Source of the DNA: Paraglomus occultum | Taxonomy: Eukaryota; Glomeromycota; Glomeromycetes; Paraglomerales; Paraglomeraceae | Reading direction: 5' to 3' | Assembly: GCA_910592205.1 (NCBI GenBank) | Contig: CAJVPJ010000036.1 | Span: 1 to 61,827, forward strand | DNA: 61,827 nucleotides | In this document: positions 1-61,827 of the stretch, one piece after another | Layout of the letters: the number at the start of each line of letters is the position of its first letter | Position numbering within the stretch: the stretch's first letter is position 1 | Made by a program: the position numbers and the translations under genes | The notes under the pieces: generated by a model | Told to the model about the DNA's origin: nothing | Seen by the model: only the letters and a program-made list of their open reading frames with translations | Databases searched by the model: none

Positions 1-176
1 GTCATATTGTTGTAATCGCCGCTGTGCGTGTTTACTTGTTCCCACGCACGCGAAATTTTTAAATAAAATCTGTTTGTTCAGTAGCATTAACCAATGAGTA
101 TTTGTTTGTCGTGGGAAGAAGAACAAATCGTCATTCAGTCGACAATAATACGGTTGTCTTGCACTTCATTTGAACC

Positions 177-249
177 AACAGCTTAAACTGGGCTTTAGCG
201 AGCACCTCGTTGTGAATAAAAGTTCCTCGCGATAGTCACTTCATTTGAA
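177..249. repeat. 73-bp direct repeat, copy 1
   Basis: This copy is identical to 723-795 over 73 bp and contains the core ctttagcgagcacctcg. The two copies flank a fragment of a LINE reverse transcriptase. A partial copy of the repeat end (cacttcatttgaacca) also sits just upstream, at about 161-176. The pair could be long target-site or segmental duplications, or internal repeats of the element itself. Confidence 0.85.
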
Positions 250-628
250 CCAGACAAAACCAACTGCCCATGGTGCCCTAACGAAGAACACAGCACACTA
301 CACCTCCTCCACCAATGCCACATAGCACAGTCACTGTGGGACACTGCCCACCTGATCTTTGCATGTGGAGCTAAACTACAACCCCCACCACACATCCCAC
401 ATCCTGACTTCTCCGAACCAGCTCCGTCTCCTCCGGTCCATACAATCAGCAACAATATCCACTCTCTGGAATGCCTTTACCACAAGGGCTTTCGGACATA
501 ACCCCACCCCCTCTCACTCAGACATCACCCAAACCTTCCTTAACCGCCTACTAACATTACGCTCTCTAGACCTACACATAGATCCAGGCACCCTAGATCT
601 CCATACAAAAAATGTATTCACTCATTAA
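244..628 (+). pseudogene. LINE (non-LTR) reverse transcriptase C-terminal remnant, zinc-binding (zf-RVT-like)
   Basis: From 244 one frame reads a zinc-binding motif of the type found at the C-terminus of LINE reverse transcriptases: C-P-W-C, then HLLHQCHIAQSLW, i.e. CxxC followed by HxxxxCH and a Trp. This frame stops near 500. The downstream sequence continues in another frame (359-628) with a segment containing SATISTLWNAFTTRAFGH, typical of the helical tail after the zinc motif. A frameshift therefore separates the two halves. No reverse-transcriptase catalytic domain is present, so this is a 5'-truncated, dead copy. The 73-bp repeats on both sides bound the fragment. Confidence 0.6.
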
Positions 629-722
629 AATCGCAACAGATAGATATACCCCCCCTTCATAATAACAAGCAGTCTGCCTTTTCTGGGCTTTTATTCTCTT
701 AATTTACTATGTAAAAGATAAA

Positions 723-795
723 AACAGCTTAAACTGGGCTTTAGCGAGCACCTCGTTGTGAATAAAAGTTCCTCGCGATAGTCACTTCATTTGAA
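723..795. repeat. 73-bp direct repeat, copy 2
   Basis: Second identical copy of the repeat at 177-249, immediately downstream of the LINE fragment and just before a Tc1 transposase tail on the other strand. Confidence 0.85.
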
Positions 796-823
796 AGCTC
801 TTGTTCTTAACATTAATGTGAAA

Positions 824-1057
824 TTAAAATGTGTCGTCGAAATTACAAAATTGACTCAGCAATAAAATTTTATGTCCAACCATTATTGACATGCGATCAA
901 TTAACTTTAGATATCTTTCAGGAGGAATTTGCAACCATTCTTGTTCAAACATAGACCCTAATTCTCTCAATCGGTTCAGAAAGGCTTGACCAAGTTCATT
1001 CCACAAATGCTCGACCCAATGACAATCTTTAAGATCAGTAAGATGCTTCTCAAACAT
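824..1057 (-). pseudogene. Tc1/mariner transposase, C-terminal remnant (copy 1)
   Basis: The translated fragment has the conserved end of Tc1-like DDE transposases: EHLWNELGQAF, then EQEWLQIPPERYLKLIDRM and a terminal V-G-H. This matches the usual pattern of a PIEHLW box followed by EEW..IP...Li.SMprRv. The DDE catalytic core and the DNA-binding domain are missing and there is no promoter-proximal part, so this is a 5'-truncated relic. Two further Tc1 relics (5365-5575 and 16141-16640) lie in the window. Confidence 0.7.
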
Positions 1058-1213
1058 CCATTTTGTTCTTGTAACTTGTAACGTTTTTTACATAATCATT
1101 GCTCGTTAGTCTTTACTGTTTGATTCTAATAGATAACTATGTAAGTCGCGTAAGGTATGTGTATTTAATATTAATGCTATACACTCGTGTCACGTGTAAA
1201 CAGATACGCAATG

Positions 1214-2446
1214 CTATTTGACAAATTTATTTCTCAGCAGATCTCTGAAAAAAACCTTACGGTGGTTACGCCCTTTCAACCAAGCTGCAACAATAATAAT
1301 AACCAATCCTAATAACACTACCAATAGTACGTAAATCCAGTAGTTTGAAAGAAATTTTACAATGCTAAAAATTAACAAACTTCCGCACGATACCAGGAAA
1401 AAGTATCCGTTATCTGTATGACTTTGTCTTGCATGTTTTCGCGTCATAAGTAATTCAAGTCTTCTGCCTTTAGTTGGTGGCTCTTGTCTATTTCTTGGTG
1501 GTAATGCTCGAACGTCTGGCGTAATTTTTTTTTCTATATGATAATGCAACAAATCATGCCACAGCTTTTTTGGCAGCACATCTTCGTATGGAATGATTCT
1601 TCTACTAAATCCCTCGGAGGAAATATTAAAAAATCTTATGTAAGGTATAAAGTCTGCTATCGCGGTCTTGACCGTACTAATCTCTTGGTCAGACCAGTCT
1701 CCTGGATTGTCAGAAAGACCAGGAACTTGCTTAACAACCCATCGTAAAACCAACATCCAAACATTCTCTTCATCCATGTTAAGATCATCATTATCGATAA
1801 CACCAAGTAGAGCGCTTTTTGGTAATTTGCCGATATCGTCAGACGTCAGGACGATTTCTGGAAATAACAGCATGGTTTGACCGCAATAACCAAAAAGTTC
1901 TTGTGCAGATTCCATTGATGAAGCAAACTCGTAAACCGAGAAAATATTTCTTTGTAGCCATTCTTCTCGTTCGTACATCAAATAATATTCGATCACCGGA
2001 ATCAAAGCATGCAACTGAAGCATGTTGGCACCTTTCAAAAGACCAATCCAATCCGTATCAATGGTGTCGCAAAACACTTTCCCGGTATAGATATACCTAC
2101 GAGACGATATATGAAAGTTAACAAAAATTGTATAATTGACTTGTGCAAACAGCCTATAGTCGAATAGTCTTCACCTAAGCAAAATTTCAAACACATCGGG
2201 TTCTATATCTTCAACCATTACAACAATTACAACCGATCGCGGCACCTCATCGGTAGTCTCGGTTATTTCATGCTCAAAGTACGAACTTCTTGCGCATAAT
2301 ACCGACGCGTGAGCAAAAAATATTTTGCTGTTTGGATATTTTCCAGCGTGAATTGAAGTATCTGTATGGTTGCCTTTTTCATAAAACTTCGCGTAATCCG
2401 ATGAAAGATCTGAAGACAAATCAGCTATGTTTCGTGCGTTGCCCAT
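1214..2446 (-). CDS. BTB/POZ-BACK domain protein with C-terminal transmembrane anchor
   Basis: Two-exon model: exon 1 2175-2446, exon 2 1214-2096, 384 aa. The start is the ATG at 2446. The N-terminus (about residues 15-115) is a BTB domain of the Glomeromycotina type, with SSDYAKFYEKG, then AGKYPNSKIFFAHASVLCAR and SSYFEHE, followed across the intron by RYIYTGKV. A BACK-like helical region follows (LLKGANMLQLHALIPVIEYY, and further helices to about residue 280). Instead of the usual Kelch or TLDc domain, the C-terminus has two adjacent hydrophobic segments (around FFLVSCGSLLIFSIVKFL and IYVLLVVLLGLVIIIVAAWL) before a basic tail, so it is probably a tail-anchored or hairpin membrane protein. 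BTB-BACK proteins typically act as Cullin-3 adaptors; here the site would be a membrane. This family is hugely expanded in arbuscular-mycorrhizal fungi. Confidence 0.82.
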
Positions 2447-2638
2447 TGAAGAAGACGACAAGTCTCGGGTCAAGGAGGAAGAACTTTCTCATGACTTTGT
2501 GTCTGCTGCTCACGCTAAATCTGACATATTGATTCCCTTATGTCATTATCACTTCATTTTCGTTTGATTAACGTTTACATAAGCTCACGATTGTGAAATG
2601 TGGTGTGACCATTCGTAAAAACGGGGGTTTCGATAAAA

Positions 2639-2659
2639 GGGAAGGGAAGGGAAGGGAAG
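2639..2659. repeat. GGGAA microsatellite
   Basis: About four tandem GGGAA units, about 190 bp upstream of the BTB gene start. Runs of G spaced by AA could form a G-quadruplex, but nothing else supports a function. Confidence 0.7.
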
Positions 2660-2796
2660 AGTTGAGCATGTGATTAACAGTTAAAGTCTTACGGATACGT
2701 TCTTTGATAAAAATATTTGTTGCATTCAATTGATCACGTTATCCCAATCAACTTGACACGAGGATCATTTCCCATCACAGAAAGTCTTTTTTGCTT

Positions 2797-3430
2797 TCAT
2801 GGCGTAAACGCTACCAAACTCGTATAAAAAACGAAAAGTTCGATAAGTGCGAAATGTTCGTTTATTATATTGACGACTGTAAGAATGCAGAGAGAGTTAA
2901 TAGTCTCAATTCTACACCCCAATGGGCCTTCCAATTTATTAGTCACTGGGCGAACTAAATCAAGAAAAACAAATATGATTATAGAACACGCTATATAAAA
3001 AATGACGATCTGCTTTTGATTGGACACCATCTTAAGGAACCCAAATATAGACATTTGAGAGATTGTTACCAAATCATTGCGAATAGTCCAAAGCCATATC
3101 GCGAAAATGTTACGTTCCGATCCAGTACATGCTGATTTCCAATGACTCTCAATAGTTTTAATGTTTTTCCCAGTGTACACTAATTCGTTGCAAGATAAAC
3201 ATATGGCAATTCCTATCGTAGGAGCGTGTGAACTACGGTCTGGAAATTGTATCAATGTTCTACCTTCAAGAAACCTTTTGCTATTAATATTCATTCCTGA
3301 AATACATTAGGCGTTCCCAGATACGTTCTTTCCACTCACTGGGAGTTTCTCCAATCAGTACTTGTGGCATCCTGCAATATTCATGCCATTCTTCAGGAGT
3401 GTAGCGTCCATAAATAAATTCATTTAAACA
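2797..3430 (-). pseudogene. hypothetical protein fragment, unknown family
   Basis: On the minus strand an open stretch (about 3300-3430) reads YGRYTPEEWHEYCRMPQ and ETPSEWKERIWERLMYF, which is charged and Trp-rich. It is followed by a second open frame (2797-3294) containing ICLSCNELVYTGKN and [14 protein letters not shown], then a hydrophobic C-terminal half with two possible membrane segments. The two stretches are in different frames and could be exons of one gene or a broken gene. I do not recognise the family. No confident start codon or splice junction was found. Confidence 0.25.
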
Positions 3431-3727
3431 ACTTGGTCAATTATTATAAAGAATGATGTATCTAAATGCTGGTTATTAGACTTGCATGTAACAGGATTCA
3501 ATTTTTGTTTTCAGAAGCAGAGCTTCCTCGCATCGCGAGATCTATATGCTAGTTAATTAAACAATATCAAGAAAAACAAAATGGCGTTCTTAGTGCTTGT
3601 ATTATTGTTCGCAATGCCCCACCATACTAGTACACGATACAAGTGAAAGCGAAAATGACGAGAGCCGAAGCATTCCTCGAATAAAGCCTTGTACATTATC
3701 CAGCAAAAAACACTCCAAACGGCGAAC

Positions 3728-4330
3728 TTACAAAAACCCCCTTGAAGAAATTACTAAATAAGTGTTAGCTATAAAGAAAACAGCGCGCACACGTCTAATA
3801 ATTAATACTATGGATTGAAACATAAAAGACACTATGTCCACCAGCAGTCTTTGGGAAGAAATCTGCAAAGATTTACCCGTATTAAAGACAGATAACACTT
3901 TGCCCTTCTTGGTGTCGAGAATGAAAAGACGAATGGCATAAAGGCATAATGGGTAGACCATGTAAGTGAACTACAATGGAACGTCTGGGGACCGATTTGG
4001 GCGGAGTAAAGTAAATGCGTTTGTCATTGATAGTGACAGAGCTTAAAGAGAGATATTTTTCGTAAGTAGTAGCATCTTTGAAAGTGAGCTGGAGAAAGCG
4101 ATCAGCCGGGGAAAAGGCAACGCCAAGGAGATTATTACGAAAATAAGATTTGATAGCATTATCAGATATGTTGTTTGCTTTACGATCAATGAAGAGACTG
4201 TTAAGAGAAGACGTGTCAGGGGGGACGCGACCTACAAAAGGTTTGTTGGAAAGTGGTGTTTTTCCAAGAGAATATGGTAAACGAGCCGTCGGGATTGACT
4301 AACGGAATGCTCGTGGGAATAACTTTAATA
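3728..4330 (-). pseudogene. degenerate transposon-like reading frame (possible LINE ORF1)
   Basis: A minus-strand frame from about 4290 to 3950 reads ARLPYSLGKTPLSNKPFVG, then SLFIDRKANNISDNAIKSYF, FRNNLLGVAFSPADRFLQL and RRSIVVHLHGLPI. It has an RRM-like alternation (LQLTFKD..TYEKYLS...VTINDKRI) such as LINE ORF1 proteins show. Translation continues only after a frameshift, into the frame at 3728-3961. Stops upstream and the frameshift mark it as dead. The assignment to LINE ORF1 is inference from layout; LINE and Tc1 relics on both sides make a mobile-element origin likely. Confidence 0.35.
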
Positions 4331-4760
4331 AATGAAGTAGACGGAAGAGGGGGTTGCTGAAGAGCAGCAGTAGGATAGGGAAGAGGAAACAGCACTAGAA
4401 GAAGTTGTATTGGTTGAAAACATGTTTATTGACTCTTTAAACGGGGCAGTAGAAAGGAAAAAAGTCGAGTCGAAATAAAGGGTTATATAATTTCGTGCAC
4501 CCCCATGATTAATGATGTAATGCATTTTAGCAGGTGTGAGTAGATAATAAATGACTTTAACACTTTTAATTCGACTGCCTATCATCAGTCAAATTAACAA
4601 CAGACATACTTAATGAAGTACAAAAAATCAGGGTAGTCAAATTACTGGGTAAGTTGAATTATAGGGAGTCAAATTTTCAGTATAATAAATCATGTAATCA
4701 ATGGTAATAGTAACATTAGTTAAACGAACGGCCAGTTTTATTGTCTAGTTATGGTGTTAT

Positions 4761-5225
4761 TCAAAACACACTGCCTAATCTAGCTAAATTTTTTAGGCTT
4801 GTAATGCCATGCTCTCCACAATTACCACACTGGTTTTGATGCTTGACTGGTCTCAACTCTTCTGCTCGCTTGATTCGCTTAGAACTTTTCGAGCAGACCT
4901 TTAATTCTGCGTTTTCTTGGGTTCTGAAGGAATTGATCAGTTGATGGGTCATTTCTCTGTCATTTTTTCTCCATCGCTCACGTAACTTATCATCGATATT
5001 AGTGGTGCTGTTTTCATCAGCCTGATTATCTATTTGTTCGCTTTGTTGCATTTCAGTTAACAGATCCTGCAGTTTCTTAAGAATATCTCGCGCAATTCTC
5101 CACAGTTCTCCATATAGTTTTCGCTCATTGATATCTTCCCTTCTTTCCTCTTGGAGGTCTGCTGGCGATACAAACCAATCAATTATATTACGTCTAATCT
5201 CTTCGCGACATACAGTGTGTTGCAA
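4761..5225 (-). CDS. uncharacterised coiled-coil fragment with CxxC motif
   Basis: A 154-residue open frame with no family I recognise. It has an N-terminal charged helical stretch (RRNIIDWFVSPADLQEERR, then ELWRIARDILKKLQDLLTEM), a basic middle, and a C-terminal QCGNCGEHG motif that could bind zinc if another pair of ligands lay beyond an intron. There is no ATG at its 5' end, so it is either an internal exon or a remnant. It lies between transposon relics. Confidence 0.25.
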   Translation of the reverse strand: MQHTVCREEIRRNIIDWFVSPADLQEERREDINERKLYGELWRIARDILKKLQDLLTEMQQSEQIDNQADENSTTNIDDKLRERWRKNDREMTHQLINSFRTQENAELKVCSKSSKRIKRAEELRPVKHQNQCGNCGEHGITSLKNLARLGSVF

Positions 5226-5364
5226 AAAAAATAAAATAATGAAAAACTTCGCTGTTATGCACTTAACGAATGAACAAAATTTTATGAATAAAGACTTATT
5301 TGCAAGCTAGAAAGCAACAGATTTTATTGATATATATATTTAATATGGTATATGCTCTCCATTA

Positions 5365-5575
5365 TCAGCAATAATCAACAATAATCAACTCGCAACGTTT
5401 TTTCATTGATTCTACAAGATAAACTAGAACAGTATTTGGAAATATTCTCTCACTCTTCCACCATAAATGACTCTAATCACTAATGTTTTTTGGCATGCGC
5501 TTTTGCAATCTGGTTTTTACAATGTGCCAGAGGTTCTCAATTGGGTTCAAATTCCTTGCAATCGCGTACACCCTC
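5365..5575 (-). pseudogene. Tc1/mariner transposase, C-terminal remnant (copy 2)
   Basis: On the minus strand the frame reads RNLNPIENLWHIVKTRLQKR followed by MPKNISD, a stop codon, then a continuation ending in VYLVESMKKRCELIIVD and a stop. NLNPIENLW is the conserved end of the DDE region in Tc1/IS630 transposases. The internal stop and the missing N-terminal two thirds make it a pseudogene. It diverges from the copy at 824-1057, so it is probably a separate element family. Confidence 0.7.
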
Positions 5576-5638
5576 GTCTCATAAATGTAATATCACTTGC
5601 CGCTGTTGTTCTTGCTTCGAAACTAGAATTTCAAGTGT

Positions 5639-5663
5639 GCCTGCCCGGCTTCGTCGGGCGGGC
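5639..5663. repeat. GC-rich perfect hairpin
   Basis: A 9-bp stem (gcctgcccg pairing with cgggcgggc, one G-U) closes a 7-nt loop. It stands out as a GC island in AT-rich DNA, directly downstream of the Tc1 relic. It could be a foldback element or transposon end. Confidence 0.6.
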
Positions 5664-5699
5664 TTGTTAACACAAATATTGGCAATAACCTGACAAGTT

Positions 5700-7813
5700 G
5701 GTTTCTAAATATAGTATATCAGTGTATAAGTTCAGGTGTAGTACGTTCAGATACTAAAGGCAGCAGTTAGCTTGTGTGGCGATCAATTGTACATAACATC
5801 TATCCGTAATTAATTTCCATTATCGGCAGCTGCGTCACGTGTACCCAGAGACGTCAACTGTTTGGTGTTCTAATTCTAGTTGCGTAATAATTTTAAACTG
5901 ACTAAATTATTCTCTCCTACATTTGTACATGTTTGTAATTATTTCAAAAAACTTATAATACTCCTCTTATAAAATGCTAAAAAACAATTGCCTGAAGGCT
6001 CTTAACAAATCTGTAATACTGTTATATGGACGAAATTTAGGCGAGACAATAACTCGACTTGCTCTTGCTATGTGTACTGAGGTGCAGCACTGTTATGAAG
6101 CAACATCTAACTGCGGGTAGTTCTATTATAATTGAAAGTTTAACCTGCTGTCAAACTGTACGCAATGTTAATGCTTTATATTTACAAAATTTTATAATTT
6201 TTGCATTAATTTACTAACACATGCCACATCTTGTCGCTTTCACAAATATGTGGAATCAGTATTGTTCACGTCAATTTAAAGTGGTTTCGATGAAAGAACT
6301 TTGAAGAAAGATATCTTAACAACTATCATTAAACCAAAGCAAACTTGGTTTAGTTCGAAGACCAGAACTTGAGTTTTTATTTGATTAGTTTTACGTTAAT
6401 ATAGCTTATCTGCACGACAAATTTATTAAACGCTCCACGCTCACAAATGTTTAAAATTTTTTCTAGCGACATCCGATCGAGCTGAAGTTACGGATACTTA
6501 AGCTTTATTATGTCAGATAATTTTCTCATTTGTTGAGCTCGTCGAATACGTATGACCGCTACCGTATCAAGATTACTTGATACATTATTATACTGATCAG
6601 ACTTGTAACAAACGTTTTCTCTTACTCGGATTATTTGGTTCTATTATTAGCGTGACTTGTCAAGATCTTTCGACGCAAAAGCAACGTGAAGCAATTTCTG
6701 TTACCACATGTGCCTACATAATCATTAATGACCACTGAGCGCTCATTTTAATTTGGAAACTCGCATACTAATACAGACTGATCTGCAATACATCAAACCA
6801 CATGTGAAAAGCCTTTGTGAGAAAATTATCCGAAACACTCGTTTTTATGAGATATCCAAATTGTGAAGATTATCAAGGGGATAAAAATAATAATAATAAC
6901 AGCTAATACTAATGCTATTATAAATCTAACAATTTATTAATGTTCTGTATACTCTGGTGTTGCTTTTATTTTATCACGTAAAATGTGTATTGTGCATCAT
7001 CCAAGTGTAATTTATTTGTGCATGGGATTATTATTATAGTAATGTGACAAGCTCCGAAACGGGCCGTAACTTTTAGCGTGTTTTTTATGCAATAACAGTC
7101 GCACACAGATGCTCAAGTCACACGAAATTTTTTTGCGATAATCGGGATATTATCCTGCATGTTACACTTGCTACCTATGTATAATGCTTTCTTTTTAGGG
7201 TAATAATCTATGAATAGAAATTTTCGGTGTAACATGGGTAATCGTGTCATACGATAATCACACTTTTTTTTTAACGGGTATTAATTAGTATGATCAATTC
7301 TACTGACTTTTCTAGCGTACAGCATACGAGATGTCAAATCATGGTTAATTTATAACTAACACACATTATCCAATTTGAATCAGTGTACTGTATAAAAGTA
7401 ACGGAAAAGCTATAATAGTGCATACCCGGTTTTTAAGATTTAGCGCGGCTAAGCAATGCTTGCTGATATTCAGATAGAAAAAGCGCAAAGTTTTTGATAT
7501 GGGCTTATCGCTTACCTAAACAATAGATTTTGGGGCAATCATAAATCTGTAATATTTCTTTCTCAATTCCATCTGACAAAATGTGTGAGTGCTAGAAGAG
7601 GCTTTTTAATTGTCAAATTTGGTATAGCAATTTTTTAAAAGCTTGCGCCACACACGTAAACACGACAACAACATTAGCAACAAAACTATTTCACAAATTT
7701 TGGGGCTCGAATGCGAGCGCATATGGACTGCAGCCGATGTTGTTCAACACGCTACTGATGTATGTTTTACTATATATTGACGCCAATTTGCGCACCACGT
7801 TTCCTTACATTTT
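5700..7813. other. AT-rich intergenic stretch upstream of the LodA-VioB gene
   Basis: About 2.1 kb without a supportable gene. Only short frames, A/T runs and a short (AAT)n run near 6887 are seen. The last few hundred bases should hold the promoter of the LodA-like gene, but I see no distinctive element beyond general AT-richness. Confidence 0.5.
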
Positions 7814-10800
7814 ATGATGGAAAAAACATCACCACCTGATTACGATAGTTTTGCAATATTCCCAGCTCTTAACATTGCACGTCTGGGTAACGCCAAAGGA
7901 TATTATGTTGGTTCCGAAATTCCTGGAGTGTATGTTGGAAGTAAGTTTTGACAAACCGTTAGTAATTACTTGTCTGCATCAAAAAATGTACCCGTGCGTT
8001 TAATAATGATTAATATTATTTTCATATTTACTGTCTTATAATATTATAGAGGGCAATCCTGATTTCCAATTTAAAATGAATGGTAAAATTATACCACAAG
8101 CCGCAAGGTTTAGAATCTATGGTTATAAAAACGACGAGAACTTGGGCGAGATAGACCTTAGCAAATATAAAGGTGTGACAATCAAATGGACTGTTGTACT
8201 GGCCAATAAGAAAGCAGCAAACAAAGCTTTTGAAGGCATGGCGCAGTATAATGCAAAAGGCCCTCTTCGAAATGCCGGTACGTAATTCTTGTACAGATTT
8301 TACAGTAGCAATGAATTTGCTATTAAAAAAATGTGCAAACTATCTTGTAGATTGGCCTCACGATAGATCGACGTTGATGGCTATTCAACAGCAAAGCCTA
8401 ACGTTTGATGGACATGGCCAACCACCATCGCCTAAAAAATTTAAGCCGCGAGTTTATCGTGAAAATATCGAAGATAAAGATGTTAACGACGGACATCAGT
8501 TAAAATTGGGCAAAATGATAGTAGAAAAACAAGGAAGTTTGTTAATTATCGGTGGAAAGGGAGAGTCTGGGAGTATTAAAGAAAGTTGGTATTAGTATAT
8601 TTTTGTAACTTTGTAAATATATTAATATGCTCAAATTAATTAATAACCCATGTTGTCATATTTTTGTAGATGCTATAATTACCGATTACGCAAACAATGA
8701 TTATTGGTACGATGACACTTGTGATGGTTCCATAGAGGCTACAGTTACAATCGCACATGATGAAAATTGTGAACCAAAGGTGCTCCAAAATAGAGGCAGG
8801 TTCCAAAACTACGCATTCAAGTGTATAGCTATCTGTTATAATAATAATGCTATTTTGATAATTAACCCGTGTACAATTTGTATTTAGAGGGAAAGTCATG
8901 GGTCCTTGTGGCACCTCCAAAGTATGCACCAGGTATTCGCAACGTTGTACCACTGTATCAAATTATCTTGGAAACGCAACACCCAGTTGATCCGGATTAT
9001 CCAGCAAATGATCCTGTAAATTATCTAAACAGTGATACGAGGGAAAAAAGGAAAGAAAATGTTCGTGTATTATTTGATCTGCGTTGCGGTATTATTGCTC
9101 GTGTAAACAGATAATTAACCATAATTATGCTATTCTGTACAGATGAAAGTGAATTACTACCGTGATATTTATCCAATCTTTGAAGCTGTCTGTAGAAACT
9201 CTTGGGTTAATGAGATGGGTTTTAGGGGTCATGGGACGGATAAGCCTGGTAACTTTTTAAATCCCAACTTGGAAATGAAGTTGAGCACTCCTCCAAGTGG
9301 TCAAGTTGATGATTACAAGCATATGAGGTTTGTTCGTTTATTATTTTTTTTTACCTTATTTTATTTTACCTTATTTTATTTTATTTTACCTTATTTTATT
9401 TTATTTTATTTTATTTTATTTTATTTTATTTTACCTTATTTTATTTTATTTTATTTTATTTTATTTTATTTTATTTTATTTTATTTTATTTTATTTTATT
9501 TTATTTTATTTTATATTGTTTTGTTTATTTAATCAAATCTAATTTAATTTTGTTTTGTCTTGTTTATTTAATTTAAATTTTTATTTCCTCTCCCCTTAAT
9601 ATTTCGTTGTGTTGATGAACAGAGAAAGCGTTTTATCTCGTGTCCGTATACCTTCCGAACTCGCAAGCTCGTTTGAATCCAATGGACAAGCTTATGATTA
9701 CTTCATGCCGCCTCTGTCTGGTATTGCTGGAGATGTACAAGCGAGTAACCCAGACACCTATTTAACTGTTACTCGGGGTCAATATTTGTAAGTAGTACAC
9801 CAGTCGTTCTACAATATTTAACTTAAATTAATATAAAATTTTTTATTAAGACTACTGCAAAAGTGGGCCAGGGGAGAATTTGAAAAAGGAGTTAAACCAC
9901 AAGATTACAAATACAATTACGAGTGCGATCCTGATCGACGAGAACCCACGTATGGTGACGATAAGATTGATTTTCAGGATATGGTTGCTAAAATCCTCGG
10001 CGATGCGAGTGATCAGGATAAGCTGGTTGCGCAAGTTCAGTTTTTAAACAAAGCCCCGCTCGAATGGTCTGTTGGAGGCGCATTCTTTCCTGGAATTGAA
10101 ATGACTTATTTGGCGTATGACAGGAATACATTTCATGAGTATTATGACTTTAGGTGAGCATAATTTACAAGCATCACGCACGTGTTTACTTATTTTTAAT
10201 ACATCATTGACATCCTTTTTCAATAAAGGATTAATTCCACCAATTTTCAACCTGGAGATATCAATAAATACATGGCTTTACCCTGGCAAGGCGATTTTTT
10301 CGAGTGCTCTAAAAATTGGTGGCCAGCTCAAAGGCCTGATATTGTAATTCCAAAAGAAGTATATGTAAGTAAAATCAACGTGATTTATTTTATTCGTAAA
10401 AATGAATTAATTGTTACTGATCATAGGAGAAAACAAGTGAAAAAAGAAAAATTCAGTCAGGCGACTTTGTGAAATGGACCCGCGGCTTTAGAGACAATGA
10501 ACAAAGTGACAACCAACCAAAATGGGGTGATTTGGACATGGTGAGAGTATGGTATAGGTATGTTAACGGTATATTTTTTTATCATACCTATGTATGATGC
10601 GATACTTTGATCTAAAATTATGAACTGTGTACAGATTGGGATTTGTTGTCGAGAAGGAAAACATCCTTGGTAACGATAAAGCATTCGTTGAGATTGAACA
10701 CGCACAAATTTATGGAGTCGATATTCAACAAGCGGATTATAAAACCCTAGACGATGTGAGAATCGTAATGCAATACTAATACTAGTTATATTGTTCACTT

Positions 10801-12997
10801 TATGCACACTAAACTTTTGAATTATTTTTTACTTAATCAACAGCTTTACGGTTTACTTAAAATTGCACTACAAGTTGAACTTAGTACTATTCCGCCGTAT
10901 CTTTATGCTTTGTATTCCATAAAACAAAACAAGACTGTAGGTGACTTGGTTAGCTATAAAATTCGCCATGTGGCTGCGGAGGAAATGTTGCACTCATCAC
11001 TTGTAGCGAATCTTATGGTTGCTATTGGTATGTTTTCTTGTTTCGGAATACGCGTTTGAATTAATGTCCTGATTTATAACAAAAATTTCTCCCAAATCCT
11101 GGGTAAATTAAAATTGGCAGGACGCGAGCCCATATTCTATTCCCAGGAAATGATGCCTTTCTATCCAAATCCTCTTCCCCATTTCGCCGATGGTAAAGAT
11201 ACTTTAATATTATTGATGTAGCCCAGTCTATCTCGTTTACTATTGTTCTCGAAATTTTAAGTCAAATAATTACATTGGCCAAATTTAGGTTCTTTACTGG
11301 TGAACTTGTCAAAAGCAGATGTAAATACCATCGAAACTTTTATAGAAATTGAGCGACCGGAACCAAAACCAAAACAACAAGAGCAACTTCGCAGAGCGTT
11401 AAAATCGATTAAGCTTTCGGAATCGGTATCAATTGAATACTTATTATCTGAAAAATTGAGATTCGATATTATTTGTAGTCTACTATTAACGTATTGAGCT
11501 GTGGTCTGTTTTAGGTCCAAGATATAAACTTTGAAAGTATTGCGACACTTTATGAAAAAATTCTAGAATTGTTCCAAAAACTCGATGGTAAAATCGAATA
11601 TCAAACCAACTTTCAGGTAATACATAATTAGAACGTTTAATTTTTGGGTAGTTTTTTGAATTACGGCAGGATATCTTCCATCTGTGTTATAGGTAAACTA
11701 TTAATGATTCGCAAATTTTGTTATAAACGTAGCTTGGACCTGGTATGGGTTATGCTCCGAGTACGGGTGCAGATAACGAAAGGGGTTTGATTGTTATTAA
11801 AGATTTAAAAAGCGCTACGGATGCTATTAATTTGATTATTGAACAGGTTAGACGTCAGCCTGATTAATTATTTGATTCGACTATCAGCCAACAATTGCAC
11901 GTCTCTTATTTAAGAAATGACAATCCTTTCGTTGTCTTTGGAATTGCACAGGGCGAAGGAGGGATATTACCGCCACCTCTACCTTTGAATAATCTAATCT
12001 TCACCGGGACTTTCACCGGTGAAACTAAAGCTGCGATTAATAGCGGTCAATTTGATATCAATATCAAAGGGAAAATTCAAGGAACTATCAATGACGAAAA
12101 TAAAACCATCGTTGGAAAAATCGAAAATGGAACAATCGAAGGAAACATTGAAGACAATCTCACTGTTGTAGGAAAAATTGTAGGAATTTTTAGAGGAAGC
12201 AAAAACGATAAAGTTGTTGAACAAATAATCGAAGGAAATTTTGTTAGCAACAATATCATTGGGAAAAAGAAAGCTGATACTACTGATGATATCTTTATTG
12301 CAACCAATGTCCAAACAAGCTTACACGGAAAAATCAATAACGCAATACTCGAAGAAGATTCCCACTATAATACGTTCAGAATGTGTAAGATGTTCATCGA
12401 AAACGCATCCGCGCCAGAATATCAGCTCTGGCCTGTCGTAGACAATCCAAACGTATCGTAAGTAAAAGATTACATGATTACAAGTTGTTTTTCTTCTTGC
12501 ACTATTCACCCCCTTTGGCATATCCCTCACCACACCGTGCTATATAGATCGTACAACGATCCAAAAATTATTAGTACCGCTACTGCGTTCAATGCTGCCT
12601 ATTCCTACCTTATGCTTTTATTGCAAAGCGCTTGGACAGTCGACGGTCACAAGAAAAGGACGTTCATAATTGGAGGGATGCCGGCATTAATGCATGGCAT
12701 TTTGAGGCCCATAGCGATATTTCTTGCTCGTATGTATTTATCCTGAATCTTTGGTTCTCACGCACAAGAATTATTTCTTACACACTTTTATTATGACTAC
12801 AAGAAAACCCCATTTCTACTGATACAAATGCGGGAGCTACCTTTGGCTTTTATCGATTCACTCGTGAGTCTAGTCCGAAAGAGCAACTAGACGCAGCTAT
12901 TCAAGAAGCTTCTAAGGCCTTCCCAACTAGCAAAGAATTGCAGAGTGCGGCAAACGTAGTCAAGACATTACCGGATATTTCCTTGCCAATCTTTTGA
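7814..12997 (+). CDS. LodA-type quinoprotein amino-acid oxidase fused to a VioB-type ferritin-like domain
   Basis: Nineteen exons (7814-7940, 8050-8277, 8351-8572, 8670-8779, 8890-9102, 9143-9327, 9623-9787, 9851-10153, 10229-10364, 10427-10557, 10635-10755, 10844-11027, 11121-11192, 11289-11425, 11515-11616, 11733-11846, 11952-12457, 12548-12729, 12804-12997) give 1143 aa with consistent phases. Residues 1-647 are LodA-like: FPALNIARLGNAKGYYVG at the start, TDYANNDYWYDDT, SWVLVAPPKYAPG, MPPLSG, QKWARGEF, GGAFFPGIE and ALPWQGDFFECSKNWWPAQ. Cys544 and Trp605 lie where LodA forms its cysteine-tryptophylquinone from Cys516 and Trp581. Residues from about 648 are a VioB-type ferritin-like domain (LQVELSTIPPYLYALYSI, AAEEMLHSSL, QGEGG..SHYNTF) carrying the expected Glu/His metal ligands. 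A repeat-rich insert splits it. No signal peptide is seen. The exon 5/6 junction has an alternative donor. The family oxidises an amino group of lysine or glycine and releases H2O2; the substrate here is unknown. Confidence 0.88.
9341..9514. repeat. TTTTA pentanucleotide microsatellite in intron 6 of the LodA-like gene
   Basis: About 35 near-perfect TTTTA units with a few TTACC variants. They lie entirely within the intron between the exons ending at 9327 and starting at 9623, the longest intron of this gene. Confidence 0.9.
11958..12350 (+). other. beta-repeat insert inside the ferritin-like domain
   Basis: Between the conserved QGEGG and SHYNTF ligand motifs lie about 130 residues of short repeats. 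Their typical units are GKIQGTI, GKIENGTI, EGNIEDN, VGKIVGIF and IEGNFVSNNIIGK. Alternating Gly, Ile/Val and Asn with a period of about 9-12 residues suggests a small beta-solenoid. The known VioB protein has these two motifs close together, so this is an insertion between two metal ligands of one active site. It has no stop codon and no frame break. Confidence 0.7.
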
Positions 12998-13408
12998 TGA
13001 CTTTGAAGTTATTAACAGCCGCGATTGCGGTTATTTATTATTATAGAGTCTGGGCTCGAATTCTATAAATAAAGAAACTAAATTATTTAAATATTTAAAC
13101 TTAATCAATAATACGCGAAATATCATTTAATGATGATTTTATAATAATTTCGTATAAAATAGATGGAATAAATTCGTATTATCGAAAACTTGAATTTTAA
13201 AAAAATTGTCCATCCATTTTTATTATTGGCCATAAATCATACTTACCTTCAAATTAACCTAAACAACCGTTATAATAATCCAAATTCTTATAAATACTCG
13301 ATCATTTACTCGAGGTGAAAAAAGTATCGATATTGATAAAAATATTCGCGAATTCCGCATTCGTGTTGTTTGTCAAACGTTCACGAGTATTTGTATCACC
13401 ATATCTCA
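12998..13408. other. intergenic region between LodA-like and LodB-like genes
   Basis: 411 bp, very AT-rich, between two genes on the same strand. It should contain the terminator of the first and the promoter of the second gene; no specific motif stands out. Confidence 0.5.
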
Positions 13409-14876
13409 ATGGAAGAATCTCGACCACACAACGAACGTTCAGCAACATTTGATGTTATCATTATAGGCGGTGGTATCGCAGGATCATGCACAGCAATAAG
13501 GCTGGCCCAATTGTTCTCCTCGGCAGCTGCAACCTTGCGGAGGATTTTAGTCGTTGACGAGAAAACGACGAGTGCGGGCATATTCAAAGTTGGAGAATCC
13601 TTACCCGGAGAATCAAAGCATATACTCAAGACACTAGGCGTATTTGAAGCGGTGAACAATGATGCAAAGCAAGGTATCGATATTCGAACGATAACCTGTG
13701 TAATAATTCACACATTTTAACCGTTTACCATCGGTTCATAGGGAAACATAATTTCTGTTACGGAAATTCTTCTGCGTGGGGTTCCGATGAATTGCACGAT
13801 ACGAGCACGATATTCAATGCCTATGGTGATGGATTTCATTTGAACAGGTCCCTGTTTGATGAAACGTTGATTAAAACTGCCGAGTCACAGCATGATCCAT
13901 TCATTACGATTATACGCGATTCCGTGACCAAGTCACTTCTTGTAGAAAATGATGACGGGGAGAAATATTGGAAGGTTTCGATTTCGAGTAATGGTAGGTT
14001 GGCTACATACATCTGCGATGGGTGGCGTCCGCCAAGTTAAAAAATCTGAATATTTTTCGTTTCGTTATCAGAATTACCGATCCACGGAAACGTTCTCGTC
14101 GATGCAAGTGGCCGTCGCTGTTTCATCCGAAAATGTTTTCCAGACTTGGAACGCACCGCCTTTGATAAATTGCTGGCTTTTGCATGTTTATTCGAAACCG
14201 ATAATTCTCAACTGCCCGATTCAGACCATCATACCCTTGTGGAATCCTGCGCTTTTGGATGGTGGTATACTAGTCTTTTACCCAACAAGCAACGAATTGT
14301 CGGTTTCCATACCGACGATGATCTAATAAAACTCATTAACAAGAAAAGAAAGATCAGGCAAGCTGAAGAGTTTTACGAATTTATGAGAGAAACTGCTCCG
14401 CATACTACCAAGCGTATAAATGAGCATTCATATTGTCCTGGGGGAAAAAGAGTCATGTGTATGCCTGCGAATTCAGAAAGCCTTTTTCGGTTTGGTATGT
14501 GTCTGATTGTTGTTACCATCGAGTTTAAGACATAAACATTTACGAGTTCAACTCCCAATCCAAACCAGCGTCTTACGAAAATAGATGGATAGCAATTGGC
14601 GATAGTGCTGTTTCTTTTGATCCGCTCTCATCCCAAGGGATGCTCACCGCACTGTACAGTGCGAAACTTGGTGCGGAAGCAATATTTTTTCAGTACTTTA
14701 ACGGCAAAAAGACGAGAAACAAAGAAGTAACAGTCCAACCATTAGAAATCTTTCAGCAATACATTGAGAACACGTTTCATAAATATAAGAGCGAGAAAAG
14801 GTTTTTCTATAATAAGGAACAAAGATGGCGTGATGAAGTTTTTTGGAGAAGACGACATGAGGATCACATTGAGTGA
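13409..14876 (+). CDS. LodB-like FAD-dependent oxidoreductase (tryptophan-halogenase superfamily)
   Basis: Four exons (13409-13673, 13742-13993, 14072-14494, 14530-14876) give 428 aa. The start is the first ATG before the FAD fold. The N-terminus has the dinucleotide-binding motif VIIIGGGIAGS (GxGxxG), then VGESLPGESKHILKTLG, the sugar/FAD signature of LodB and flavin halogenases. Then come GDGFHLNRSLFD, LVDASGRR, VESCAFGWWYTSLLP and, near the C-terminus, RWIAIGDSAVSFDPLSSQG, the second FAD-binding motif. The halogenase WxWxIP motif is not present, so halogenation is unlikely. In bacteria lodB lies next to lodA and its flavoprotein is required to build the quinone cofactor; the same order and strand here argues for that role. 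The last intron uses an acceptor inside TTTAAG; other boundaries are clear. Confidence 0.88.
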
Positions 14877-16140
14877 ATAGACAAAGCATAGACACCGCTT
14901 GATTATAGCTTAAATATACTTTCGAAAAAGTTATTCGGAGCTACGAACCCAAAATTCATTGAATGAGAGGCAGAAACAGTAGTGTAAAGAATTTATATTA
15001 TATGTCGGACCATTTTTTTGCCCAAGAATAAATTTTATTAAACACGGAAAATTTGGGGTGTCCAGTATTGGATCTTGTGGGAAAATAGAAACATCAGGAC
15101 TCGTCTATTTAAATCATTAATTTTACTGTACGGAAAACATGTAACAGTACAAGGCTAATTAGTTGAATAATCAGTCTGAAAGACTAAGAAATTAATTCTA
15201 ATAAGCAGAAAGTTGACAGACGGTAGGTGTCGAGTCAAAAGTCACGAAAGAGCAGTTGACCTTCAACTCGTAAAGATTTAACTCTTTCGAACGGTGTGTG
15301 GCTCACCTAATCGTAGATAAATCTACAGCGCATAATTAGTGATCTTTACGCTGAGGCTTTAACTCGTACACACTAGTCCTAAATAATTATTATGTCGTCC
15401 ACGAGGTATCGTCAATTCTTTATCGTCGATAATTATCGCGTGTCGAGGTACCATGTCTTAATAAAAGTAAACGCGTTTCTGTAACTATGTCTGGGGGAGG
15501 GTTCAAAAAGGTTTGACACAACATATTATTCCAACAATTTCTTATTACCTCCGGTTAGTAAAATGTCTTCATTAAAGCTCGAGTCACACTCAATTAATGA
15601 TAAAACTTTGACCCATGTTGGTTTGATAATTGTCGAAATTTTTTTGAAAGTTGTCTATTAACAATGATGGAAATTTTACTCGAGATAGTCTATCCTGGGT
15701 GTGCTGGCAGAATGGTAAAAGGGCTGACAGCAATCACAGGGAGCTAATTACTGTTATATGGAATAAAACATTATTCAAACGTACTATTACTATTGGATTA
15801 AGCGTTCAGAGTCGGGGCAATCAAGCATCAAAGATATGCACATTTTATTTCGCTATTATTACATTAACAATGTGGGCTTATTGGTTGTGATATTAGATGA
15901 TATGCCTATTGCGAAATGGGTTACGAAAAAAAAAGCTGTACAAGACACTATTGATATTCAGTTTTATTGGAAAATAAAAAATATTCAATGATAATACAAT
16001 CTACATTCTGGTAACAAATCGTCTAACATTGGACTGTTTCTTATTATTGACATAATGAACATTCGATATAGTGAGTAAAGATTTTCATGATACAAAAACA
16101 CACCCCATTACATGACATAAACGCACAAACATACTCATAT
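14877..16140. other. gene-poor stretch
   Basis: About 1.26 kb without a recognisable gene. A 79-codon open frame at 15651-15890 (plus) has no start context or homology I recognise and is not called. The stretch runs into the Tc1 relic. Confidence 0.4.
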
Positions 16141-16640
16141 GACAACCATAAAATTATGAACAGTACAACATGCAATATCGGGTGTGTCTTCGAATGGGAC
16201 CGCTTTTCAACAACCAACTCGTCCTATGCCCAAAGATCGAACGAAGATTTTTGTATGGGATGGTTTGTGAGACAGACAAGTTTATTTTGCTTTAAGCAGA
16301 TAATGGATGCCACGTTAGACACACTCTAGAGATAAATGGCATGCTAAACTAAAAGGGCAAATTACGGCTTCAACTAGATAATGCTTCGAAACACAATGTG
16401 TCTTGCCCAAGCTTTCCTTCGTGAGAATATGCCAAGTCATGGCTTGGCCATCTTACAGCCTTGTCTAAATCCGATTGAAAAATCTTTGGAGTGTTGTTAA
16501 GAGCAATGTGGAGCGGCGAATGCCAAAAAATTGGAGCGATTTATATTTATGGTAGGAATGGAAAATGACCCAGATTCTACTCTAATTAACTTAGTGAAGT
16601 CAATGAAAAACGGCGTCGTGAACTTGTAATTGAAAAGAGT
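16141..16640 (+). pseudogene. Tc1/mariner transposase remnant (copy 3)
   Basis: Pieces of a Tc1 DDE transposase are readable in several frames: LQLDNASKHNVSCPSF (equivalent to the second catalytic Asp in the usual QDNAPCH motif), then ALSKSD for the SPDLNPIE box, the tail MPKNWSDLYLW-like after a frameshift, and VKSMKNGVVNL. Multiple frameshifts and stops make it a dead copy. It is on the opposite strand from the two copies near the left end. Confidence 0.6.
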
Positions 16641-16644
16641 GAGC

Positions 16645-17753
16645 ACGTGTATCTCGAATATATCTTTACTTCAACTTACAATATTATAGAACAGCCATGC
16701 TAATCAGTAACGGATACTTGAACAGTATGCACGCTTCAACGCGCGAAAGGTTTTAAATTCATCATAATTAACATGCAGATTATGTATAACGAGATTTTAC
16801 TATGAAAGTGAGTGGACGCATTACCAAGACCGACAAAACATCTTGCGCGTTGCGTGTTGAGCTTCCTGCAAGTTTTCTCTGTCAAATTAAAATGAGCAAA
16901 AAGATGCTTCAGCACATTTTGTGCATGGTGACTGTTCGGCCGTAGACATATCTTATATTGGCATAAAAATGCAATCTACACAAGTGTTATGATAGTCAAA
17001 ATGTCATTAGTCACTGTAATTGATTTTTCAGCTATTTATATTGGTATCTTATTTTTATTCACATAAGATATTCACTTTGTCTGGTTTTGTTGCAGAATGC
17101 CCGTATTGAATATAAACATGTTGTTAAATGCAAATAAAAAATTAGTTCATGTGTTTTGTACCCAAGTCGCCATTCAAGCAAAGCCTACTATTTTTTGCAA
17201 ATGTCCATATAGTAATAGTTAATATGATCCAGCAAAAGCTTGTTAAAGCTTTAAATGGGACTTTGTGAATACATCTACAGTTCCTTTGATAACCTCCACC
17301 CGTCAATAACCTATTACAGATGTATTGTTAATAAGCTCAGCAGCAATAAATCTCGAATAAAACTCATGACAAAATCATTTCAATAATTCCCATATACTGT
17401 ACATAGTCAATTGTAATTGGCAGTATCAAACTCTAAAAGTTGTCTAGTTTATTACGAAATAAATGAGCCATCAAAGATATTTATTTGAAAAGAAGATGGG
17501 AATGGAGATTGTATATTCAATTGGAGAAAAAAAATCTAAACAAAAAAAATTTTTTACAGGAAGTAATACTTCAACGGACCCAATCGTCATAATTTATCTT
17601 TCGCTCTACGTTCAAATGTAATGCAAAAACCAACGAAATATTCACATGGTAACAATATTAGAAATCAAAAATTAAACTGTTCCCCAACCCAAACGTGCTC
17701 TAAACCTTCATTACAGTCTTTGTATGCATCATCGTTCTTTTTCTCTCTTATAC
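16645..17753. other. intergenic stretch without recognised genes
   Basis: About 1.1 kb of AT-rich sequence downstream of the SAM-domain gene and the Tc1 relic; nothing supportable seen on either strand. Confidence 0.4.
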
Positions 17754-19087
17754 TTATTCACCTAACATCAACGTAACAGATTCGTCAAAACCTGAATCCA
17801 TCCTTACCCGCTTTCTCTTCTCATACCATTGATGTTTGCGCTCTTTTCCTTTGAGCAAGGTCAGTTCCTTTACTATCTCTTCTCGTTCTCTATCCAACTC
17901 TTGTAATGCTAAAGTAGCCTTTTCCAATCCGGCTGCATCTCCTTGATTTTCTTTTGTCTTTTTGAACTCTTGGGTTGCCTCTCTCTGCGCATCTTTTGCA
18001 TTCAATTTTCTCTCTAATTCTGCAATCCTCGCATTTCGAGCCTCGCTCGTTTGCGTCGCATATGCATTACGCTTCGCTCGTAATGTTTCACGAGAAATCT
18101 TCCGACCCGGTTTGGGTGCGTTTGGGTTTAGTTTCGATCGTGATTGTCCTCGTTTATAAGTGTAGCCTTCGAGCAGAAGTTTAGCTTTCGCCTTTTCGAA
18201 TAAATCGCCTTTATTTGCAACTAATGCTGGATCTGATAGGGCCAGTTCTATTGCTGCTTTGTTGATTGCCAACTCATATTGTGTAAGTTGACGATTGCTG
18301 CGTTTCCCATAGATTGTGGCATGTTGAATGATAATGTCACGAGTCGTAGAAGAGTTGTAGAGTGTTGCTGCCGCAAGGGATGGATGGATGGACGACTCTG
18401 CTGAAGTGGTACTAGACAGTGACGGTGAAGCTGAAGTTTGAGAGGACGGCGATGAGACTTGGGTTAGTACAGATGTGGATGTTGATGTGTTAGTTGCGCC
18501 TGGAGATAATTGTTCAAGTGACGGTGTCACCACTGCTTTCGTTAACGATGAGCTAGCAGCCGGATTTGGTGTTGACGGAGCTATTAAAGGTGACTTCTGT
18601 TGTGAGGTCTGTTGACAATGCATATGCTGCGTTTTGTTTGGCTGGTTCGATAGGAACATGTGTAATAGTGGCAAGAAAACAACGTATACAACCATAAAAA
18701 GAGAGAAGTTAGTTCCTATACTTACAAGCAATTGTAACGTCACTCCCTTGCAAGTTAAACAGATCAACTAACCAATGGAGTTGGCGACACCATGTGCAAG
18801 TCTCTCACGTTCGTACTCATTATTCTTTCTCCACTTTCTCCGCTCCTACCCTCTCGCAACACTCTCAGGCCTTTCTTAAAAGCCAAAAAATGCATCAACT
18901 TCATCTCAAGCTCAGTCATAATCTCCTTCAAATCTTGTTCATCTAATTCAACCAACTGACTAACGTCATTTTCACAAACGCCTGCTTCTACGAAACTGCT
19001 GTGGTACTGTGTGAGATTTAGTTGCCGGAGAAATTCCGCTAAAGTTGGATACTGTAAAGAAGCTGTACGATCTCCGGTCGGTGTCAT
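17754..19087 (-). CDS. SAM-like (NAB NCD1-like) domain and coiled-coil protein, putative transcription regulator
   Basis: Exon 1 18809-19087 and exon 2 17754-18608 give about 377 aa. Near the N-terminus is a SAM-like helical bundle (LAEFLRQLNLTQYHSSF, VSQLVELDEQDLKEIMTEL, HFLAFKKGLRVL). It resembles the SAM fold, including the NCD1 domain of NAB co-repressors. A Ser/Thr/Pro-rich linker follows, then a conserved-looking basic domain (RQLTQYELAINKAAIELAL and GYTYKRGQSRSKLNPNAP) and a long charged coiled coil (ARIAELERKLNAKDAQRE, LALQELDREREEIVKELTLL). Transcriptional regulation is inference from the layout. The start is uncertain: an upstream exon beginning MTTTPAQQTTE (about 19206) can be joined in frame only through a GC donor. 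Confidence 0.65.
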
Positions 19088-19209
19088 GTATTGGTATGCC
19101 TGATTGGAAGAGGAGAATGAGAATTGCAAGGTTTATTAGATCAAACGAAATGAAGAGAATGTCGAAAGACCTGCCTCGGTGGTTTGTTGCGCAGGTGTGG
19201 TGGTCATGT

Positions 19210-20270
19210 AATCTGTAACATAGTTTTCTGATCAGCAAACGTTACAGCGATTACTATGTTGACACTTGAGTTCTACGTACCTAGCAGAAAGAACAAACGT
19301 AGACGCGTGCTACCGAACTGTTCAAAGTTGTATCGCGGACAGTCAAACGTTCTGACGCTCTTTATGGAGTGATGAAGAGTGTTTGGGTGAGGGAAGTTAT
19401 TTTGCCTGCTGATCTCCCACACCCCACCCCCAAGAATAGGGGGGTCTGCGTTGATCAGTAATCATGTGTTGCTTTTCATTGGTTAACAGGTTCCATTCTG
19501 ACGGCATACTAACGGTGTAATTCATTGTCACGGGATATAACGGTAATAACAATAAAATAACAATAATAATAGAACTTGTGCTGCTCCGCGAAGTAGATGA
19601 TGTTGATGACTAAGTGCAGAGAGGAACTTGTCCTATTACCATCTCCAAATTTTTGACAAATCTGAGAGTCGAAGAATTACAACACCATGTATTTTAAACA
19701 AAGATCACCCCGTATGTTCCCAGGAATATTAAGATAAAGAAACTATTACTTACAAACTTTATCAAGAAGAACAAAAGATACAAAGCAATAAACACAATTT
19801 ATGATGAACAAACGAAGAATACATCGGATGAACGTGATCTGCGGCACAGCACGAATATTACTGCGTACACAGGCTTGTACGTCCTATCCATATATAGCAA
19901 AGACTCGGTATCCTCAATAACAATTATCGAATTTCTACTACCTAATTAATGAAACGCTAAATGGATATTTAATCAGCGGTGATTTATATTCTAATAACGA
20001 AGCTTATAGTATTTAATTATTTATATCAATCCGTGCTGCACTATCCCACCAAGGCAAAACCGTATTTCTGGATCTTAACTACAAATTTGGCCTCGTCATT
20101 GAATTTATTATTTGATTATCAAACGCGTTTCGTGCAGAAAACTTTCCCGGCGAATTATATTCGACGTATAGCTCGATGTTATACAGTAATCTACAGAAAA
20201 AATACACTAACTGCCTATATTGTTGACATAACTTGACAATTTCAATATCTTACCGTATCTTATAGAAAGG
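19210..20270. other. intergenic stretch
   Basis: About 1.06 kb. A short (AAT)n run near 19550 and otherwise unremarkable AT-rich DNA; no gene seen. Confidence 0.4.
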
Positions 20271-20450
20271 TGTCTGGGAGTGTTCTGGGCATCCCCCGTG
20301 ACCTATTCATCAGACCCGTGCCAGGATTCCTTCATCGCGTGCGAGCACTGGGGAGAGTGGTGAGTAGAGGGCATCACTGGTAACCACCCACCGTCCGATC
20401 CAAATCCGCGTCCGTCCACCGGCTAGAGACGAAGGAGAGCCACTAGTCAA
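20270..20450. other. GC-richer island of unknown nature
   Basis: A stretch clearly richer in G+C than its surroundings (for example around cccgtgacctattcatcag and ccaccgtccgatccaaat). It does not match tRNA, 5S rRNA or spliceosomal RNA patterns and has no long open frame. It may be a fragment of an old gene or element. Confidence 0.3.
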
Positions 20451-20521
20451 CCAATTGAAGAGTAATTTATCTGCTCATATAACAAATATTAATGTAGAGA
20501 GAAATTGTGCGTAATACAATG

Positions 20522-20815
20522 TGGCGGCAACGAATTGTTTGTTGTATTATGCTTTAGAGGAATGTTGCACAATAGAGCGTTCAGTGAGTAGACGCGTGTT
20601 TAAACTCTTTCATCAGTTAGTAGTTAATAAACCGTAGCAACGAATTGCTTGCTGTATTTACGCAACAGAGAGAAGCGTCGATAAGTAAGTGAATGTTTAA
20701 ACCCTTTTATTAATTATTGATTCATAAGCCGTATTGTTAGAGAAGTGTTTGTGAGCTGTAGCAAACTGTCGAATAAATGTGGGATGCCGACAAAGGATTG
20801 TTTGTTTTACATTTA
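20522..20815. repeat. diverged tandem repeat, unit about 110-150 bp
   Basis: The motif caacgaattgtttgttgta at about 20528 returns at about 20638 (caacgaattgcttgctgta) and in weaker form at about 20788 (caaaggattgtttgtttta). The intervening blocks gtttaaactcttt and gtttaaaccctttt also correspond. Three decayed copies. Confidence 0.55.
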
Positions 20816-21384
20816 ATTTGAATAATGTTACATTTGTGCTTTGAAGGAAGAGAGGTTGTTGGTGAAGCAATATGCGTCAGAGTGTGTTTTGCTGTTGAGT
20901 GTCAAGAGTTTACAATTGATAACTTGTTTGTGTTCGTATGTGCGTAATATAAAGCGGCCTGGCAGAAAATTGTTCGTGTATAAATACGGTTGTATATGCG
21001 GTTTCGAGGAAGGGAAGTTTGTGTGAAGCGATGCGAGAGAGCGTCTGGGGGATATATGTACATGTATGTGATGTATGTATGAATAGACGCGTATCCGTGT
21101 GTTAGATGACGGGATACAACGCATATTACATCTTTACTGTAAATAGAAATTATCCTTGTGTGACACACATAGCCGATATTTTGTTGGGATAATGCACGAT
21201 TATACGTTACAAAGTCTTTCCAAATCGCCAAATAAAATACTAAATGATCGGTGACTTAAGCTCAATGACAGGATAATCCGCTACTAAATTGGTAAAAATT
21301 TTGTCAATCTTTATACAAATCACGTAAATCCGACTTAGCGAGAGTCATTTACTACTATCTGGCTGGAAGGTTGTCCAACTTACA

Positions 21385-21452
21385 GCTTAACGAGCATTTA
21401 TATATGTTGATCGACTTATCGAGTGTCCGACTTATCGAGTCTCACTGTGTCA
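21385..21452. repeat. pogo/mariner-like terminal repeat remnant
   Basis: On the minus strand this reads cacagtgagactcgataag, then gtcggacactcgataagtcg. The start matches, with few changes, the repeat end at 61630 (cacagtgaaactcgatata). This points to a shared family of terminal inverted repeats; here only one end is recognisable. Confidence 0.45.
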
Positions 21453-21557
21453 TCTGATCATTTACGGTACATGATTTGTGTGACCTAATAATTGTTTAAG
21501 AACGCGTCTTTAGTTACGAGATCTCGCGTCTTCGCAATTAATATCAACAAAGTAAAA

Positions 21558-23418
21558 ATGATAAGAACGCAAGAGGTTCGCAAAGAGCAAAACAACTTCT
21601 TTAAGAAACATGAAAACCCCCGTCCGTTGAACTTCTTTATAGAGTTTAAATATCGCAGAAAGTCATCTGGTTATCACGATTATAAACAACAATTGGACAA
21701 AGCGTTACAAGACGACCCTAATTCAAAAAAGCTGTTAGATTTACGGAGAAAATATGATAATAATTACAAAAATGACTGGGCGCAATATGAAGATTGGAAA
21801 AAAAATAAAAAAGTCAACGTATGTTATTTTATTCAAGCTGAAGAAACTTAGATAGATACTGACAAAACATTGAAATAATAGGAAGCGGTAAAGAAAAGGA
21901 AGCGCGAGGCTCATGCCAGATTTCATGCTCAATTAGACGACAACCTCGATGGTGGAAACTTTTTTGATAGTCAGAAGAGCGTAAGTTGATTATTATTAAT
22001 TCTTTTCTCTACGAGATAACGCTGGCTAAGAAAACTCCAATAAAAAGAATAAAGAGGTCAGTAGCAACAATAATATCGACAAAGAGGATGTGAATAATTA
22101 CGAAAGTGAAGAGGAAGAAATTATTCGAAATGATAATGAGGTAGCTATGTAATATTCTAAACGAATGCGCTTGTAATGTTATTGACCTTTCCATCATGCA
22201 GACAAGAATAACAGATGTCTTAGAAAATGTCGTTGAATACTCAGAGGCGATGAAAACAATTTGTTCGGTCTATATGGAACAACATTCTGATGGTGATCTC
22301 ATTGACCTCCGTTCGTGTTCGCCCTTCTTTAAAAAGCTCCCAAAATTAGTAGCACATTCTTACCTCTTAGAATTGGATGAGATAACGGAATCTCTGATTC
22401 CTATGAATGTGCATGATTTTCTCGTACAATTTTTTTCACAAAAAATCTCCGATACCGAATGGCAAATTAAAGTTGATGATCTGCGACCTCCAAAACGGAA
22501 CGATCCCTAATGACTGCAGTAGTGCGAATTTTACATCGCACCCTACCACAGTTGTACGTAGTTATTATTATCATGTTGATTCATTTTTCCAGATTTCTGT
22601 TCTTAATATTTTTTTATTCGAATAGCATAAAGGCGTTTTCTCATGGGGCTCAAAATCCTCTTCAAAACATTGCAACTATTGAGCAAGCTCATCTCAATGC
22701 GTTTGTACATCCGTGTCTCGATGCCGCACTATGGTATTTAGCAAAGATACGTTACGAATATGGAGAGATTCCGTCCAGGAACCATATTAATAAGAACCGC
22801 GCTGATGGTGTTGGTTTTATGTCTAATACGGATAAGTTTCAACTCGTATACGTAGAAGGTTCAGGACCAATGGTGGAAAAAGAGGTTACTGACATCAAAA
22901 AGATTCCAAATAATTTGAAGAACATATTCTCGAAGATAGTAAAAGAAACGGTTAAAAACCGGAGGCGTTTACCAAAGAAGCTGGCCGTATTTGGTGGGCA
23001 GAGTTCTCGTCTGCGAATTTATTTGCACTATCTTGATTATTGCGGTAAGTGTGCTTAAAAATTTATGCTACGAGAAAGTACTAATGATTCTTTGCCTATA
23101 TAAATTTAGGAAAGTATCGATTAAACGAAGTTGATAACGCTAATCTACCTCGAGACTTTTCAGAAATGCCGGATTTTGTCTACTTTTATGAATGTGTATT
23201 GAAGTGGGCAGTACGTATTAATGCAGGGTATTTGTGTTATGGACATTGAACATACACTAATCTTATGCATAATTAGCTGTTGGTTCAAGCCGTTACAACG
23301 TCTTTCAGTGAAGCAAGAACCGAGAAGAGGCCTTCGCGACTTTCATATGCAAACTGCCATCGACTGGATGAATGATCTTGTAATAGGTTTCTTATATATT
23401 GGTGGCTTATTTTTCTAA
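21558..23418 (+). CDS. uncharacterised member of an expanded Glomeromycotina/Mucoromycota protein family
   Basis: Multi-exon gene. Clear exons: 21558-21818 (start ATG, basic and acidic, MIRTQEVRKEQNNFF), 21882-21980, an acidic Asn-rich stretch about 22040-22140, 22196-22507 (DVLENVVEYSEAMKTICSVY, HSYLLELDEITESLIPMN), about 22631-23044 and 23110-23210. The core has the family hallmarks: ADGVGFMSNTDKFQLVYVEG with GSGP, then LPKKLAVFGGQSSRLRIYL, GKYRLNEVDNANLPRDFSEM and a terminal helix. The Asp...Glu-x-Gly/Ser pattern followed by a beta strand hints at a degenerate PD-(D/E)XK nuclease-like fold, which is inference. Junctions at about 22040 and between 22430 and 22640 cannot be joined in one frame, so the gene may be broken or carry non-standard introns. 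Function unknown. Confidence 0.55.
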
Positions 23419-23560
23419 TAGTTACACTTTGTCCTATACTGTATTTAGTAAAGTTGCATAATATCGAAAAATGGTAGTATGTAATGTTTACGCTCAAGGC
23501 ACTCTAATAACTTAGGTACAATAAAAAGATTTTGAATAAATGCGCTTTTTATATAAAGTA

Positions 23561-23722
23561 ATGTCGAACACTCAATCCAAAATCGTTTCGTTGCAAGAAT
23601 TAAATTCTCAACTCATTGCCACAATTGCTGAGCTTAGAAAGGAGAATGCCGAGAATACAAAATTGAAACAAGCTATACGTTGCAAAGTATACCATGACGT
23701 CTTTCGTGATCTCCTCCATTGA
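23561..23722 (+). pseudogene. truncated coiled-coil N-terminus of an expanded family
   Basis: From the ATG at 23561 a leucine-zipper stretch reads MSNTQSKIVSLQELNSQLIA, then TIAELRKENAENTKLKQAI, and stops soon after. This opening is characteristic of large families in arbuscular-mycorrhizal fungi. The downstream half overlaps a protease-like frame on the other strand, so the gene looks cut off. Confidence 0.45.
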
Positions 23723-24100
23723 TAAATCGGGTCACTTTTAGTGGAGCTGGCTTTATTGCTACCTTCATCGATTAACGGGATGCTCATATAATCTATTATA
23801 ATTTTAGGAGAAAATCCAAAGATAATTTCGCTTCGCGCATCCATAACCAATCTTAACCCCAATATCAGATCAAACGATGGATTTTTGCGAATTTGAAAGT
23901 CTATTACTTCAGTACAATCTAAGCTTCGCCACTTTCCTTTATAGTGAAACTGTAAATCTAAGCATTTTATTTCTTCACTGATCAATTCATCGCCAGATGA
24001 ACATTCCAACCATAAGCTCATCTTGCTAATGGTATTGGATTTAGATGTTGTGCCTTTACTGGGATTTTTCCTTCTACGAGTGTTTTTATGAAAACCATGT
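23720..24100 (-). pseudogene. retrotransposon aspartic-protease-like fragment
   Basis: A minus-strand frame runs from at least 24100 (basic stretch RRRKNPSKGTTSKSNTISK) through MSLWLECSSGDELISEE, LDLQFHYKGKW, then FQIRKNPSFDLILGLRLVM and DARSEIIFGF. The pattern PSFDLILG followed by a short helix and a final strand resembles the C-terminal half of retropepsin-like domains in LTR retrotransposons. The catalytic DTG/DSG motif is not visible, so it is a fragment at best. Assignment is tentative. Confidence 0.35.
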
Positions 24101-24531
24101 CAATATTATTTAATAATACATATATGTTATAACCGAAAAAACAACTCGGTAAATAATTACTCATTCTCCGTACTATTTATAATCCACGATGAATGATTAG
24201 GATTAACCTCTATATAATTTCTAAATACAGGAATAAATCCGTTCCAATTATTATGCCAATGGGAATTGGAGTATGTAAATCATTTGAATAACACATTGCT
24301 ACAGCCACGAACGCATTTCTCCAAAAAATTGTCTTATTAACTCTGGTAGCCATGTCAAGCACAATCTGCTTTTCTTGCACGTCTTGAGAAAGACATGCAT
24401 TTTAAATTTATGCATTTTTGCACCAATTAACACCTTCATGTTCTAAATCGGGCCGAATTGCGCTTTAAGGAAATGATTTCCATGCTTTAGCCGCAAACCT
24501 CAAAAAATTTTCCCATCTTTTTCTGATCAAA
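24101..24531. other. intergenic region upstream of the hydroxylase gene
   Basis: 430 bp, AT-rich, no gene recognised; presumably holds the promoter of the downstream plus-strand gene. Confidence 0.4.
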
Positions 24532-26218
24532 ATGCATTCAGCGCGGAAACCTTCTCCTTTAAATCCCAAGAGACGGAAAATAGAGGGAAAATCATCACCA
24601 GAGAGTTCAGCCTCATTTCATCCAAATGGATTGATAAACGACCACTATACGGACAGCAACTTTGTAACCAACTTTCGTAATGCTTTTCAAACCAGAACAG
24701 ACTTTGAATGTAGTACCACTAGTGCTAGACTTTATCCTACGCCATTCCGCACTGGCTGGCTTCCAGACATATTTTCGTCTCCTTTCGCACACAACGTAAA
24801 ACAAGAAATAGTCACCGAATACTATAGATTGAAATCTTCCGATTTGTTTGAATTTTATCAAAGCGATGATTTAAAGGAAACAAAGAAACCACAGTTACAG
24901 AAATTGCGGGATGCATTGTATTCGGATCATTTCGTGTCGATGATGTCTAATCTGACAGGAATAGAATTGAACGATACGCCCGACATATCAGCGCACATGT
25001 ATTTTGAAGGACATTATTTGTTGTGTCATGACGACGATATAGAAGATGACGGGGAAATGACGGGAAGAAGGATTGCATTCATTATTTATTTAGTCGATGA
25101 ATGGAATGAAAGTGACGGCGGAGCGCTGGAGTTATTCAATATGTAAACGCGACGTCTCTCTCTTTATCTCTCTATCTCTCTAAATTTCTCCATTTGTTTT
25201 GTTGCTATGTCATCCTTTTTCCCAACCTCTTTGGATTTTAACACTTTATCTCTCCTTTTAAAGCGACAACGGAGGTAACCCGGCCGAAGTCACGCGCTCA
25301 ATACTACCAAAATATAATACGATGGCCTTTTTTGAAGTTACGCCGACGTCATTTCATCAAGTAGCAGAAGTCCTGTCGCCAACAAAAGCCAGGTTATCGA
25401 TATCCGGCTGGTTTCACGGATCTTTAAAAACGCGACTATCGCTTGCGGTATATCGCCCAATTACGCCAAAAGTGTCGAAAATAACAGAATATGTCAATCC
25501 ACGCTGTTTAACGGATGAATTCATACAGCGAGCTAGAAAAACGCTCCGTAAGAAATATTTCCTAGAAATACAGGATTTTTTAAAGGATGACGTGTATGAC
25601 AAACTCCTGGAAAGTTTAGACCGCGTCGGATGGTCAGAAAAGCCAATAGGTCCTGCCAACATCCGTAAATATTATCTGCCAAAGTCAAACACCGTCGATA
25701 ACCTTTCCGTCGATTCGGCCTCCCTCCCATTGCACAGCGCCATTCAATCATTCTTTACTTCCGGCGCGTTCGCCGAATACCTGTATAGTATCTCGTGTTG
25801 GCGATTCCATTCTGTTGCATCGGAAACACGTCGTTTCTATCGCAACAACTATACAGTTATACACGATAATGGATGGGATAGAGAAGGTCTCGATGTAGTG
25901 TTTTCTTGCATTCGCGGTGTATGGAATGAATTGTGGGAGGGATCTACTATTTACATCGATACCGAAGTAGAACCTGATGAAGAAGGTACCGAGAAAATAT
26001 ATGAAATGTGGCCGGAACAGAACGTGCTAACTTTGGTGTTGAGGCCAAAAATGACTCATAGGTTTGTCAAGCACTTAAAGTGTGAAGATGGGAAGGTAAG
26101 ACAAGAAATGAGTTTTATTTTCTTGGAGGAAAAGAGGGAAGGGGAGGATGATGAGGATGATGAGGATGAGGATGATGATGAGGAAGATGGTAGCAGTGAC
26201 TGCGAGGATGATATTTAG
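24532..26218 (+). CDS. 2-oxoglutarate/Fe(II) prolyl hydroxylase, OGFOD1/Ofd1/Tpa1 family
   Basis: Two exons (24532-25142, 25264-26218) give 521 aa, the usual length for the family. The N-terminal catalytic domain has KLRDALYSDHFVSMMSNLTG, then the first iron ligands in LLCHDDDIED (H-x-D), a strand IAFIIYLVDEWNESDGGALE, and after the intron FHQVAEVL (second His) and RLSISGWFHG with the Arg that binds 2-oxoglutarate. The C-terminal domain (WRFHSVASETRRFYRNNYT, VLTLVLRPKMTHRFVKHL) is the degenerate oxygenase-like domain of this family. It ends in a strongly acidic tail. These enzymes hydroxylate a proline of ribosomal protein uS12 and affect translation termination; in fission yeast Ofd1 also controls sterol-regulated Sre1. 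The protein is expected in nucleus and cytosol and its activity depends on oxygen. Confidence 0.93.
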
Positions 26219-26518
26219 AAATTTGAAATGTAATTGCTTTTCTCTTTGAACGCGAGATTGATCTTTTCATGAATTATTGCCTTTATCATGTTGATAAAAT
26301 AAGAAAAACAATTTGGAATTGTTAGATTTAGAGTTGCTGGCTATAATTATAATAAAAACCATAGTCTTTTGCAATTTTATTGGCCAAAATAATATCATGT
26401 GCAACAATGATTGATCGACCCCAAGCGTCGGTCATTTGTATCGTTATTATTATTATTATTTTAGTTTTATAACAATTACTGTTGTCGAACTGAAGCTTTC
26501 GCCGACAAATAAGTGACA
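26219..26518. other. intergenic region
   Basis: 300 bp between the hydroxylase and the small UIM gene, with a short (TAT)n run near 26445; nothing else seen. Confidence 0.4.
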
Positions 26519-26764
26519 ATGAGTCTTGCTGCACCGGTCAGCGACCATCCCCCACAAACCTACGATCCTGAGGAGGTGAATGAAAACGCGCTCGAGCTTA
26601 CGATTTGCCGTGTTCTGCCTCGCAATATTTGCCACGACATATATACTAACTCCACTATAATTTATCATACCTAGATAGAGATGCTCAAGCGAGCAATTGA
26701 GCTCTCTCTCCAGAAGAGTCCAGACACACAAGTCAAACGGACATCAGCAAAGGATATATACTAG
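26519..26764 (+). CDS. possible micro-protein with ubiquitin-interacting motif
   Basis: Two exons (26519-26575, 26675-26764) give a 48-residue protein starting MSLAAPVSDHPPQTY. Across the exon junction it reads EEIEMLKRAIELSLQK, which fits the ubiquitin-interacting motif (acidic cluster, Leu, conserved Ala, then a Ser followed by acidic or polar residues). The intron has a good donor (GAG/GTGAAT) and acceptor (ACCTAG). It ends at a TAG after KDIY. An alternative is that these are the first exons of a longer gene: a donor overlapping the stop (TA/GTGCGT) could join in frame to an open stretch from about 26852. Function unknown; binding of ubiquitin is inferred from the motif only. Confidence 0.45.
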
Positions 26765-26849
26765 TGCGTATGTCGAAGCTCACACCACCCAAATGATAAA
26801 CTCGACAACTGACACGCATTGACGTTGTTCTATCCTAAACTCCTCTAGC

Positions 26850-27330
26850 TACGTCGTATTACCATGCATCATAATAACGGTGCTTTACTTATTCCTTACA
26901 GCGGTAGTAGTTCCCGACTTTGTTGAACGTGTTGACTCCAGGATGTTGGAATTGTCGAGAATGAAGTCGACGTGTTGGACAATGTATCTGGAACTCTCAT
27001 GTTCGTTCCGCATGTTGAACATGACAAAGGCATTGGATGAGATATGTGAAGAGTACTCGCGATGCAGTGTCGGAATAGGTCTATTTGTAAATAGGTATGT
27101 GATAGAACGGGAGGGTGAATGTGAAGGAAGTAAACATTGGTGAAACGTAATTGCTTATTTGTTTGTATTTTTCTTACCTTCAATGAAGAATTGGTATTGT
27201 CGGAACCATGATAAGACAGTTTTTTGAGGGGTTAGAGTTGTCTTTTGACGATATGTCTTATTCGACTATCGGTAAAATCTTGATCATATTGGTAAGTGGA
27301 GGAATGGCTGATTTTGTAGAATTCGAGTAA
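26850..27330. other. region with open frames and splice-like signals on both strands
   Basis: Plus strand: an open stretch 26852-27085 followed by another (27187-27295) that joins in phase through AATAG/GTATGT and AATGAAG/A. Minus strand: a good donor GAAG/GTAAGA at about 27180 and acceptor ACAAATAG at about 27086 frame another open exon. I cannot decide which strand is coding and recognise no family. Confidence 0.3.
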
Positions 27331-30300
27331 GTATGAAAATTAACGCGATCAAACTTTCTTTAACAGGGTTCGTTAATCATTATCAGAACGATAGCACGTG
27401 TATTGAGCACACTTGCTTTCCGACACAATGGAGAACAAGGGTCAAAGAATTTAATCAGAAATTGAACAAGTTATGCCGATGAATGTACAGTAAATAAACA
27501 CATATACAATATATACATATGCACCCCCTTGTTTTTTATATATCAAATATAGGTGATTTATTATTAGAAATGATTCATGCTTATTTGCCGTTTTAATGGG
27601 TACTAATTTGCAACGCTTATGTGGCGGAGGAAAATGATGTATAATTAACAAAACAAGTAAAACTGTGTGAATGATGTTGACCAATTTCCGTCTTTATCTT
27701 ATATTGTTTATCAATCAAAAGGCTGTGGCAAAAAGCTTTTTATATATTATAGGCAGGAATGCACAAGTGGTCGGTTAAGATATATTCTTTGTTTGAGCAT
27801 GCACCAAGTGTTTATATGGAAATCTGACACTGTGCCATATCAAAGCAGAACTGTCAATGTATATTTGATTTTCCCAAGATATCGAGTTATTCACAGCTAT
27901 ACGGTATAAAGTATTTTCCGATCCGCACTTACGATGCATATTATTAATAGAATAATCCCTAATCGAAAGCAAAAGGGTCGATTTATTCGACGCGCGTTCT
28001 TTGTATCTCCCGGTAAATGGCTCGCTTTCAATGCAAAGGTCTTTGGACATTTATACTTAATCCATATTTCCATGATTAGGCACTCATTTAAAAAAGGAAT
28101 TAATTAGTTCCACTATACCAGGTAGAGAATTATTGGCCCACAATCAATTTCCATATTCTATCTCAAACGCTTATCCAAGCGATAAAATACCAGACGCGAA
28201 AATGCTTGCCAAAAAAAACGCCGTGCATTTTCCGTGTCGGCTGCACCGTGACGGAAAATCCGTGTCGGCTGCACCGTGACGGAAAATCCGTGCCAAGCGC
28301 AGAAATATTGTCATTCCGTGACGAGTTTTCAGTGTCAGCAAGTAACGTTTACCCCCACTAGTCAAAATACCGAATCAAAAATTGCCCTATTTGAATTAGA
28401 ATATTTCGGATTCTGTGGCATAATAATTGCTGTTGTTGTTCTATCATAAGAACCTTATTTGGGCACATTAATTAATTAAATTAGGTCACTTGTAATTGTA
28501 GATTCAGTCGCAAAAGCAAGCACACCGGAATAAGGGCGTTGAGTTAAAAGATTAAATTCCGCCATTCTAGCCAATTTTTTAGATATAGTAGCAATTTTAG
28601 CTCACATGAACAAAACGTTCGTTTTGTTGCAGTATGGCCCAATTATAGTGTTTTGCGAAATATTATCCCACTTTTGCAGTACTTTTGGTTCTTCACTTTT
28701 TATTAATAACAATAATAAACGCAAGTTTTACATCAAAATTATTAGGGAGATTAGTTTGAAGAAATTTTTGTTTGCATGTTATCTTGTTAGGACATTTTAA
28801 AGATAAAAAGAGTGAGAAACTTGGCAAGGGAAATTCTATCACTTTTCCCATTGCTTAGCTCAGGAAGGAAAGGCGATCGTTATAAAAAACCATTGACTTT
28901 TAATTGTAATATGATTGTCTAAAGAGTTTGTATACATTGTATGATGTATATACTCCGCGACATTATTGATCATTGACACATGGATATTATTTGGCATTGA
29001 CTGACATTCACACCTTTCAACGGTAGCAATGCATTTGCGTTCCCAATCTCTGAAGGGAAATGTCCTGTGCACTGTTCGTATGGCAACTTTTGTTTATCTG
29101 TCGTGTCATGGCACACTTGTAACGACTCGTTACACTAAATTTCAGTTGCTGCGTATTTTCCATTGCGCTTTACAATACAAAGACATCTTTTTCTTTGGCT
29201 TATTCGGATTACTAAATATATAATTGAATTCGCATGATCGGAATATCGGACTTTGCGCCTAAGATGCGTTACTCCAAAAATTACGCCGCACTGTTGGCAC
29301 CATTTGTTTTTTTTTGACAAGTAATTCGGGAGCACTCGTCATAATTGCGACTTGTCTTTCTCTGCGTGTTGAGTTATGTCAGGTTTTATGTAAACCGTGC
29401 AACTTGTTAGCGACATGTTAATTTTTGGTTTATGAAAGCTGTTAAATTAAAGGCGTCCTTATTTCGCTCGGCTTTCTTTAGCATAAATGTATGAATACGG
29501 GGAAATCTCGTGTTTTTGGTTTGGTTTTACGGAAAGTCGATTCTTTATGCATTGCATATGTTCGAACATAAACAAATAGGCAATGCTGTCTTATAGTGCG
29601 GTTCTTTGCAAATTGGCACTTGTCTTTTCCAAATGCGGTATTAGACAATATATTCAACGTCATGCTGCGAGAGAAATGCATGCGTTTGTCTTTGTAATTT
29701 ACCATATTAGCATTATACGATAGACATTTATATTTCTCGTGATACAAACAAATTGTCGTATTGTCCATATGTACAAAAATGGTAACGATGTCCTCTGACC
29801 AACTATTGTTTATCGTTATTATTATTAAACTAATACTAATAGTTATTATTATTGTTATTTATTATTATCAAATTGTAGTGATAAATATTATTCCGAAAAC
29901 ACGCACAAATTTATATTCGTCGCGAGCATCTGACAAAAAAGCTCGTGTTGTCTAAGTAACTGTTTTGTTTTTGACGCTAGTGATAGGACTACTCTCAAAC
30001 AGGGTTACTTCTTACAACGGTAGGCATCCTTGAAGATAATAAACGTGGGAAAATAAGAATGCATAGTTATGTTATTAGGTGAAGGAGTAGCATTGCTCCA
30101 AGTATCGCAAAACTTTTGGGAGGTGGAATGCGTAATTTCTATTTGATTCGCCAATCCATGCTCATCTTACGCAAAACGCGTTTCGGCACAATCAAAGAGG
30201 AGTGGTTCTTTCCACTATTATTAGAATCAGGATATGCGATAGTCTGGATTGTTCATTCGAGTGTGAAACCCTATTGATTATTTTTTACGCTCCTATTATC

Positions 30301-31257
30301 AAGGTATCACCATCAAAACATTCTTTACATGCGGAAATACCTATCGTTATCATGCATGCATAGATCCCAAAGAGGGTAATGAGTAAAGTTTTCAACGGTA
30401 GGTTAACCATTTAATGATAGCAAAGTGCAATTAATTGGTTTATTTACCAAAATGGGCAAGCTCCGTAAGTATCATTTTCGAGAGGGCCATATTAAACCCC
30501 TTCTCATCAGAATAAAGTAGACCTTGATGTGAGAACGGTAAACGTAAATCTCGCTGTTTTAGCATAAAAATCGCGCAAAATCGTTGTCGACGAAAGAATT
30601 GTAACACTCGGTTATGCAAATTGGCGTAAGAAAGTGTGGGAACTTGTGCATTCGGACAATGCATGATTTTCACCTGATTCAATCAAAGTCAAGAAACAAT
30701 AATATTAAGAAGGGGGGGAAGAAGGTTATGGTAGCGAGCGCAGATGACATTATATGATGTGTCACATCTATTAGGCAGCGTAGTCCCTGGGACCGGAGAG
30801 ACTTTATCATTAGTTTGAATCCATTTCATTCTCAGTAGCGCGTCATATTTTAATAGCGGCGAGACATAGATTTTTGCGTGTTGTAATAATAAGACCAATG
30901 TAACAATATGTATATGAATATCTTTATACTCATGTAAATAGTAATGTGTATGTAACCCACCAATTCTCTCTTAAGTAATAAAGCAATCTGAACAAAAAGC
31001 GAACGGCACACTTTAAGAACTCAAACAGGCAATCGGTGGCTTCATTTCATAGAACTACTGACATGACCGATTTTCTTTCTCGATAACGTAAAAAAAAAGA
31101 CTGAAAATTTGTTAAAGAACTATGTGCTAAGGAAAAAAAAGAAGACTATAAATTTTTACTATGAACTGAAAAGCATCAGCGGGGCTATGCCAAGAGATGT
31201 GTTGGTGGGAGAACGTCGGCCAACCATTTTGCGATTCTTCTAGAATGCGCATAGGGC
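27331..31257. other. gene-poor AT-rich stretch
   Basis: About 3.9 kb with only short frames and no recognisable protein, apart from a 28-bp tandem repeat at 28231-28286 and a short (TTA)n-like run near 29817-29870. Probably decayed intergenic or transposon DNA. Confidence 0.4.
28231..28286. repeat. two tandem 28-bp units with inverted ends
   Basis: Two exact copies, each starting tccgtgtcggctgcaccgtg and ending acggaaaa. The unit ends (tccgt and acgga) are inverted, so each can fold into a hairpin, and related half-sites continue downstream (ccgtgccaagc at about 28288, ccgtgacgag at about 28316). Confidence 0.8.
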
Positions 31258-32103
<846 letters not shown>

Positions 32104-34991
32104 GAGTGGTTATATTGTAGAGGTAGTTAGAGGTAAGAAAGGAGGATTAAAAGATACTGTTTAATATATATATATTAAGAGACAGTAATAGTATATAGGA
32201 AAAGGTTGTGTGCGAGAGAGAATAACGAAGAGAGGGAAATGGGGAAGAAGGAAAGTACGATAAACAAATTGATGGAAATCGGGACTATTTGTATGAAAAT
32301 CTAGTAAACAAAATTTCTGGTTTTTTGGGGTGGAAAAAGGATGAAGCTGGGTATATGTGAGAAATGCGAAAATGAGGTGGATCACAAAAATCTGAAATTT
32401 TTTTTATGTAATTGGAAAATTGAAAATGGCCATTTTTTTTAAATATAGTTTATGGTGACGATGGTGTAAATGGGATAATTATGATTAGCAAAGGTAATGG
32501 TGTAAAATGTTTGATTCCCTATTGTGCGTAATTGGTAGGAAAGTCTATTGGTAGACGAATGGATGGCATTGGAATTTATTGATTGCTGTTGTAGTAATAG
32601 TAGTAATAGCAGTAGTAGCGATATTAGTGAGCGATCCGCAAGTATAAGAAAGACGAGAATTGTGACACGTGATGAATAGTTTGGCGTGATTAATACAAGT
32701 ATATATACAATATAGTTCAAGCTACTAATTGTTCATACTACAGCCTCATTTGCCTCAATTGGTTTAGTGCACTTTTTTCCCGTGCGTTAATAATGTAGTA
32801 TTAATATATCTATCTCTCTATTACTATTACTATCTGAATTCACTGCGCTTGCTATCCCGCTTCTTGGGTCACATCGTTTTGCCCAAACCACCTCCTGTCT
32901 TCCAATGATGTTACCTAAACTTTATCGTTACAAAGCGGAATGTCATTTTCCCTTATTAAGATGTGTATTTAGTGTTTGTGTTGCGGGAGAGATGATTATG
33001 TCAATACTACGTGTGACGACGAATAAAATGCTACGTTTGGTCTAACTTCCACACGGTTTCAGTAGGACAGTAAATAAAGCATTGTAAGTCACTAGTCCTT
33101 TAGAAGTAACATGTTAGGTAATTACAAGTAAGCATGCTAAAATAGTGGTATTAGTATATTAATTAATATGCATATGCATGCTAAATTGGGCCAAAGCAAA
33201 CGCCACATAAATTTTCAGGGGTCAAAATTGCTATATTAGTAACTGGGAAGAGCAATTAACTTCAAGCCACTTTATTTGGAAATTGAATTACAGGTCTAAA
33301 ATTTATATTAATATTACCTCATTTTTACTGCATGTTTTCAAAAGGATAACATATTCAATTCAAAAATTAGTATAATAACTAATATTTCCGGATCGACAAT
33401 TAATTTTATTATAATTATATATTAATATCGATATTCAGTTCTAGGTACGTACTACCTATTAATATCGATTGCCTATATAGCTGATCCCGTGATGTAATGT
33501 TTATTATACATGGGTCAAAAGCGGTATCGCTAATTTTAAATGCTGGGCACGCAAAAAATTTTTTTATTTTACTTTTTTAGATGAATTATCATTATTGTTA
33601 TGTTGAATCTTCCTTTACGGTTATTACATAAGAGTGGGCTACACCGTCAGAATTGCGGGTGATATATATGAGATCTGCATGCAGTTACAGAGAGAGTTTC
33701 CTTTCCGGCTATTGCATAAGAGTGGGCTATTACGGGTGTTATTTATATAGAGATCTGCATGCAGTTACAGAGAGAGTTACAGTGCACTTACTAAATACGC
33801 TTATGGCAATGGTAATAACAAGGTTATAGCAATAGTAATGGCAATAGTAAGGGTCAAACTCTGTTTAAAATCTTGTAGTGAGTAAGACGCATATTATATA
33901 AAGTTACCCTGTTGCAAATAAACAGATGTTTACTGAACAAACAAGCGTGGGTAAATCTGCATGATGAAAAAATTTCACAAGATTGGACTAACTGTAAACT
34001 CTTTGTTATTCAGGCACTTTACGGGAACGAGTATGTAGTAAAAGTTTTTGCATTAGAAATAAATCAATAACACAAACTATGTGCAATGTTAATATTACAA
34101 CGTTCGAATAAAACGTGCAAATTGTGATATCATCAATAAACGTTTGGTTTCACTGATCGCCATGTGACATTACTTCATGCGCGGATTGCATATGAAAAGG
34201 TGGAATTTACGCTGGCGTGCCACTACGAAGAAACCGTTCAGCCTGCCACTTGTTAACTCTATCGATCTGGTGATACAATTATACGTTAATATTCAGAGTA
34301 TTTTATTATAATGTCTGTGGTTAGTACTGTAACATGGTTATACGTTTTACTAGTTAATATATGTATCGATATATCGTGGGTTTTCAAAAAGTGAAGTTTT
34401 GAAAAATCGATTACGATTACGATTTGTTTGCTTATTTTACAGTGGGGACCATAATTTATTAAAGAAATCGACTCATTGTAATGGATAAGTCCACTCAAAA
34501 GTCTATCACACCCGATATGCTAGTGAAATTGTGTCTTTCGCAAGAGTGATAATGGGGTATGTTAAGAATCGAAAAAAAAAGTTTTCTTTTGTTCTTGTAT
34601 TAAATAAATACCATGGGTAATGAAATTAATTAAATTTTATTACCAAAAATTTTGAATTTCTTCGTTGAACGCGTCGAACATTATGTATTATTGTTGTTTA
34701 CGCAAATTAGCCCCAGTTAAGCGGATGCTGGAGTATCAGACGAGACAGGACAGGAAAGAATCGTTTGATTATCGGTACAATATTTTAACATAATTTATAC
34801 TTAAGCAATAAGAGGTATTAGTATGAAGAGCTGCCTGAGATTTTTGCAAGAACACATTTAGAGCTAAATTTTGACATCCCCTGGCCAAATTAATGTCAGC
34901 AGTAACCGTCATCGTGAAAACGAATAGAAATTTATTTTGACGTCTTTATTTACATTTGACACAAGTCTTAAAGCCTTTGCTCATTTTCTAT
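32104..34991. other. gene-poor region with short repeats
   Basis: About 2.9 kb between histone H3 and APN2 with no supportable gene. It contains an AGT/AAT trinucleotide run at about 32590-32625, a duplicated 88-bp block at about 33609-33779, and long A/T-rich tracts. Confidence 0.4.
33609..33779. repeat. tandem duplication, unit about 88 bp
   Basis: The blocks starting ttcctttacggttattac and ttcctttccggctattgc both continue with ataagagtgggct and end with gagatctgcatgcagttaca plus gagagagtt. The copies differ by a small deletion and a few substitutions. Confidence 0.8.
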
Positions 34992-37393
34992 CTAAACCGT
35001 TCGTGATTTCTTTTCCTTTATATTCGAACTTGCCCCGGCTACTCGTTTACCTGCTGATAAAGAGGAGGACGAAGACGTGGCTGCATTAGCCCATTCGAAG
35101 AAATTACATCGACTTTCAGGCGTCGATCCGACAGGTCTGGTTTTTTTGCAAGTGAGAAAACACGAGTATAAGAATTAGTGCGATCGATACGAGCAAATAT
35201 TTTATAAATTTTGCCAAAATACCTAGAGCATAAGTAAAATAATCTTCCACGATTAGGTCCAGTCTTGTTTACTTTGAATTGTTTGCATGGTTCACCATGG
35301 ACATTGCAGTTGGGTATTGGTTTGGGCGTGAACAGAGCATTCCATTTATTTGTCACTTCTATATTCTTATTACCGGTTACTTTTGTATCTTTATCGGATA
35401 TCTCCAAAGGATCCAGGTCAATTGGCGCATCTTGACTACCCAAACTGGTCGACTGAGATACTTCCTGGGGAGATGAGCATTGGCTCAATGTCTCCTCGGT
35501 TGTTGATATGATTTTCTCTTCCGCACTTTCTCTTGTTGTGGCTGCAGATTTAAAAAAGTTGGCTATTGACGTCTGGCTACAGGGAGGCGATATTTGTTCT
35601 TTTGAAATACTGAGTTTTTTTTGAACCGGCTTTGATACTTGTTTTCTTGGTCTCTTTGCGGTTGCTTTCTCAACAGATAAAGTGTCCTTTTTTTGATCCG
35701 CGTTTTCATCTGTATCTATCTTTGCGTCATAACTACGTTCGCATGAATTCGCACTTGATCCTTCCGTTGCCGATTTCCCCAACCCTAGCGTTGCTTTGTT
35801 TTGAGTTGCTGAAGTGAAAAAACTTTGCAAAGTTTGCTGTTTTCCTGCAAACTTTGCCATATACTTGGCGCAAAGTCTAGGCGTTTCCGCCCTAGCCTTT
35901 CCTTTCAGATTAATTTCATCCAGCAACACGTGTTTTTGTTTATCATGTATTTCATCATATAACTCTGCTACGACCGGACAATGATCCGAACCCATGATAC
36001 TGGGGTCAATGTTGCAAGATTTGAACCATTTCATGAGACCCTTATCCGCTAATATGTAATCTATGCGTACACCTACACGTAAAATAGCATGATGAGACGA
36101 GCAAAAGACGCCAAGGCCTAGCGCACGCAGGTGGATTAAAATTCACCCAGCCAACCAACACATACCATAATTCGCAGGTCTGTTCAAAAACCACAGGCAG
36201 CAATGTTAACAATATGTATTGTGACAAGGACTATGGATATGATGGAAACGTTCAACTATTTTACATCTTACCGCGCATTAAGTACTGTAGACCAACCTAT
36301 AGTAAAGGGTCTTGATCAGATACAAATACATCATTTTTGAGCGTGGATTCAAATCAACAGTATAACATTAGGCGCGCATTCTCTCCGTTCCACTTACAAG
36401 TATACATGGCCTTCTCACCAGGATGAAACTATAATATTCCCAAACAAATCAATATTGTCAAGAAAAAAAAAACGTGACTAATCAAATGAAATTTCCTTAC
36501 CATTCTGCACACATCGACCATCGGTCCATTAGGCACCACAAAAGAGTCAAACCATTTGCGAGCAGGATGATCTCCGAACGCATTCAATCCTTTATCCTTT
36601 GTTGCGCCCTTTGGATTACAATGGTCTATTTCCTTATGCTCAATGTTCATATCACCCACAACTATAACACGTTTGCCTGTTTGTAAAAGTCCCTCGACGC
36701 GCGCTTTCAGTATTTCATAGAACTTCAGCTTAAACGGACGTCTTTCTAGACTAGACTCGTTCGGACAGTAGACATTGAAAAGAGTAAAGAGATTAAAGTC
36801 TAGTACTACACATCTGCCCTCGCTGTCTATGGCAAGCAATTCTTCCGTTGTATAGCCTGGTGGGATGCAGCCGATGACAGCTTCTGGTGTTGTATCATCA
36901 GATTCCTTCATTGCAGAGGCTGTCTTGGCATATATGCCTGAAATGCCCTCTTCGGCAGCAATAGGAGAAATCACCGCATTCTTTACGTATGTAACGACAC
37001 CAGAGTATGCAGACTTGCCCTTTGTAAAGGAGAAATAAGCATCGTATCCTGGAATAAGAGCTAATGATGAATCTAATCGGTCGAGCGTTATTTTTGTCTC
37101 CTGAAAGCAGATTATGTCGGCATTCAAAGTATCTAATATCGTCTATAATTTAACGAGAACAAAAGGTGAACTTTTAAACTGAAAACAATCCAACGGTAAG
37201 ATGATCAGGAATAGAAAGCCACTGTTAAAAAACGACCTTGTAACACTTATGTTCGCACCACCTATTGAGTAAGTCATCAAATTGAGAGATCAGACTTGGA
37301 TCTACTTTGTATTAATAAAACTTGGCAGATCACTCACGGATAGTACTGATCCAGAGATCGAAGGCCATTCACGTTCCAGGTAAGAAGCCTCAT
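34992..37393 (-). CDS. APN2: AP endonuclease 2 (exonuclease III family) with PIP boxes and GRF zinc finger
   Basis: Eight exons (37338-37393, 37237-37294, 36501-37142, 36398-36428, 36272-36296, 36166-36179, 35223-36072, 34992-35136) give 606 aa. The catalytic domain begins MRLLTWNVNGLRSLDQYYP, then ADIICFQETKI (metal-binding Glu), SGVVTYVKNAV, GRCVVLDFNLFTLFNVYCPN, VVGDMNIEHKEID (catalytic Asp and Asn), YTCWSTVLNARPANYGVRID and GSDHCPV (catalytic Asp-His). One exon is only 14 nt. The tail has two PCNA-interacting motifs, QQTLQSFF and QTSIANFF, and a C-terminal GRF zinc finger (NCNVHGEPCK, GRLFYLCSRPVGS, RCNFFEW). It cuts abasic sites, has 3'-5' exonuclease activity, and works at replication forks through PCNA. 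It is divergent from NUP133 over about 130 bp. Confidence 0.95.
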
Positions 37394-37523
37394 GATTCAA
37401 TCAATAGCGTCGGTTGAAAAGTGACATTTTTATTTCGAGTGGCACGAAGAATTTCACGTGACAAAATTGGTTTTTTTTATACTAGTACTAGTACTAAATC
37501 AAATTTGTGTTATTTCTGTAATT
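37394..37523. promoter_or_regulatory. compact bidirectional promoter of APN2 and NUP133
   Basis: Only about 130 bp separate the two divergent start codons, so both promoters and 5' UTRs must overlap here. The stretch holds a T-rich tract (ggttttttttatactag) and tactagtactagtact repeats but no classical TATA box that I can assign. Confidence 0.5.
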
Positions 37524-40500
37524 ATGTTTACAGCCTCAAGGCAACAAAGATCGCGTTTATTTCGCGACGCTTCTAATATCTCTTCCACTTCAAGCCAACA
37601 AGGCTCAATAATACCCCTCTCTCGCTCCGCCTCGGAACACTTTTCCTCTGACGGCGATGGCTCTTCCTTTAGTGAAATACGACACGAAGAGGTGGGAACA
37701 CCCCCACTTCGTCCTCCCTACTTCCCTGATCTTTCTGGCTTTGTAAGAGAATTAGATACTCCCACACCTGCTAATGCTTTATACCTGAAATATGAAAAAC
37801 ACATTGTAGAGCATTTTGCCGCTCTTCCTTCTGAAGTCGAAGTACTTTTACGAGATGCAGGAGGTTGGTGTTGGATAGTTTAATAATACTGAGGAACTAC
37901 TTTACCGCAGAGTAAAGAATGAATACGGAATTTGTTGTACATGATGTAATAACCAAATAAACCATATTAGAACAATGTCAAGGCTCAATAAATTGTAGTG
38001 TCGGCTATGCTGCTGTGTGGTCACTTACAGACTGTTATGTTTGGGATTATAAGAAAGATCATGAAAAGGTTTGAATTCCATGCACCTTGATATTTTACTA
38101 AATTTCCATATCGTTTTATTATCGAGTCGATGTTGATCAAAGGGCTATCCCTTACAGCAGTTCCAGCGAAGAATGCCAACTTGTTACAAGTTTCCAATGC
38201 CGACTGATGGTGTTCGCACACGAGGTGCCTTTGACTCTGCGACACCTTTTGTTTGCATCGTGCCGCCTATTGATGGAGTAACACCGGGCCTACTAGCATG
38301 CTCGTTAAAAGGCAATTTTAGATACTGGGATGATGTGTCCCTTGCATTAACAGACATTGAAAGATACAAGAGTCTTGATTTATATCTTCACGAAGACGAT
38401 TGTGTGACATGCTTAGATTGTTATGAGGTGGATTTACCTGTGTATTATTATCAGCATAATATTTTTCGTCATCGTAAACTAAGACGTGATATTCCGAATT
38501 CAGTTTTCCTCGTCAAAGGATGGTAATGTAATAATAGTTGGCACGGCAAAACTAAACCTATCTAGAATCATTGTGAGAAAAGAGGGAACTTCTACACTTG
38601 AGAGTTCCGTTCTGCCACGTAATCCGGGTTACATCAATCCGTTGCTGAGTTCGGTTTTTGGACGAGCCGACAAGCATGCAAATTTCAGAGTTGTTGCTAC
38701 TACTCTTGGAAGAAAGCTCGAGAGAAAATATTTGTGGTAGGTGACGGGGTATTTTTCTCCAAACGGTTTATTTTGTTGCTTTACAAACTACACGCGATAA
38801 CTGACAAATGCTCGTCATTCGGGTGGGCAGCGAACTGTTTGTGCTTACGGAAAAAACTCTCGAACTCTATGCACTTGCGCCTGCGCCTCGTCCACACAAG
38901 GTACATGCATTGATACTCAATGTTGCCATTGATAGCATCTGAAAGAAATGACGGTTTAACTTTTTTCCTCCCAAGTTTATTTCTACTAGTGACATACACG
39001 ATCTCATAGCAAGCGAAATTCGAGAAAGTGATCCAAAGCTGTTTGAAGCCATTAGTTCTCTTGATTTGAAGTTACTTGACATTGAATACTCAAAGTGAGT
39101 AATTTGATGACTTGTTATTGGACATTTTTTATCCTTGTTAAATCGTTATGCACACCTTAGAAATGGAGAACTAGTCATATTGGTCTCGTCTTCAGTGCGA
39201 TGGAACGAGATGGATGATGATGATTGTCTGTACTCTTTGGTCACCATCGGAATGGATCGGTCTGAGAACGCGCAGTATCGCGTTGTAGAAAGCCGAAGAT
39301 TAAAGTTTCCTAGTGTAAGTTGTTCTGTACTGTATAGTCTGTGGAGATTTTTTTAGGCCGACTGAAATGTTTGGTATTTAATTTCTCTAAGCACTTATTA
39401 TGCCCTGCATTGTTTGTAGTCATTCTCGTTGTCTGCGAAACCACGGCTTGTGCTTCCTAATGGCGGTCCTTCTGTATTTGTAATATCTCCAGAAGCAGTT
39501 ATAATCACAGCTCTCGTAAAAGGTACATATCATTCTAGTCTTTTGCCCCATGTCGCATATTGTATCACGTCTCTCATAATATTTTCATATGGTGTATAGG
39601 CGCTGATTACAACGAAACGATGACTATGCGTGATTCTCGGCGAGATAAACTTGTTGGTTACGGTTATGAAAAGAATGACGTGTTTGGACGCGGTGAACGC
39701 GAGAGTGTTTTGCATGTGTTAACCAGTAGAACGGGGGTGATGAGCTGCCGTCTGCGAATCGGTGATATAGTGAATGAGGCTATGCAGAGAGGGTAGGTAA
39801 GGAGGTGTTATGATATTAAATCTTGAACAATTTATCCAATCATCCATCATTTGATCAATTTAGAGAAGCTGATGAACAAGACGTTGAAATAAAACAGGCA
39901 GGTTTCCTATCTGAGTAAGCTTGCGTTTTCTATGGTTGTTACCTTAGTTCTAATTCTTGGTACTCAATTTAGGCAAGGTTGACACAAGATCTAAAAATAA
40001 TGTTGGAACGGGCTGTATTCTATCATAATCAAGAACACGTAATTATCTATGCTTAATTTGTAAGAACTTTGTGTACCGAGAGGCCGTTTGATGCAAATAT
40101 CTTCTTTTTTTAGAATCCTCTCCAACCTTACCTTTCGGCAGACCAAGGGGGTGATCTGAATCTGGCTGCATTAGAGCTTAGTGAAGAGATTTTAGATACA
40201 AGTATGGCTTATGTTGAATTATATTCTATCGTATAAAGCATAAGATTAACCAGGGCGACATTCTGTAGGTTCGAAATATCTTGACGATTCAATAGATCTC
40301 AAATATCAATTGAACGATCGGCTAATCAAGATGACCCGCATGGTCGAATTCATAGGTTCATGCGGAAGATTGAATCAGGTGCGCATATGTTGATAGAGCT
40401 ATATATTTCCGACGCTTTATTAATAGCCTGGCTAATGTCTTACTCAATATGGTTAGTTAACAACGGCTACTTTGACACGTTTATTCTGGAATGGCGATAA

Positions 40501-43291
40501 AATTGCTTGTGCAAAAGGTTTATGGGATTACCAGAATAACTCTTATGCGTAAGTATTCTACCCAGCGACAGCCTCGCGTGTATTATTCTGCTTTACATTT
40601 TTTGACCGTCTTCTAGTAAGCCCGAAGCCAATAGATTCAATGTGAACCTATTGGAGCATGCAATAAAAGCCTATTTCCACGATCGTAACATCGAGGCTCA
40701 GGCCAACGAAGACCTCAGCAGACAGTTTTACAAGTATCATGTAAGCCAATAATGTGGTGATTTTTTGCTGCTAAACCAAGCCACTAAGTGGTAATTATTC
40801 AAAAAACTTTAGGTGCGTGATGTTGGTAATCTTTTTGTATACGTTGAGCAACTTGTTGCAAAGTTTTCTGACAGCGAAGACAAGGCAACACTCATGTATC
40901 AAGCAAATTCAATATTACTGGTGAGTGAGGAACCATCATTTAAAGTTCTATTCCTTTGTATAGAGATTAACATTATTGAGAATTAGACTGGATTTAGAGA
41001 AGCTTTTGAGTATAGGAAATCTACGAAAAAAGTTTATGGTTTAACGGAAACTGATGACACGGAAGCATGGTCATGTACCGTATTGTTTCAATGAGACAAT
41101 TCATGATTTGATTGCATGTAATATTGACGTTGACTATCTAATTCTACATAGCAAAAGCTGAAATTGCCATAATATTGCGAAGGCAACTTGAGTCAACCGA
41201 GGCGCTCGTTTTGGATATAAGTGAGAGATTGAATCAATTGAACCAGAATCATGCAGATGATGCTTTTGAACAAGAATATGAGAAAATAAACACATTAAAA
41301 GACCAGATGGTGGATTTGGCAGATGTCTTTTTCGGTATCACGCTTGATCAGTTTAGTAGGTGAGATGCAAGCGACATTTCGATTATCACGATCAACGTCG
41401 TATGTCGATTACATATTTATCAAGTTGATTATACATGTAAATAGTCCAAACAACAAGGGCAAACTTCCTACGAGGGCATATCGTGACGGCTTTACGAGCA
41501 TTCTGAAATTGCTAGGTGAGGATTGAATACGGCTGAATCGATTCTTTTATTAGACTGACCATAAAATTTACTCGTATTTATAGTTACTGTCGGCAAAGAA
41601 GATTCTGCACTACGACTCGCAGAAACGTACGAAGATTTCAGAACGCTAGTTGAGCTAAGTCTCTTATATGAGAAAGACACTAATGCTCATATAAACTCGT
41701 ACATAAATAAATTTGGACAGAGATTCGCATACGTTTTATATGACTGTCTGCTTGAACAAGGTAACGTCGATTAATATTTCATGTATGAACATATACATGA
41801 CATTTTTAAACAGTTGTTTTGTGATTTGGTGTAGGCAAGCTACAAGAACTACTGAATCGACCTCACGCTCAAGAGCACAAACAGCTCCTTCAGCAATATC
41901 TAAACGAGCGAAAACCAACACAAATTTCATGGCTACATGATATCTATTGTGAGGATTATAAGACTACAGCCGAAAAATTATATTATGATGCTTTGTCCGA
42001 GCAACAAGTTCATAAGACAAAGGTTGGTAATGTCTATGCGGCTTTGACCTAAAGTTTGAGGGTGGGCGTCTTGATCTTTTTGATTTCACTGTCGAATTAC
42101 ACTTATTCTATAGACTATGCTAAGTATTAGCAAGTTATCAATACTCGCGTCAATCGAGTCAAAAGTTGATTCCCGGGAGATTAGAAACCTATTGAGAGGT
42201 AATCATTATACTGATGACTAAATTTAACTAGACTATTTCATATTAACGTTCAATTGTTGGTCTGTTACCAGAGGTTGAGTGTCGTCTGGACTTTCTAAAT
42301 TGTACTGCTCAGAACATTCAGAAAAACTTTACAGAATTGCTCTCTAAAGGAGGCATGGCGTCGGCCGATCTGAATGCCCAAATAGATGCCATAATGCGAC
42401 ATTACGCCAATGAGATTAGCGAAAGTAAACCTGCATTTGCCAAGGTAATATAACTATGTCAGCAGTAGTAGTTAAGTTATTGTCCTGTATTGACCTGATT
42501 ATCTGATAGCTCTACATGAGTTTCATACCCAAAGTTTTGTGTGGCCAACTCCTATCAATAGAAGATTATGTCGATTGTTTGACATTGCAGGACAAGCAAC
42601 ATGAAGTTGATTTTGCAAGACTAATTAGGAATGTGGCTAAATTTGAAGAGGTTTGTTGAAGAACGCTGATTTTGATATTCCGAGTACTTTCTAATGCTTT
42701 ATATGCAATCAGTTGCCGAAAGATCGTGCTCGCTCTACCGTACAATCTCTATGGAGAAGATTATATTTACATGACAGGTTAGATGACAATTTCAAAATTA
42801 AGAATGATGTAAAAAACAAGATGTCTTATTAACGTCGGCAACAGGTGGGAAGAGATATCGGACACGAACAAAATGTCGGATGAAGACATAGGCCAGACTC
42901 TGAGGCAGACCACTTTCTATCGGACTGTTAGCTTGTTGAAAGAGGAGGGTCTCAATGGTAAGTATATTTATTGGTACATTTGCAAATAAGTCTGCCGAAC
43001 GACGTTCAAAAGTGAGCGCCCATGCATGACCGTCTTGTCAAGTTTGCCATATTTCATCGTCATGGCCAGCACTAACTTTGTCACCGTTATGTGTGCTCAT
43101 TAAAAGAGTGGTTCTACTCTCCTAATGATGCATACTTTTCAAGTCCATTAGAAGAATTACAGAGGCGATTTTCTAATAGGACGGAGGAGGAATTGCACGA
43201 GCTTGTTGCCGACTACAAACAGGAAAACGAAGCACTGAAGAGATATATCGATGAGTTTAATTTACTAACTTATGTAAACGAAACGTTATGA
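37524..43291 (+). CDS. NUP133: nucleoporin Nup133
   Basis: Twenty-seven short exons with matching phases give 1231 aa, close to the family's usual size. The first exons are 37524-37863, 37983-38068, 38158-38427, 38504-38736, 38831-38900 and 38976-39094; the last are 42713-42777, 42845-42957 and 43107-43291. After a Ser-rich start (MFTASRQQRSRLF) comes the N-terminal beta-propeller: VGYAAVWSLTDCYVWDYKK, CYKFPMPTDG, GLLACSLKGNFRYWDDV, ELFVLTEKTLEL and KPRLVLPNGGPSVFVISPEA. The C-terminal alpha-helical stack has YEDFRTLVELSLLYEKD, FGQRFAYVLYDCLLEQGK and LLSIEDYVDCLTLQD. Nup133 is a scaffold subunit of the Y-shaped (Nup107-160/Nup84) complex of the nuclear pore, and its propeller often carries a membrane-sensing loop. 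The start is chosen at the ATG at 37524, which leaves a short 5' UTR. Confidence 0.92.
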
Positions 43292-44532
43292 TAGTAATAC
43301 GTTTTAATGTTATCATTTTTTTTGCAATAAACTTTTGAAAAGAAGTTCTAATCTGCCAAAATTCCTGCCAGACAAATAACAGGATGTGTTCATTTACATC
43401 AAAAACCGTTTGATCGGTAACTGTTTCAAATGATTTATTAATGAACGCTCAATCGGCATTTGATAGACTCAAAGATAGGTTATAAACTAGCACCAGTTCA
43501 CCCACAATTCACCTAAAAGACTAGCTGCTTCTTTTTCTACTTGATACTAAACAGTATTACCTTTAATTGTTCGGGCTCGCCAGTGCGCAGAGCAAAACCC
43601 CATTCGTAATCAAAAGGATGTTACAATATTGAGGAAAAGTAAAATGATAATCGTTGCTATGTCAATGGCTACCTTATGATCTTTTCGCGGATTAAAAAGA
43701 ACTAAAGGAGATGTCTGGGATATTCTAATGGATTACGCTGTGCGAAATTTACCGAATTCTATACACAATAATTATTCTAATTGCATTTTTCATTGGTTCA
43801 GTGCATCATAACAACTAAATAAAAACACTCGATTGAGTGTTCCGTTTACATACACAGATCAACTATTTCTTAAAACTGTTTCAGATCAAGGAACGCAGTA
43901 GCGTCCCATAGTGGTATCTATCGCAGTCCCGGCGATGAAGCATAAACCATAGCTGTAGATGCTTGTTGCAAGTGATGACGGAAAGGAAAAGGTCAAAGGA
44001 CCCTTTTACGTTTAGGCATTTAAAATATTATGATCATGATGCAACTGCAAACCTCAAATCTGTATTTACAAGATTATTATTATCGGGGACAGTCAAATAT
44101 GGTATTGTACATTAGCATGTGATAACTGAAATTAGTGTGCAATCTGATTCTTCTTATCAGTTCGTCACACAAATTTTCTCTTGTTACGCAAGACTTTTTC
44201 ATTTTCTATCGGGGTGAGACAAAAATGGTAATTTCTGTTCCAATCTAAATTCTTAGCTGCGAGAAAGCTTTTCTCAAGAACTGTTTATTTATAATAAAAA
44301 AGCCGGCGTGAGTTATAGAGCTTTTGTGTGGCGATATAGGAATCCATTATTGGCAATACTATCGTCATCAAATGGAAAATTGTGACATATTAATATCTGA
44401 TAAAGTAAGGTTATCAGATTGTCGTACTTAGATTAACCAATAATATTATTCGTCAATGGGTATTGCTTATAAATACAAAAAACGTCTTGCAAGTTCTATC
44501 AACTTCTCTTTTTTCACAACCAACGAGTTTAC
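43292..44532. other. intergenic region with a possible small minus-strand gene
   Basis: About 1.24 kb. A minus-strand start at about 43793 (MKNAIRIIIVYRIR) and an open stretch near 43560-43625 reading DYEWGFALRTGEPEQLK with a donor after it look exon-like. I cannot connect them in one frame. No family recognised. Confidence 0.25.
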
Positions 44533-45191
44533 ATGCTGCGACAAACTGTCTTAAAGAAAACCGGCTTGTTTGCTCATTCTTTCTCACGAGCAGCTCAGCA
44601 ACCAACCAGGCTTGCACTTATAAGGTTCTATCATGAGAAGGTATGTGTCATTAAATGAACGTTTTGTCGGGCACTGGTACAATTACTGGTGTCAAGAATC
44701 TAAATGCAAGTTTCAATTTACTTAATATCAGGTAATCGACCACTATGAACGCCCCCGTAACGTGGGTTCGCTTTCGCGAAACGACCCAAACGTGGGTACC
44801 GGTCTTGTAGGAGCACCAGCTTGTGGTGATGTAATGAAATTACAGATAAAAGTAGATGAGGAAACTGGTAAAATTATTGACGTCAAATTTAAGACATTCG
44901 GTTGTGGTTCCGCCATCGCTTCATCCAGCTATATGACCGAAAGGGTCAAGGGAATGTCGATTGATGAGGCAAGCAATATAAAGAATACTGAAATTGCTAA
45001 AGAGTTGTGTTTGCCACCAGTCAAGTTACATTGTTCGAGTAAGTAGTCCATATGAATATGTCGCATTAAATGTAATTTCAACAAGGGTGATGATGTTAAC
45101 AGTATGATTTCCACACACAACAGTGCTTGCCGAAGATGCCATCAAGTCAGCCATTAAGGATTATAAATCGAAAAGAACCTCACTAAATTAA
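44533..45191 (+). CDS. ISU1: iron-sulfur cluster assembly scaffold protein (IscU/Isu1)
   Basis: Three exons (44533-44640, 44732-45038, 45124-45191) give 160 aa. The first exon is a typical mitochondrial presequence (MLRQTVLKKTGLFAHSFSR, basic and hydroxylated, then a cleavage region) ending in FYHEK. The mature part starts VIDHYERPRNVGSL and shows the three cluster-binding cysteines in GAPACGDVMKL, FGCGSAIASSS and KLHCSMLAEDA. The LPPVK motif recognised by the Hsp70 chaperone Ssq1 is present, and the conserved tail is AIKDYKSKR. It receives sulfur from Nfs1 and frataxin-regulated iron in the matrix, builds a [2Fe-2S] cluster and passes it on. All hallmarks are intact. Confidence 0.97.
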
Positions 45192-45644
45192 TTCAGCAGA
45201 ATATATTATTGCACGTGCCAGCGTTCGTTGAATATCGATATTACAAGTCTAAATTTATTCATAGACGGTTTAGTAATCAGACCATATCTTCGTAGAGGAG
45301 GTTATTTTTCAAATTGTCTTTGGCGAATAAACATTCTCAAGGACAGTTTTCGAACATTTGTACATAACGTAGTTGTAGTTGCTAATAATGTCTTTGCAGG
45401 AAGTTAATAGTCAACAGGTTACAAAAAAAAGATAGAATAAATAGTACATGAAACTATATTGTTGGTTGATGTAACAAACATGGCACTAGTCACATTCCTG
45501 ATTCTATATAGTCTCTACCTATCCATTCCAACAATGCACATCAATTTTTGCTGCTCGTTCTCAGTAATCTGGGTACTCTCGCCTATAAATCAATGAAGTT
45601 AACGACAATTTCACGCAGCCGCACCCATAAATGACCAAATATTA
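45192..45644. other. tail-to-tail intergenic region
   Basis: About 450 bp between the ends of ISU1 and the FBXO21-like gene. It contains a possible extra last exon of the latter near 45583, which would add a few residues (REYPDY) if the GTAA at the stop is used as a donor. Confidence 0.4.
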
Positions 45645-48239
45645 TTACCTTAGTCTCTTATTCGGCAGATATCTTTCAAACTCTTTGCTCCAGTTGACAA
45701 AAAACCTCCCAATGGCATCAAAATTCATCGGCTGATTTCCTTCCAGAAACCCCTCATTTTGTTCGCGCCAAACATCTCGATCGCAATCCAGATCAAACCG
45801 CTTACGGTCGATATCTTCCCATATCTCGGGTGGGATTGGTTTCGGCTCAAACATAGGTTGAATGTTCTCCTCTGCCACGTATCGGGGAGAGCCATCATCG
45901 CATAAACAGTTGTAAAACGGTTGATAACGACCTCTCTCAAGATCATCCACATGCTAAAGAGAGGGTGGAGTAGGGGGGGAGAGACGAGAGAGCAGTGAAT
46001 GTGAAGCACTTGAAGAGAATGAGAAAATAGGAAATTAAGTAATGTGAATGTGAATGGGAATGGGAATTGGAGTATCGAGTAGACAGATGATTAAATTGAT
46101 GATGAGTTGATAACTATTGCAAATGAATGTCAACAGGCGGTCCAATTTACCATTCGTAGAATCCAATCCTCCTCCGCAACGCATTCTGGAATTGTATTGT
46201 GTCAAAAGCTTAAGACATAAAGGGGGGGGGGGGGGTCTTTGTAGAACGACAAAACACACGTTGATCACATTAAATACCTTCATCATAGCCATATATGACA
46301 CCTGTATATTGAAACCTTTTGTGGAAAAACACCATTCCAATCTCAAATTTTGGTCCTCCTTTCCCATCCCCTATATCCTCTTCACCTTCGCCGACATTAT
46401 GCCGTTTCCTCCTCATAACCCTATCACTGCCCTTGTCATACTCTTCTCTAATTTCCTGCAAATCATTTCTCAACAGTTCCGGTCTATGAAAGCCTACGAA
46501 ATTTAGACTTGCAGCAACAACAGCATCTTCTGGCCACATATGTTTTAGTAATTCCAACCAAAGACTATAGATCTCTACAGGTTCGTGCGGATGTATCACA
46601 AGTAGTTGGAATAACGCAGAGTATAACACTTCATGATCAGTTTGTGTTCTACGAAAACCATTAATGATGTTGTGTAATACTCGCGCGTACACTTCGAGAG
46701 GATACGGAGGTCGGAGGTCAAAGTCATTAAACAAGTGTCCAAAAGACATGCTCAGCATTTGTGAGACTTCTGTACGTGACATTATTTTTCCGTTGTTAAA
46801 TAGATCGATGAAAAAGTCGGTATCGGTAGTCGGGGATGTAAAGTGTAGCAGATAATGATGTGGTGTTGGAAAGAGTGATACTCCATTGATATTTACTCTC
46901 ATACATAATTCGTGAAATATTATCGCCAACGAAATGGGAATCCCTTTTCTTGTTTCGAATATTCTGTCTATTAGACTATTTGATGGATTGTAGTATCGTT
47001 CGACATTACCGCGAAAACCCTTTTGTCTGCAGAAAAAGTCGACTAACGCTTTACATTTATCTTCATCCGAGAGAGTTTCATTATTAGGAGATATTTGCTG
47101 AATAAACTCGGATGCAAGAGCATTGAATTTGATGTCGATGTCTTCCAATTCTATAGATGGGCTACGGAACATGGCCAACATCGCGAATCCTTTCCAAATA
47201 GGAAAGTCTATTGTCCCTTGCTTCAATGCATCCCATTGAGCGAGTATGTATCGCTTACGCACTAGCTGTAAACATCTTTTCGCGTAAAACTTTAATGAAT
47301 GGTCCCACTAGCAGAACATTCAAATGAAAAATTTAATTATAGTGTTAATAATGTGTCAAAATACGTGATAGTTAATACCGCATTCCCTTATAAATTACTG
47401 AATTTTACCAAATTACTTTTGACAATGAGCGTCAAAATATCGATACAATCCAATTCGAATGTCGATATTTCAGCCATGAGACGTAAATGCCCACTCGATT
47501 GTTCGAGTAAATTTTGTAAAAGATCGAGCACATTGCGATCAGTACGATGGCGAGTGCTGTAAATGTCTTTCCACCCAAAGTATTCTGGAGGCGGCCTATT
47601 CTTCCAATGCAGCCATCTGAGAAAAAAAGAAAGAATATCGAATAAGCAGAAAAATAATTGGTGGGTCCAAGACGTGTATCTGCGCATGTTGACTGCTCTC
47701 ACCTCTGGGTGCATAACTTCATCCAGAATGTGGGCTCTGATGCGAGTCTGCTGAAATCTTTTGAAACGCAACCGCATCGTGCCAAGGACTTTGCTTTATT
47801 GAAGAATTCACAATGAAATCAATGAGAACGATGGTAGCAGAGTGATGAATGACAATAGCATGACAATGGTGATAACAGTAACGAGTACTGCTAACAATAG
47901 ATATCGATATCATCATAGACATAGACATCGACATCGACACTGACGTTCAATGCTGCCGATACAGGTGCTTTAACCGGGGTGCCGACGTTCAACTCGATTA
48001 AAGAGCCACGGTACAATTCAAATATTGTTTGTTTTTTGGCTCTTCTTCTCATTCAACGCCGTTATTTTTGCGGGCATGTTCCCATTCCTTATAATCCTAT
48101 TATTTCATCCTCGCAGGTTTCGTTTTCAATTACCTGGTAAGTACTGAAATATCTCTAATATACAGTCTTCAGGTAGTCTTGGTATACGTCTCTGAGAGCT
48201 ATTATCATTATATCTGTCGCTATTCAGGTTTTCTGTCAT
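45645..48239 (-). CDS. F-box protein with SirB1 transglutaminase-like and YccV domains (FBXO21-like)
   Basis: Six exons (48134-48239, 47703-47793, 47409-47616, 46278-47265, 46151-46185, 45645-45953) give 578 aa. The F-box is split by intron 1: PRLPEDCILEIFQYLP joins AKSLARCGCVSKDFSRLASE and PTFWMKLCTQRW. The middle is a SirB1/transglutaminase-like domain (LVDFFCRQKGFRGNVERYYN, SLIDRIFETRKGIPISLAII, LCMRVNINGVSLFPTPHHYL). The C-terminal YccV/hemimethylated-DNA-binding-like domain has EIGMVFFHKRFQYTGVIYGY, then VDDLERGRYQPFYNCLCDDG and YVAEENIQP. This order is that of animal FBXO21, an SCF ubiquitin-ligase adaptor that recognises N-degron-type substrates. The protein would bind Skp1 through the F-box. 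A possible alternative last exon adds six residues. Confidence 0.9.
46221..46235. repeat. poly-G run in an intron
   Basis: About 15 consecutive G on the plus strand (poly-C in the transcript) inside the 92-bp intron between the exons at 46151-46185 and 46278-47265. Unusual in this AT-rich genome and prone to length errors. Confidence 0.8.
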
Positions 48240-49597
48240 AACCAACGACAGGTAGTTGGGTGTGTATATATTACAATACAAGGCCTGGAACGATCAAATA
48301 AGTGATAAAATGGGATCGTCGAATATTTAATGCCAATCTGTACGATGCATAACAAACGCCATCGATAATGACTTTGGGATGGTGAACTCACTTGATATAG
48401 CGAGTGATTATTATTTTTAATCCCGGATCAACGGAGGATCTGGGATATTGCATTTTTTTGATTTTTAGTATTAGGGGCGCAAAGTCGAGATTAAGCTTAG
48501 ATGACGTCATCCAGTGGGAAGATGATTAATACTTGTATTTATGTTGTTATTGTTATTGTAATTATAATAGCAAACAACAATGATGATATAACAATGATAC
48601 ATGGAATTCTGGGTATTTTTGAACATGGAGTAAAGGTTTTTTGTTGAATTTATTGTTTGACGTTTCAAATTGCCAAATTTCTTCATCGTACAGTTTTTGT
48701 CACCTCATTTCTTTATTCAGCCATCATCCCGCTTCACCCGCATATCGTTGTTTCAGAGAGGGAACAAGTTTAAACAGCAACAATATTAATTAACCACAAA
48801 AAAGTCAATACACCAAGGTCATGTGATGTATGGCTGTTGTGATAACAAAAAAAATTCAAGGAGCACAAGAAGATGTTTATCCAACCAAAGAAATCCATAC
48901 ATATGCACTCACGGTCTAATGCTATTTGTTCCCCTCCCCTGCGTCGAAAACGGATAAATTAATTACAGTAAACATGCCCATTAAAGAAGTCTTTTTTTTT
49001 TTTTTTTGATAAATTCGACAAACAAATTTACCTTTCCCACGGGCAGAAAGAAAAAAGAGGGTGCAGACGGAAGTCATTTGTTCGATTAATAATAGTTGGG
49101 TCGTTAGTATTAGCGTTAGAAACTAAATACATCCCAGCCCCTGTTTGTTCACCCCACTCACTCCATTGTTGTATTACAAGGAATCGCCAACATGCATAAT
49201 GTCCACGTGTATTACCATCAAAAGAAACCCCATTTCGACCAAGCCCAACCTGCTATACTCGCACAAGACTTACCATCTCGCATAATGTAAACCACTAAAT
49301 ACCCTAGAAGTACAATTGCTGGTGGGACAAAAATTGTTATTCGGCGTTCTGATGACAAATGCGGGAAACTTTACAGATAATATGAGTCAGAATTTGAGTT
49401 TAAATACAAAACAGGGGGTACACTCATACATATATAACCAGTGAGAAAAATTTTTTTGCCATCTGGGTTCCTTCATCCTGAACTGAAAAAAAAATTTTCT
49501 CCAAAGAAAAAAAAAATTTTTTTCCAGGTTTCTTATTCCTGTTCGCTCAACCACAAAAACGACAAGAACTACCACATATTCTAATACTCGTACTAGT
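48240..49597. other. divergent intergenic region
   Basis: About 1.36 kb between the FBXO21-like start and the RRM-gene start. No gene recognised. Near 49480-49530 A-rich and T-rich runs (aaaaaaaaaatttttttcc) precede an acceptor-like cag, so a 5' UTR intron of the RRM gene is possible. Confidence 0.4.
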
Positions 49598-50749
49598 ATG
49601 GCTGTAAAATTATTTGTTGGTGGCCTACCGTGGTCTACAAATGATAGCGATCTCCGTATCAAATTTGAAGAATACGGTCAAGTAGAAGACGCCGTAGTTA
49701 TTCGCGACCGTGAGACTGGTATGACACTAGGATATATACTGGGATAATTGTTTTAATAACGGCTGCTTCGTGTTGAACGGAACTATCAATATACTCGTAT
49801 CATCACAGCAAGAATAACTTTCAGTTATATCTTGTATATATATGTACTCTCCTGCCCGCTCCATCGAGACGCAACTCGTCGTCCTTTCTCTCTAGTGTCT
49901 TTTCTTTTCGTTTTTAGCAACACAAATTTCGTGAGAATTCCAAAAAACGTGTGTTTTGAGGAAATAGTCTCACAAGCGAAACGTCGCTGTTGCTGAGACT
50001 CTCTTATTACTTCCTCCTCTTTCCTTCAATCGTTTACCCATACTCTGTGTCTCGTTTGTGTGTGCGCGCGATGACTATTGTTTCATCAACAGGATGATGT
50101 TGCTATTGTGATGTGACGTGTATTATAAGATAATATGGGAGAAAGATGTGTGCGCGTGTTGATATTGAACAAAAAAATGTACCGTTTTGCTCTTACAATT
50201 AATATGTTCGTTCGGTGTGTGTTATTTGATGGTACGGTGCTTTGACGTATGAAGGTCGTAGTCGAGGATTCGGATTTGTTACTTACTCAACGTGAGTATT
50301 AAGCTTTTGATATAACATCGGTTATGAATGATGATGGCGTATGCTTATTAACTTTTTCTTTTTTTTACAATTTATCTAGTAATGAAGAGGCTGAAAATGC
50401 CATTAGCAATATGAATGATCAAGACTTTAATGGTCGAACAATCAAGGGTATGCTTCTGCGATATCTCTGTGATATATGACGTTCAGATGATTGTATAGCG
50501 CACAACAATACTTACAATCATTTCGCCCCATACGTTCTTTTTGCAGTTGACCGTGCTTCTGAGCGAATGAATTCGGCTCCACGCTCTGGCGGCGGTGGTG
50601 GCTTTGGCGGTGGCGGCTTTGGCGGCGGCGGCGGTGGTGGTCGCGGCGGCGGTCGTCGTAATGGCGGCGGTAACGGCGGTTATGGTGGACGCAACGGTGG
50701 CGGTTACGGTGGTGGCGGTGGAGGTTATGGTGGCCGTAATAATTATTAG
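49598..50749 (+). CDS. glycine-rich RNA-binding protein (single RRM, GRP/CIRBP type)
   Basis: Four exons (49598-49718, 50255-50291, 50380-50447, 50547-50749) give 142 aa. The RRM starts almost at the N-terminus: KLFVGGLPWSTNDSDLR (RNP2 = LFVGGL), EEYGQVEDAVVIRDRETG, then GRSRGFGFVTYS (RNP1) and EAENAISNMNDQDFNGRTIK. The C-terminal half is almost pure Gly with Arg, Tyr and Asn (GGGYGGRNGGGYGG type), ending GGRNNY. Proteins of this kind bind single-stranded RNA, act as RNA chaperones in cold and other stress, and undergo phase separation. The first intron is 536 bp, far longer than others in this window, and sits at a position where such genes carry regulatory or alternatively spliced introns. 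Location nuclear and cytoplasmic. Confidence 0.95.
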
Positions 50750-51402
50750 GATCGCTTCCACCAAGAAAAAGAAAAGTCTACGAGCCCATTCAGCTGTTGT
50801 AGTGATCATGACTCTCCCTTGCTTTTGCTCTTGCTGTCGTCCTAGTCTTACAATATTTTAGCACAATATTATTTTTTATTCTCCCTTTTCCCTTGCCTTA
50901 TTCACTCCCCTTTATGTCTTTACTATTTCTTCGAGTGTCCGTCTTGTAGTGCCTACTATTAACTTCGGTTGGTTGTCTGGTGCTCCTTTCGATTGTTCAA
51001 AGTTATGCGGTTGAAGCGTGTTCTTGTGGCCTGGATCGTGTAGAGTGTTTCTTAATTATGTCATTAAGAACCCTTCTTTTTTAAATGGCTTGTTTCCTTA
51101 GACATCGCACTAGGTTATCCACATAGTTCTTCTGATTAGCATATATAATTTGTTCGCTTGCATAGTTTCTGCTTCACATGCTTTGTATAATTTCAATTGG
51201 TGCCTAAATTTATTTGTTCTTATACAACCTGTATATAGACGTTCACTTTTTATATTAAAATTTTATCTACTTTCAAAATATGCGCTGTTTGACTTTATTG
51301 ATAAATTATTGACTGCGTTGCTTTTTCTAATAATGGCGTGTATGTGTATAAAATATATGCATATTTGCTAAAATAACAGATTCGGTTGTCACTGAAACAG
51401 GA
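50750..51402. other. tail-to-tail intergenic region
   Basis: About 650 bp between the ends of the RRM gene and BZZ1; T-rich, presumably 3' UTRs and terminators. No gene seen. Confidence 0.5.
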
Positions 51403-54400
51403 TCAGGTATTGTAATCTTCAACGTAGTTTGCTGGAAAGTGTCCACGCTTTCCGTTTATTATTCCTAAGAAGAAAAAAGGGTCATATAAGTAAAAGAAGC
51501 AAAAGATGACGTTGAAACACTTTATAAAGACCCAACCTTCAAACCACCCCTCTCCCGCATCTCTATTAATCACTTCGATAATGTCATTTTCACTGAAAGA
51601 TATTTCATCGGCTGATTGAGCAACCCAATCATAGATGGCTCGAACTATAAAAATACATCGAGCATAGTTAGACAAGCAGTACTGCACGAAGTATGTCAAT
51701 GAGAAGGATACACTCACCAAAGTCACCAACTGCAGTTATGGTTGTTTCAGTCTCGTCTACTATATGAGATGCTGGTACCGAATCCTCCACGTCCATGTCT
51801 ATATAGCTTGCTGGTACTAGACCTTCCCTCCCATTTATTGAAGCCTGTTTCCTCATGGAATGTTAACAAATCGCATAACGGATACATACAGATGGGGTCG
51901 CCTACACCTAACCTTACCATTATCCAACCAGAATCATCTACCAAGAGGATAAACGTTATTATAAGGATATGTCTCTACAGAACATAATAATAATAATAAT
52001 AAAATAAACTACTAACCAAGCGTATATAAAACTGTTAAAACATCTCCTTTCGATACGTCCAACTCGTCTGCATTTCTTGCTGTATAATTGTACAAGACTG
52101 CTGCCCTATGAGTTTGTTCTTCAATGGCTGGAGCAGACGACGGTCCAGTATCGTCTTTTCAGACCATGTCAGTAAACAGTCGTTTTTGAAATATGCCGAC
52201 TTTTAAAAGCACTTATTGACCGATTACCTGATACTGTGCCATACGAAGAGGTTGTACCAACGAAGCTCATGCTTGCGTTTAATCCCCCCCTTCTTATGTT
52301 GCCCAGCTCCTTTGTGCAGTTTAAGGGCACCTTCATCTCGCACTTTGCATGACAATTGTATCCACAGTCTGTTGTTCCATACAAAAGTCATCAATATGCA
52401 TTCGATAATTCAGACCATAGTACGCGCATACCCACTTTTACACGCAAGTCCTTGCTTCAACCCCCAGACGTTCATTGCGCACAAGTCACATTTCGCGGGT
52501 ATTGTGAAAGCTGCGGTCTTGAACTCGTGCGGTATTTGATCAGATCCAACGTCTAATGAATTAGATGATTAGAATTGAAAAAAGAGAGGGGGTCATCGCA
52601 AATATCAATCGTTGAAACCTTTGATTTGCTTTTACCTCCGATTGCTTCGATGATTGCATTTATTTCTGTTTCATAATTTGTTTGCATTGTCCTTAGAACA
52701 GTCACTTCGCGCATATATTCCAACAAGTTCTGTTCTCAAATGAGATGCACGTATTTGAGTGTCTTGTAAGTTACTCGAACATAGTAAAGATAATTAAACG
52801 CGTTTACTTTCTCACTTCTATCACAGTATCTGCGTCACCGAGATTTGCGTTGTTCGAGTATGCCTCTTGTAGCGATTGCATGCCTTCGATGTCTCTCTCT
52901 TTAATCTCGATGGTAGCATTGACAGACGCCAGTTGTTTCCGCACCCTGACGAGCTTGTTGCTCAAATATACTTGTGATACATCATCCACTTGCAAATCTT
53001 CCTATTCAACGAATGTCAGTTGTTAAGCTACTGTCCGCACGTCTTGGTTTTCTAGTTAAATCTACTACATACATTGTCATCTGTATTATGATATGCTTCA
53101 AATTCAAAGTCAGGTGGTTCTTGCCACTCTCTTTTGTTGAATTTGATAAACAATTCCGAGTCTGCGGTCTCGTCGACTTCTTCTAATGCTTGTTTTATGA
53201 TCTCTAGATGTTGTTCCGAATTCGACAATGCAGATAATTCAAAATCCACGTATTCATCCCAGATATATTTTACTGCCCGTACTCTATTCTCGTTAAGCTC
53301 TTGCATATGCTATTGATGGACAAGATGGTCAATTGCTTTCACAGCAGAATACCGCACAAACTAGTGCAATAAAAAGAAAACTCACGTCCAATATTGCCGG
53401 TAGATCAATAAGACTATATTTTTTCTTTTGTGCATTGGCAACACGTAAAGCCAACAGATAAAGATTCTGAGTTGTTTTACAAACATGCGACATCAGTTAC
53501 GAGATAGCTGAAAGAAATTCTAGCAGGAAAAACATCTCGGTCCCACCTTGCTGATGTTCCTTTCGATTATATCTTGCTGGTGCTCTTTCCGTAACTACTC
53601 GTCAAAGAAACACGATCAATGTTTTTGTTTCAGTTCAACATCGTAGTGTATATAAAGACGTACTTTCTCCAATGTCTTCTCATCTTGTGCTTTATCGAGT
53701 TTTTGTTGTGCTTGCAGAACTTCTGCACACTTTTCATCATAGTTGGACTTTGCCTTTATAAAAAAAGTGTTAAACCACCATTTTACAGCACTGAGCATGC
53801 ACAAGTATTAGTGCTGTTGTAACCTTTTGCTTCTCGGCATAAATTTTGTCCCGGTCCGATCCAAGTTTAGCAGCGAATGTAAAATGCTAAATCAGAGGAG
53901 GATTAGACATCGTTCAGTTGATAGAGCAATCATTACATCTCGTTACCGTTTACAAACTCGTATGAATTGTCTTACCTTTTTCCGTGCCTCTTCTTGTTTC
54001 AAAGCGAGCGATTTGATCTCATCAAAAATAATCGTCGAAAGGTTCTCTGAGAATTCCGCTCGATCTTTTGCCATGTTCTCAGTCTCTTGTAATATTACAG
54101 CCCATGCCTTGACAAATGTGCTAATCAAAAGTCCAAGAATGCTGATACATAAAAAGGTCTACTTGAGCGAGAATCTATGTTGTTATATAAATTTTACCAA
54201 CCTAGATTCTGTAGAAGCATCGTATTCCGGATCCCTTGGCGAACCTGTAGCATCACCCACGGACAGACCAATAATTCTTCTGTCTTTTCTCACTGTATAT
54301 TTTTTTGCAAAGGCTTCAAGTTTACTAGCATACTCTTTTTCTATTGCTGCTCTTTCTTTGATAAAATCGCGGAATTCACCGAGGAATTGAATGCCATTTT

Positions 54401-54634
54401 GTACAAATTGATTCACTATGGGTATTTGATCCTAGAATTGAAAATAAAATGTATTGAAACAAATTAATTATTACGACTATGCGGCGTTCTATGGACAAAG
54501 AATGACCCAATGCTACATAGAGTGTTTAGTTTTTCCAACCAAAAGGCAGTGTAAAATAGATCTTTTGGTTTATATGAGCGCTATAAGACTGAAGAGAACT
54601 CACGCGATACCTTGAGTTCAGTTCCAAAACTCAT
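51403..54634 (-). CDS. BZZ1: F-BAR, C1 and double SH3 domain protein (Bzz1-type actin regulator)
   Basis: Seventeen exons give 636 aa (first 54611-54634, then 54202-54431, 53976-54120, 53824-53886, 53664-53753, 53547-53594, 53386-53466, 53073-53309, about 52816-53001, 52636-52729, 52436-52552, 52228-52368, 52017-52154, 51918-51937, 51718-51844, 51537-51644, 51403-51464). The F-BAR domain begins MSFGTELKDQIPIVNQFVQN with IKERAAIEKEYASKLEAFAK, followed by helices such as TFVKAWAVILQETENMAKDR. A C1 zinc domain follows (HEFKTAAFTIPAKCDLC, LACKNCGYNCHAKC), then two SH3 domains: AAVLYNYTARNADELDVSKG with NGREGLVPASYIDM, and VRAIYDWVAQSADEISFSEN with GHFPANYVEDYN at the very end. Bzz1 bends membranes and recruits Las17/WASP and type I myosin at endocytic patches. 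The domain order is the same as in other fungi. Confidence 0.93.
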
Positions 54635-55453
54635 TTTTATTCTCTTGGTAGTTGTAATGCAGCCTCAAATACGGTAATTGAATTCTGAGAAGGGTGATTT
54701 ATGAAAGGGAGTTAAATACTGTTTACCCCCCATATTAATATGGTAACATGACATCAAGTAGGGAGTATGTCATTGAATTTTACCAAATTAATTCCGCTTC
54801 CGGAAGATTTATCCGCCAGGGCGACATTTAATGCTGTTGTTAAAATCACACTGATATTCGGGTTATATTTTTTGCGTGATAACATTAAAAATGATGACGA
54901 ATTAAACATAATCAAGCGTCTACCACATTAGTCGATTGTTCATTGTTGCATATACATGTATATTTTTTCTTCTTTAATATTAATTCGTAAGTAATTTTCA
55001 GTAGCTGATCTTTCTTGACATTCGTTTGCCGTCGTGCAGCACTTATCGTTTACACATATGTGTACATGTCAAGCTACGCCAACTCATTAAACGGCACGCA
55101 TCAGATACCAGCTTGTTATAATATTGTTCGTAAATAACTAGAAAGAGTCATCTTGAAAATATGGCCCGCCTCACAATATACATAATAAATATTTTTGTCT
55201 CGGTCACACTTTCGCCCAGTTACTTCACGATAAATCTATTAAAAATGGGATCACCAAGCGCGACATCGCATTCAATTATCAGTAAACCAATGGTTTATTC
55301 CACACGCTCTTTTGTTTAACGATTTAATTATAATTTTAATTTATTGTAAAAATAGCAATAAAATAATAGTCTTAGTCACGGGATTGTATAATATTCAACA
55401 GTTGTCCAATCAAAATCTCACCAGATCCATCACGCTCTTGTTTTGATGTCTCC
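54635..55453. promoter_or_regulatory. divergent promoter region of BZZ1 and INTS7
   Basis: About 820 bp between the two divergent start codons, with no gene inside. AT-rich, several TATA-like stretches (for example tataatattgttcg, ttgtataatattc) but none clearly assignable. Confidence 0.4.
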
Positions 55454-58400
55454 ATGGATCGAAGGTCTATCGGCACTGATCAGATACAATATACTCGATT
55501 AGTAATAGATCTCGAAAATGCTTTTAGATCGCGGGCTATTAAAGACCAACTTCGTGCCATATTGAGGGTTCCTCGCTTGTTAGACGAGCAACCGTTTCCA
55601 GAATTTGTTAGCAGCGCTTTTGTCAGACTTGCCGAATTTTTCGCAAAGCTGGACGATAGATCATTCCAGCGTAGAATGTTTGCTAGTTCGCAGACTGAAA
55701 CAAAAGATTTACAGAAAGCTGGCTATCAGTGGGAACAGTTAATCTTTAATTACAATGTCACTCGTTATTTCATTTACAAAGTGTTCAAACAAAGCGACAA
55801 GCATCTTGTAAAGAATATTAATGTCGATAAAATAGTTATGACAATATTCATTATACTCGGAAATCAAAGCAATGACCCCATTGCGCGTTCTTTGACGCTC
55901 AGGTGAGCGATTGATAATTGATTACATTATGTTTGTGATTTGTCGGTTAAGATTGCACCATTTTCTATTAGAACGCTTGGTTGCCTTTCTCCTTTATTGA
56001 CGGAACGTCTCAATGTGCAACATGGGTAAGAGTTCTAAGACCAGTTGTCTGTTGTTTCTTAAGTGAATTTATTGAAAAGTATGTAAAAAACTCATATAGC
56101 ATAATACAACGATTGGATTCACACGTGTTAATCGAGGCGAACGCAGCTATATATGCGGCAGATAATATTTGCTCCAGATCAGAGACGTTCTCAACGATAC
56201 TGTGTGAGAAACTAGCTAACATGGTTAGAGGTTAGTGGCTTCTCGCGTTGATTCGTGTGTCTGTGGTACTTTTGATGACAAGGAATTATTATTTGTCAGC
56301 GGATCACGTATCTCCCACTATAAAATTGAAACTCATTCGAGTATTCAGACACATGCATTGGAATCTTGATCTTGCTCATAAGGTTAGATGAACTTATGTC
56401 TTTGTATTAATGATTCATCAGACATAACTGACATATTTGTCCTTTATTCAGACGCGTGCGATATGTATCGATCTGCTGGAAGACTACATGTCAGAGGACT
56501 TCGTTTTGACAATCCTACAAACATTGACGTGCTTATCTAGCAAAGCACTTATTAACGTTACTTCACAGGTGTTGATTATTTTTTTGTACGAACTTTATTA
56601 TGGTTGAACAGGTTTTTAATGATATTTTTGTAACAGGTCGAATTATTGTTCGAGTATGTACTCAATGATTCGAGAGAAAAAGTTATATCAAGAGGGCTTA
56701 CAGATCTAACCATGCTGGCTCGTAAAGATGTGACATTTCATACGACACATGCATTAGTAAGTGAAATTACAAATTAGCTTCAGCTAGGCAAATAATGTAT
56801 TAATTATTTGATCATGGCGATTACAGAAACTGCTGGATATAATCAATACCACGGTTGAATCAACTATCAGGGTTAAAGCCTTACAAGTTTTAACAATTCT
56901 GTTTCAACGAATGCCATTGTTATCTCGCATCATGTCGACTATTTTTTCCGAGACACGAAGACAAGCATTAAAACACTTTAACAAATGTGCGAAACTCCTC
57001 ACTGAATCTGAGCATGAAGTGGCTCTTGCTGTATTGAGGATGTTTGTAGTTGTGGTTACTGAGGTTGATCGAATAAAGTCGATTTCTGGCTCGTCTATCT
57101 CTCCTGAATGGGGTATGTACATTAAACGTGGCAGTCTATATTCTCAAAATATTACTTACGGATGCATGCAAATTTTAACATATTGTATATGTGTTTATAT
57201 CTTATTGTATATTAGATGCGTATTTTGAGAATTTGGATTTACATTTGGCCAAGGAGATATTGACTGTAATATTGAATTTAATGGATTATAATATTATGGA
57301 CAAGGATAAACATGCAAAGGTACCAAATGATTGTTATTAATGCCGATACTCGTGACGCAGCGTAAATTGAACTAAGTTGCACTGCCTATGAAGGCTACAC
57401 AATATCTTCGATGTCTTCTATCCGTATGCTCACTTAGAGCCAGAATAGTTGATAGCATAGAAAGAGATTTATTGAATCTTATAAAAGTTGATGGTATGAA
57501 TGAATTGAGTTAGCAAATTGAACGTTAGATTAGAATCATGTCTTCATCGCTTTCCTTTTTTAGGTGAATGTGCTAACATATTGGCGAAGTTTCTTCTCAT
57601 TCTTTCGGAAGATGGCATTTTAAATTCGCAATTATTACCAGAATTATTGACGTTATTGGAATCAGATGAATTCATAGAGAAGCCGCACTTGTTTGTAAGC
57701 CTTATAATAGCTATTTATCATGATTGCCGTTGTGGAGATTGGCTAATTCGCATACCTTAACTTCAAGGCGACACTTATGCGCACAGTATTAAGATCGGCA
57801 TCGAATGTTACGATGTTGAAAAATGAACGAGCGGCTATAGTAAACGATGTCAAAGTGATCTTGGACAAGTTTGGTTCCTGGTCAGGTTGGAATTATCACC
57901 GGAATCAATGGTATCTGTATACTATTGGCAGAGAGGCTGGAAGAAGGGGGTATCACGAAATTATGAAGATTGTGATGAAATCTCTCAGTTCTCAGGTATG
58001 CAGTAGGAGAAACGTGCTGTCTGTTATGAATGTTTTTTTTATAACTAATAGTATGTATTTCAGGTTGAATCAGAACGTTCTCGGTTCTGGTTGGAAGCTC
58101 TAGCGAGCGTAGCAGAAGCAGAAACAAATATATTAGTTACCATTAACGGAGAAACGTTGGATCTGGGTTGTTTGTCTCATGCAGTCAACTTGTATACCGG
58201 GGTTTGCTACAAATTAGGTGTATGCTATCGTCAGATGAGTTTCGAATGTTGCTAGATGCAAGTGTTATTACTTTCTTTTACATTTATTATTATCTGCTAG
58301 GCGATGGCTGCAAGTGCGAAAACCTTTCACAATAGGCGATTTCAGGAATGGTTTGTCCAATTGCGGTCGGAGTTTGTTCAAATTATACAAAGAACCCTAC

Positions 58401-60005
58401 TGCTTTTAAACCATCCCTCATTTCCGGCCTGGTCGCAACAGAGTAGAACTCATATGGTACGTTGATTATCTATATGTTGATAATACGTCGTACTGATAAG
58501 AGCTGATTTCATCTGTTGATTACAAACATTCTATAGTTTATTTCTATTGACAACTGCTTGTCTGACTTGGCGTGTCGATTCGACTTTTGTGCCCATTCTT
58601 TCCTTGACATCGAGGAAGAAAGCTTGTCAGTACTGGAGTCATATCCTCTAAGACGACTTGCAGCTGAAATCACAATTTTCAATCTTCGTTTGGGTAACTA
58701 ACATCCTATCCTTAACATTTGTAACATTTCAAATATGCTGTTTAGTCCTATCTTATGTTATCAAGACGATTTTTATTAACTGGAGCGAAAGGTAAAACGA
58801 ATACCTCAATAATGTTAAAAGACGTTCAGTACTCATTATAAATTCTTTTTGTAGAGACACTATCAGTGGCTTGGATCCTTTACTTTTACCGTTGATACGT
58901 TACGCGACTGCTGACCCTAATAATAATAATAATAATAACATGAAATACAAAATCGAGTTTCAAAAAGGAAAATCGAAAAGGTTTCATTCGCGGCTGATAA
59001 CAAGTTGTATACAAATTATTCAGATGATTATGAACTGGGTTAGGATAGGCAACACAGCTGTAAGCGTCCGATCTGATACTTAGCTTTGTCAATAGTGTGA
59101 AGATGTTTTTAGTAATCAGTTGACCGTAATATTCTCGCTCCACATTTTCTTTAGGACGTGATCGCGCCAGTCAGAGAAGCTATCCGAGACATAATACAAA
59201 TTCCATTAACGTTGCCGCCTTTCTTTTTCTCAAGTTATAACCATACCCATATACAGGTTAGTTTTTTGGTCGTCTACTGTTCAGTTAAATGTACATAGTA
59301 ATTTAAGTGTATTCAAATCTTTGTTCTGGTATTAGTGGACTACTGCACCCGAGTGGAAGATTGGCATCAACAACTTCTCCATGTATGAACCAAAAAGAGT
59401 CTCAAATAACGAAAAATTGATTTTACGAATAGACGGCATAATACATCCTGGACAGTATCCCAGTAAGTTTTGATACTGAATGAAAATATAACCTTAATTA
59501 AAACTGTCACTTCTGCGTTGCATACAAACAATCGTGACGCTTATTCTTATTATTGAATAGCTCAAAGGTCCATCAAGCAAGTCCAAGTCACTGTATTTGG
59601 ATCACGCATGAATTATGAACATTTATTCATTAAGACATCACTTGAAACCGCGATGAAATTCTCATCGGCTGCAGCAAAACATGCTATGATAAATATTAAT
59701 AATGAGGTAAGCCGTCTATCGTATACAACCCACAAATGATTTTTATCATTTCTTCACGCTAACTAACCTACTTCGTTCCTCTTCCTCCTGAGTAGCGGCA
59801 ACTAGAAGTCTGTCAGCCCACCATTTGCACTGTACCCAACAACAATAATTTCTTCACGTGCACGGCCTTAATTACATTCTTACGTGGTAAAATGGTCAGC
59901 GATGAGATGGGTTTTCTAAATGTCCATACAGTCGTCATTGACGATAACAACGTTCCATGGCATATTGGCCCAGATTTATCACTTCCGATCAAGCTTTACT
60001 TTTGA
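55454..60005 (+). CDS. INTS7: Integrator complex subunit 7 homologue
   Basis: Nineteen exons (55454-55902, 55972-56025, 56100-56230, 56300-56382, 56452-56568, 56637-56756, 56827-57112, 57216-57319, 57394-57493, 57564-57694, 57768-57995, 58064-58201, 58301-58456, 58537-58693, 58857-59059, 59155-59256, 59336-59462, 59561-59706, 59796-60005) give 1013 aa; human INTS7 is about 960. The N-terminal helical repeats read IDLENAFRSRAIKDQLRAIL, FVSSAFVRLAEFFAKLDDR and KHLVKNINVDKIVMTIFII, then SNDPIARSLTLRTLG and RLDSHVLIEANAAIYAADNI, all in the order seen in INTS7. Later: NQWYLYTIGREAGRRGYHEI and, in the C-terminal beta domain, LILRIDGIIHPGQYP. Integrator cleaves snRNA precursors and attenuates RNA polymerase II near promoters; INTS7 is a scaffold subunit. 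Most studied fungi lack Integrator, so this is notable. Confidence 0.88.
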
Positions 60006-60069
60006 AATTTAATATGAATAAGTAAAGTTAGTCGTTACTATCGTATCCCACATAGGTTCAAGTCCCAAA

Positions 60070-60087
60070 GTCAGGCCAAAACCTGAC
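60070..60087. terminator. short hairpin just beyond the TnpB-like stop
   Basis: gtcagg and cctgac form a perfect 6-bp stem around the loop ccaaaa. On the minus strand it lies 8 bp after the last readable codon of the TnpB-like relic. It might be a transposon end or part of a guide-RNA scaffold, or chance. Confidence 0.4.
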
Positions 60088-60094
60088 CCTGGCG

Positions 60095-61300
60095 TCAGTT
60101 CCCTTTGCAATCGTTCGACCCTCTCACGTCCCGGTCCATCTCCACCTCGCACGAATCATATTTGAAACGTTTTTGATCATTTTTTACGAATCCACAATTT
60201 CCACACGTCTTTGATGTATACTCTTCCGTGCATTCAATGACCCTTGCAACCCCTGAACTCTCTCGACTTGTGATGTGAGAACATCCGAAACTTGAAATGC
60301 GACCAAGTCAGTATTGCACGAGCTGTCTTCGATCGAATCTTTCGCTTGTTCGTCAACCATCCTCGAATATTCGAACTTGGGTAAAAGAATGATCTCGTAA
60401 TTCTGACATAACCAATGGGCCAGTGATGATGGCACTCATTGATCAAATTATGGATTCGTTGTACGATTCGTATCATCTTTTTCCTCTTTTTCTTATTTGT
60501 GCAAGATCTTGTCAGTCTGTAATTTGTCGTATTTCTTGGATAATTTGAATATTTTATCAACACATCGTTACCCCATTCAATTAATTGACCGTCAGGATCG
60601 TAACCGGTTATAAACGTGTGAACACATCGGGTGTCGGGTTACTTCCTGATTATGTTAAAGCCGTGTTTCGTTTCTCGAGAATAGTTAATTATCTACGCGG
60701 ACGACGAAATACTATATCCTCCGAGCCAAAAAGCCGATCAATGCTGGCGTCGCATATTTGATCAGCCTTTCAATATGTGTTCATTAATTCTCTTTATATT
60801 TAATTGCTGAAACTAATTCTCCTAAAATATTCAATAGCTTGCTATGAACTTCGCGGTTTTCTTTTATCATTTGTTCATGCAATTCCTTAATAATGTCTAA
60901 AGTTGCTGAATGACTTCTCTCCCTTTCTTTTTTCTTTCTATTGTCAGAGTTATAAACTGGGCATACAGACCTTTCCCCATCCTTTTTATTTCGATAGCGA
61001 CACTCACGACAATTTGGTACATAATGTTCGTGAGCCTGAGATCACCTTCCCCGAACATCATCTTGGTTATCAACGGTATCCAAAGGAACGCAAATCTGCA
61101 AGTAAAAATGTCCCGGGCGATTCACAGTTATGTTAACCGTATTATTGATAACAGGCAATCGCTCTGAGGTGATAATATTCTTTAGGAACGCGTTTTCCCT
61201 TTGTTCCTATTCCAATCCCCTCGTAACAATCGAAATGGTTTGTGTTCAATCCTTTTTCGATCGATATTTTGCCATTTTTGGTTTGAGAGGATATGGATGT
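60095..61300 (-). pseudogene. broken TnpB/Fanzor-type RNA-guided nuclease gene
   Basis: The minus strand carries the conserved blocks of a TnpB/OrfB protein in the right order but in several frames. About 61060-61240: GDWNRNKGK, then VNRPGHFYLQICVPLD (a beta strand of the OrfB core). About 60440-60640: DTRCVHTFITGYDPDGQLIE (RuvC-I, normally DPGVRTF), NKKKRKKMIRIVQRIHNLIN, LAHWLCQNYEIILLPKFEYS (RuvC-II), and about 60240-60360 KRKIRSKTARAILTWSHFKF. About 60095-60245: CTEEYTSKTCGNCG (zinc ribbon), then EMDRDVRGS (RuvC-III Asp). At least two frameshifts separate the blocks, the RuvC-II Glu is replaced by Lys, one zinc Cys is replaced by Tyr, and unrelated sequence (60780-61060) interrupts it. It is therefore dead. 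Fanzors are the eukaryotic relatives of TnpB; which type this is cannot be settled here. Confidence 0.78.
60780..61060 (-). pseudogene. unrelated coiled-coil reading frame interrupting the TnpB-like gene
   Basis: A minus-strand frame reads HYVPNCRECRYRNKKDGERS (CxxC), then RKKKERERSHSATLDIIKEL, HEQMIKENREVHSKLL and LGELVSAIKYKEN before a stop. It is basic and then helical, like the tail of Myb/SANT-type transposon proteins, and does not belong to TnpB. It is probably a second decayed insertion. Confidence 0.4.
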
Positions 61301-61629
61301 GACTTGGAGAAAAGGTCGTAAGGCGCTGTGACGCGTTAAGATTCTCTTCATCGCCGAACACTTCATCTAACTTTCTTAAACGAAAATTCAAGTAGTGTTT
61401 TAATTGCCAGTACTTAGCTTCCATTCTCTTAAAATATTCATGAATATTTTCACTCCAGCGTCACAAATCCTATAATCAAAAAACCGTGGTTTTCGCAAAT
61501 CTTTATTAACCCATCGTCTAACTATTCATTCGAAAATTATTTTCCTGTTTTTTTGTAGAAACGTACTTCTCTTTACCCAGAGGAGTGCTTCAGTTGTGAA
61601 GTACTTTTCATTTAGGTAGTGCACTATAC
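61301..61629. other. sequence between the TnpB relic and the terminal repeats
   Basis: About 330 bp; the minus strand has an open helical stretch (MEAKYWQLKHYLNFRLRKLD) upstream of the TnpB blocks that could be its N-terminal part, but this is not recognisable as TnpB. Confidence 0.3.
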
Positions 61630-61801
61630 ACAGTGAAACTCGATATAACGGATATTATGGTTCCGACCCCTTTTTTCCGTTATATCGAGAGATCCGCTAT
61701 ATCGAGTTTTTCACGAGATAACGGATTTCATAATAAACTACGCAGTACAGTCGACTCTCTTTATAACGACCTTCTTTATAACGATTCGCGCTTTATAACG
61801 A
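61630..61801. repeat. pogo/mariner-like terminal repeat cluster
   Basis: acagtgaaactcgatataac at 61630 is followed by its inverted partner (ttccgttatatcgaga, about 61675-61690) and a further copy (ccgctatatcgagttt). At 61748 a second end type begins, cagtcgactctctttataac, with ctttataacga repeated three times. CAGT starts with such internal repeats are typical of pogo/Tigger-like transposon ends. The window ends soon after, so the element cannot be completed. Confidence 0.6.
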
Positions 61802-61827
61802 CCGCTGTGCTCTGCCCGTTTTCAAAA

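Follow-up and report, generated by a model that had tools for sequence, protein, structure and literature searches.

A LodA-type oxidase fused to a ferritin-like domain in Paraglomus occultum and other arbuscular mycorrhizal fungi

LodA (lysine 6-oxidase; structures 2ymw and 3weu) and GoxA (glycine oxidase; 6byw) are built on a LodA_N/LodA_C fold, carry the Cys and Trp of a cysteine tryptophylquinone (CTQ) cofactor and an active-site Asp, and have a LodB-type gene nearby. In LodA the CTQ pair is C516/W581 (PMC4417212, excerpt). The characterized LodA and GoxA enzymes in the excerpted parts of the cited papers are bacterial. The excerpt of PMC4417212 describes LodA, lodB and PF12902 as separate genes, and links or fuses LodA to other redox domains (catalase-fold and PF14518). 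For Agaricomycetes the same source (BMC Genomics 2015, PMC4417212, excerpt) reports lodA (LodA group V), lodB and PF12902 as separate neighbor genes. VioB provides a further comparison, as it has a PF12902-type domain and acts downstream of an amino-acid oxidase. VioB and the CPA synthases are described as heme proteins (excerpts of PMC10851217 and PMC2810235), and in the indolocarbazole pathway, too, an amino-acid oxidase works together with a RebD-type coupling enzyme (PMC10851217, excerpt). Here we describe a locus of Paraglomus occultum, within an analyzed window of 61,827 nucleotides (contig CAJVPJ010000036.1), at which LodA and PF12902 are found in one protein.

Gene model of the fusion

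Exon-by-exon reassembly of positions 7814–12997 bore out the proposal of a first-pass annotation that 19 exons with agreeing junction phases form a single frame, with a sole stop codon at its end (Table 1). Seventeen introns have GT-AG borders. The GC-AG border of intron 4 (8796–8887) was accepted because the homolog P0005 carries 'NREGKSWVLVAPPKY'. Intron 5 was placed at 9061–9142, where P0005 shows 15 extra residues, and the product is then 1139 amino acids long instead of the 1143 first given. Pfam and NCBIfam scores and the protein search were obtained with a 1124-residue version, 15 residues short at intron 5. LodA_N, LodA_C and Ferritin-like (PF12902) all scored far above their Pfam cut-offs; together with homologs of the same domain order, this upheld the earlier reading of a LodA-type oxidase fused to a ferritin-like domain in a eukaryote.

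Table 1. Positions of features in the window
Feature	Position	Strand	Details
lodA–ferritin fusion gene	7814..12997	+	19 exons, 1139 aa; assembled model and homology
Exons 1–7	7814-7940, 8050-8277, 8351-8584, 8670-8795, 8888-9060, 9143-9327, 9623-9787	+	
Exons 8–13	9851-10153, 10229-10364, 10427-10557, 10635-10755, 10844-11027, 11121-11192	+	
Exons 14–19	11289-11425, 11515-11616, 11733-11846, 11952-12457, 12548-12729, 12804-12997	+	
Intron 11 (fusion junction)	10756..10843	+	phase 0
Stop codon	12995-12997	+	sole stop in assembled frame
LodA_N domain	7859..8764	+	residues 16-228; Pfam E 4e-43, 148.4 bits
LodA_C domain	9732..10343	+	residues 395-552 (380-537 in 1124-aa version); Pfam E 2.5e-22, 79.7 bits
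Predicted CTQ site D536, C540, W545	10293..10322	+	alignment
Ferritin-like half (PF12902)	10844..12994	+	residues 644-1139; Pfam E 1e-43
Candidate di-iron ligands E655, E690, H693	10877-10879, 10982-10984, 10991-10993	+	
Candidate di-iron ligands E750, E848	11351-11353, 11955-11957	+	
Candidate di-iron ligands E981, H984	12354-12356, 12363-12365	+	
Beta-rich insert	11961..12347	+	129 residues (850-978), wholly in exon 17; alignment, related insert modelled
lodB-like flavoprotein gene	13409..14876	+	415 aa; 4 exons 13409-13673, 13742-13993, 14072-14494, 14569-14876

The two halves meet at the exon 11/12 junction (10755/10844), exactly as previously claimed. When the frame is read on into intron 11, a stop follows 7 codons on. 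The linker '...LDxLYxLLxIALQxELSTIP', with variations, runs unbroken across the junction in 20/20 aligned relatives. This continuity, seen also in P0019 and P0020, whose names are of the transcript-assembly (TRINITY) type, supports the junction. The JGI protein P0002 is likewise uninterrupted over 1172 residues; its longest JGI contig is 3985 bases. A wrong joining at 10755/10844 of an oxidase gene to a ferritin-like neighbor would fit with the finding that no Paraglomus protein of the fusion gene was among the matches listed in the protein searches, and public annotation may omit or split the gene. However, the LodA-then-ferritin order recurs in 20 of the best 120 homologs, all with the linker across the junction. 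A joining artefact is thereby nearly refuted, and we give it hardly any probability, in line with the earlier claim that neighboring frames had not been merged. Of the outcomes named beforehand as refuting the fusion (transcripts ending between exons 11 and 12, or no ferritin-like match of the second half), neither emerged from the analyses made here. On the basis of sequence, the fusion is confirmed as one real gene.

Distribution in eukaryotes and bacteria

The best 120 of 247 matches to the 1124-residue version were examined. LodA and PF12902 occur together in 21 of them: P0001–P0018, two EukProt proteins (P0019 and P0020) and P0114, in which the order is reversed. Seventeen of P0001–P0018 come from named Glomeromycota, the other being P0002, and the genera represented are Rhizophagus, Glomus, Ambispora, Dentiscutata, Cetraspora, Funneliformis, Entrophospora, Acaulospora, Racocetra and Gigaspora. 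Alignment placed LodA before the ferritin-like part in P0001–P0020 (the latter half being partial in P0005, P0016 and P0017), and Pfam confirmed this order in the three proteins scanned (P0003, P0019 and P0020). In P0243, another EukProt protein with a transcript-assembly name, PF12902 comes after LodA_C. With the window included, at least 11 genera of plant root symbionts have the oxidase and a di-iron-type partner in one polypeptide. This wide presence in arbuscular mycorrhizal fungi was absent from the first-pass annotation.

In bacteria, which had been suggested as a further place to look for the architecture, LodA and PF12902 do meet, but rarely, and both fused cases (P0114 and L079) are in reverse order; many Glomeromycota and the EukProt proteins do have the order seen here. 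No bacterial protein with LodA followed by PF12902 was among the matches listed (best 120 of 247); such a protein would be expected to rank above single-half matches. PF14518 stood in place of PF12902 in 96 of the best 120 matches, and three had neither. A species-genome scan gave 539 confirmed loci, and in the best 80, examined with profiles built here, LodB exceeded 100 bits in 76, the LodA frame held a PF14518 (HDO-type) part in 23 and a ferritin-like match was present in two. In one of these (L079, a Calothrix MAG) the ferritin-like part comes first and is fused to LodA; in the other (L048, an acidobacterial MAG) it occupies a separate frame just upstream. Bacteria fuse LodA more often to PF14518 than to PF12902. 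Like the fungal protein, P0114 and L079 combine both families within a single frame, but they have the ferritin-like part first and a LodA part that does not adjoin the fungal ones in the tree. The bacterial LodA–PF14518 proteins (e.g. L039) resemble the fungal fusion in having a C-terminal iron-containing redox domain and, in most loci, an adjoining LodB, whereas the domain itself is of another, heme-oxygenase-like family. PF14518 was C-terminal to LodA in both proteins scanned with Pfam (P0023 and P0052) and is N-terminal in five cases described in the excerpt of PMC4417212.

Outside LodA, PF12902 lay directly behind a GMC oxidoreductase in 3/6 plasmid loci (6 of 25 listed, from 168 matching records), a share that is not unbiased since one locus was picked because its record named GMC. 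Pfam confirmed GMC in both neighbors scanned; the neighbor in L094 had no family match.

In a quick maximum-likelihood tree of LodA (52 rows, including 31 hand-picked bacterial ones), a branch with SH-aLRT 100 separated the 19 Glomeromycota parts from all other rows, and two long-branched EukProt rows joined them (SH-aLRT 98). This agrees with, but does not prove, a single fusion in a eukaryotic line.

Cofactor site, metal motifs and the lodB-like neighbor

C540 and W545 align with the CTQ Cys and Trp of the solved LodA and GoxA structures, and D536 with D678 of GoxA, the GoxA CTQ positions having been counted directly in the alignment. All three residues are kept in 21/21 rows (window plus P0001–P0020). 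The predicted Trp follows the Cys at +5, compared to +65 in LodA and +15 in GoxA. A further difference from both enzymes, besides the C-terminal ferritin-like half, concerns the position of GoxA His583, which is F in 12/21 rows, Y in 8/21 and H in 1/21 (F492 in the window protein). With F or Y in 20/21 rows, neither glycine nor lysine should be assumed as the substrate. Scores against the NCBIfam equivalogs were 147.4 bits for LodA (cut-off 600) and 218.5 bits for GoxA (cut-off 750). By its domains, predicted CTQ residues and LodB-type neighbor, the oxidase half is assigned to the LodA/GoxA family.

The Pfam score and ferritin fold place the second half in PF12902, a broad domain family. The candidate di-iron ligand set E, ExxH, E, ExxH is present as sequence motifs. 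E655 is kept in 21/21 rows and E690 with H693 in 20/20 (P0008 has a deletion); among rows reaching the position, E750 is kept in 18/18, E848 in 17/17 and H984 in 18/18. E981 is less constant (E in 13/18, D in 4/18, and Q in 1/18, Ambispora P0006). Across 54 sequences, in which the 35 stand-alone PF12902 rows were hand-picked from 113 among the matches listed, every ligand position other than E981 is either invariant or conserved to 90% or more. The beta-rich insert lies between the QGEG and ExxH motifs and splits the metal site in 13/18 Glomeromycota rows measured; the copies from Funneliformis are without it. In a model of an insert-bearing relative the ferritin fold is intact; the predicted two-domain structure is of low confidence (pTM 0.48, with pLDDT <50 in the CTQ region).

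A lodB-like flavoprotein gene, unrecorded in the first-pass annotation, adjoins the fusion. Its exons reproduce an annotated P. occultum protein (P0121, 5769_t) letter for letter. LodB profile scores, searches and the tree used a 428-residue version, 13 residues too long, which aligned to the full-length LodB model with 213.8 bits, where the equivalog cut-off is 400. The neighbor would be the expected helper in building the quinone cofactor of the fusion. Contigs of equal size and consecutive protein names place lodB beside the fusion in both Ambispora leptoticha and Funneliformis mosseae as well, so that at least three species have a maturase-type gene adjoining it. Best LodA–ferritin and best LodB matches fell on contigs of different size in Glomus cerebriforme (17481/13785 versus 214740 bases), Funneliformis geosporum (35818 versus 41217), Entrophospora SA101 (28246 versus 102207) and Rhizophagus clarus. 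Adjacency may be absent in these four species, which counts against a general rule; several other Glomeromycota species offered short contigs only.

A tree of LodB (55 rows) united 18 Glomeromycota rows with support 99, the window and P0121 being the same sequence. Ten Agaricomycete rows with two other rows formed their own set (support 100). The two fungal sets came together, along with four other rows in all, at modest support (86). Agaricomycete group V, as described in the excerpt, likewise has all three parts near one another in the genome, but each is a gene of its own and lodB points the other way; in P. occultum two are fused and lodB follows on the same strand. The separate clades of the two fungal groups concern LodB alone.

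Candidate chemistry of the fused enzyme

We propose, as a reading about as probable as all others together, a two-step enzyme in which quinone-dependent amine oxidation is followed by a di-iron domain acting on the products. The enzyme would probably be cytosolic, and the LodB-like flavoprotein would help turn C540/W545 into CTQ. Given its family assignment, the LodA half may then oxidize a primary amine (an amino acid or other) to an imine or carbonyl, releasing ammonia and H2O2. The ferritin-like half might bind two irons through E655, E690xxH693, E750 and/or E848, and E981xxH984, and consume the H2O2, probably spending it (or O2) on oxidation of the imine or carbonyl; iron occupancy, peroxide use and any channel between the halves are all conjectural here. 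Fusion would keep both reactive products local. Since H2O2 plus a carbonyl or imine is what LodA and GMC oxidases can share, we place most weight on a product-using di-iron domain, less on pure peroxide disposal and least on dimer formation. Several points count against this preference: E981 is replaced in five of 18 rows, the GMC proteins may be dehydrogenases, and the lodB-like neighbor falls below both 400-bit equivalog cut-offs. VioB, RebD and StaD are moreover PF12902 proteins that carry out coupling rather than peroxide use.

If the ferritin-like half were instead a di-iron peroxidase or catalase-like guard with no part in product formation, the absence of a visible export signal at the N-terminus (inspected by eye) and the weak match of relative P0242 to Mn-catalase (E 0.027, below cut-off) would be in keeping with it. 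That fungi are known to have catalases counts against such a guard. Bacterial LodA is fused to catalase-fold PF00199 domains (PMC4417212, excerpt), yet VioB, with the same metal motifs, takes part in making product according to the excerpted sources, and overall we regard a pure guard as possible but rather unlikely. It is improbable that the half is non-catalytic and serves in iron binding or assembly, with a metal site obstructed by the insert that separates two ligand motifs in 13/18 rows, as the motifs are nearly constant even in insert-bearing copies and the modelled fold of such a copy is intact. The first-pass annotation favored a VioB/RebD-like tandem: imines produced by the LodA part would be joined in pairs, as dimers, by the ferritin-like half. 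The domain relation is real: the ferritin profile aligns to residues 600–936 of a genuine VioB (L086) with 76.8 bits, that protein carries the motifs ELS, EEMIH, FEWP, EQGEG and ESSHF, and the window protein is 24% identical to it over residues 648–855. The oxidase–coupling pair of the indolocarbazole pathway also speaks for a tandem. However, the ferritin-like half reached 21.7 bits against the VioB equivalog TIGR04492 (cut-off 1250), compared to 1746.7 for L086, which comes from the one genome of 399 with a match above cut-off. The first 600 residues of L086 showed no significant match to either fusion half, and the LodA profile found nothing in this VioB. Coupling enzymes are in addition described as heme proteins in the excerpts. 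The oxidase acting before VioB is a separate flavoenzyme. As the fusion lacks the region that sets VioB apart, coupling should not be inferred; the label of a VioB-type half stands for domain and motifs only, the self-contained route to a dimeric product was overstated, and we consider dimer formation doubtful.

Returning to the product-using di-iron domain, we tentatively picture an enzyme that combines CTQ and di-iron sites in tandem, is served by a maturase of its own and converts an amine directly to a novel oxidized metabolite without H2O2 release. It would represent a eukaryotic quinocofactor branch arising from one fusion event, its second active site bearing a small insert that resembles a beta-barrel. 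In the open-licence PMC literature we found no description of the fused eukaryotic protein, its Glomeromycota spread or the insert, and nothing relevant on a LodA–ferritin enzyme in arbuscular mycorrhizal fungi. The fusion makes the role of PF12902 for an oxidase a concrete, testable question. It also offers a eukaryotic model for the biochemistry of the LodA family and indicates that obligate symbionts have an oxidative step still to be explored. The insert, an addition to the first-pass annotation, possibly shapes the second active site or senses substrate.

Fusion gene and its neighbor in Paraglomus

Of the 18 introns of the fusion gene, 17 span 62–116 bases, far below the length of intron 6 (Table). 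For the neighboring lodB-like gene, public data hold a numbered CDS only (P0121).

Features in the window and in related LodA or PF12902 proteins
Feature	Location	Details
Intron 6 of fusion gene	window 9328–9622	295 bases; filled with TTTTA repeat
lodB-like maturase-type gene	window 13409–14876	same strand as fusion gene (+), directly downstream
PF12902 ferritin-like then LodA (reverse-order fusion)	L079:455–3355; P0114	bacterial proteins
LodA then von Willebrand-A-like C-terminal part	L045 5851–9426; L051 5872–9273	'VLDRSGSM', read by eye
Ubiquitin-like domain within ferritin-like region	P0243 residues 315–371	EukProt LodA_C-PF12902 protein
YCF48/BNR repeats joined to PF12902	L097:3195–5924	Rhizobium plasmid protein, 909 aa

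Closeness to Glomus cerebriforme

Comparison of window 7814–14876 with the Glomus cerebriforme proteins P0005 and P0122 gave 74–75% identity for the LodA part and 84% for LodB. In the LodA tree, the two copies were sisters within a clade holding Rhizophagus and Acaulospora. This closeness is at odds with the position of Paraglomus as a deep branch, and may reflect paralogy, transfer between AM fungi, or a mislabelled sequence. The end of P0005 and the start of P0241, located on two Glomus cerebriforme contigs, fall within the same ferritin domain; the two are probably a single gene cut by assembly.

Other LodA and PF12902 architectures

Other domain arrangements were also observed (Table). The fusion of LodA to a von Willebrand-A-like part is a type reported from actinobacteria (PMC4417212). 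The ubiquitin-like domain of P0243 occupies a different site in the ferritin-like region from the AM-fungal insert. At three plasmid loci (L092, L095 and L096; Rhizobium, Bradyrhizobium and Pseudoalteromonas), a GMC oxidoreductase gene has a PF12902 gene directly behind it.
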